From Cephaloticoccus sp. (lineage in GTDB: Bacteria > Verrucomicrobiota > Verrucomicrobiia > Opitutales > Opitutaceae), in the NCBI GenBank assembly GCA_030833445.1, contig JAURHD010000022.1, positions 1 to 39,317 of the forward strand: DNA of 39,317 nt, read 5' to 3'. The notes under the pieces are model-generated. The model worked only from the letters and a program-made list of their open reading frames with translations. It searched no databases and was not told the DNA's origin. Numbering within the stretch: position 1 is the stretch's first letter; each line of letters begins with the position of its first letter. The translations under genes were made by a program, and so were the position numbers. Below are positions 1-39,317 of the stretch, piece after piece.

Positions 1-333
1 CAGCGGCAGTCCGCGACTCACCGCCAAGGCCGTGTCATCACTTCGCAGCATGCCGAAATCGGCTTCCCCTTTCGCGACTTTCAACTTGATGGCCGCACCC
101 GGACCGCCACTCAGAATTTCAACATCCAAACCCGCGTCACGATAGTAGCCCTTGGCTAGGGCTTGATAAAATCCGCCATGCTCTGCCTGCGGAAACCAGT
201 CAGTTTGGAACACCACCTTGCGCAGATTGGTTGGCGTTACCGGTTTTGGCCGGCATGCCGCACCCAACAATACCGAGGCGCAAAGCAGAATTCCCAAATT
301 AAAGTGTCTCACGCTTCCATCGCATACCTTCAT
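1..333 (-). CDS. ABC transporter substrate-binding lipoprotein, NMT1/THI5-like (partial, cut by window edge)
   Basis: The first 111 residues are visible. They begin with a short basic segment and a hydrophobic stretch ending in a lipobox (LLGAAC, Cys at residue 27), so the protein is probably an exported lipoprotein. The mature part opens with a strand followed by QTDWFPQAEHGGFYQALAKG and an acidic-glycine segment. This is typical of NMT1/THI5 and SsuA-like binding proteins, which take up thiamine pyrimidine precursors, nitrate/sulfonates or similar small molecules. The ATG at 333 follows a good Shine-Dalgarno (GAGGGG), unlike most genes here. It starts 17 bases after the amidohydrolase stop, so the two are probably one operon. 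Family assignment is fairly secure. The ligand cannot be named from the sequence, although the neighbouring purine-type permease hints at a heterocycle. Confidence 0.8.
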   Translation of the reverse strand, partial: MKVCDGSVRHFNLGILLCASVLLGAACRPKPVTPTNLRKVVFQTDWFPQAEHGGFYQALAKGYYRDAGLDVEILSGGPGAAIKLKVAKGEADFGMLRSDDTALAVSRGLPL

Positions 334-350
334 AACCCCTCGGGCGAGAA

Positions 351-1232
351 TCATCCGCGTAATAATGCAGCCGCATTGTCATGAACGATACTTTGCAGGG
401 CTTCCGCGGACAGCTCCGAACGATGCACCTCTGCGATCAGTCGCGGCATATCCGGCCCGGGATCGATTGTGGGATAGAGATTCAGCGGATAGTCCGAGCC
501 AAACAATACCCGATCAGGCGCCACCGTATTGCAAAATTCCCGCCAGAATGTCTGCGGGTATAACAACGGACTGGCCGCCGTATCATAGAAAATATTCGTG
601 GGTATGGGTTGCTTCACAAGGATCGGCAAGCGGCCACCCCAATGAGCGAGAATGAACCTTGTCCCCGGATGACGGCGGGCCAATTCGATGAAATCGGCCA
701 ACGGCGTCTCCACCCGGCCCGGATAGTCGCGACTCTGGGGATCGGTCACGTGAAGGTTCACCGGCATGCCCCATCGTCCGGCACATGCGAGCACCGCGTC
801 GAGAACAGGATCCTCAATGGAAATTCTTTGGGCATGCGGTGACAGCTCACCCACTCCGATCAGGCCAGAGTCACGCGCAATCCGCAGTTCACTCAACGCT
901 GCATCCTGCCCCGCACCGGGATGAAGTGTCGCAAAGGCCGACAACCGGTCCGGATGCGCTCGGACGCACTCGGCGTAAAATCGATTCTGCATGATGCAGG
1001 TTGCGGGCATTTCCCAATACCAGCCCAACAGCACCGCCCACGAGACTCCCGCAGCATCCATGTCGCGCAGCAGTTGATCCACCGAGGGAAATGCCTGCAC
1101 CGGTTGCCCATTTTTACGTCGACGGGTGCAAAGCGTCGCCCAGTGCGCTTCGCCGCAGGCGGCGGCCCAAGCCGCCGGATCACGGTTCACCTCATCTGGG
1201 TATAGATGCACATGCGCGTCGATGATGGGCAT
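351..1232 (-). CDS. Amidohydrolase family protein (Amidohydro_2, TIM barrel)
   Basis: This is a 293-residue metal-dependent hydrolase or decarboxylase-type TIM barrel. The N-terminal DAHVHLYP carries the HxH metal ligands. Further along, an LHVTDP segment, a RFILAHWGG segment (His ligand) and FGSDYPLN (catalytic Asp) give the strand-end pattern of PF04909. The ATG at 1232 is chosen because the HxH strand follows at once. A longer reading back to about 1292 would add only a low-complexity Asn-Glu run from a hexanucleotide repeat and would abut the divergent permease start. It lies upstream of the NMT1-like lipoprotein and diverges from an AzgA-like permease, so it may act on a heterocyclic or lactone compound imported by them. 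The substrate is unknown. Confidence 0.85.
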   Translation of the reverse strand: MPIIDAHVHLYPDEVNRDPAAWAAACGEAHWATLCTRRRKNGQPVQAFPSVDQLLRDMDAAGVSWAVLLGWYWEMPATCIMQNRFYAECVRAHPDRLSAFATLHPGAGQDAALSELRIARDSGLIGVGELSPHAQRISIEDPVLDAVLACAGRWGMPVNLHVTDPQSRDYPGRVETPLADFIELARRHPGTRFILAHWGGRLPILVKQPIPTNIFYDTAASPLLYPQTFWREFCNTVAPDRVLFGSDYPLNLYPTIDPGPDMPRLIAEVHRSELSAEALQSIVHDNAAALLRG

Positions 1233-1236
1233 AAAA

Positions 1237-1258
1237 TCGTTCTCGTTCTCATTCTCAT
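1237..1258. repeat. Hexanucleotide tandem repeat in the divergent intergenic region
   Basis: The plus strand reads GTTCTC GTTCTC ATTCTC ATT, about three and a half copies of (G/A)TTCTC. It lies between the divergent starts of the amidohydrolase (1232) and the permease (1291). On the minus strand the purine-rich GAGAAC copies sit just upstream of the amidohydrolase ATG and may act as a weak ribosome-binding region. Confidence 0.7.
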
Positions 1259-1290
1259 TTTTGTGCTCAATCGCGCAAGCCGAGAACCCC

Positions 1291-2619
1291 ATGCTTCAGC
1301 GCTTCTTTAAACTTCAAGCCCACGGCACGACGGTCGGCCGTGAAATCCAGGCCGGCTGCACGACGTTTGCCGCCATGGCTTACATCCTGGCGGTCAACCC
1401 TGCAATCTTAGCTGCCGCTGGCATGCCGGTGGAGGGACTTATCACCGTCACTGCGATCAGTGCGGCTGTCAGCACGCTGATCATGGCGTTCAGCACCAAT
1501 TTCCCGCTGGCTGTGGCTCCGGGAATGGGGATCAACGCCTACTTCGCCTATACGGTATGTCTCGGCTTGGGTGTGCCGTGGCAACAAGCCTTGGGATTGG
1601 TTTTCATCAATGGTCTGGCGTTTCTGGCGCTGTCCCTATCCGGGATTCGAGAGAAAATCATCAACGTCATCCCCTTCCAACTGAAGATGGCGATTACGTG
1701 CGGGATCGGTCTTTTCATTGCCTTCATCGGATTGAAAAACGGCGGCATCATCACCGCCCACGCCGAGACGTTGGTCACTCATGGTGCCTTGGGTTCCCCG
1801 CCAGTGTTGCTGTGCTTTGCCGGTATTCTGCTCACCATCGTGTTGATGGTTCGACGCGTGCCCGGCGGCATCATTCTGTCGATTCTAACCATCACCGTGG
1901 TTGGCATGTTTGTGCCGGATGGCCAAGGAGGCCGCGTAACCCAATTGCCCGATCATTTTGTTTCTCTGCCGGCCTCCATGAGTGATACCTTCATGCAGCT
2001 CAACCTCGGCTATTTTAGGGCCGACTGGGTCAAAGCTACGACAGTAGTGCTCACGCTGTTGTTGATCGCGCTCTTCGACAACGTCGGCACCTTGATCGGC
2101 GTTACCCAGCGTGCCGGGTTGCTCGATAAAAACGGCAATCTGCCCGGAGCCGGCAAAGCCCTGGTCGCCGATTCTCTCGGCGTGATCGCATCCTCAATCT
2201 TTGGCACTTCCAATGTCGTGAGCTATATCGAGTCCGCTTCGGGAGTCGAAGCCGGTGGCCGCACCGGCTTGGTTGGTGTCACGGTTGCCCTGCTGTTTTT
2301 GGGCGCACTGTTTTTCACGCCGGTCATCCAGTCTGTTCCAGTGATAGCCACTGCCCCCGCCCTCGTGGTCGTGGGTATTTTCATGTTTCAATCGGTGGCC
2401 CAATTGAACCTTGAAGATCTGCGAGAGGCCGCACCGGCCTTCATTATCATTCTGGCTACACCGCTCACTTTCAGCATCGCCGAAGGTATCGGTCTGGGCT
2501 TGGTCGCCTACGCGATCATTCATCTGACGACTGGCCGGGCCCGTCAAACACCTTGGCTGGTGTATGTGCTGGCAGCGATATTCGCCGTGCATCTTTTCCG
2601 CGAGCTCTTCACGGCTTGA
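1291..2619 (+). CDS. NCS2 family purine permease (AzgA/PbuG-like)
   Basis: This is a 442-residue polytopic membrane protein with about 12-14 hydrophobic segments. Near the N-terminus, GCTTFAAMAYILAVNP and then TNFPLAVAPGMGINAYFAY are hallmark stretches of the AzgA branch of NCS2 transporters, which import adenine, guanine or hypoxanthine with protons. ALFDNVGTLIGVTQRAG and the SNVVSYIESASGVEAGGRTG segment, which carries substrate-site residues in the family, are also present. The ATG at 1291 starts the conserved region. Reading further upstream would run into the divergent gene. A hypoxanthine phosphoribosyltransferase occurs at 23781 but is not linked. The family call is strong. The exact base transported is inferred. 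Confidence 0.92.
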   Translation: MLQRFFKLQAHGTTVGREIQAGCTTFAAMAYILAVNPAILAAAGMPVEGLITVTAISAAVSTLIMAFSTNFPLAVAPGMGINAYFAYTVCLGLGVPWQQALGLVFINGLAFLALSLSGIREKIINVIPFQLKMAITCGIGLFIAFIGLKNGGIITAHAETLVTHGALGSPPVLLCFAGILLTIVLMVRRVPGGIILSILTITVVGMFVPDGQGGRVTQLPDHFVSLPASMSDTFMQLNLGYFRADWVKATTVVLTLLLIALFDNVGTLIGVTQRAGLLDKNGNLPGAGKALVADSLGVIASSIFGTSNVVSYIESASGVEAGGRTGLVGVTVALLFLGALFFTPVIQSVPVIATAPALVVVGIFMFQSVAQLNLEDLREAAPAFIIILATPLTFSIAEGIGLGLVAYAIIHLTTGRARQTPWLVYVLAAIFAVHLFRELFTA

Positions 2620-2625
2620 GAGTGC

Positions 2626-3402
2626 TCAGAACTGCCAGCCCATTCGCACTACTGGTGTGTAGTCAGGGGCACTTCTCGTCAGGCCAGCATACAGCGCGAC
2701 ATCGAGCCACGCGGATGGGTTGAACATGTAGGTAATCCCGCCGCCGATCTCCCCCGACCAATTCGACGCATCGGATAGATCGATCCAACCCGAGAATTCT
2801 CCATATGCGGCCCATTTGTCGTTAATCGTTCGAGTAAAGGACATACTCCCGTAAAGCGGGATATCCCGACCCCCGGCACCGTCATCCAGGCAATCCATTC
2901 CCAGATTTGCATTCCATTGCGTCAGCTCCCCTAGCGGACAATCGAAAATCAATACGACACCGGGCTCCAGTGAGCCGTTGCCCAAGTCGTCGTTTGCCAA
3001 GGGTAATTTTAGATAGGGCAAGAGCGCCCAGCCCGGACCTTCGGTTTCGTTGCCACTAAAATTCCATTTCGCCCTGAACCAACCATCCCCATTCCCGGAG
3101 TTGGTTGAGCTGGCGCCCCCGCCAACGATTCTTTCCTCTCGTCCGATATCCATGCCGAATTGGATATCCAACCGATCACTCAGTCCGGTGGAAAAGAGCA
3201 ACGAGCCAATCGTCGTCGAGCGATATTCTACGCCATCTTTCCCCGGGGTGTGACGATCGATCGCCATGCTGAAAACATCCACTTCCAGCAGCCAGCCGCT
3301 TTGGGGTGCGGTGGAACTTGCCTCGGTCAACTGGGCAAGTGCATGGCTTGAAATGCTCCCCAAGACCAACACCACGCCCAATCTAAATCCGCGCAAATCC
3401 AT
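2626..3402 (-). CDS. Outer-membrane beta-barrel protein, MetA/phenol-degradation transporter-like
   Basis: This is a 258-residue exported protein. A signal peptide (residues 1-24, ending SHALAQ) is followed by alternating amphipathic strands rich in Gly, Trp, Tyr and Asp. The C-terminus is aromatic (GWQF), as expected for BAM-assembled barrels. The pattern LLFSTGLSDRLDIQFGMDIG resembles the PF13557 group of poorly characterised outer-membrane transporters. No TonB box or plug domain is visible. The gene starts 21 bases after the FeoB membrane-subunit stop on the same strand, so it is probably the last gene of the Feo operon and a candidate outer-membrane pore for the same cargo. That functional link is inference. 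Its stop lies 6 bases from the convergent permease stop. Confidence 0.7.
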   Translation of the reverse strand: MDLRGFRLGVVLVLGSISSHALAQLTEASSTAPQSGWLLEVDVFSMAIDRHTPGKDGVEYRSTTIGSLLFSTGLSDRLDIQFGMDIGREERIVGGGASSTNSGNGDGWFRAKWNFSGNETEGPGWALLPYLKLPLANDDLGNGSLEPGVVLIFDCPLGELTQWNANLGMDCLDDGAGGRDIPLYGSMSFTRTINDKWAAYGEFSGWIDLSDASNWSGEIGGGITYMFNPSAWLDVALYAGLTRSAPDYTPVVRMGWQF

Positions 3403-3423
3403 GGGGATAGCAATGCGCAGATT

Positions 3424-4869
3424 CTAGGCAAACAACCGCCAAACAAATGCGACGCTAAAGGTAACCAGCACACCAATGGCCACGGGTAGCAGCGTGGAAA
3501 CCACGGTCCATTTCACACTGCCGGTTTCCTTGTAGATCGTGTAGATCGTCGTGCTGCAGGGATTGTGCAGCAGACTGAAGAGCATCAGATTGATTGCGGT
3601 CAACAAGGTCCAGCCACCGGCCTCGAGCACACCTTTGGTCGCCGTATCCGAATCGAGTTCAAACATGACCCCCGCACCGGCACCAACCCCGTGCACCCCG
3701 GCCACCAACACCGTCAACATGAGTATGGTTGGCACCACGATTTCGTTGGCCGGGATCGCCACCACGTAGGCAATCAAGATGACTCCGTTCAAACCTAGAG
3801 CCAGCCCGACCGGGTCGAGTCGGTAGATCAACCAATGCGCAAGACTGGCATCCCCCACTTGGATATTCGCAATCAGCCAGATTGCCGCGCCGGCCGGAAT
3901 AGCGAAAACGATGGCCCGCCAGAGCACGAAAATCGTGCGATCAATCAACGAAGTATAAAGAGTCTGGAGAATGGCCGGGGGCCGATAGGGCGGCAGCTCA
4001 AGACTAAAGGACGAGACTTCGCCTTTTAGCACCGAACGCGACAGCACCCAGGAGACGACGAGGGTGAATCCCAATCCCAGCAAAGCGACTCCGGTCACGG
4101 CCGCCGCGGATACCAAGCCCGCCCAGTGGGCCGGCACCAATACGCCGATGAAAATCGAGGCGATCAGAATTTGGGTCGGCCAACGACCGTTACAGAGGGC
4201 AAAATTATTGGTAATGATCGCGATCAATCGTTCGCGCGGGCTATCGATGATCCGGGTCGCCACCACGCCGGTGGCATTGCAGCCAAAGCCCATCATCGTG
4301 CTCATCGTTTGTTTGCCATGCGCGCCGACACTTTTGAAAAGTCGGTCCATGTTGAAAGCCACCCGCGGCAGATAGCCGAAGTCCTCCAGCATGGTGAATA
4401 GCGGGAAGAAAATAGCCATCGGCGGCAGCATCACACTGATAACCCAGGCCATGGATAGATACATGCCATCCACTGTCAGCCCGGTCAGCCAAGCCGGAAA
4501 CCCGAGATCGACCATGACTTCACGCAAAATCGGCCAGAGCCAGCCAATGAAAAAATCCGCCAGCCAACCCGATGGTGCATTCGCGCCGATGATCGTGATC
4601 CAAAACATCAGGGCAAAGAGCAGCAGCATTATTGGGAAACCCCACAACCGGCTGGTCAGGATACGATCAAGTGAACGATCAAAAGTGGGACGGGCGCCGC
4701 GTCCGGGACGGGTAACGGAGCGGTCGGCAATCCGTGCGGCATCGCTGTAGATCGCCTCTACAATGTGCTCGTGCACATCACCGGGTATTTCCCGGCGTAA
4801 GCGGCGGGCAGTTTCCAGAATTCCCGTTGGATCCATCTTGGCGGAGGAACTTGCAGCAGTTGAGGCCAT
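3424..4869 (-). CDS. feoB: FeoB membrane (permease) subunit of a split FeoB
   Basis: This 481-residue protein corresponds to the C-terminal membrane half of FeoB. A short cytoplasmic helix ([17 protein letters not shown]) leads into [14 protein letters not shown], the classical entry to the first membrane span. Two Gate domains and the FeoB_C region follow. The first Gate has [13 protein letters not shown] and [12 protein letters not shown], where most FeoB proteins have SCSAR. Near the end is [17 protein letters not shown]. The ATG at 4869 is preceded by AAAGGA and lies 7 bases past the stop of the GTPase subunit. The gene therefore looks like a true separate cistron rather than a sequencing frameshift. 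It should form the Fe2+ (possibly Mn2+) channel with the GTPase protein. Confidence 0.9.
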
Positions 4870-4876
4870 AATTCCT

Positions 4877-5704
4877 TTAGGCCGAAACCGACTCCTCAAT
4901 TCCCTTGGCCAGGGTCAGGGCTAGATTGCCCAAGGTGCCGTCGCGCATGGCCGCCGAGAGACTTTCATCACCACCGAGGAGCCGCATGGCCACCCAGCGG
5001 GCATTGGGCAAATCGGGATATGCGGCGGAAATTTGCGCGACCAATTCATTCAGGGCAGCCTTCAAGGCCGGGGGCTCATTGGTCAAACGATACGGCCGGC
5101 AGGTAATTTTCCCGGAAGCGACATCAGAGATCACTTTAAGCAGTTCAGGGAGACCTTCCCCTGATCGCGCGGAGGTCGGCACCACTGGCACCCCCAAATC
5201 ACGGGCCAGTTGACGATCGTCCACCACGACTTGATGGCGGCGCGCTTCATCCATCAGATTCAGGCACAACACTACACGGTCGGTGATCTCCAAGACCTGA
5301 ATCATCAGGTTCAAGTTGCATTCCAGTCGGGTCGCATCGGCCACGACCACGGTTACATCCGGTTGCCCGAAAAGTATAAAGTCCCGGGCAATTTCCTCAT
5401 CCAGACTTGTGGATAGCAGCGAGTAAGTCCCGGGAAGATCGACTATTTTGTAACGTTGTTCCGCATAAGCGAAACCACCTTCCGCTCGCGTGACCGTTTT
5501 GCCCGGCCAATTACCGGTGTGTTGCCGCAGACCCGTCAGGGCATTGAAAACCGTGCTCTTTCCCGTGTTGGGATTGCCTGCCAATGCGACCACGAAGTCC
5601 CATTGCTCCATATTCACGCCCAGCTTTTTGAGATTGGCGGCGCGGTAGACGCTGCAAGTGGCACATGCCTCAGTCGGCGGGGTGATAGCTGGCTCGGTTT
5701 TCAT
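4877..5704 (-). CDS. feoB: FeoB GTPase (N-terminal) subunit of a split FeoB
   Basis: This is a 275-residue cytosolic G protein. The G motifs are clear: G1 GNPNTGKST (43-51), G3 DLPG (89-92), G4 NLMD and G5 TSARSGEG. The region after about residue 190 is the helical GDI-like domain, which is cut short because the downstream linker sits in the next cistron. An unusual N-terminal CxxC (C14, C17) precedes the conserved KKLGV segment. Its ATG overlaps the stop of the upstream DtxR-FeoA gene (ATGA at 5701-5704), suggesting translational coupling. Known FeoB biology assigns nucleotide-regulated Fe2+ transport. The split form is directly visible here. Confidence 0.93.
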
Positions 5705-6738
5705 GAGGTTAAAATTGGCTCCGGCACTTTCATTCTTTGTCCGATGCGGATGTGCTTTGCCTGTTCGCGTCGCAGGGCGATCACCGTGCCTCGCACCCGA
5801 TAGGCGATCGGATCACCACTGGGACTGATCATCTCCACTTCGATTAACGTGCCGGGCACAAAACCCAGATCGAATAAACGTCGGCGTTCAGCCCCGCGAC
5901 AGGCTGCACTCAAACTAATCACGCGGGCCTGTTCACCCGGCAGCAAGCCGGCCAGATATTCTTCCTCGAACAAGTCTGCGGCCGTGGCACCTGGCACCGA
6001 CACATAGGCAATGTTGTTGGCGAGGATGGGTGCGAGGGCGATTTCACGCCCTTCCGACCAAATCCGCACGCAGTCGCGCTCCTTCACAAACACACAAATG
6101 CGCATGCCGGGGCGCAATCCCAGGGCGAGAATCTGCCGATAGACAGCATCCGGTTCGTCCTCAATGTGCACGATTTCCAACGGCAGATTGAGCGGAGCCG
6201 TGTTCAAAGGTTGGCCTGAATCGGCATCAAGTTCTCCACCGGATTCCGGAATGGCGTCTCCGTGTGGATCCACCATCGGGTGGCCGAGCCGTGCTTCCAA
6301 GACCTCGGCTTCCTGAGGAGAGATAGAGTGTTCCTTGCGCTCGGCCAAACGATGCCACTGGGATTCATCCACTCCCGTTTGCTCCGCGAGATAACTTTCC
6401 CACAGCCGGTGCGCCCGCACGATATGCAGGGCCAGTTCACGTCCGGCGGGCAAAAGCATCAACCGACCTTCCGCATGCGTAATCAGCCGGCTAAGCTCCA
6501 TGGTATTCAACAAGTCCGCGGCGACATTATCCCGAAGATGCAACGCACCCGTGACACTGTTCAAGGTGGGCACCTGACCGTTCACTTCGCATTTCAAAAT
6601 GTGTTTCAGCGCGTCTTCCTGCCTCACCCGCACTTGGCGGCGACGGGCATCCCGCCAACGGGAAATCACCCCGATGCCCGGCCAGAACAACAGCGCGGCC
6701 ATCAAACCAAAGGAGAATATGAGCAATAGTTCAGTCAT
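5701..6738 (-). CDS. Membrane-anchored DtxR-type metal sensor fused to two FeoA-like domains
   Basis: The 345 residues form four parts. A single N-terminal membrane helix (about 3-25) is followed by an Arg-rich stretch, predicting a cytoplasmic body. A winged-helix region spans about 38-105. A DtxR metal-binding and dimerisation domain (106-165) has H110, E114, H129, E133, E136 and H137 matching the family ligands, plus D42 at the first-ligand position, and ends in [13 protein letters not shown]. Two FeoA/SH3-like domains follow (about 185-248 and 262-335). The second contains [18 protein letters not shown], typical of FeoA. It starts 5 bases after the MntR-like stop and overlaps feoB by 4 bases. 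It could act as FeoA for the split FeoB, as a membrane-tethered regulator, or as both; this is inference. Confidence 0.85.
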
Positions 6739-6743
6739 CGATA

Positions 6744-7409
6744 TCAGGCCACCGCGCCCACGACAATTTTGGCGGCGGCAGTGAGTCCCAGTGCGATTTC
6801 ATGACCGATCTTGGTTTCGCATCGAACCACCCCGCTGGCCTCCTCGCGCCGTAGCACCTTAACCCGGGTCCCCGGCTTGAGCCCCGTATCCTGAACATAA
6901 GCCAGGAAATCTGGCGATTGGTCGAGAATCCGTGTAACCTGGAGAGACTTGTTAATGGCGCAGCCCTGCATGGTGACTTGGGTCGCTGTGTCGGCAATTA
7001 CCCCTTCCTGATTGGGAATGGGATCACCGTGTGGATCAGCAGTTGGGTGTCCCAGAAATTCGTCTATCCGCTCCAAAACTCGGTTTGAAACCGCATGCTC
7101 CAATGCCTCTGCTTCATCGTGCACTTCGGACCAGTCCATTTTCAAGGTTCGGACAAGAAAGGTTTCCACCAAGCGGTGCTTCCTCAGCACTCCAAGCGCC
7201 AGGGCCCGGCCAACCGGGGTCAGCCGCACGCCTTGCCGCGATTCGTGTTCCATGAGGCCCTGGGCAGCCATGGCTTTGACCATTGTCGTAACTGTGCCGG
7301 GCACTACGCCAAGGGCTTCAACCAAGGCCCCCATGGGCACAATACCGTCGTTCTCCTGTTCATGCAGGAGCGTGGCTTTCAAGTAGTTTTCGACGGTGCT
7401 CGTGGCCAT
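6744..7409 (-). CDS. DtxR/MntR-family metal-dependent transcriptional regulator
   Basis: This is a 221-residue soluble regulator. The N-terminal winged helix includes GALVEALGVVPGTVTTMVKA as recognition region. The dimerisation domain follows with H78, E82, H97, E101, E104 and H105. The Glu at 101 replaces the Cys of DtxR/IdeR and is the MntR-like choice. The first metal ligand, however, is Asn8 rather than Met or Asp, and Lys11 replaces the MntR Glu. GHPTADPHGDPIP closes the domain, and a C-terminal SH3/FeoA-like domain spans about 155-220. The ATG at 7409 fits the family start; a TTG nine bases upstream is possible. As first gene of the feo operon it probably represses that operon, and perhaps the divergent ABC permease operon, when metal is plentiful. 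Confidence 0.9.
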   Translation of the reverse strand: MATSTVENYLKATLLHEQENDGIVPMGALVEALGVVPGTVTTMVKAMAAQGLMEHESRQGVRLTPVGRALALGVLRKHRLVETFLVRTLKMDWSEVHDEAEALEHAVSNRVLERIDEFLGHPTADPHGDPIPNQEGVIADTATQVTMQGCAINKSLQVTRILDQSPDFLAYVQDTGLKPGTRVKVLRREEASGVVRCETKIGHEIALGLTAAAKIVVGAVA

Positions 7410-7423
7410 GAGTATCAATATGG

Positions 7424-7434
7424 TTACCCGTAAA
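7424..7434. promoter_or_regulatory. Candidate metal-regulator operator (TTACCCGTAAA)
   Basis: This near-palindrome (TTAC-CC-GTAA) lies 15 bases upstream of the MntR-like ATG and just before the divergent promoter. A similar string (TTAACCCGTAAT) sits upstream of the ABC ATPase operon at 23715. It is a plausible DtxR-family operator, but the motif is short and untested. Confidence 0.35.
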
Positions 7435-7441
7435 GTCTATT

Positions 7442-7469
7442 TTGAATACTCGAAATGCAAGCGTATTAT
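7442..7469 (+). promoter_or_regulatory. Probable sigma70 promoter for the ABC permease operon
   Basis: TTGAAT (7442-7447), a 16-base spacer and TATTAT (7464-7469) give a good match to the -35/-10 consensus, pointing to the plus strand. Transcription would start near 7476, leaving a leader of about 93 bases before the permease ATG at 7569. The overlap with the regulator's upstream region would allow joint control of both operons. Confidence 0.5.
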
Positions 7470-7568
7470 GCGGTTAATGCCTCTCTGTTTCACAATTCAC
7501 CCGGTAGAAACAAATTCCGGCAAATACGCCTTGCCGCGTTAAAGTAGCTACGGCCAAACTGCGCCCCG

Positions 7569-9263
7569 ATGTCGAAATCCTTTGCGCGCATCGTCTTCGC
7601 CCTGACGGCCACATTTTTTGCGGCGTTCTTCATCTGGCCTATCATCCAGATACTTAAAGGCGGCTTCATCGACGCCGACGGGCATTTCACCATCGATTAC
7701 CTCACGGCCCTGCTCAAGGACCCATTATACTTGGGTGGCCTCAAGAACTCCTTCCTCTTGGCCTGCGCCACGACGTCGCTGACCCTGATCATCGCCCTGC
7801 CTCTTGCGTTCATCACGGACCGCTTTCTATTCCCGGGTAAAGCCTTCCTCGGGTCACTCATTCTCGTGCCAATGATTCTGCCGCCCTTTGTGGGGGCGAT
7901 CGGCATCAAACAGATCTTTGGGCAATATGGCGCCGTCAACAGTCTCCTGATCGGCATGGGCTTGCGACCGGAGGGTTGGACCTTCGACTGGTTTGCCGCT
8001 AATCAGTTCTGGGGAGTCGCGGTCATCCAAGCCCTTTCGCTCTACCCAATCATTTACCTCAATGCGGTCGCCGCCTTGGCCAATATTGATCCCGCGATGG
8101 AAGAAGCGGCGGAGAACCTCGGGTGCACCGGCTTTCGCCGTTTTTTCAAAATCACCCTGCCCTTGATGATGCCCGGTCTCTTTGCCGGTGGCACGATAGT
8201 CTTCATCTGGGCTTTCACGGAACTCGGCACGCCCCTTGTCTTCGATTACGCGCGGGTGACGTCAGTGCAGATTTTCTACGGCTTGAAGGATATCGGTGGG
8301 AATCCGTTCCCTTACGCCTTGGTAGCGGTCATGCTGTTCAGCTCTTTCACGCTATATGCCATCGGCAAGGGACTCTTTGGCCGCACGAATTACGCGATGA
8401 TGGCCAAGGCCACGAGTAGCGGAGGTCCGCGGTCACTTGGTCCGGGTCGCCGCTGGCTCTGCACCATAATGTTTGCCGGAATAACCTTGATCGCCGTGCT
8501 GCCGCATATGGGCGTCGTGCTCGTCGCCTTTTCCAAGGACTGGTATGGCACCATCCTTCCGCAAAACTTCACATTGGACAATTTCAGCATCGCACTCGGT
8601 CACGACCTCACGGTTCCCGCCATCGCCAACAGTCTGAAATTTGCCAGTATTTCCACGGTCATTGATGTCATCCTCGGGATCGCCATCGCGTATGTCGTGG
8701 TGCGCACCAAAATTGCCGGACGGCAGGTGCTCGATTTTCTCGCGATGCTTCCTCTGGCGGTGCCCGGACTCGTGTTGGCGTTTGGGTATCTGGCCATGTC
8801 GCAAGAGGGCAAGTTCTTCGATTTTATCAATCCGGTCGAAAACCCCACCGTTCTGTTGATTATCGCCTATTCGGTGCGCCGCCTACCCTACGTCGTGCGT
8901 TCGGCCGCAGCGGGTTTTCAGCAAACCAGCGAAACCCTTGAGGAAGCCGCGCAAAACCTCGGCTGTCCGCCGCTCAAGGCGACTTTTAAAATCACGCTGC
9001 CACTCATAACCGCCAACCTGATAGCAGGTGGGTTGCTCGCCTTTGCATTCGCGATGCTGGAAGTCTCCGACTCGCTGATCTTGGCACAAAAACAAGTTTA
9101 TTACCCGATTACCAAGGCCATCATGGAGCTCTTCCAGTTGTTGGGTGACGGCAAGTTCATAGCCAGCGCACTGGGGGTTTGGGCCATGGTATTCTTGGGC
9201 GTGACGATCGTGGGTATGAGCCTGTTGCTCGGTAAAAAACTCGGCGCGATCTTTCGCGTCTGA
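7569..9263 (+). CDS. Iron-type ABC transporter permease, two fused MetI domains (FbpB-like)
   Basis: This is a 564-residue inner-membrane permease with about 12 membrane spans. It holds two repeats of the binding-protein-dependent permease domain. Each carries an EAA loop: EEAAENLGCTGFRRFFKITLP (about 178-198) and EEAAQNLGCPPLKATFKITLP near residue 460. The duplicated architecture is typical of Fe3+ permeases (FbpB, AfuB, HitB) and of some thiamine or phosphonate systems. No ATPase or binding protein lies beside it. The matching pair is most likely at 20965-23660. It diverges from the metal-regulator/Feo operon, which supports an iron role. No Shine-Dalgarno is visible at its ATG. Confidence 0.88.
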   Translation: MSKSFARIVFALTATFFAAFFIWPIIQILKGGFIDADGHFTIDYLTALLKDPLYLGGLKNSFLLACATTSLTLIIALPLAFITDRFLFPGKAFLGSLILVPMILPPFVGAIGIKQIFGQYGAVNSLLIGMGLRPEGWTFDWFAANQFWGVAVIQALSLYPIIYLNAVAALANIDPAMEEAAENLGCTGFRRFFKITLPLMMPGLFAGGTIVFIWAFTELGTPLVFDYARVTSVQIFYGLKDIGGNPFPYALVAVMLFSSFTLYAIGKGLFGRTNYAMMAKATSSGGPRSLGPGRRWLCTIMFAGITLIAVLPHMGVVLVAFSKDWYGTILPQNFTLDNFSIALGHDLTVPAIANSLKFASISTVIDVILGIAIAYVVVRTKIAGRQVLDFLAMLPLAVPGLVLAFGYLAMSQEGKFFDFINPVENPTVLLIIAYSVRRLPYVVRSAAAGFQQTSETLEEAAQNLGCPPLKATFKITLPLITANLIAGGLLAFAFAMLEVSDSLILAQKQVYYPITKAIMELFQLLGDGKFIASALGVWAMVFLGVTIVGMSLLLGKKLGAIFRV

Positions 9264-9272
9264 GTCTGCACC

Positions 9273-10136
9273 ATGCCACTCTTGTTGCTGACATCGTTGG
9301 TCTGGGCATTTTCCTATGGCCTGATCAAGGGACAACTCGCCGGAATCGATTCCACGGCCAGCGCCATGCTGCGACTTTTCTGCGCCCTGTTGGTGTTTTT
9401 GCCTTTTCTGCGCATTCGACTCATCCCACGCCGTAATGCCTGGCGGCTTGCGATCATTGGCGCAGTGCAATTCGGCCTGATGTATGTTCTGTATCAGCGG
9501 GCCTATGTCTTTCTGCAGGCCCATGAAGTGGTGCTCTTCACCATCTTCACCCCCGTTTATGTCGCGCTGCTGGATGCCGCCATCGAGCGGCGCTGGTTAT
9601 GGCGGCACATGGGAGCAGCTGCCTTGGCTTTGTTTGGGGCAGCCATCATCTTGTGGAAAAATGCACCTAGCAGTGACATCGCCATCGGCTTTCTGTTGAT
9701 GCAATTCGCCAATCTTTGTTTTGCGGCCGGTCAGTTGGCTTGGAAACGGGAGCGCCTGCGTCTACCTGAAGTCAAAGCCGGCGATATGTTCGCCCTGCTC
9801 TACGCCGGAGCCGTGGTCGCCGCCCTGATCGCATCGTTTTTCACCACCGATTGGCTGGCCCTGCGTCTAACGCTGCCCCAGATCGGTGTCCTGATCTATC
9901 TCGGCGTGGTCGCATCTGGACTCGGCTTCTTCTGGTGGAATCTGGGGACTACTCAAGTTAACGCCGGCACGCTGGCCGTGATGAACAATGCCAAGATTCC
10001 CGTGGGGATCGCCGTATCACTCTTTTTTTTCAGGGAAAGTGCCGATCCCATTCGTCTACTTTTGAGTGGTGCCGTGATGTTACTCGCGGTCGCGTTGGCC
10101 GAGAACTGGTTTTTGCAAAAGAAGTCTCCCAATTAA
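9273..10136 (+). CDS. EamA/DMT-superfamily transporter
   Basis: This is a 287-residue membrane protein with about ten hydrophobic helices arranged as two EamA repeats. The start LLLLTSLVWAFSYGLIKGQL, the mid-protein RAYVFLQAHEVVLFTIFTPVYVALLDA, and the final LGTTQVNAGTLAVMNNAKIPVGI segment fit the drug/metabolite exporter superfamily. These proteins usually export amino acids or related metabolites, and the substrate here is unknown. The gene follows the ABC permease by 9 bases and precedes the next ORF by 7 bases, so the three are very likely cotranscribed. Confidence 0.87.
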   Translation: MPLLLLTSLVWAFSYGLIKGQLAGIDSTASAMLRLFCALLVFLPFLRIRLIPRRNAWRLAIIGAVQFGLMYVLYQRAYVFLQAHEVVLFTIFTPVYVALLDAAIERRWLWRHMGAAALALFGAAIILWKNAPSSDIAIGFLLMQFANLCFAAGQLAWKRERLRLPEVKAGDMFALLYAGAVVAALIASFFTTDWLALRLTLPQIGVLIYLGVVASGLGFFWWNLGTTQVNAGTLAVMNNAKIPVGIAVSLFFFRESADPIRLLLSGAVMLLAVALAENWFLQKKSPN

Positions 10137-10143
10137 TTTATCC

Positions 10144-11613
10144 ATGATCCCTACTCCTCGTCCTAATGTAGCCGCACTCGGCAATTGGATCCGCTCCTGG
10201 GTGCAACCCAGCGGCGCCATCCACGGTTTTCATAACCATCCGGTCTGGGGGGCCAATCCCTACCGTTGGGGTGACATGACCGCTGGTCACACCACCTGGG
10301 CCTCGCCGTTTATTGCCGGCCTCGCCGAAGCCATCAGTAAGAAACCGGATCCGCGCGCCAAGGCGTTGGTCGAGCAACTGATCAATTTTCAAAGCACCAG
10401 TTTCGCCGACGACGGACAATATAAGCACATCGGATTCAACGCAGGTGAAATCTGCCAACGTGGCCTCATCCACAATGCCGTGCCCAATCTTTCATTGGGT
10501 CTTGCGGCGTTTTACGCCAAGGACTGGCTACCGGCGAAACTGATGGAGCAAATTCGGACCGCCATTATCCGCAATCTCGAGGTGGGTTGCATGCCCTACG
10601 GCACCAACGGACGTCCTGACAAAACCGCCGTCACCAACCAGGACTATGCCCGCATCTGGGGTAAACTGCTCTTCACGCATGTTTTCGAAGACAAGCGTTG
10701 GTATGACTCCACGCGGGAAGACATCGATTACATGATCAAAACTTTCCACATCAGCGGTATGCCGGATGCGGATTGCGCGGGCACGCTGCGGATCCTCGGC
10801 ATCAAGGACATTCTCGAACCGTCTGAGTATTATGGCCTGATGATCTGCCCATTGCTGTTGGCCGCGGAGATTTATGGTGATGAGCGTTACATCGATGAAG
10901 CCGGCAAACTTTGCCGGCACGTCGCGCGTTCACAGTGGGTCGACGAGCGCGGTTTTACGCGCTGCCATCGCACTTGGTTTTACCACGCCGGTCGCTGGCA
11001 TCACAACCGCGGCCCGATGCTGATTGGCGGCATGGGCGATTCACTGGAAGGCATTCAACGTTATATTCGGTTGCGGCCTGACGCTGAACTCGAAGCTTTT
11101 CTCAAAGCAACCGACCGCACCTATGCTGGATATCAGCATCCGCGCGGCTTCTTTGTTTCCGGCACAGGCTGGGAAAGTGAATGTGATCTCGCACCGAGCA
11201 CTGGTTGGCAGAGTCACGATTTCCGCAACCTCGTCCACCGGCATGGCGTGAACGAAACGTTTTGGGATGAGTTCTTCAAGGAGGACAACCGCATCTCAAT
11301 CCTCCTCGGCGAACAATGCCTTTGGATGGAACAGGGTTCGCGTTGGATGATCGGTGATTACCTTTGGCAGGGCGTTTTCAATTTGGTTGGCCGCAAGGAT
11401 TGCGTGAAGTTTGGTCCCAATCTGCCCGACTGGGTGGAAGGCGGCTGGCACGCACCTGAAAACTATCCGATTCCGGACAAACCCGTTTTCCTCAAAGTCG
11501 ACGACTACATCAAACTCTGGACCGGAGACTGGTCCCAATTGGATGTCACCTCGATTGCGAAAACTCCCTTGATTATCGAACCGGCCATGTCGACCACGAT
11601 CAGCCCTCCCTGA
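10144..11613 (+). CDS. Uncharacterised 489-residue protein, possibly an (alpha/alpha) barrel enzyme
   Basis: I do not recognise this protein. It has no signal peptide and no membrane helix, and is rich in Trp, His, Tyr and Arg. Repeating helix-like blocks separated by conserved-looking loops suggest a six-hairpin (alpha/alpha) fold like those of glycoside hydrolases and polysaccharide lyases. The loops include GFNAGEICQRGLIHN, HNRGPMLIGGMGDSLEG and GWESECDLAPSTGWQSHDF. Several His, Glu and Asp residues in them could form an active site. It is the third gene of the ABC permease-EamA operon, so its substrate may be linked to a transported small molecule. The enzyme class is inference only. Confidence 0.6.
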   Translation: MIPTPRPNVAALGNWIRSWVQPSGAIHGFHNHPVWGANPYRWGDMTAGHTTWASPFIAGLAEAISKKPDPRAKALVEQLINFQSTSFADDGQYKHIGFNAGEICQRGLIHNAVPNLSLGLAAFYAKDWLPAKLMEQIRTAIIRNLEVGCMPYGTNGRPDKTAVTNQDYARIWGKLLFTHVFEDKRWYDSTREDIDYMIKTFHISGMPDADCAGTLRILGIKDILEPSEYYGLMICPLLLAAEIYGDERYIDEAGKLCRHVARSQWVDERGFTRCHRTWFYHAGRWHHNRGPMLIGGMGDSLEGIQRYIRLRPDAELEAFLKATDRTYAGYQHPRGFFVSGTGWESECDLAPSTGWQSHDFRNLVHRHGVNETFWDEFFKEDNRISILLGEQCLWMEQGSRWMIGDYLWQGVFNLVGRKDCVKFGPNLPDWVEGGWHAPENYPIPDKPVFLKVDDYIKLWTGDWSQLDVTSIAKTPLIIEPAMSTTISPP

Positions 11614-11622
11614 GGCGCAGGT

Positions 11623-12759
11623 TTATTCCGCGGCCGGTTTTTCTGAATAGTAGCCGTTGATCTTGGCGGCTACATCCCGGAATCCGATGTCCTCGGTGTA
11701 GATTTCCTTGAACTGAGCGATGGCGGATTCGGGCTGTTTCAACTTCTCGTAACATTCGCCAAGCTCATAGGTGATTTCTTTCTTCAATTCCTCACTGAGA
11801 CCGGACTCCTGCTTGGCGGTGTTAAGCTGCGTTACCGCCAGATCCAGCAAACCCCGGGCCCGAAAACAGCGCCCCAGACCCTGCAGTGCGCGACTGCGTA
11901 GCTTAACATTCTTCTGCACTTGCTGAAACTGGGCGATCGCCGGTTCAATTTGATTGGCGGCCAAGAGGAGCTCGGCCAATCGAAACCGCGCATCCATATC
12001 GCCGGGATAACGGTCCACCATATCCCGCGCACTCTGCAGGGGATTTGAAGGTGAAGGGGTCACGGCGGGAGGAGCAGCCGGAACTGGTGAAGGTGCCCCA
12101 ATTTTTGCCGCTCGTTCCAACGACACCGCCTTAGGCTCATCACGCAGCTTTTCCCGGTAATTCCCCGCTCCTTCCCAACACCCTTGCTCAGTAGTGCGAG
12201 CGATGGAGGCTCGGCGCATCAGGGTCTGGCCTTCGCCATCGACGGGATTCAATCGGAGAACTTCATCGGCCACCCGCAAGGCTGCATCATTTTTTCCAGC
12301 CCGGAGCCAGGCCTCGCCGAGTGAAAGTAAATTTTCACGATTCGTCGGATCCAGATCGCGAATGGCCTCATGGGCAAATGCCGCCGTCTCAGGCCACTCA
12401 AAAGTATGAGCTGCCTGTGCCAGTAATTGCAGACCGGTAATGCTGTTCGGATCCTTGTTTAAAATCTTATCCGCCTGTTGCAGCACTTCCTCCGGTGTTT
12501 TGCGTGCCATACTGATGGCGAAAGGCAGAGCAGTCAGACCACTGAGCGTCTTGTTCATCCAACCACCTCGCGCGGACGAATTTTTGAGCTGGGCGGCACG
12601 CTGCAAACGGCGCACCGGCAGACAAGACGGCACGGTCTGCAATATTTGCGCACAGGCCGTGATCACGTAGTCATAATTACCCTGCTCAAACGCCCGACTC
12701 GCATTGTCAGCCAGCCTTTGCTGGCGGCTATCAAGAGTGGCAAGCGACAAGTCGGACAT
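11623..12759 (-). CDS. Tetratricopeptide-repeat protein
   Basis: This 378-residue protein is built of TPR helical pairs. Visible repeats include ASRAFEQGNYDYVITACAQIL, LLSLGEAWLRAGKNDAALRVADEVLRLNP, RFRLAELLLAANQIEPAIAQFQQV and YELGECYEKLKQPESAIAQFKEIY. A Pro/Ala-rich linker at about residues 222-242 separates two TPR blocks. A moderately hydrophobic stretch (about 72-85) is probably too short for a membrane span. There is no signal peptide. The gene is 37 bases downstream of glmM on the same strand, suggesting an operon. It probably serves as a protein-interaction scaffold, with an unknown partner. Confidence 0.82.
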   Translation of the reverse strand: MSDLSLATLDSRQQRLADNASRAFEQGNYDYVITACAQILQTVPSCLPVRRLQRAAQLKNSSARGGWMNKTLSGLTALPFAISMARKTPEEVLQQADKILNKDPNSITGLQLLAQAAHTFEWPETAAFAHEAIRDLDPTNRENLLSLGEAWLRAGKNDAALRVADEVLRLNPVDGEGQTLMRRASIARTTEQGCWEGAGNYREKLRDEPKAVSLERAAKIGAPSPVPAAPPAVTPSPSNPLQSARDMVDRYPGDMDARFRLAELLLAANQIEPAIAQFQQVQKNVKLRSRALQGLGRCFRARGLLDLAVTQLNTAKQESGLSEELKKEITYELGECYEKLKQPESAIAQFKEIYTEDIGFRDVAAKINGYYSEKPAAE

Positions 12760-12796
12760 GCTGATATTTGAAATCGTCCGGCAGATCGGCGCAACG

Positions 12797-14140
12797 CTAG
12801 AGCACGGTCAAATCGTTGCGGGCCGCCACTTCCAAGGCCGCCAGTCCTGCATCCGTAATCTCCGGTGTGGGCCCTTCCACCAGCAATCGCAGTTTGGCTT
12901 CGGTCCCGGAGTAGCGCACCAACACGCGTCCCCCGGTGCCCAGGCTGGTCTCCAGCTGCGCAACGGCAGATTGCAAATTTATGCATGCGGCGAGATCTCG
13001 CCGTTCACTCACTCTCAAAGCGGTGGTGCGCTGGGGAAATTTCTGCAATCCCATCCGCAATACTGAGAGGGGTTTGCCGGTGCGCTGCATCACATCAATC
13101 ACGCGCAACGCCGCCACGAGCCCATCACCTGTCGGAGAAATATCAGCGCAGACAATATGCCCACTGGATTCCCCACCCAACGTCGCCCCGACCGCTCGCA
13201 TACGCTCAATCACGTAACGATCCCCAACATTAGTGCGCAGCACGCGACCTCCCCGTGCCGTGACCGCGGCATCGACCCCGAGATTACTTTGCACGGTGAT
13301 AACCAAAGTATTTTCAGCGAGGACCCGGCGATCAATGGCATCAATCGCCAAAATCGTGAGGATTTCATCGCCATCGAGCACCGCACCCTGTTCGTCACAC
13401 AGAATACAGCGGTCACCATCACCATCATGGGCTATTCCAATACGCGCGCCCAATTTTTTCACCAAGGCGGCCAATGCTTCAGGATGTTCACTGCCGACAC
13501 CGTCATTGATGTTTAGCCCGTCTGGAGTATTGCCCAAACCCACTACGTCCGCACCAAGTTCCGATAAAACTATGGGGCTGGTCCGACAGGTTGCACCATT
13601 GGCCGTGTCCAATACAATACGCCAACCAGTCAGAGAGTTCGCCGACAAAAGTTTTCGCGCCGTGTCGATGTAGTCGAGCACGGCATTATCTGAGTAGGCG
13701 CTATGGCCGCTTTTTCTTTCGACTGATTCCGCCAGCAGCCCCTCGATTTCAATTTCATCCGCATCGCTAAGTTTCAGACCCTGCGGCCCAAAAAATTTAA
13801 TACCGTTATCCCCGGCGGGATTATGCGAGGCCGTGATAACCACCCCTAAATCCGCCGGCATGAATCTGACTGCACGGGCGACGGCGGGGGTGGGCAAAAT
13901 TCCCAGTGGCACAGGACTGCCACCAGCCGCCACTACGCCATCAATGACCGCTCTTTCCAATATTACTCCCGAACTGCGTGTGTCCCGTCCGATGAGCACG
14001 GTCGGTTCGCTCAATCCTTTATTTTTTGTAGCCACCCAACTAACCGCTGCTGCTACCAATCGCGCGACAAAGGCTTCGTTGATGAGTTCACTGCTGTAAT
14101 TCCCTCTCACCCCATCGGTGCCAAAATACAGTCGCTTCAT
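12797..14140 (-). CDS. glmM: Phosphoglucosamine mutase
   Basis: This is a 447-residue enzyme interconverting glucosamine-6-phosphate and glucosamine-1-phosphate, the step toward UDP-GlcNAc for peptidoglycan and LPS. It starts with YFGTDGVRG. The phosphoserine loop TASHNP holds S105, the Mg2+ loop DGDGDR spans 239-244, and RYSGTEAKLR near the end binds the substrate phosphate. Length and domain order match GlmM and not PgmA-type mutases. Its ATG overlaps the trpD stop (ATGA at 14137-14140), so translation of the two is probably coupled although their pathways are unrelated. Confidence 0.95.
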   Translation of the reverse strand: MKRLYFGTDGVRGNYSSELINEAFVARLVAAAVSWVATKNKGLSEPTVLIGRDTRSSGVILERAVIDGVVAAGGSPVPLGILPTPAVARAVRFMPADLGVVITASHNPAGDNGIKFFGPQGLKLSDADEIEIEGLLAESVERKSGHSAYSDNAVLDYIDTARKLLSANSLTGWRIVLDTANGATCRTSPIVLSELGADVVGLGNTPDGLNINDGVGSEHPEALAALVKKLGARIGIAHDGDGDRCILCDEQGAVLDGDEILTILAIDAIDRRVLAENTLVITVQSNLGVDAAVTARGGRVLRTNVGDRYVIERMRAVGATLGGESSGHIVCADISPTGDGLVAALRVIDVMQRTGKPLSVLRMGLQKFPQRTTALRVSERRDLAACINLQSAVAQLETSLGTGGRVLVRYSGTEAKLRLLVEGPTPEITDAGLAALEVAARNDLTVL

Positions 14141-15183
14141 GAACGATAAAATTCACGCGTGGCGGCAATCTTACGCCGCACCGCCCCACCAGTTAATAGC
14201 TCCCGCGCGGGTTCCAGTCCCACCTGCACGGACTCGGTTTTACCGGTAATCCACAGACCCACCGCCGTATTGAGCACAATCGTGTCGACCAAACCGCGCG
14301 GGCCATTTCCCGAGAGAATCGCATCCACCAAGGCCACATTTTCCGCGAGACCGCCGCCGAGTAGTTCATCAAACGGCGCGGTCGTGAGACCGAAATCCTC
14401 TGCCCGCCACTCGGCCTCCAGCTCAGCCAATCGTCCAAAACCCCGGACCTTGTTGATCGTGGCGGTGGTGAGTTCGTCGATGCCCTTGCCCGGTTCAATC
14501 ACACCATGAACCGCCAAACCGGCGGTAGCCCCTAAATTTGACAGCGCCTCTGATAACCGAGGCGCCCAAGCCTCCGAAAAGGAACCCAATAACACATGGG
14601 CCGGGCGACCCGGATTGATCAACGGTCCCAGGATATTGAAAACCGTTCGTTTGCCCTCGGCGGCAAGCGCTTTGCGCACCGGGACAATGTGCTTGAAAGC
14701 CGGATGATAATTTGGCGCGAAGAAAAAGACATAACCCAACTCGGACATCGCTTGACGGAGTTTTTCCGGTGACGCGGCTAGATCCAAGCCCAGTCCTGCC
14801 AAAAGATCCGCACTACCACACTTTGAGGTAATACCGCGATTGCCATGCTTCATCGCTGGCACACCGGCACTGGCCAAAGTGAGCACCACCATGCTGGAAA
14901 CATTGAATCCACCCGAGTGGTCGCCCCCTGTGCCGACAATATCGATGGCATCCGCTGCCCATGACTGCATGCCGGGATCGAGCGCCAGACCCCGGAAAGC
15001 TCGGGCAAAGGCGGCCACTTCATCCGCGGTTTCGCCTTTGGCTGACAAACTGACCAGGAAGGCGGCTTTGTCGCTTTCTGGCACTTCAGGTGAAGCCAGT
15101 GAGGACGCAGCGGCCTGAACCTGTTCGGAACGGAGATCACGGCCGGCGGAAAGTTGCGCGGATAAGTCGGTCAGTAGTGCCAT
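14137..15183 (-). CDS. trpD: Anthranilate phosphoribosyltransferase
   Basis: This is a 348-residue enzyme transferring phosphoribose from PRPP to anthranilate, the second step of tryptophan synthesis. The PRPP-binding GTGGDHSGGFNVSS (85-98), KHGNRGITSKCGSADLLAGLG (112-132) and NILGPLINPGRP motifs are all present. The ATG at 15183 fits the usual N-terminus (LTDLSAQLSAGRDL). A longer start would add an odd Cys-rich leader and overlap the divergent uppP. There is no TrpG fusion, and no other trp gene lies in this window, so the gene stands outside a classical trp operon. It overlaps glmM downstream by 4 bases. Confidence 0.95.
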   Translation of the reverse strand: MALLTDLSAQLSAGRDLRSEQVQAAASSLASPEVPESDKAAFLVSLSAKGETADEVAAFARAFRGLALDPGMQSWAADAIDIVGTGGDHSGGFNVSSMVVLTLASAGVPAMKHGNRGITSKCGSADLLAGLGLDLAASPEKLRQAMSELGYVFFFAPNYHPAFKHIVPVRKALAAEGKRTVFNILGPLINPGRPAHVLLGSFSEAWAPRLSEALSNLGATAGLAVHGVIEPGKGIDELTTATINKVRGFGRLAELEAEWRAEDFGLTTAPFDELLGGGLAENVALVDAILSGNGPRGLVDTIVLNTAVGLWITGKTESVQVGLEPARELLTGGAVRRKIAATREFYRS

Positions 15184-15235
15184 GCAAAAACAGGCAGCCA
15201 GTCGAATCGGAATGCGGCAAATAAATTTGCTACCC

Positions 15236-16267
15236 ATGGCGAAACCTTTCACCAAAAACGCCGTGCGACTTTTTTTGTATCTTCTGCTGTGGGTGGCCGG
15301 GACCTCAATCAGCTCCCCGCTGTTTGGTCAGACCGCCCAATCCGAGCCAGCGCCATTGGCTGAATTGAGTGTGACTGATGCCATCATACTTGGTGCGGTT
15401 GAAGGGGTGACTGAATTTTTGCCTATATCATCCACCGGCCATCTGATCATCACGACCCATCTGCTTAAACTTGACGCCGACAAACCACTGATGGATGCCC
15501 AAGGGCAGCCGCTCTGGCACAAGAAGCCAACCCGTAAAAATCCCAACGGCGAGCCCCTGACTCTCAAGCTGGCGGCCGATACCTATACGGTCGTGATACA
15601 GGTCGGGGCCATCCTTGCGGTGGTGCTGCTTTATTGGTCGCAACTCATCAGCATGCTGCGCGGCGTCATGGGACGGGATAGCAACGGAGTCCGTCTATTT
15701 CGGAATGTGCTCTGCGCGTTTATCCCGGTGGCCGTGGTTGGTTTGCTAGCGAGCAAGTTCATTGAACGACATCTCTTTTCAATCGGAACGGTTATTATCG
15801 GCCTGGTGGGTGGAGCGATACTCATGATCTGGGTTGAGCGCTGGCGTTGGCGGCGAGGTGGGGTCGCAGGTGGTTTCAAGGAACCCGCCGACTTATACGC
15901 ATTTGATGCCCTCAAGATTGGGTTTATCCAATGTCTGGCACTTTGGCCGGGCACGAGCCGCTCCATGGTAACCATTATCGGTGGTTATTTGACGGGGTTG
16001 AGTCCGGCCAAAGCAGCTGAGTTTAGTTTTCTGGTAGGGTTGCCGGTATTGGCCGGCGCTGCGGTTATCAAAGGATGGCGGTCAGGTGCCGCCATGATTG
16101 ATATATTCGGATGGTCCAACGTGTTGGTAGGCATAGTGGTTGCCACAATATCAGCCGCCATCGCGGTCCGATTCTTGGTCGGATTTCTGACCCGGCACGG
16201 TTTGATGGCATTTGCCGTCTACCGGCTCCTGCTTGCAGGGATCCTTGCCTTATGCTTCTACTTGTAA
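15236..16267 (+). CDS. uppP: Undecaprenyl-diphosphate phosphatase (UppP/BacA), with N-terminal extension
   Basis: This is a 343-residue integral membrane enzyme that dephosphorylates undecaprenyl diphosphate and so recycles the lipid carrier for peptidoglycan. The catalytic EGVTEFLPISSTGHL (56-70) and PGTSRSMVTIIGGYLTGLSP motifs are present. The protein is about 70 residues longer than the usual ~270. The first ~40 residues look like an extra signal-type segment (LFLYLLLWVAGTSISSPLFGQ) followed by a polar stretch. About 30 polar residues (roughly 80-110) are inserted after the first catalytic motif. The ATG at 15236 gives a positively charged n-region; in-frame ATGs at 15182 and 15212 are possible but would approach or overlap trpD. 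Confidence 0.93.
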   Translation: MAKPFTKNAVRLFLYLLLWVAGTSISSPLFGQTAQSEPAPLAELSVTDAIILGAVEGVTEFLPISSTGHLIITTHLLKLDADKPLMDAQGQPLWHKKPTRKNPNGEPLTLKLAADTYTVVIQVGAILAVVLLYWSQLISMLRGVMGRDSNGVRLFRNVLCAFIPVAVVGLLASKFIERHLFSIGTVIIGLVGGAILMIWVERWRWRRGGVAGGFKEPADLYAFDALKIGFIQCLALWPGTSRSMVTIIGGYLTGLSPAKAAEFSFLVGLPVLAGAAVIKGWRSGAAMIDIFGWSNVLVGIVVATISAAIAVRFLVGFLTRHGLMAFAVYRLLLAGILALCFYL

Positions 16268-16379
16268 ACCAAGCGCATTTATATCGCTTGACGCTGTCAT
16301 AACCCGCCCTTTACTCCGACCCTTTAAACAGTAACCAATGTCGTTTCCAAACGGCACGACACACTAAAACAGCACTCCC

Positions 16380-16559
16380 ATGGCTAATCCGAAACGCAAA
16401 CAATCCAAGCGCCGCAGCGCCAACCGCCGCGCGGCCAATGCATTTAAGGCTCCCGAATTCTCCACCGACCCGACCGATGGCAGCTTATTCCGCCCCCACA
16501 GGGTGAACGCCAAAAACGGCATGTATCGCGGCCGTCAGGTCCTCGACGTCGAGGTCTGA
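16380..16559 (+). CDS. rpmF: 50S ribosomal protein L32
   Basis: This 59-residue basic protein starts MANPKRKQSKRRSANRRAA, the L32 signature (MAVPKRKxSKSRR in most bacteria). It is followed by the shorter acidic/aromatic tail PEFSTDPTDGSLFRPHRVN. No cysteines are present, so it is the zinc-free form of L32. The position directly before plsX and fabH reproduces the widespread rpmF-plsX-fabH order, which supports both the call and the start. No Shine-Dalgarno is seen. Confidence 0.93.
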   Translation: MANPKRKQSKRRSANRRAANAFKAPEFSTDPTDGSLFRPHRVNAKNGMYRGRQVLDVEV

Positions 16560-16591
16560 TCCGTCGATTTTAAAGTTCCGCCATCTTTGCG

Positions 16592-17665
16592 ATGGTTACC
16601 CCTTCCCGCGAAACCGGGCGTATAGCCGTAGACGCCATGGGCGGCGATCTTGGCCCGGCTGAAGTTGTGGAGGCAGTCAAGTTGGCCGTGGCGCAAGATC
16701 ATGGTCTGAACCCAGTCACCCTCGTGGGCGATGAAGCAGTTTTGCGGCCCCTTTTGACCCAAGCTGGCTTATCCAACAATGATCACGTGAGCATTTTTCA
16801 CGCTTCCGAGATCATTACGATGGACGACAAACCTCTGCAGGCCATCAAGCGCAAGAAGGACTCGTCGATGGTCCGCGCCATAGAGCTGGTCAAGGAAGGT
16901 CACGCGAGTGTGGTGGTCAGTTGCGGTAACACAGGTGCACTGATGGCGGCGGGCACTATTCGCCTGCGGACCATGGATGGAGTTGCCCGCCCTGCCCTCG
17001 CCGCGGTTGTCCCACGAGAAAACGGTCATTTCATCCTGATCGACGCTGGGGCAAATCCCGACGCCAAACCGGAGCATCTGTTACACAACGCAATCCTAGG
17101 CAGTCATTATTGCACCGTCATGCTGGGTATTGCTTCACCCCGGGTCGGACTGATGACGATCGGCACCGAGGAAGGCAAAGGCAACGCGCTGGTGGCCGAT
17201 ACCAACGAATTGCTCAAGCGCGCGCAGGGTATCATCAATTACGCGGGGCCGATCGAAGGATTCCAAGTCTTCGCGGAGCACGTCGATGTGGTGGTCTGCG
17301 ACGGATTCGTCGGTAATATCATGCTGAAGAGCTGGGAGTCCCTGGTTAATTTCTTCTCGAACATGTTAAAGGAGGAGCTGAAAGCCACTCCACTCCGGAT
17401 GATGGGGGCTTTGCTCTCCAAAGGGGCCTATGCAGCCCTCAAGGAACGCGTCAATCCGGAGCGCTACGGTGGCGCCCCCCTGCTGGGTTTACGAGGTAAC
17501 ATTCTCAAGGCACACGGCTCAAGCAACCGGCATGCGATCCGGAGTGCAATCCGCGCAGCCAACGCTATCATCAAGGCCGATTTGAACCATCGCATAGAAA
17601 CCGACGTCCAACGCGTCAACGATCTGCTGGCCCAAGGCAATCCGGTTACCCCTACTATTCAATAA
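16592..17665 (+). CDS. plsX: Phosphate acyltransferase PlsX
   Basis: This is a 357-residue peripheral membrane enzyme making acyl-phosphate from acyl-ACP, the first step of phospholipid synthesis in the PlsX/PlsY route. The N-terminal [13 protein letters not shown], the central [28 protein letters not shown] and [16 protein letters not shown] segments are family hallmarks, and the length is typical. It lies 32 bases after rpmF and 2 bases before fabH, in the standard fatty-acid cluster. Confidence 0.96.
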
Positions 17666-17667
17666 AC

Positions 17668-18660
17668 ATGGCTATCCCATCCACTGTAATCCTCGGCACC
17701 GGCTCCTACACGCCAAAGCGAGTCCTCACCAATGACGAGCTATCCAAGCAAGTAGAGACTTCCGACGAATGGATTCGCACCCGCAGTGGAATTCGTGAAC
17801 GCCGCATTGCCGGCCCCGGAGAATCCACTTCCGACATGGCGGTATTTGCTGCACAGGCCGCTCTGGCGGACGCGGGACTGACCGCCGCGGATATCGATTT
17901 GTTGGTGGTTGCCACGGTCACACCCGACCTCCCCCTGCCAGCCACAGCCTGTATTATCCAACACAAGCTTGGGGTGCCCAGTCACGCCGCCTGTTTTGAC
18001 CTTAACGCCGCCTGTTCCGGTTTCATCTATGGATTGGATACGGCCTGTGCGATGCTGTCCTCCGGTCGTTACCGCAAAGCCTTGGTGATCGGAGCTGAGA
18101 AGCTGTCCTCGATCGTTGACTGGAAGGAACGCACCACTTGCGTTCTCTTTGGCGATGGAGCGGGAGCGGTGGTGGTGGGTTGTTCAGAGGAGCCCAATGT
18201 AGGCCTGCTCGGCACCAAACTTGGTGCCTATGGCGATAGTGTCGAGTTGCTCTGGATCCCCAAGGGCGGCAGTAACTCACCGGCCACCGCTGAATCAATC
18301 GCCGCGGGTGACCACTTCATGAAAATGAAGGGCAAAGAAGTCTTTAAACTGGCGGTTCGAGCCATGGACGAAGCCGCGCGCGATATCTTGGAACAACATT
18401 CCATTCATCCTGATCAGATTGGCTTGGTTATCCCGCATCAAGCCAACCTCCGCATCATTGAAGCCATTTCCAAATACCTGAATCTTCCGATGGACCGATT
18501 TTTCGTCAATGTTGACCGCTACGGAAACACCTCGGCCGCGTCCGTGCCGCTTGCCTTGGACGAGGCCCGCAAGGCCGGCCGTATCAAGAAGGGTGATTAT
18601 ACCCTGCTGGTCGCATTCGGGGCGGGCTTGACCTACGGTTCTGCACTGATTCGCTGGTAA
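17668..18660 (+). CDS. fabH: 3-oxoacyl-ACP synthase III
   Basis: This is a 330-residue condensing enzyme that starts fatty-acid synthesis from acetyl-CoA and malonyl-ACP. The catalytic triad is visible: C116 in NAACSGF, H257 in PHQAN and N287 in GNTSAAS. The N-terminal [17 protein letters not shown] stretch is characteristic of FabH. The start lies 2 bases after the plsX stop. All catalytic residues are intact. Confidence 0.97.
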
Positions 18661-18671
18661 AACTACTGCTC

Positions 18672-19736
18672 ATGTTATCCCGCACCTTTCGCCGTTTCTA
18701 TTTTGCCAGTTTGATTGCAATTTTGGGCTTCGCCCTCCCCGGACAACTTGCCGCGGAACTCGTCTGGAACCCGGACACCGGCTGGCGCATCGAGGGGGGT
18801 GTCCTCTCGGGCTTGATGGGCTCGGAAGGTCGAAACGCCTTGGAAATCATGAACAAGGCCCGTCGCGATGAAGATCGTGGCAGTTTGCGCGCCGCTTTGA
18901 AGGGCTATAAGAAGGTTATCAAAAAATACGGCACTTCGATCTACACGCCAGAAGCCCTCTACCGCAGCGCCAAGATTTATCTGAAACGGAAACAATACAG
19001 CAAGGCGTTCGAATCCTACCACGGGATCCTATCCCGCTATCCCAACACGCCCCGATTCAACGAGATCATCGGCGAGCAATACCGAATCGCCAGTGCCTTG
19101 GTTGACGGCGCCCGTAGTTATTTCTGGGGCGTGATCCCCGGTCTGCCTGATCGCCCCAAGGGTATCGTGCAATTTGAGATTATCCTCATTGAGGCGCCTT
19201 ACAGTGATTATGCGCCCTTGGCGTTGATGAATATTGCCCGGGCCCACCAGAAATTGCACAACACCGAAGAGGCCATTGATGCCTTGGACCGCCTGATCAA
19301 CAACTACTCCCAGAGCTTGTTGACGGCAGATGCCTATCTCAAGTTGGCCCAGACCCACGCTTCATTGGTTGACGGCGCATATTACGATCAAGCGTCTACC
19401 CAGGAAGCCATCACTTATTTCCAGGATTTCATGATCCTCTACCCTGGTGATCCCAACGTAGCTTCGGCGGAAACCGGCTTGGATCACATGCGCACCATTT
19501 TGGCCCAGAGTAAAATCAAGATGGCCGACTTCTATTTCTACAAGCGCGACAACTATACCGCCGCCCGGGTTTTCTACAACGAAGCCATCACCGTCTATCC
19601 TGACTCCGAGGTCGCCGGGATTGCCAAGCAACGATTGGTCGAAGTGGAAGCCGAAGCGGCTTCCCATCAGCCAAGTGCCGATGCCAGCAATGATGACAAT
19701 CAGCCCAAGAAGAAAAAGCGCTTCTTCTTCTTTTGA
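18672..19736 (+). CDS. BamD-like outer-membrane assembly TPR protein
   Basis: This is a 354-residue exported TPR protein. A signal peptide covers about residues 1-28 (ending PGQLAAE). There is no lipobox cysteine, unlike classical BamD. Helical repeats follow, such as ALEIMNKARRDEDRGSLRAALKGYKKVIKKYGTS, ALYRSAKIYLKRKQYSKAFESYHGILSRYP and EEAIDALDRLINNYSQS. These match the YfiO/BamD arrangement of about five TPRs spaced by residues for peptide binding. The C-terminus ends in a basic-aromatic tail, KKKKRFFFF. It follows fabH by 11 bases and precedes the LptE-like lipoprotein, so the operon joins lipid synthesis with outer-membrane assembly. Confidence 0.75.
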   Translation: MLSRTFRRFYFASLIAILGFALPGQLAAELVWNPDTGWRIEGGVLSGLMGSEGRNALEIMNKARRDEDRGSLRAALKGYKKVIKKYGTSIYTPEALYRSAKIYLKRKQYSKAFESYHGILSRYPNTPRFNEIIGEQYRIASALVDGARSYFWGVIPGLPDRPKGIVQFEIILIEAPYSDYAPLALMNIARAHQKLHNTEEAIDALDRLINNYSQSLLTADAYLKLAQTHASLVDGAYYDQASTQEAITYFQDFMILYPGDPNVASAETGLDHMRTILAQSKIKMADFYFYKRDNYTAARVFYNEAITVYPDSEVAGIAKQRLVEVEAEAASHQPSADASNDDNQPKKKKRFFFF

Positions 19737-19762
19737 TCGCCGAGTGGACTGAGCTAAATCGC

Positions 19763-20287
19763 ATGGGCTCACACTGGCGTCGCGGAGTTTTTATCTCAGG
19801 GTTTATCACCCTGTTCATCGCGCTGGGTGGATGTGGACATTACCAGTTGGGCAGCGGCGGGAAAGTGACTTTCAGTACTCTATATGTCGCACCGCTAAAA
19901 ATGCGTGCCTTGGTCCCGCAGGCCCAACCCATTATCGTGGCTCAGATTCGGGATGCATTTATCCAAGATGGCCGGGTCGATTTGGTAAATCTGTCCGATC
20001 AGGCAGACGTATCGCTCCATGTAACGGTGCGGGACTATCACCGGGAGGTCGCCACGGTGCGCCCGGGCGACACTGGATTGGCCAGAAAGTTTGTCATTAC
20101 CCTGACCACTGAAGCCACTTTGATCGAGACGGCGACGGGCAACGAATTGTTTCACAACCGGACGATTATTGTTAAGCGTGATGTCTATACCGATAGCGGA
20201 CAACAGCAGGCCGAATATCAAATCCTGCCCCTGCTGGCCCAAGACTTAGCACAAAAACTCACCCACGCCGTTCTCGACACATGGTAA
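19763..20287 (+). CDS. LptE-like LPS-assembly lipoprotein
   Basis: This is a 174-residue outer-membrane lipoprotein. A signal segment (FISGFITLFIALGGC) ends in a lipobox, with the acylated Cys followed by GHYQLG as in many LptE/RlpB proteins. The rest forms a short alpha/beta domain with VTFSTLYVAPLKMRALVPQAQPIIVAQIRDAF and a central VSLHVTVRDYHRE strand. LptE plugs LptD in LPS export to the outer leaflet. The ATG at 19763 places the signal peptide correctly; a TTG 30 bases upstream would lengthen the n-region. It overlaps rpe by 7 bases. Confidence 0.75.
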   Translation: MGSHWRRGVFISGFITLFIALGGCGHYQLGSGGKVTFSTLYVAPLKMRALVPQAQPIIVAQIRDAFIQDGRVDLVNLSDQADVSLHVTVRDYHREVATVRPGDTGLARKFVITLTTEATLIETATGNELFHNRTIIVKRDVYTDSGQQQAEYQILPLLAQDLAQKLTHAVLDTW

Positions 20288-20958
20288 AAAACTCCCGGCA
20301 ATCCACCCTACTAGCCCCCTCCCTCTTGGCGGGCAATCATGGTGCATTGGCCGCCAGTGCCGACTCAGTGAGTGCACTGGGACTGAAGTGGCTGCATGTC
20401 GATATCATGGATGGCCACTTTGTGCCGAATCTATCCTTTGGACCAGCCACCGTCGCGGCACTCCGCCAAGCTGGGAACAAACTGTTCTTCGATACCCATC
20501 TGATGCTTTCTGAGCCACAGCACTACATCGAAGCCTTCGCCAAAGCCGGATCCAATTTGATCAGTGTGCATATTGAACCGGACTATGATCATAGGGGGAT
20601 ATTGGCGAAAATTCGCCAACTGGGATGCCAATGCGGCATTGTGCTGAATCCCGGCACCCCGGCCGACGCGGTGGAACATCTGTTAGATCAAGTTGATTTG
20701 GTCCTCGTGATGACGGTGCAACCCGGTTTCGGCGGACAATCCTTTCAACCGCAGATGCTCGCCAAGATTGCTCAGCTCAATGACTGGCGCCAGCAATCGG
20801 GACATACATGGCGATTGGAAGTCGACGGCGGGATTGATCTGCAGCACGCGAAGGAATGTTTTGATGCCGGCGCGGACACTTTCGTAGCTGGCACCGCCTT
20901 CTTCAAGGCACCTGACCGGGCTGATTTCGCCCGGTGTATCGAGCAATTCGCCATTTAG
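20281..20958 (+). CDS. rpe: Ribulose-phosphate 3-epimerase
   Basis: This 225-residue TIM-barrel enzyme interconverts ribulose-5-phosphate and xylulose-5-phosphate. Family motifs are present in order: LAPSLLAGN, HVDIMDGHFVPNLSFGP (39-55, catalytic Asp41), DTHLM (71-75), MTVQPGFGGQ (144-153) and EVDGGI with the second catalytic Asp182. Length is typical. The ATG overlaps the LptE-like stop by 7 bases, so it is coupled to the envelope operon, whose last gene it is. Confidence 0.96.
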   Translation: MVKNSRQSTLLAPSLLAGNHGALAASADSVSALGLKWLHVDIMDGHFVPNLSFGPATVAALRQAGNKLFFDTHLMLSEPQHYIEAFAKAGSNLISVHIEPDYDHRGILAKIRQLGCQCGIVLNPGTPADAVEHLLDQVDLVLVMTVQPGFGGQSFQPQMLAKIAQLNDWRQQSGHTWRLEVDGGIDLQHAKECFDAGADTFVAGTAFFKAPDRADFARCIEQFAI

Positions 20959-20964
20959 TTTCGG

Positions 20965-22578
20965 CTAACGGCTTTCCCGTGCGAGTTGCGCCGCGAGTTG
21001 ATATTGGGCCCGTAGCTTGGTGCCAAGTTCATTGGCCATCCGCACTTCCTCGACTTTGTTTTTTGCACTCAGTGCCCCTTTGATCGGTCCGCTAACCTGA
21101 TCATAGCTGAGCACAGACATGTCATTGAGGACCTTCATGGCCTCGGGTGGCATACCGGCCGCAATTACCGCCCGCCATGCCTCGACCAGTTCATTGTGGG
21201 TATCGAGACACATTACGCGGATGGCAAAAGCCATCTCGCGAAACAAACGGCCAGTCCAGGCTGGTTCGTAGATCAACTGATCTTCACCAAAATACGGTTC
21301 GGCGTCCGGATCGGAACGATACTGTTCCCAATCGGGTTCGGCATAAAACTCCTTGCGCACCGGCAGGCGGCGCAATGCAAACCGGGTCGGACCGCCGGGA
21401 GTATCGACCTTAAAGTTCCAGAGTTTCTGGCCAGTCATCGAAAGGGTATATTCTATGAACAACTCCGCCACTTCACGATTGGGCGCCCCCCGTAACAACC
21501 CGATCGGATCGACTGAACTAACCGTGCCACCCCGCGGGGTAACATAGACCAAACGTCCGGAATCATCCCGCCGGGTAACAGCCTCAGCCTGGTATCTTCC
21601 ATAAAAATCGATGCAGATCCCCACCGCCGAATTACCCTGCGATACATCGATCGGTGGTTTTTGAGAGGAATCGGTGAAATACCGCGCATTGGCACCCAGT
21701 AATCGCATGATACGCATCCCCTCGTCCCAACCTTCGCGGACCGCCCGGGATTCAATTGTCTTCGGGTCAGTGCCTTTCAACTCGGAGGTAAGTGCCCGCA
21801 GCCGAATCTGCATCTGCTGTTGGATTAAATTCTCAAATGCTTTCGCAATGGACCCACTCTTGGTCGGGTCGCACAGGGCCACCTCCCCAATCAACTTTGG
21901 GTTGGTCAAATCCCGCCAGTGGGCCGGGGGAACATCCATGCCCAACCGTTTGATCGAATCCTTGTTATAGAGTATCCCATAACTGCTCAAAACATTGCCT
22001 ATCCAGCGCCCTTCCTCATCCCAGTATTGTTCACCGGCAAAAGTATAGGGAATCGAGTCGTCGGTGAACCACTCCAGATGGGTGGTCAAAATTCGCGACG
22101 ATACCAATCGACCAGCCTGTGCTTGCCGGATGAAATCATAGCTCCCGCCACCGAAGAATAGATCAATTCCACAACCGACCTTGGAACTCAGGAATGACTC
22201 GCGGGCCGCGGTGGCCTCGGCAGAAGCATCACCGGACAGCCGGCTATTGGCAAAGGCAGATTGCACTTCAATGCTCCATGGATACTGCAGTTCATTGGTC
22301 CAATAATTTTGAAAAGCAGAGACATATTCGGATTCTAGAAAACGAGCGATCTCACTGGTCCCACCTATAACGCGCCAGTCAATCGCGACCGTCCGCTGAG
22401 TTTTTTCCAGATACCATTTTCTAAAACCCGCAGTAAATTCATGCCGGATCGCCTCGTTATGCGGAGTGATAATAACCAGGATATCATCCGCCTGCTCGAG
22501 GCCAGTTTGCGGTGGTCGCATGATAAACGGCAGCGCTACCGTAGCGATCAAGGCGAGGATGATGATTACCCGCTTCAT
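20965..22578 (-). CDS. ABC transporter substrate-binding protein (large, iron-type)
   Basis: This is a 537-residue exported binding protein, much larger than the usual ~340 residues of Fe3+-binding proteins. An N-terminal hydrophobic segment (RVIIILALIATVALPFIM) lacks a lipobox, so it is either a cleaved signal or an anchor. The body holds the cluster-1 pattern: DILVIITPHNEAIR at the start, DLFFGGGSYDF, a hinge around WIGNVLSSYGILYNKD, and GEVALCDPTKSGS. A helix-rich C-terminal part (after about 420) is extra. The upstream ATPase stop overlaps a possible TTG start at 22590; the ATG at 22578 is preferred because GCGAGGCG precedes it. With the ATPase it lacks a local permease, and the 7569 permease is the obvious partner. 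Confidence 0.8.
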   Translation of the reverse strand: MKRVIIILALIATVALPFIMRPPQTGLEQADDILVIITPHNEAIRHEFTAGFRKWYLEKTQRTVAIDWRVIGGTSEIARFLESEYVSAFQNYWTNELQYPWSIEVQSAFANSRLSGDASAEATAARESFLSSKVGCGIDLFFGGGSYDFIRQAQAGRLVSSRILTTHLEWFTDDSIPYTFAGEQYWDEEGRWIGNVLSSYGILYNKDSIKRLGMDVPPAHWRDLTNPKLIGEVALCDPTKSGSIAKAFENLIQQQMQIRLRALTSELKGTDPKTIESRAVREGWDEGMRIMRLLGANARYFTDSSQKPPIDVSQGNSAVGICIDFYGRYQAEAVTRRDDSGRLVYVTPRGGTVSSVDPIGLLRGAPNREVAELFIEYTLSMTGQKLWNFKVDTPGGPTRFALRRLPVRKEFYAEPDWEQYRSDPDAEPYFGEDQLIYEPAWTGRLFREMAFAIRVMCLDTHNELVEAWRAVIAAGMPPEAMKVLNDMSVLSYDQVSGPIKGALSAKNKVEEVRMANELGTKLRAQYQLAAQLARESR

Positions 22579-22586
22579 CGCCTCGC

Positions 22587-23660
22587 TCAATCCAACAGGA
22601 CTACAACGTCCTCGGGTTCGACCGCGGCAAAAATCTCGCCACGAGTCGCTCCGTCCACGAAGCGCGGATTGCGCTCGAACACCTTGAGGGTCGTATCCCG
22701 GACAATCAGTTCATATTGGGCGACCTCTCCGAGATAAACAAAAGCACCAATTTTACCCCGCACCGAATTGCGCTCCACATTTCGATCGCGACTCAATTCC
22801 CAGCACTCAGGCCGGATTGACAAGGTGACTTCCTGGCCAATTACCGGCGTGCGGGACTCATCGCCCAGCACGCCGTCAAACCGGCCGATCGCCGTCTCGA
22901 CCGTAGCCATATTGCCATTCAAGCCGGCCAACTTGCCGGGGATAAAATCGGTTTCACCGATAAAATTCGCCACCGTCTTTTTCCGGGGCCGTTTGTAGAC
23001 TTCACGCGGGGTGCCCACTTGCAAAATGTGTCCACTCTCGAGAATAGCCATCCGGTCAGATATGGAGAGCGCCTCCTTTTGATCGTGGGTCACGTAGACC
23101 GTGGTCAACTTGAACTCCTTGCAGACCCGCCGGATTTCCGTGCGCATTTCCAATCGAAGCTTGGCATCCAAATTGGACAGCGGTTCGTCCAACAGGAGAC
23201 AGCGTGGACGGATCACCAAGGCCCGGGCGAGCGCCACTCGCTGCTGCTGGCCACCGGACATTTGATTGGGTTTGCGGTCCGCATACGGGCTCATTCGAAC
23301 TGATTCCAAGGCCTCACCCACCCGTCGCTTTATCTCGGGTTTCGATACTTTGCGCTCTTCCAACCCAAAGGCCACATTCTCGGCCACAGTCATATGCGGC
23401 CACAGGGCATAACTTTGGAACATCATACCCGTGTTGCGCTTGTGCGGCTCCAGTTTGGTCACGTCCTCATCGCCAAAATAAATATGGCCGGCTTCGGGGA
23501 TATAAAATCCAGCCAGGCTGCGCAGCAGGGTCGTCTTGCCGCAACCACTGGGCCCAAGCAGGAAAAACAACTCGCCCGGTTCTATGGTCAGGTCCAAATC
23601 GTGTAACGCCGTGATGGCGCCAAATCGTTTCGTTAGTTTTTCAATACGAATGGATATCAT
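22587..23660 (-). CDS. ABC transporter ATP-binding protein (FbpC/PotA type)
   Basis: This is a 357-residue ATPase. Walker A GPSGCGKT (36-43), Q-loop MMFQSYALWPHM (Q82), signature MSGGQQQR (134-141), Walker B LLLDEP (155-160) and the H-loop VTHDQ are all intact. They are followed by a C-terminal TOBE-like regulatory domain (about 245-350). The MSGGQ start, rather than LSGGQ, is a common variant. The domain layout matches importers of Fe3+, polyamines or sugars. It is the first gene of a two-gene operon with the large binding protein and overlaps its possible TTG start by 4 bases. Confidence 0.92.
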   Translation of the reverse strand: MISIRIEKLTKRFGAITALHDLDLTIEPGELFFLLGPSGCGKTTLLRSLAGFYIPEAGHIYFGDEDVTKLEPHKRNTGMMFQSYALWPHMTVAENVAFGLEERKVSKPEIKRRVGEALESVRMSPYADRKPNQMSGGQQQRVALARALVIRPRCLLLDEPLSNLDAKLRLEMRTEIRRVCKEFKLTTVYVTHDQKEALSISDRMAILESGHILQVGTPREVYKRPRKKTVANFIGETDFIPGKLAGLNGNMATVETAIGRFDGVLGDESRTPVIGQEVTLSIRPECWELSRDRNVERNSVRGKIGAFVYLGEVAQYELIVRDTTLKVFERNPRFVDGATRGEIFAAVEPEDVVVLLD

Positions 23661-23714
23661 GCCGGAGTGGTGCCGCGCCGAGGCAAGAATTTGGCCAAAG
23701 GTAAGTCAAAGTAA

Positions 23715-23727
23715 TTAACCCGTAATC
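23715..23727. promoter_or_regulatory. Candidate operator resembling the site at 7424
   Basis: TTAACCCGTAATC lies 55 bases upstream of the ABC ATPase ATG, in the 120-base divergent region before the phosphoribosyltransferase gene. It shares CCCGTAA with flanking TTA with the element in front of the MntR-like gene. Common metal control is possible. The match is too short to be conclusive. Confidence 0.28.
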
Positions 23728-23780
23728 CGCATATGTAACGCATTGCCACGGTGGGCGAGCTTTGTCTCTGTAATTAAAGC

Positions 23781-24356
23781 ATGCCCGCACCCAAAGTCCC
23801 TCCCTGTCACCCAGATCTTGAAAGTGTCCTTGTCACCGAAGCCCAAATCAAGCGACGCATCCGGAAACTGGGCAAAGAACTGAAGGAACTTTACGGCGAT
23901 GACGAATTCACGGTGATTTCTATCATCAACGGGGCGATCCTTTTCACGGCTGACCTGTTGAGAGAAATTGAGAACCCGATCCGCTTGGATTGCATCCGCA
24001 TCTCGAGTTACCGCAATGAGACAAAGTCAATTGGCACACCCCAGCTCGTGCACAGTCTGACTCTGGACATCACCAAACGTCATGTCCTGCTGATTGATGA
24101 CATTCTCGATACCGGCAAGACCTTGGCGATGGTCACTGGCATGATAAAAAAGCTTAAACCGGCCAGTTTGAAAGTGTGTGTGCTCCTGGACAAAAAAGGA
24201 CGCCGGGAGGTGGATTTCGACGCGGATCTGGTCGGTTTTAAAATCCCCGACAAATTCGTGGTTGGGTATGGTTTGGATTTTGCAGAACGCTACCGCAACC
24301 TGCCCTGTATCGGCGTGCTCAAGTCTCATCTACAAAATCCACCGGAGTGGACTTAA
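23781..24356 (+). CDS. hpt: Hypoxanthine (guanine) phosphoribosyltransferase
   Basis: This is a 191-residue purine-salvage enzyme that converts hypoxanthine or guanine plus PRPP to IMP or GMP. The PRPP loop VLLIDDILDTGKTL (102-115) is intact, with the acidic pair DD. ISIINGAILFTADLLREI and the later VGYGLDFAERYRNLPCIGVL base-binding segment match bacterial Hpt. It starts a plus-strand cluster and diverges from the ABC ATPase operon. It could use bases taken up by the permease at 1291, though the genes are unlinked. Confidence 0.95.
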   Translation: MPAPKVPPCHPDLESVLVTEAQIKRRIRKLGKELKELYGDDEFTVISIINGAILFTADLLREIENPIRLDCIRISSYRNETKSIGTPQLVHSLTLDITKRHVLLIDDILDTGKTLAMVTGMIKKLKPASLKVCVLLDKKGRREVDFDADLVGFKIPDKFVVGYGLDFAERYRNLPCIGVLKSHLQNPPEWT

Positions 24357-24387
24357 TTCCCACATTATCCCCGCTCGCGGGCAGCCG

Positions 24388-25590
24388 ATGAGTGTCACCG
24401 GTAATCAGAGGCAAATTTATTTGCGCCTCGTCGCGTCCCTGCGGCCACATTTTCGCACCGATGTGAATTTGCCGGAACGCATTCAGAAATTATTGGCCCG
24501 GGAAAAGCGCTTCGGTTCACGTGATCGCCGTTTATACCGCGAACTAATATATACCACAGTGCGTTACCTCCCGTGGGTGGAACCTCTGCTTGATCAGGAT
24601 AGTGAACGCGCCGCCGCCACAGTTGCATGGTTGTCGGTAAGAAACAAAGCGACCGCCAGCTATCGCACCGAACTGACCTCTGGTTGGCCGGATTGTCCTG
24701 AAAAATTGTCCAACAAGGCGGCCCATCTGGAGCAAGACCCAAAAGTATTATTGCCAAACTGGATCTCCGCAGAATGCCCGGAAGCATTAGCCACCAAGGA
24801 GCTGGATGTGCTGAATCGCCGCGCACCACTGTGGCTGCGCCTACAAACGCCGGACCTCGACATCGTAACGGACGAATTTGATGAGAATGGGTGGTCGTGG
24901 AAAATCTCACCGATCAAGCCTGATGCAATCGAGGTTACGTCCGAGTCGAATGTCACCGATTCCAAAAGCTACCGGCATGGCGTATTCGAAGTGCAGGATC
25001 TGGGATCGCAGTTGATTCTAGAAACAAACCAAATCGAAGCTGGGGGTCACTGGTTGGACGCATGTGCAGGGGCCGGCGGCAAATCTTTGCAACTGTCCCG
25101 TATGCTAGGGACCGAAGGTAAACTCGCAGTGCACGATATCCGTGAATCCGCCATCGATGAATTGTTGGAACGCGCAGAACGTGCGGGTTTGGAGAACATC
25201 GTAATTCCTGCAAATCCCACCCAAGACCATTATGACGGGGTCTTGATTGATGCGCCTTGCAGTGGCAGTGGCACTTGGCGCAGATCGCCTCACTTGAAAT
25301 GGGTGACCACAACGGAAGACATCGCTGAATTTGCCCGTGTCCAATTGTCCCTTTTGGAAGAATATGCGGATTGCGTGAATCCGGGAGGGCAGATGGTTTA
25401 CGCAACCTGTTCCCTGAATCACCGGGAGAATCAAGGCGTCGTGGCTTCTTTCCTAGACCGGAGAAAGGACTATGCCATGACTCCCCCATTCCGCGATTTC
25501 GGCTACACCCCCTCCCCGCTCGGTCTGAACATTTTGCCGGCACGATACGATACGGATGGTTTCTTTGTGGCCACCATGCGCCGACGTTAA
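24388..25590 (+). CDS. RsmB/NOL1-NOP2-like RNA (cytosine-C5) methyltransferase
   Basis: This 400-residue protein has an N-terminal NusB-like helical region (about 1-110; QRQIYLRLVASLRPHF, SRDRRLYRELIYTTVRYL) and a C-terminal SAM-dependent domain. SAM motif LDACAGAGGKS, motif IV DAPCSGSGTWRRSP with its release Cys, and YATCSLNHRENQG with the nucleophilic Cys are all present. The target is probably 16S rRNA C967 or an equivalent cytosine. The ATG at 24388 gives a normal N-terminus, 31 bases after hpt. An upstream extension would only overlap hpt. Confidence 0.88.
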   Translation: MSVTGNQRQIYLRLVASLRPHFRTDVNLPERIQKLLAREKRFGSRDRRLYRELIYTTVRYLPWVEPLLDQDSERAAATVAWLSVRNKATASYRTELTSGWPDCPEKLSNKAAHLEQDPKVLLPNWISAECPEALATKELDVLNRRAPLWLRLQTPDLDIVTDEFDENGWSWKISPIKPDAIEVTSESNVTDSKSYRHGVFEVQDLGSQLILETNQIEAGGHWLDACAGAGGKSLQLSRMLGTEGKLAVHDIRESAIDELLERAERAGLENIVIPANPTQDHYDGVLIDAPCSGSGTWRRSPHLKWVTTTEDIAEFARVQLSLLEEYADCVNPGGQMVYATCSLNHRENQGVVASFLDRRKDYAMTPPFRDFGYTPSPLGLNILPARYDTDGFFVATMRRR

Positions 25591-25608
25591 TTTTTCCATT
25601 GCCGGGGT

Positions 25609-26412
25609 TTGGTTGCTCACAAACATCAGCCGGTGGTTCCCGATTCAGATTATCCTATCAAATTGCAGGTCTTTGAAGGACCGCTCGACCTCTTGCTCTT
25701 CCTGATTAGGAAAAACGAGCTCGATATCTACGATATTCCCATCGAATCCGTGACCCGGCAGTATATCGATGCGCTGCATGCGATGAAGGAGCTCGACCTC
25801 GAGGTCGCCGGTGAGTTTTTCGTCATGGCGGCCACGCTGATGGAAATCAAAAGTCGCATGCTGCTACCCAAGGGTCTGCACGCGGTCGACCCCAACGCTG
25901 ATGAGGATGACATGGACCCTCGCTGGGAGTTGGTTCACCAGCTGCTCCAATACAAGAAATTCAAGGATGCCTCGACGGAGTTGGGCGAATTGATCACCCG
26001 ACGGCAGGATCTGATGGAACGATACGTTTCCGCCCTGAATGCCGACGCCAGCGAACGCTCCCTCAAGCCCGTGGATCGCATTGAACTGTGGCATGCCTTT
26101 AACAGTGTCTTGCGCCGGCTTGCAGAAAAATTGGTCGTGGGGGAAATCCAAGACGAGCAGATCACTGTGGCCGATCAGATGGAATACCTGCTGCAACGCA
26201 TCGAGACGGAGAAATCGTTCTGTTTCGCCGATCTCTTTCCCGGCAAGGTGACTTTGCGTTATCTCGTGGCGACATTTCTGGCGGTCCTTGAGCTTACGCG
26301 CCTTAAACGACTCCGGCTGACGCAAAACGAGGCATTCACCGATATTTTTTGCCATGCCGCGGATGAAATCCCGCTTGAAACCTCGGATAACCCAAGCACG
26401 GTAACCGCGTGA
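25609..26412 (+). CDS. scpA: Segregation and condensation protein A
   Basis: This is a 267-residue kleisin partner of SMC and ScpB in chromosome condensation. The N-terminal VFEGPLDLLLFLIRKNELDIYDIPIESVTRQY is the family hallmark and binds SMC. A mid-protein acidic linker precedes the C-terminal winged helix that contacts the other SMC head. No ATG precedes the conserved start, so initiation is probably at TTG 25609, with GGGG five bases upstream, or at GTG 25633. It overlaps the next small gene by 4 bases. No scpB is seen in the window. Confidence 0.93.
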   Translation: MVAHKHQPVVPDSDYPIKLQVFEGPLDLLLFLIRKNELDIYDIPIESVTRQYIDALHAMKELDLEVAGEFFVMAATLMEIKSRMLLPKGLHAVDPNADEDDMDPRWELVHQLLQYKKFKDASTELGELITRRQDLMERYVSALNADASERSLKPVDRIELWHAFNSVLRRLAEKLVVGEIQDEQITVADQMEYLLQRIETEKSFCFADLFPGKVTLRYLVATFLAVLELTRLKRLRLTQNEAFTDIFCHAADEIPLETSDNPSTVTA

Positions 26413-26660
26413 GTAAAAAATCACCAAAGCCTACGCCCAAGGCCGGTCTGCTCGGCCTGGGACTCGACAACCAAGACGGGCACAAACGAATCACCACGGG
26501 CGATCAATTTGCGATCGTCGGTGGCTCCGAGGAAACACATGGTCGCATGACCGAAACCGTGATCAAAACTTTCGAAGAGCTCAAAGGTCGTGGCAAGCAC
26601 CTCAATCAAGTGGAGCCAAAGGAACTGGCCGACATCATCAAGGAATCCACCCCCCGTTAA
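26409..26660 (+). CDS. Small conserved-looking protein of unknown function, coupled to scpA
   Basis: This 83-residue soluble protein starts with GTG overlapping the scpA stop (GTGA at 26409-26412). A basic Lys/Pro-rich N-terminus is followed by GLLGLGLDNQDGHKRITTG, then FAIVGGSEETHGRMTETVIKTFEEL and an amphipathic helix, ending in ELADIIKEST. It has no cysteine and no membrane span. I recall similar short proteins in planctomycetes and verrucomicrobia but no function. Codon use and coupling to scpA make it a real gene. A role with the condensin operon is speculative. Confidence 0.75.
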   Translation: MSKKSPKPTPKAGLLGLGLDNQDGHKRITTGDQFAIVGGSEETHGRMTETVIKTFEELKGRGKHLNQVEPKELADIIKESTPR

Positions 26661-26731
26661 TTCCGGCATAGCAGGAAGGCCATTTGCGTTTTGGCCCATC
26701 AAGACTCTATTCTCAAACAACCAATAAAAAT

Positions 26732-27055
26732 ATGTCTGAAAAAATCACTCATCTGACCACCGATTCATTCAAGAGCGCCGTAGCCGGTGACACCCCAGTC
26801 CTCGTGGATTTCTGGGCGCCATGGTGCGGCCCCTGCAAAGCGATTGCCCCCATCCTGGATGAACTTGCAGGTGAACTCGATGGGCAGATCCAGATCTGCA
26901 AGGTAAACGTTGACGAGAATGATACCGTCGCAGCCGAGTATGGCATTCGCGCGATCCCGACGATGTTAATTTTCAAGGCCGGTCAAGTGGTTGATACCAT
27001 TGTGGGCATGATGCCCAAGGATGCGCTCAAAACCAAACTGACCGCTCACGTCTAA
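26732..27055 (+). CDS. trxA: Thioredoxin
   Basis: This is a 107-residue thiol-disulfide oxidoreductase of the cytosol. The active site WCGPC lies at 31-35, after VLVDFWAP, and the cis-Pro segment IRAIPTMLIFKAG is present. Length and motifs match TrxA. The ATG at 26732 follows an A-rich leader without a Shine-Dalgarno. Its stop overlaps the convergent menA stop by 4 bases. Confidence 0.96.
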   Translation: MSEKITHLTTDSFKSAVAGDTPVLVDFWAPWCGPCKAIAPILDELAGELDGQIQICKVNVDENDTVAAEYGIRAIPTMLIFKAGQVVDTIVGMMPKDALKTKLTAHV

Positions 27056-27948
27056 GACGGAGAAAGAATCAGACCTAGCGAAAGCAGCAGCGCATACAGC
27101 GCCAGCAGTTTTCCCGTATCGCCCAGCAGTCTAATCAACTCGCTGGGCGTTTTGCTATGCTGAAGACGACCCCGTTGCCTCCAGGCCATGGGCGCTAATA
27201 ACAATGGCAGGAGTTCCCATGCACTGCCGCCAAGAAGGTTTCGAGTAATAAGCACACCAAAGGCAATTAGCAGAGTGACGGTAAATTGCACCCGGGCGTA
27301 GGCCTGCCCAAATCGCACCACCGTAGTGCGCTTTCCCGCTACCCGGTCCGTTTCGACATCACGGTAATTATTTACCAATAGAATATTGGCGGCGAGCAAT
27401 CCAATCGGCACCGCCAATGCCACGGCATCCGGGGTGATTGTGCCAGCCTGCACGTAGTAGGTGGCGCCAACTGCCACCAAACCAAAGAACAGAAATACGA
27501 ACAAATCACCCAGACCGTTATAACCCAAAGGATACGGACCGCCGGTGTAAGCAACCGCACATACGACACTGAGAATACCTATCAAAATCAGCCAGGGCCC
27601 GCCCCAATAGATCAGCGTCAGGCCCAATAAAAATGCCGTGATCAATACCAGCAGCATGGCGCGGTGCATAGCGGCGGGGGTCACCAAGCCAGTGGCGACT
27701 GCCCGCGTGGGACCTACCCGGTTGGCGGTGTCCGCGCCTTTGATAAAGTCGTAGTAATCGTTGGCGAAGTTGGTGCCGATCTGGATTAATACTCCAAACA
27801 ACAAGCAGAGGGTCGCAGCGGCAAAATTGAAACAGCCATCATGCCAAGCCAGCGCACTGGCTACCACTACCGGGGCGATAGCCGCCGGTAGAGTTTTGGG
27901 TCTCATTGCCTGAACCCAGACACCTATTCGAGTCGCGGGTCGAACCAT
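27052..27948 (-). CDS. menA: 1,4-dihydroxy-2-naphthoate polyprenyltransferase
   Basis: This is a 298-residue UbiA-superfamily membrane enzyme with about eight or nine spans. It prenylates dihydroxynaphthoate in menaquinone synthesis. The first Asp-rich motif is NFANDYYDFIKGADT (60-74), and the second, NNYRDVETDRVAGKRT, lies near residue 200. The N-terminal MRPKTLPAAIAPV is typical of MenA rather than UbiA. Menaquinone as the quinone is therefore inferred for the organism. It is 12 bases downstream of an unknown membrane protein on the same strand. Confidence 0.93.
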   Translation of the reverse strand: MVRPATRIGVWVQAMRPKTLPAAIAPVVVASALAWHDGCFNFAAATLCLLFGVLIQIGTNFANDYYDFIKGADTANRVGPTRAVATGLVTPAAMHRAMLLVLITAFLLGLTLIYWGGPWLILIGILSVVCAVAYTGGPYPLGYNGLGDLFVFLFFGLVAVGATYYVQAGTITPDAVALAVPIGLLAANILLVNNYRDVETDRVAGKRTTVVRFGQAYARVQFTVTLLIAFGVLITRNLLGGSAWELLPLLLAPMAWRQRGRLQHSKTPSELIRLLGDTGKLLALYALLLSLGLILSPS

Positions 27949-27960
27949 CGCAATTGGGTG

Positions 27961-28635
27961 CTATTTGATCTTCTTGTTAAAGAGAGCCAGTGAGCGCTTG
28001 GCCATCAGACTCACCATCACGGGGATGACAAACATGATGGAAGCCGCATAAACATAATAATTCCCGATCCCCTGAAACAGGATGCCGATTAACCCTAACA
28101 TCAGGGCGTAAACCGTGAGGAAACCCACCGGAGGCACCGGCAAAGCCGAGTTCAAAGTCCAGATCAGCAAAAACGCGAAGAAACCCGCCCCAAAGCCACA
28201 TAGGGCAAACGCTAAACCAGCAAAATAAAACAGCGGCGCATAAAAGGTAACCCGACCCTCAATCCGCAGGAACTGACGGATTACCCCTACGGCAATAATG
28301 CCAATCTGTAGTTCGAAGAGGAAATTCCCCGTGGATTCCAACCCGTTTTCGTTCACCAACAGAAAACATGAATTGATTCCCCATTCCGGGTTGCCGACGA
28401 GAATCAGACCACCCACCAACGCTCGGAGAAAATCGATGTAATTTCTGGCCTTGGTAAATTCCTCGGAAAAGTTCACCCGATTATCCCCACTTTCGCGAAT
28501 GCGCACAAAGTCACGCTTGCGATTACGGCGAGCCAAGCCCAAGGCCCGGGCCGATTTACGTCCGAGCCGCAACCATTGTCGGGGCATCCAAAGCAGCACG
28601 ATGGCGAAAATCAGGTAGAGGTAATTAATACTCAC
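27961..28635 (-). CDS. Uncharacterised multi-pass membrane protein
   Basis: This protein of 224 residues (if it starts at GTG 28635) has about five or six hydrophobic segments. One is at the very N-terminus (INYLYLIFAIVLLWM), and long ones occur in the C-terminal half (YFAGLAFALCGFGAGFFAFLLI and LMLGLIGILFQGIG). A basic region with RKSARALGLARRNRKRDF lies on the presumed cytoplasmic side after the first span. I recognise no family. The start is uncertain: TTG at 28698 would add 21 residues, and there is no ATG at the N-terminus. It is probably cotranscribed with menA, 12 bases downstream. Confidence 0.65.
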   Translation of the reverse strand: MSINYLYLIFAIVLLWMPRQWLRLGRKSARALGLARRNRKRDFVRIRESGDNRVNFSEEFTKARNYIDFLRALVGGLILVGNPEWGINSCFLLVNENGLESTGNFLFELQIGIIAVGVIRQFLRIEGRVTFYAPLFYFAGLAFALCGFGAGFFAFLLIWTLNSALPVPPVGFLTVYALMLGLIGILFQGIGNYYVYAASIMFVIPVMVSLMAKRSLALFNKKIK

Positions 28636-28739
28636 AATACTGGTAAGATGGTTGAGAACGAATTCACGGTTGCCGAAATACAAGCAACGCAATTGCAACG
28701 GGATATTGCAGGCATCGCACTCGATCCGTCGATTCAGAA

Positions 28740-29015
28740 TTATCGAATTTCAAAACCCTGAAAGGTAATTTCCGATGCGGAGGTGCTACGTTCGATGCGG
28801 CGAATATAGCCATGCATTCGGTCTTCGATCGACTCTACGAAGCGCCTAAGCTCCATCGGGTTACCCTGCACCTCGAGCAATACACTCCCATCCGGCTGAT
28901 TTTTGACAAAACCAGTCACTTCGAACTCCTTGGCCAATTGCAAAGTGGCATAGCGGAAGCCCACGCCTTGCACTCGACCATAAAATTGGAGCGTTTCCCG
29001 CCGGGTATCAGCCAT
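28740..29015 (-). CDS. acyP: Acylphosphatase
   Basis: This is a 91-residue single-domain enzyme hydrolysing acyl phosphates. GRVQGVGFR (13-21) holds the phosphate-binding loop and catalytic Arg21, and the catalytic Asn lies in FVKNQPDGSVLLEVQG (N39). Size and fold pattern are typical. It lies upstream of the unknown membrane protein/menA pair on the same strand and diverges from the 29143 gene. Its ATG lacks a clear Shine-Dalgarno. Confidence 0.94.
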   Translation of the reverse strand: MADTRRETLQFYGRVQGVGFRYATLQLAKEFEVTGFVKNQPDGSVLLEVQGNPMELRRFVESIEDRMHGYIRRIERSTSASEITFQGFEIR

Positions 29016-29142
29016 CTCGGAGGCAGCAAACCCATACCAAACAGCAACTTCAACTCACAAAAACAGCTGCCGCAGCTGCTCACAAAAGGTGGATTTTTAT
29101 TTGCACTTTCCCCCGGAGCACACTCAGTCTGCTTTCATACCA

Positions 29143-29841
29143 ATGAGTAATTTCGATTCTGACGGGTCCTTCGAAAACGAGTGGAACGAACGGGGCGAAC
29201 TAGCCTGGAATGAGTTTGATTGGGAAAGATACCTCCGGGATCAGGAGGAGACCACCAATCGCTACTTGGCCTTCTACGAAAACAATCTTGAACACCCCCA
29301 GCGCATCGACGAGGTAGCTCGCAACATGGGCTGGGACGATGGCCAGTGGGATATCTTGGAAAATAGCGCAGACAATCAGGGCACAAGCGAACTGCCGGAG
29401 GCCATAACAGAGGATTTTGCCCCTGACTCTGATGTCTATACCCTCCACAAGAACCCGATATTTATCTCCACCAAAGCGATCTACCTGCGGGCACGTCGTA
29501 AATGGGAATTGATTGCCGCGGATGCCAAAAACATGCCGCAAAGCATTGCCGTCAACTATCTCACTACCCTGCATCATGGCGAAGATCAGTCAGTTCAAGC
29601 GATCCACGCCCTCGAATTTGGCGATTACGCCATGGCCATAAGTCTGTTCAAACGGGCGCTCAGCGCTCTCAATCGCACGTTGGCTCTCATCAATGACAGC
29701 CGGGCCAATCAATGGACGGCCGTAGCTGCTTACCGCAAGGATGTGCTGATGAGTTTGTTTGATCTCCGTGAAATCTGGCTGCGGGTGATAGGTGAATGTC
29801 GCAGTGAATTGCAGCGCCCCGTTGAGGACGACGAAGACTAA
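29143..29841 (+). CDS. Uncharacterised acidic, helix-rich protein
   Basis: This is a 232-residue soluble protein that I do not recognise. The first half is strongly acidic and Trp-rich (WNEFDWERYLRDQEE, NMGWDDGQWDILE). The second half looks like a helical bundle, with NPIFISTKAIYLRARRKWELIAADA, DYAMAISLFKRALSALNRTLALI and a Glu/Asp tail. One TPR-like pair is possible. The ATG at 29143 is preferred over an upstream TTG. It sits alone between acyP and tRNA-Ser, and its function is unknown. Confidence 0.7.
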   Translation: MSNFDSDGSFENEWNERGELAWNEFDWERYLRDQEETTNRYLAFYENNLEHPQRIDEVARNMGWDDGQWDILENSADNQGTSELPEAITEDFAPDSDVYTLHKNPIFISTKAIYLRARRKWELIAADAKNMPQSIAVNYLTTLHHGEDQSVQAIHALEFGDYAMAISLFKRALSALNRTLALINDSRANQWTAVAAYRKDVLMSLFDLREIWLRVIGECRSELQRPVEDDED

Positions 29842-29907
29842 TCACATACCCGTCGAAAACGGCCTTGCACTTTAAACCCGGTCGGTTTGCTTCTGAACCT
29901 TCCAAAC

Positions 29908-29999
29908 GGAGAGATGGCTGAGTGGTCGATAGCGGCGCTTTGCTAAAGCGTTGTAGGTGTAAAAGCCTACCGGGGGTTCGAATCCCCCTCTCTCCGCCA
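29908..29999 (+). tRNA. tRNA-Ser (anticodon GCT)
   Basis: The cloverleaf folds cleanly. Acceptor GGAGAGA pairs with TCTCTCC (29989-29995), with discriminator G and an encoded CCA. The D arm is GCTGAGTGGTCGATAGC. The anticodon stem-loop GCGCTTTGCTAAAGCGT gives anticodon GCT. The long variable arm (GTAGG/CCTAC) is typical of serine tRNAs, and the T arm is GGGGGTTCGAATCCCCC. It reads AGC and AGU codons. Confidence 0.97.
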
Positions 30000-30003
30000 C
30001 TTT

Positions 30004-30038
30004 AATCCCGGTTTCCAGTAATGGAGACCGGGATTTTT
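30004..30038 (+). terminator. Rho-independent terminator after tRNA-Ser
   Basis: ATCCCGGTTTCC pairs with GGAGACCGGGAT around a short AGTAAT loop, and the stem is followed by a T-run. It lies a few bases past the tRNA 3' end. Confidence 0.85.
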
Positions 30039-30081
30039 GGCGTAAACTGCCAGACCAAATTTATCCTGATCCAGTAGACGC

Positions 30082-30113
30082 AAAAAAAGCCCGTGCCACT
30101 AGGGCACGGGCTT
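30082..30113 (-). terminator. Rho-independent terminator after ahcY
   Basis: On the minus strand AAGCCCGTGCC pairs with GGCACGGGCTT, an 11-base-pair perfect stem with a 5-base loop, followed by seven T residues. It lies 22 bases past the ahcY stop and ends the metK-ahcY operon. Confidence 0.9.
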
Positions 30114-30134
30114 GAAATGATTTATCAGGATTCC

Positions 30135-31568
30135 TCAGTAGCGATAATGCTCCGGCTTGTATGGACCCTCGACCGGCACACCCAAATACTTGGCCTGTTC
30201 GGGGCTCAATTTGGTAAGCACCACGCCGATGCGCTCCAAGTGGAGACGGGCGACTTCTTCATCAAGGTGCTTCGGCAGACGGTATACGCCCGGCTCGTAG
30301 GTCTCGCGATTGTTCCAGAGATCAATCTGGGCCAGTGTCTGGTTAGTGAAGCTGTTCGACATCACAAATGAGGGATGGCCGGTCGCACAGCCAAGATTGA
30401 CCAAGCGACCCTCGGCCAGAAGGTAAATGTTATGTCCGTCCGGGAAGGTGAACATGTCATACTGTGGCTTGATGGTGGTGCGCTTCACCCCAGGTGATTT
30501 GTAGAGGCTATCGACCTGAATTTCGTTATCGAAGTGGCCGATGTTACAAATGATCGCCTGATCCTTCATCTGCTCCATGTGCTTCAGGGTGATGATATCC
30601 TTATTCCCCGTCGTGGTGACATAGATATCGGCGGTGCCCAAACTGGATTCGATCGTGTTGACCTCAAATCCTTCCATGGCGGCCTGCAGGGCGTTAATCG
30701 GATCGATTTCCGTCACAATAACGCGTGCGCCAAATCCCTTCAGGGAGTGAGCCGAACCTTTGCCCACATCACCATAACCGCAGACGACGGCCACTTTGCC
30801 GGCAATCATCACGTCGGTCGCACGTTTTAGACCGTCAGCGAGTGATTCGCGGCAACCATAGAGGTTATCGAATTTCGACTTGGTTACTGAATCATTCACA
30901 TTGATGGACGGGACCAGCAATTTGCCCTGCTCATGCAACTGGTAAAGCCGGTGAACCCCAGTGGTCGTCTCTTCCGAAACTCCGCGCCATTCCTTGGCCA
31001 TGCGGGTGAAGATCGTCGCATCTTCAGCATGCACGCGCTTGAGCAGATCCTTGATGACTTGCTCTTCATCGGATTCCGAGGGGCTGTTCACCCAATCCGA
31101 GCCGGATTCCAGTTCGACGCCCTTGTGCAATAACAAGGTAACATCACCACCGTCATCGACGACGAGTTGCGGACCGAGTCCATCAGGACCAACCAAGGCC
31201 TTCCAGGTGCAATCCCAATATTCCTGCAGGGTCTCCCCCTTCCAGGCAAAGACCGGCACCCCGGTGGCCGCAATGGCAGCCGCCGCGTGGTCTTGGGTTG
31301 AAAAGATATTACACGAGGCCCAACGGACCGTAGCCCCCAGTTCGACCAAAGTTTCAATCAAGACTGCCGTCTGGACAGTCATGTGCAAGGAACCGGTAAT
31401 ACGAACACCCTTGAGCGGCTTTTCGGTGCCATACTTTTTCCGCAACGAAACCAAACCGGGCATTTCATGCTCGGCGACGGTGAGTTCGAGGCGGCCCCAC
31501 TCCGCGAGTGAGATATCCTTAACGTGATAATCCTGCGTGGCAGGTGCGGGTTTTATGACTGATGACAT
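30135..31568 (-). CDS. ahcY: S-adenosylhomocysteine hydrolase (adenosylhomocysteinase)
   Basis: This 477-residue NAD-dependent enzyme splits S-adenosylhomocysteine into adenosine and homocysteine, relieving product inhibition of methyltransferases. [16 protein letters not shown] (59-74), the NAD loop GYGDVGKG (264-271) and the C-terminal KPEHYRY are present. The length, with an inserted segment around 145-190, matches the long bacterial form. The ATG at 31568 fits the family start; a longer upstream reading would enter the metK spacer. It lies 32 bases after metK, so the two form a SAM-cycle operon that ends at the terminator at 30082. Confidence 0.97.
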
Positions 31569-31600
31569 ATACTTTATTGTTAAATTGGTGATCTGGTAGG

Positions 31601-32818
31601 TTAGGCGAGTTTCGCCACGGCGGCTTTGAGAGCCGCTGCCTTGTTCGTCTGCTCCCACGGCAGGCCGGTCTTGCCGAAATGACCATAGTTGGTCGTGCGC
31701 CGATAAATCGGCCGCAACAAATTGAGCTGAGCCACGATATCGGCCGGCTTGAAACTGAAAATCTCTCTCACGGCTTTGGTGATCACTTCGTCATCAACCT
31801 TGCCGGTGCCAAACGTTTCCACCCGTACCGAGACCGGTTGGGGATGCCCAATGGCATACGCAAATTGAATTTCCGTATGCGTAGCCAAACCTGCCGCGAC
31901 GATATTCTTTGCCACCCAGCGGCCCATGTATGCCGCAGAACGGTCAACCTTGGATGGATCTTTGCCGGAAAATGCGCCGCCGCCATGACGACCCCAGCCA
32001 CCGTAGGTATCCACAATGATTTTACGTCCGGTAAGTCCAGAGTCTCCCTGGGGTCCCCCTATCACAAATTTACCCGTAGGATTGATCAGATATTCGGTTT
32101 TGCGGTTCAGCATCTTGGCCGGCAGCACCTTTTTGATCACGTTCTCGATCAAATATTTTTCAATTGTGCGGTGCGAAACATTGGCGGTGTGCTGGGTGGA
32201 AATAACCACATTAACGATCTCGACGGGCTTGTCGTTTTCATAACGAACCGAAACCTGCGACTTCGCGTCTGGACGCAGCCACTTGACTTTGCCGGATTTC
32301 CGAATGCGGGTCAGCTCACGTCCCAACAAATGGGCATACATGATCGGCGTGGGCATCAGCTCTTTCGTCTCATTACAGGCGTAGCCGAACATGATCCCTT
32401 GGTCACCGGCCCCCTGCTCTGCGGTTTTCTTACCCGAAGCTTTTTTTGCATCGACCCCTTGGGCAATGTCACTCGACTGCGCCGTGAGGTAATTATTGAT
32501 GAACACAGTATCAGCCTGAAAAACGTCGTCGTCATTCACGTAGCCGATTTCACGGATCGCATCCCGAATTACCTTATCAACATTGAACGCATCATCCAAT
32601 GGACGCGTCCTGCCAGTGCGCTTGTCCTGTAGTTTGGGCAGGGTTATTTCGCCGCCAATCACCACGATATTGGACTTAACAAAAGTCTCACAGGCCACCC
32701 GGGCCTTGGGATCAAATTTGAGACAAGCATCAAGGATGCTGTCCGAGATATAATCGGCGACTTTGTCCGGGTGACCTTCACCAACCGACTCGGAGGAGAA
32801 TACGAAGGAATTTGCCAT
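31601..32818 (-). CDS. metK: S-adenosylmethionine synthetase
   Basis: This is a 405-residue enzyme making SAM from methionine and ATP. The N-terminal [19 protein letters not shown] (ATP site), [12 protein letters not shown] and [18 protein letters not shown] (phosphate loop) are intact. The ATG at 32818 follows family practice; a GTG four codons upstream is less likely. It precedes ahcY by 32 bases. The 325-base region upstream is the largest non-coding stretch in the window and may contain a leader that controls the operon. Confidence 0.97.
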
Positions 32819-33143
32819 AAGTAGAGCCACTACAGCAGTGGGAGAATACGACTAGGGCAAGAGCAATATCATCATATTTGTATTTGGTGATATGTATGGC
32901 ATCAGCGAATTCTTGCGACCTTGAGTTTTCAAATTTTGATCTCAGACAATTCCCCGAACAATTTTGTCCCCCCGTTGACACCCAAATTGAGCTTAAATCA
33001 AATTTAATACGTCAGTTCTTACCTAGTTAGTTTGGATTATTTTACTTATGAATCCATTCGGGTGCTTTCGATAATTGACGGAACGCGTCGTGAGAATTGA
33101 ATTCATGGCATAACTACCTCTCTGACCTCGGAGACACCATCGC
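32819..33143. other. AT-rich divergent intergenic region upstream of metK and the Hpt gene
   Basis: This 325-base stretch has no gene. It is clearly more AT-rich than its surroundings. A minus-strand hairpin-like segment lies at about 32945-32970 (GACAA...TTGTC around a G-rich loop). TTGACA at about 32974 and TTGACG at 33075-33080 could be -35 elements facing the Hpt gene, but no convincing -10 follows either. I looked for the SAM-I core and the SAH riboswitch consensus on the metK strand and recognised neither. Confidence 0.6.
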
Positions 33144-33506
33144 ATGTCAAATTTTCCCATTATTGATCAGGAATCCATTGAAAATCTCCGTTCCCTTAAC
33201 CCGGATGATGGTGACGAATTCCTTAAATAAATCATCGGGATATTCTTAGAAGACACCCCGCAACGTATTGCGGAATTGAACACCAGTCTGGCGAGTCAGG
33301 ATACGGTGCGATTCATCCGAGCCGCGCACAGCATCAAGGGGAGCTCCGCAAACTTGGGTGCACTTGCCTTGCGCGCTGCAGCCGAAAAAGTCGAACATCA
33401 CTCCAATAGCGTGGGCTTAACCGATGTCACTTCCATGATCGCGGAAATCGAGTCCCAATTTGATCTGGCCAAGGACGAATTGAACCGACTAAGCAGCAGC
33501 GCCTGA
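33144..33506 (+). pseudogene. Hpt phosphotransfer-domain gene interrupted by an in-frame TAA
   Basis: One frame encodes a 120-residue histidine phosphotransfer domain. It begins MSNFPIIDQESIENLRSL, continues with GDEFLK, and after a TAA at codon 29 (33228-33230) continues IIGIFLEDTPQRIAEL. The phosphorylatable site AAHSIKGSSANLGA (H62) and the helix that follows are intact. Hpt domains normally read EFLKELIxxFLED there, so a single GAA-to-TAA change explains the break. After the stop the only usable in-frame start is TTG 33276, which would lose the first helices. It is probably a recent pseudogene, although readthrough or a base error is possible. No histidine kinase is nearby. Confidence 0.75.
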
Positions 33507-33514
33507 GTTGAGCC

Positions 33515-33533
33515 TCACCCGTTTCTTGGGTGA
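33515..33533. terminator. Weak hairpin between convergent genes
   Basis: TCACCC and GGGTGA form a 6-base-pair stem with a 7-base loop between the Hpt pseudogene stop and the convergent glycosylase stop. There is no T-tract on either side, so termination is doubtful. Confidence 0.25.
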
Positions 33534-33534
33534 C

Positions 33535-34434
33535 CTAGACGGACAAAAAGTAACCCTGTTGCTTTTCGGTAATCGGCAGATCGCACCGTTCCATGACCTG
33601 CAGCAGGTCTTCCCAGATCATACGCTTCGAACGATTGGACTGATTACGTAGAATGTAACTCGGATGGTAGCTTACCATCATGGGGTATTTAGCGAATTCA
33701 TGCCATCTACCCCGCACATCCCCCAGGGCTTTGAATGCATCCGCTCCCAACAACCCGTGAGCCGCAGTCGAGCCGAGTGCCACCACGACCTTGGGGGATA
33801 CAATTTCGATCTGGGCCTGCAAGTATGGCAGGCAATAATTCATTTCCTCTGCATTCGGGGGACGGTTGCCATATTGTTCACCATCGGCATCTACCGGCAT
33901 CTGTGGACGCCAATTCATGATATTCCCAATGTAGACTTCCGCCCTTGAGAGCCCCATGGCTGAAATCATTTTGGTCAGGAGTTGCCCCGCAGGACCGACA
34001 AAGGGTTCGCCGAGTTTTTCCTCCTCTGCACCCGGAGCCTCGCCGACAAACATGATGGCCGCATCAAGGTTACCCACGCCGAAAACCACCCGTTTACCCG
34101 GACGCACATTGGCAAGACACTGTTCGTCTTCTAGCACTACTTTTCTCAGGGCATCCATTCGATCGGACTTGCTTCCCTGAGGCAGGGAAAAAGGAGGCGT
34201 TTGGATTGAAGCAATTGGCGACTGAGTAACGGAAGTTGCCTGCACAGGTTGCGGTATCGCCTTAGGTGAAAATGCATCTGCAGAATCAGCTTGTTCAACC
34301 TTTGCTCCGGATGAGTAGTGCCCAACCACTGCCTGCAGCCTTTGCAGCGTGACCCCATCAACCGACACGGAGCGGACCCCTGACGCCTTCAGCCGCTTAA
34401 GCTCCTCAGTTAATGCATTCAGGCTGTGACGCAT
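33535..34434 (-). CDS. Uracil-DNA glycosylase, family-4-like, with incomplete Fe-S ligands
   Basis: This is a 299-residue DNA-repair enzyme that removes uracil. Motif GEAPGAEEEKLGEPFVGPAGQLL (131-153) and HPSYILR (257-263) are those of family-4 UDGs. The usual four Fe-S cysteines are not all there. C106 and C201 remain, but the first is Asp103 and the third is Trp175 (NWRP instead of KCRP). The first ~90 residues are an extra Gln/Ser/Pro-rich extension with an N-terminal helix. The gene overlaps the riboflavin synthase stop by 16 bases and is last in its operon. Confidence 0.87.
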   Translation of the reverse strand: MRHSLNALTEELKRLKASGVRSVSVDGVTLQRLQAVVGHYSSGAKVEQADSADAFSPKAIPQPVQATSVTQSPIASIQTPPFSLPQGSKSDRMDALRKVVLEDEQCLANVRPGKRVVFGVGNLDAAIMFVGEAPGAEEEKLGEPFVGPAGQLLTKMISAMGLSRAEVYIGNIMNWRPQMPVDADGEQYGNRPPNAEEMNYCLPYLQAQIEIVSPKVVVALGSTAAHGLLGADAFKALGDVRGRWHEFAKYPMMVSYHPSYILRNQSNRSKRMIWEDLLQVMERCDLPITEKQQGYFLSV

Positions 34435-35036
34435 GGAGTGGCTTTGCTTTGATGACGGGTAAATTTTTCAACGTATTTACCCAACAAATCAAATTCGAGA
34501 TTTACCGGGTCTCCGACTTTTTTCTCACCAAAATTGGTTATCGCCAGTGTGGTAGGTATCAACCAAACCGCAAACAGTTCGGGTTCGACCTCGGCCACCG
34601 TCAGGGAGACCCCATCAATGGCGATGCTGCCCTTGTGCACAATGAGCCGCGTGTCGCGTGAGGATAATTTTACCTGTAAATAGTAGTCGTTCCCACGCTG
34701 TTCCAAACACTCTATCGTGCCTTGCTCATCAATGTGGCCGGTTACAAAATGACCACCTACTTTCCCATCGAAGCGCAAACTACGCTCCAAATTGACGTGC
34801 AATTGCTCGGTTATGGCGGCGAAATTTGTCAGCCGACGCGTCTCCTCCAAGACATCAAATGTCAACGAGCGCCCTTCAATGTTGGCGACGGTCAGACAAC
34901 ACCCATTTACCGCGATACTGTCACCGAGACTCACATCCTGCAGCACCACATCAGCCGCAACCTGCAACCGCCAAGCCTGGCTTGCCTGTCTGAAGCTCAA
35001 CACTCGTCCTGTTTCTTCCACTATGCCGGTGAACAT
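34419..35036 (-). CDS. ribE: Riboflavin synthase alpha chain
   Basis: This is a 205-residue enzyme that dismutates two 6,7-dimethyl-8-ribityllumazines into riboflavin. It starts MFTGIVEETG, the invariant N-terminus, and contains two lumazine-binding repeats: DSIAVNGCCLTV in the first and GSIAIDGVSLTVAEVEPE in the second, with GGHFVTGHID between. The start at 35036 is fixed by that N-terminus. No other rib gene is nearby. It lies 4 bases after the HtrA-like gene and overlaps the glycosylase gene downstream. Confidence 0.96.
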   Translation of the reverse strand: MFTGIVEETGRVLSFRQASQAWRLQVAADVVLQDVSLGDSIAVNGCCLTVANIEGRSLTFDVLEETRRLTNFAAITEQLHVNLERSLRFDGKVGGHFVTGHIDEQGTIECLEQRGNDYYLQVKLSSRDTRLIVHKGSIAIDGVSLTVAEVEPELFAVWLIPTTLAITNFGEKKVGDPVNLEFDLLGKYVEKFTRHQSKATPCVTA

Positions 35037-35040
35037 CTGT

Positions 35041-36456
35041 TTAGTGTAATTTAATTTTGAGTTGTTTATTTTCGGCCCCGCGACGCACCACAATTGCGCA
35101 CTCCATCCTTGATCGATCTGACTCAATTTCTCCAAGGATTGATATGGCTTGGGCATAATCCGCTACCACCACCCCTTCGATTTCCGTAATCCAATCGTCG
35201 GCCCGCAAACCAGCCGCAGCGAAAGGAGAATTTGTCTTAACAAAGGTCGCGATTACACCGCGGTGTTCAGACCCGTCAATGTGCCGGGCCACGCCATCCA
35301 CGTAGACAAATCCGCGCACTGTTATGCCGAGGTCTGGGAAAAAGTGGCGCTCAACTTCACTGGGCAATTCTGGTGCATCCAACAAAATTGCACTTAGATT
35401 CAATTGCTTCGCGCCGCGCAATACGCCCAACTGCATGACATCGCCTGGATGCCGCCGGTCTACCTCGCGCTCAAAATAAGTCACCAATACACGGTCCGGC
35501 TTCAGCACGGGCAGTGGTTTGCCGTCAATTGAGAGTATTATGTCGCGAGCCTGTAGTCCGGCACTCGCAGCGGGACTACCGACCAAGACGTCGTTTACCA
35601 CCAGGCCAGCCCGGTCATCCAAGTGCAGATAACGAGCTACTTCGGGATCCAATGGTTGTAATCCGTTGCTACCCAGCCAAACCAACGGCCGGCCATGCAA
35701 GTTTCCCGGAATCCGGTCCCAATAAGGCTCTACCTCGTCCGCCAGCAGCACTGCGGCGCATTCATCCGGGTTGATCATGACCACGGGCAAACCACCCCGA
35801 TCCCGTTCTGAAAACTGGAGAAATGTCTGCCCAAACCCACCCAAGCCCAGTCCGACAAAATCCCCCAAGCCATCAAAAACGGGTAACCCGGGCCCGACCA
35901 TCTCCTGTGCTGCCAAAGCCGTATGTTGCGGTAATCGTTGGATAATTGAGATCCGGCTCTGCATATAATACGGAGCAAAATTCTCCTCCTTTTTCCGCAA
36001 CCCAATTCCCCATATTTCCTGGGTCACAACCGGTGATTGCGCGACGGTGAACTGGTTCAATGGTTTCAGTTGAGCCTGTAATTTGGCATCACCCACCTTG
36101 AGGAATCCCCATCCCGTCAATTCGTCATGACCGAGATAATGGGCAGAATAGCTTTGGGAAACCTTCTGACCGGGCAGATAAACCCTAAATTCGGTAAACT
36201 GCTCGGGAGCTACGTTAGCGTCAAGGGACTGATAAGGGAAAATGATCAACCCATCCGAGTTGATCACGACGCCGAATGTCTGGCGGACAGGTCGGTCCAT
36301 TTCTCTTTCGGTAACAAATTCTATCGCCACGACCGAACGGACCCGCTCCTGCCAGAGCAACGCCATGTCTGATCCTGCCCAAGCCAAAGGGCAAATAATC
36401 AGCCACAACCATGCGATTGCACGGCGCAATACTGCCTGACGGGCGGCGAATCGCAT
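35041..36456 (-). CDS. Exported HtrA-like PDZ protein with degenerate protease site
   Basis: The 471 residues begin with a signal peptide (1-28, ending PLAWAGS). A trypsin-like domain (about 35-215) and two PDZ domains (about 275-345 and 395-465; GSPAASAGLQARDIILSIDGK and NSPFAAAGLRADDWITEIEG) follow. The positions expected to hold the catalytic triad do not. FPYQSL (73-78) replaces the TNxHVV segment, TGWGFLKV replaces DLALLKV, and VGPGLPVFD replaces GNSGGPLVD. It therefore probably binds or chaperones periplasmic proteins without cleaving them. The ATG at 36456 gives the signal peptide; a longer reading would overlap leuS. It heads an operon with ribE and the glycosylase. Confidence 0.82.
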   Translation of the reverse strand: MRFAARQAVLRRAIAWLWLIICPLAWAGSDMALLWQERVRSVVAIEFVTEREMDRPVRQTFGVVINSDGLIIFPYQSLDANVAPEQFTEFRVYLPGQKVSQSYSAHYLGHDELTGWGFLKVGDAKLQAQLKPLNQFTVAQSPVVTQEIWGIGLRKKEENFAPYYMQSRISIIQRLPQHTALAAQEMVGPGLPVFDGLGDFVGLGLGGFGQTFLQFSERDRGGLPVVMINPDECAAVLLADEVEPYWDRIPGNLHGRPLVWLGSNGLQPLDPEVARYLHLDDRAGLVVNDVLVGSPAASAGLQARDIILSIDGKPLPVLKPDRVLVTYFEREVDRRHPGDVMQLGVLRGAKQLNLSAILLDAPELPSEVERHFFPDLGITVRGFVYVDGVARHIDGSEHRGVIATFVKTNSPFAAAGLRADDWITEIEGVVVADYAQAISILGEIESDRSRMECAIVVRRGAENKQLKIKLH

Positions 36457-36472
36457 ATCAGGTAATAGGTTA

Positions 36473-36478
36473 ATTATA
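36473..36478 (-). promoter_or_regulatory. Possible -10 element for the HtrA-like operon
   Basis: TATAAT on the minus strand lies 17 bases from the ATG at 36456. A TTGCCG 19 bases upstream could be the -35. If used, the transcript would have a very short leader, which suits the absence of a Shine-Dalgarno. Confidence 0.35.
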
Positions 36479-36594
36479 TTTCGGCCGGCGCATTTATCGG
36501 CAAATGATCCGCTTGCGGTGTGAACCGCGCACCGATCCCTCGTGAGCATGGTTGACCGTCGATTTGAAAGACTCACACTGCCGGGTTTCATACG

Positions 36595-39174
36595 ATGGAG
36601 ACACATTGCAAAGAATACGATTTTCAGCAAATCGAACCCAAGTGGCAAACCTTCTGGGCGACAAATAGCACTTTCCGGGCGGAAACCGACTCCAGCCGCC
36701 CGAAATACTATGCCTTGGATATGTTCCCCTATCCTTCCGGGGCCGGCCTCCATCTCGGCCACTGTGAGAACTATGCCATAACGGATATCATGGCCCGTTT
36801 CAAACGCGCTCAGGGTTACAATGTGCTCTATCCGATCGGGTGGGATGCGTTTGGCCTGCCGACGGAAAATTATGCGGTCAAAACGGGACGCCATCCAGTT
36901 GATATCACGCAGGAAAACATCGCCACCTACACCCGCCAATTGCGCCAAATCGGACTTTCATACGATCTCAGTCGGGAAATCAATACCACGGAACCGGGCT
37001 ATTTTCGTTGGACCCAATGGATCTGGCTGCAGTTATTCAAACGCGGTCTGGCCTACGTAGAGGACAAGCCGGTATGGTGGTGTCCGGCCTTGGGCACCGT
37101 GCTCGCCAACGAGGAAATTGTGGATGGCAAATCGGAAGTCGGCGGACATCCCGTAGAGCGCCGCCCCCTGCGCCAGTGGGTATTGCGGATCACGGCTTAC
37201 GCCGACCGCTTGCTCGATGGCTTGAAGGATCTGGACTGGCCCGACTCAACCAAGCGCATGCAAGCCGCCTGGATTGGGCGCAGCGTGGGCAGCGAAGTCG
37301 AATTTGATATCGTCGACCATCCCGGCGAGCGGCTGAAAATTTTCACCACCCGGCTGGATACGATTCACGGCGCCACCTATATGGTCATAGCACCTGAACA
37401 TGCCTTGGCGGATAAATTGACCACCCCGGATCAAGCCAAGGAAGTAACGGCCTACGCCAAAGCAGCTGCGGCCAAGAGTGATTTGGAACGCACCGAACTC
37501 GCCAAGGTAAAATCGGGTGTCTTCACCGGATCTTATGCCATCAATCCGGCCAATGGGCAGCGCGTTCCCATTTGGATCGCTGACTACGTGTTGGCAACCT
37601 ACGGCACTGGGGCCATCATGGCCGTCCCGGCACACGATGAACGGGACTTTGAATTTGCCCAAAAATTCGATTTACCTATTCCGCAGGTGATCGCGCCCGC
37701 GGACGGTTCCGCCGTGGAATTGCCGTTCTGCGACAAAGGGGGCGAAGTCCAACTGATCAATTCGGGATCCTGCACCGGCTTGAATCCGGCGGAAGCCACC
37801 CGGCAATTGGATCAAGTGTTCTCTGAACAAGGTCGGGGCAAAGCTACAGTGCAGTTCAAATTACGTGACTGGCTGTTTTCACGGCAACGTTACTGGGGCG
37901 AGCCGTTTCCAATTATATGGGTCAGTGAGTTCGATTACCATAAGGTGATTACGGATCAAAAGTTGGAAGTCCCCACCACTCCGGTAACGGCGAATTTTTC
38001 CGGTGAAATCCGCTATGCCCTACCAATCGTGGATTCCGCCCTGCCCCTGCAGTTACCCGAAGTGCAACGCTATGAGCCTACTGGCACCGGGGAAAGTCCG
38101 CTTGCGACCATGACCGACTGGTTGGAAATTTGGTATGAACCTTCCACCGGAAAAAGCGTCCCCGGCAGCCAGCCTCAACCTTCGCCACAATGGATTCGCG
38201 CCCGACGCGAAACCAACACCATGCCTCAGTGGGCAGGTTCGTGCTGGTATTATTTGCGGTATTTGGACCCACACAATGATCGCGAGCTGGCTTCTGCGGC
38301 CGCCCAGAAATATTGGGGCACCCCCGATATCTATGTAGGCGGAGCAGAGCATGCCGTATTGCATCTGTTATATGCCCGTTTTTGGCATAAAGTCCTATTC
38401 GACATTGGAGTGGTTCCCACGGATGAACCCTTCACCAAATTGTTTCATCAAGGCATCATCCTCGGAGAAGACGGTGAGAAAATGTCCAAGAGTCGCGGCA
38501 ATGTGGCCAATCCTGACGAAGTAATCCGCAACTATGGGGCCGACACGCTCCGGATCTATTTGATGTTTTTGGGGCCACTCGATGCGATGAAACCATGGAA
38601 TCCTCGCGGGATCGAAGGTGTGCATCGCTTCCTACAAAAGGTCTGGCGTGAATGCATCGATCCGGAAGGACGGCCCAATCCAAAAATATCGGCCAGTGCC
38701 CAGGACGAAGATGACTTATTGCGTCTGTTGCACGAAACGATCCGGAAGGTCGGCGACGACATCAGCAACTTGCGCTACAATACCGCGGTATCGCAAATGA
38801 TGATTTTCGCCAACCGACTGCAGAAAGCAGAAACCGTCAATTTGGACAGCATTTTAGCCTTTCTGAAACTATTAGCTCCCTTTGCGCCTCACTTAGCGGA
38901 GGAATTATGGACCCGTTTGGGTGAATCAGCTTCAATCGGAACAGCAACTTGGCCGAGCTATGATGCTAACTTGTTGGTAAACAATGAAATTAAATTGGTC
39001 TTTCAGGTTAACGGTAAGCATCGCGGAGATCAGCTAGTTCCGAAAGAAATTACCCAAGATGATGCTGTTCAATTAGCTATGAAAAACCCAAAGGTCACGG
39101 CGCAACTCGAAGGTAAAAGCATCAGACGTGTAATCTTTGTACCAGGCAAGATTTTGAACTTGGTTGTCGGTTAG
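36595..39174 (+). CDS. leuS: Leucyl-tRNA synthetase
   Basis: This is an 859-residue class I synthetase charging tRNA-Leu. The ATP site HLGH (53-56) in YPSGAGLHLGHCENYAITD and the KMSKS loop (629-633) are intact. An editing CP1 domain with TTRLDTIHGATYMVIAPEH and GTGAIMAVPAHDERDFEFA is present, so the enzyme should edit mischarged tRNA. Its length is normal. It diverges from the HtrA-like operon with 138 bases between, in which no T-box or strong promoter is seen. Confidence 0.97.
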   Translation: METHCKEYDFQQIEPKWQTFWATNSTFRAETDSSRPKYYALDMFPYPSGAGLHLGHCENYAITDIMARFKRAQGYNVLYPIGWDAFGLPTENYAVKTGRHPVDITQENIATYTRQLRQIGLSYDLSREINTTEPGYFRWTQWIWLQLFKRGLAYVEDKPVWWCPALGTVLANEEIVDGKSEVGGHPVERRPLRQWVLRITAYADRLLDGLKDLDWPDSTKRMQAAWIGRSVGSEVEFDIVDHPGERLKIFTTRLDTIHGATYMVIAPEHALADKLTTPDQAKEVTAYAKAAAAKSDLERTELAKVKSGVFTGSYAINPANGQRVPIWIADYVLATYGTGAIMAVPAHDERDFEFAQKFDLPIPQVIAPADGSAVELPFCDKGGEVQLINSGSCTGLNPAEATRQLDQVFSEQGRGKATVQFKLRDWLFSRQRYWGEPFPIIWVSEFDYHKVITDQKLEVPTTPVTANFSGEIRYALPIVDSALPLQLPEVQRYEPTGTGESPLATMTDWLEIWYEPSTGKSVPGSQPQPSPQWIRARRETNTMPQWAGSCWYYLRYLDPHNDRELASAAAQKYWGTPDIYVGGAEHAVLHLLYARFWHKVLFDIGVVPTDEPFTKLFHQGIILGEDGEKMSKSRGNVANPDEVIRNYGADTLRIYLMFLGPLDAMKPWNPRGIEGVHRFLQKVWRECIDPEGRPNPKISASAQDEDDLLRLLHETIRKVGDDISNLRYNTAVSQMMIFANRLQKAETVNLDSILAFLKLLAPFAPHLAEELWTRLGESASIGTATWPSYDANLLVNNEIKLVFQVNGKHRGDQLVPKEITQDDAVQLAMKNPKVTAQLEGKSIRRVIFVPGKILNLVVG

Positions 39175-39281
39175 AAGTCAAAAATTCCACTTGCATAGAT
39201 TAGGGTATAATACCTATTCAATAGCCCAATCGAACTAGACCACTGACCTGACCTCGCTATTTTGAGCCACCTTTGATGTTA

Positions 39282-39307
39282 GTCTGGGCCCCAGAAAGGA
39301 CCCAGAC
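39282..39307 (+). promoter_or_regulatory. Hairpin enclosing a ribosome-binding site before an ORF at the window edge
   Basis: GTCTGGG (39282-39288) pairs with CCCAGAC (39301-39307) around a 12-base loop that contains AAAGGA (39295-39300), just before ATG at 39309. The structure would present or hide the ribosome-binding site, a known way for insertion sequences to limit transposase from read-through transcripts. Confidence 0.4.
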
Positions 39308-39308
39308 C

Positions 39309-39317
39309 ATGAAAGGT
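39309..39317 (+). CDS. First three codons of a possible transposase orfA
   Basis: ATG AAA GGT follows AAAGGA by 8 bases. Only Met-Lys-Gly is visible before the window ends, so identity rests on the presumed IS end upstream. Confidence 0.3.

Follow-up and report, generated by a model that had tools for sequence, protein, structure and literature searches.

The window analyzed here, a stretch of 39,317 nucleotides from a Cephaloticoccus contig, encodes a protein, P0001, that joins a predicted membrane helix, a DtxR-type body and two FeoA-type domains. On balance, we read P0001 as an anchored FeoA subunit that senses metal at the membrane for a second FeoB transporter; transcription would be the task of the neighboring regulator P0002. 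The comparative evidence favors a membrane sensor that would act on FeoB rather than on DNA, as a sequence-only reading of this DNA had proposed, because the metal ligands are near-invariant, the DNA-contact columns appear unconstrained, the partner FeoBs belong to one subfamily and the geometry of the tether is near-constant. Published work is cited by PMC number, in each case for excerpts of the paper.

Gene order and domain anatomy of P0001

The gene of P0001 occupies positions 5701..6738, starts with ATG and encodes 345 residues. The open reading frame exists as the sequence-only reading had delimited it; the strand, which that reading had left out, is the minus strand. P0001 belongs to four closely spaced minus-strand genes, P0002, P0001, P0003 and P0004, which presumably form one operon. 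P0002 (6744..7418, minus strand, likely ATG at 7409), just upstream of P0001, is a canonical DtxR/MntR-type regulator with PF01325, PF02742 and PF04023 all above cut-off. The FeoB downstream of P0001 is split into two genes according to Pfam: P0003 (4877..5704, minus strand, 275 residues) encodes the GTPase domain (PF02421, 1.3e-58), and P0004 (3424..4899, minus strand, likely ATG at 4869) the membrane part (PF07670 Gate, PF07664 FeoB_C). The TGA of P0001 (5703-5701) and the ATG of P0003 (5704-5702) share four bases, ATGA, which agrees with the overlap described earlier. A second, ordinary feoA-feoA-feoB operon lies on another contig of the window's genome (97.75% complete), in which P0001 and P0002 are the only proteins that match the PF02742-type DtxR metal domain.

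All parts of P0001 are given here with minus-strand coordinates. The N-terminal membrane helix spans codons 2-18 (6685..6735; Kyte-Doolittle, AlphaFold2) and runs into the membrane-exit motif FWPGIG, of the type PxxG, at codons 18-23 (6670..6687), which was recognized by its conservation in 74 tethered family members. It is followed by an apparently degenerate winged-helix domain with the ligand D42 (codons 41-96, 6451..6618), assigned from the AlphaFold2 model, the missing PF01325 match and the variable DNA-contact columns, and by the DtxR metal-binding/dimerization domain (codons 97-165, 6244..6450), assigned from PF02742, ligand conservation and the fold match. Two FeoA-type domains complete the protein. 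The first, an SH3/FeoA-like domain with the HIEDEP motif (H191, D194, E195), covers codons 186-247 (5998..6183) and was identified from the AlphaFold2 strands and a PF04023 match of 23 bits, just at the Pfam cut-off. The second covers codons 262-332 (5743..5955), scores 65.5 bits with PF04023 and has a mean column entropy of 1.47, the second lowest among eight measured segments. The two FeoA-type domains claimed earlier are thus present, the second strongly so: the first is the normal SH3 domain of DtxR proteins, found in P0002 too, and the second, a true FeoA domain, comes in addition to it. Unlike the small stand-alone FeoA, P0001 is a fusion of 345 residues, with Pfam matches to Fe_dep_repr_C (PF02742, residues 97-165, 5.7e-23) and, over the whole protein, to FeoA (1.4e-23).

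The AlphaFold2 model of P0001, calculated from a 31-row family alignment, has a pLDDT of 94.0 and a pTM of 0.86. It contains helices at 2-18, 59-66 and 70-82, one long helix at 24-52, a wing of two strands, helices of the metal/dimer part between 97 and 150, and strand sets at 186-247 and 269-332. The best fold matches (Foldseek, VIA-align) are the Mn- and Fe-dependent repressors DtxR, IdeR and MntR, some of them DNA-bound; residues 39-248 superimpose on 5zr6 with a Z score of 21.1 and an rmsd of 1.9 over 206 aligned residues at 24% identity. The VIA-align comparison spans residues 34-248, and the last FeoA domain was checked by sequence only.

Conservation of the tether, the metal ligands and the FeoB partner

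A scan of public genomes returned 22 loci, 21 of which match at least 314 of the 345 residues of P0001. Their titles name Acidobacteria, Calditrichaeota, Myxococcales, Ignavibacteriaceae, Zixiibacteriota, Bacteroidetes, Verrucomicrobia/Opitutaceae and one further bacterium. Among 387 genomes of the phylum Verrucomicrobiota, 16 encode a full-length homologue, with or without the tether. The corresponding counts are 41 of 395 sampled genomes for the phylum of the Ignavibacteriaceae locus L018, which we take to be Bacteroidota in GTDB, 32 of 297 sampled genomes for that of the Acidobacteria locus L005, and two of nine genomes for the small phylum of locus L016. A chance origin of the architecture is excluded by its recurrence, in unchanged domain order, among full-length homologues from several phyla. 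Removal of near-copies reduced the P0001 family from 117 to 93 rows and the canonical regulators from 87 to 68. The homologue set used for hydropathy omitted the window's own copy, the duplicate loci L023, L024 and L026, the truncated L022, and the likely permease fusions L048 and L050.

The best 19-residue Kyte-Doolittle mean in P0001 is 2.19 (residues 4-22). Together with the modelled helix at 2-18, this value bears out the N-terminal membrane helix of the sequence-only reading, and P0001 is predicted to be located in the membrane. Homologues were classed as tethered if the hydropathy reached at least 1.6 over 17 residues; the helix in all 74 non-redundant tethered rows, which include P0001 itself, is therefore given by construction. 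Support beyond this selection comes from two independent features, the PxxG motif and the constant spacing behind it: P20 is present in 66, G23 in 67 and both in 64 of the 74 rows, and the distance from G23 to E41, where the DtxR part starts, is exactly 17 residues in 72. Residues 21-40 contain more Lys and Arg than residues 1-4 in 74/74 rows, from which a cytoplasmic body of P0001 is predicted. The helix is found in 31/31 homologues with a visible start from the L018 phylum (30/30 fetched loci) and in 28/28 from the L005 phylum (30 loci fetched, two of them cut off). The 19 rows classed as untethered include L135 and L145, which are cut at the sequence end; truly untethered relatives number 17 and all come from Verrucomicrobiota. 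On a tree of the body that omits the N-terminal part, two changes are required to account for the tether; one origin may still be compatible with that tree.

The metal ligands are conserved almost without exception. H110, E114, H129, E136, H137, D157, D194 and E195 are present in 74/74 tethered rows, H159 and H191 in 73/74; position 133 holds Glu in 67 rows and Asp in the other seven, and position 42 holds Asp in 67 rows and Asn in the other seven. The sequence-only reading had named H110, E114, H129, E133, E136 and H137 as DtxR ligands of the winged helix. The residue numbers are right and match the IdeR ligand columns, and five of the six are invariant in the tethered homologues, E133 being conserved as Glu or Asp. 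Their location needs correction: all six lie, together with D157 and H159, in the metal-binding/dimerization domain (97-165), and the winged helix contributes D42. The primary site of P0001 has the Asp and Glu of Bacillus subtilis MntR. H191 and E195 of the HIEDEP motif mark the P0001 family; the canonical rows have Arg at the first of these positions in 56/68 and Gln at the second in 35/68.

An FeoB GTPase is encoded directly downstream in 73/73 tethered loci with room for it and in 19/19 rows classed as untethered. Among 71 tethered loci in which both FeoB parts were seen, FeoB is split in 49, the window included, and lies in one frame in 22; the idea that the tether serves only to hold a split GTPase was rejected on the latter count. 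The FeoBs linked to P0001 have a common type of gate motif where it is readable, and one branch (SH-aLRT 100%) separates them from 14 other FeoBs of tethered genomes in a tree that comes from a quick search and has long branches among the other FeoBs. The rows of this tree are 59 linked ones, kept after thinning and with the window's FeoB among them twice, and 14 of 18 other-FeoB regions, the remaining four having yielded no row. The other FeoBs come from the window's genome and the tethered-locus genomes, and the loci L069, L085 and L087 are outside the tree. Another FeoB is present in the window's genome and in 16/16 further genomes checked. At L069, L085 and L087, dtxR and feoA are individual genes in front of an FeoB whose GTPase is 53-59% identical to that of the window, and the canonical FeoBs with a GTPase match are 33-47% identical to it. 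P0001 thus stands where feoA stands.

These data also bear on a different role, namely that P0001 is a structural factor for FeoB assembly or stability, with metal sites that are structural or pass metal on and do not sense it. A tether combined with a strongly conserved FeoA domain could hold the separate GTPase, found in 49/71 loci, at the membrane part of FeoB, and FeoC, likewise a winged-helix protein (PMC7762939), protects FeoB from the protease FtsH (PMC10710835). The tether is, however, also present in the 22/71 loci with a one-frame FeoB, and a near-invariant full set of sensor ligands next to a dimerization domain suggests more than a clamp. We therefore consider a purely structural role unlikely.

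The DNA-reading surface and the neighboring regulator

The DtxR DNA-binding model Fe_dep_repress (PF01325) gave no match to P0001 at E values up to 1; it matches P0002 with 4.8e-9. For a paired comparison, we used the 41 of the 74 tethered rows that have a canonical neighbor. At E values up to 0.001, PF01325 was found in four of the 41 tethered proteins versus 41/41 neighbors from the same loci. The same trend was seen in ten DNA-contact columns, eight of which were taken from the excerpt of PMC7762939 and two, P39 and Q43, from PDB titles. Their entropy is 2.68 in tethered, 2.53 in untethered and 1.89 in canonical rows; the scaffold entropy is similar throughout (1.35, 1.25 and 1.34, respectively). 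At the 41 loci with both proteins, the DNA-contact entropy amounts to 2.52 for the tethered protein versus 1.74 for its neighbor, with scaffold values of 1.25 each and values of 1.76 and 1.75, respectively, for the other winged-helix columns. The excess of 0.69 (bootstrap 0.48 to 0.92) and the finding that random ten-column winged-helix sets reach the tethered value in 11 and the canonical value in 1054 of 2000 draws are optimistic as test values, since the sequences are related and hence non-independent. In the canonical regulators, conservation at the DNA contacts does not exceed that of the remaining winged-helix columns. The net charge of the winged helix is lower in the tethered protein than in its neighbor at 30, equal at six and higher at five of the 41 loci.

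Identity with IdeR at the DNA contacts is uninformative: among eleven tabulated positions, P0001 shares only R60 (as R92), and canonical P0002 shares as few, namely T40. The case for a loss of DNA reading rests on the variability contrast and on Pfam, neither of which uses the IdeR letter counts. Judged from these comparisons, the winged helix of P0001 is degenerate and its DNA-reading surface apparently free of constraint. The tether and the lost constraint need not be linked, because the untethered relatives are equally variable (2.53).

A likely operator was found upstream of P0002. The conserved palindrome ATTTTGAnnnnTCAAAAT at 7439..7456, with one mismatch in the window, precedes the canonical regulator in the window and in five relatives (6/6 aligned). 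At up to one mismatch, it is the single site in the window's genome, and a reversed-pattern control gave no site in nine genomes. The six genomes of the genus that carry P0001 have the palindrome before the regulator, one of them (G001) with a second site elsewhere; two of the three genus genomes that are free of P0001 have no such palindrome, and the third (G004) has one site elsewhere. In the window alone, the palindrome at up to three mismatches is not rarer than expected by chance (three matches versus 2.13 expected), so its weight derives from the conservation and the genus search. It was discovered by alignment; a repeat finder returned only a different palindrome within 7380-7600.

Of 68 tethered loci with at least 900 bases upstream, 34 have a canonical DtxR gene close to P0002 in the same orientation as the tethered gene, and six have a divergent one. 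Only one of 17 untethered loci has such a neighbor. Another DtxR-family protein is encoded in eight of nine checked tethered genomes that lack a close canonical neighbor, and in 16/18 other genomes (17 untethered, one tethered). Genomes G010 and G187, both estimated to be 100% complete, contain the untethered form and no other DtxR-type protein. Palindromes with 8-bp arms precede 17/30 neighborless tethered genes (shuffled sequences: mean 6.8, maximum 10) and 11/16 untethered genes (mean 4.2, maximum 8), counts that do not tell whether the P0001-type or a canonical protein binds. This excess, together with G010 and G187, keeps DNA binding by the P0001 family conceivable. Taken as a whole, the gene content and the palindrome data favor a putative division of labor in which the P0002-type regulator would handle transcription.

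P0001 might be a membrane-tethered transcription factor that represses its own operon, alone or as a heterodimer with P0002. The model keeps a winged-helix fold whose best matches are repressors of the DtxR/IdeR/MntR type, some of them captured on DNA, and PgMntR, the nearest characterized protein, bound its own promoter according to the excerpt of PMC4805248; both points weaken the reading of P0001 as an FeoA subunit. The palindromes before 17/30 neighborless tethered genes and the few IdeR letters that P0002, too, keeps at its DNA contacts are likewise compatible with a repressor. Against it stand the rarity of PF01325 (4/41), the variable DNA-contact columns, a winged helix more acidic than that of the neighbor, and a separate DtxR-type protein in the window's genome and in 8/9 checked neighborless genomes. 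The tether itself is a further obstacle. In DtxR, metal uncoils the first six residues, which avoids a clash with DNA (PMC7762939). Residues 3-6 of DtxR correspond by structural alignment to residues 35-38 of P0001, and these lie inside the long helix (24-52) that is modelled as one piece from the membrane exit into the first DtxR helix; the tether is thus helical where DtxR must uncoil on DNA. We regard a tethered repressor as quite improbable. Least credible of all is the processing of a membrane precursor into a free, soluble repressor after the manner of chlamydial YtgCR, where YtgR is cleaved from a permease-DtxR fusion (PMC7755916): the linker has a constant length in 72/74 rows and is modelled as a helix, and the released body would still have no DNA-binding signature.

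Proposed mechanism and comparison with known systems

For the preferred reading of P0001 as an anchored FeoA subunit, we propose the following sequence of events. Cytosolic Mn(II) or Fe(II) would fill the DtxR sites of P0001, upon which the dimer would rearrange. The rigidly held FeoA domain could then change its grip on the FeoB GTPase, and import would most likely be shut when metal is plentiful. P0002 would keep transcriptional control, probably by binding to the palindrome at 7439-7456, which is likely the operator of the operon. We infer that P0001 gates FeoB; that it shares an operon with feoB is no proof of contact. A published result on FeoA counts in favor of this reading: in Bacteroides fragilis, FeoA slows GTP hydrolysis by FeoB approximately 50-fold. 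According to the same paper, a consensus on the effect of FeoA on FeoB has not been reached, and DtxR-fused FeoA proteins were manually removed from its survey (PMC8980893, as excerpted).

The weakest step of the explanation is the identity of the metal, which may be manganese rather than iron. Manganese is suspected by analogy with PgMntR and FeoB2 and from the MntR-like Asp and Glu in the primary site of P0001. In the excerpted part of PMC8749426, a 'Meo' family is put forward for FeoB systems of the manganese type.

The full course of events implied by these considerations is the conversion of a metal-responsive repressor into part of a transporter. DNA reading would have been lost and the metal switch retained; with a rigid anchor added, the protein would now give a second, possibly manganese-importing FeoB direct feedback on cytosolic metal through its FeoA domain, and a sister DtxR protein of the same operon would retain transcription. 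We consider this course possible and slightly doubtful. If true, a single metal signal would be sensed at two points, the promoter and the pump, and genes annotated as DtxR-type regulators beside feoB may be transporter subunits instead. Because P0001 joins an FeoA domain, a built-in metal sensor and an anchor, the role of FeoA and a possible dependence of FeoB activity on cytosolic metal become testable in one protein.

The sequence-only reading had known of no tethered DtxR protein with two FeoA domains and a defined role. Insofar as the double FeoA was held to be new, this was mistaken: PgMntR (PG1044) of Porphyromonas gingivalis is a published soluble DtxR protein that has twin FeoA domains and whose gene shares an operon with feoB2 (PMC4805248). 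The architecture without tether is therefore known already; its combination with a tether and a lost DNA constraint is undescribed in the open-access literature searched, in which a membrane-tethered DtxR-FeoA protein was not found. Database entries for proteins of this kind certainly exist under automatically assigned names. As far as the excerpt of PMC4805248 goes, FeoB2 is a manganese transporter, and PgMntR, which binds both Mn and Fe, shifted its own promoter in gel assays at 700-1000 nM whether or not Mn was present. Like P0001, PgMntR consists of a DtxR body, an SH3 domain and a second FeoA domain and adjoins a second FeoB. Its predicted ligands H85, E89, H104, C108, E111 and H112 correspond to H110, E114, H129, E133, E136 and H137 of P0001, and D132, H134, H166, D169 and E170 to D157, H159, H191, D194 and E195, all at an offset of +25; D19, the twelfth ligand, pairs with D42 at an offset of +23. 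The kinship with PgMntR and FeoB2 rests on these published residue numbers and not on an alignment. PgMntR differs from P0001 in being approximately 25 residues shorter before the ligands and highly soluble as a recombinant protein, in having Cys108 where P0001 has Glu133, and in its binding of promoter DNA. Genome G454 was considered as the PgMntR genome and rejected, its protein being tethered.

The DtxR, IdeR and MntR repressors (5zr6, 1c0w, 1fx7, 8pvt) share with P0001 the fold over residues 39-248 and the primary and ancillary ligands, but have neither an anchor nor a second FeoA domain, and the winged helix of P0001 escapes the model of their DNA-binding domain. To our knowledge, FeoC lacks a DtxR-type metal-binding/dimerization domain. 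It resembles P0001 as a winged-helix accessory of FeoB for which DNA binding is not demonstrated in the excerpt of PMC7762939. Chlamydial YtgCR also carries a DtxR-type domain on a membrane protein of metal uptake, but there the domain is part of an ABC permease fusion, from which a repressor is freed by cleavage. FeoA itself is an 8-kDa soluble protein without sensor body or anchor. With FeoA and the B. fragilis FeoAB fusion (7r7b), P0001 shares a C-terminal FeoA domain beside FeoB and the same gene position; in P0001, the FeoA domain is fused to a sensor and not to FeoB.

FeoB and the gene downstream of it

In the window, FeoB is encoded by two genes, one for the GTPase and one for the membrane part (3424-5704, minus strand). 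Counting the window, this split was found in 49 of the 71 loci that encode P0001, the DtxR-SH3-FeoA protein with a predicted membrane anchor, or a tethered relative of it, and in which both FeoB parts were seen; in the other 22, FeoB occupied a single frame. Directly 3' of feoB and on the same strand lies a gene (2626-3402, minus strand) whose product matches PF13557 in Pfam, and which possibly belongs to the feoB transcription unit.

ABC importer genes and a protein without Pfam match

Judged by Pfam, the genes of an ABC importer look scattered over two places. A fused double permease is encoded at 7569-9263 (plus strand), divergently from the P0002-P0001-feoB operon, which starts with a canonical DtxR/MntR-type regulator gene, and ~12 kb separates it from the gene pair for the binding protein and the ATPase (20965-22590 and 22587-23660, both minus strand). 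When the importer proteins were searched against NCBIfam, none of the best 25 models listed per protein reached its cut-off. For a 489-aa protein (10144-11613, plus strand), Pfam returned zero matches at 1e-4.

Separate and probably fused relatives of P0001

At L069, L085, and L087, three loci from other genomes, dtxR, feoA, and feoB are separate genes lying side by side, and this arrangement is the unfused counterpart of P0001. Residues ~6-166 of P0001 also matched long frames of ~430-570 aa in related genomes (L048, L050, and loci of other relatives). Their length suggests that they are likely permease-DtxR fusions resembling chlamydial YtgCR, which would represent a second route for linking membrane proteins with a DtxR body.
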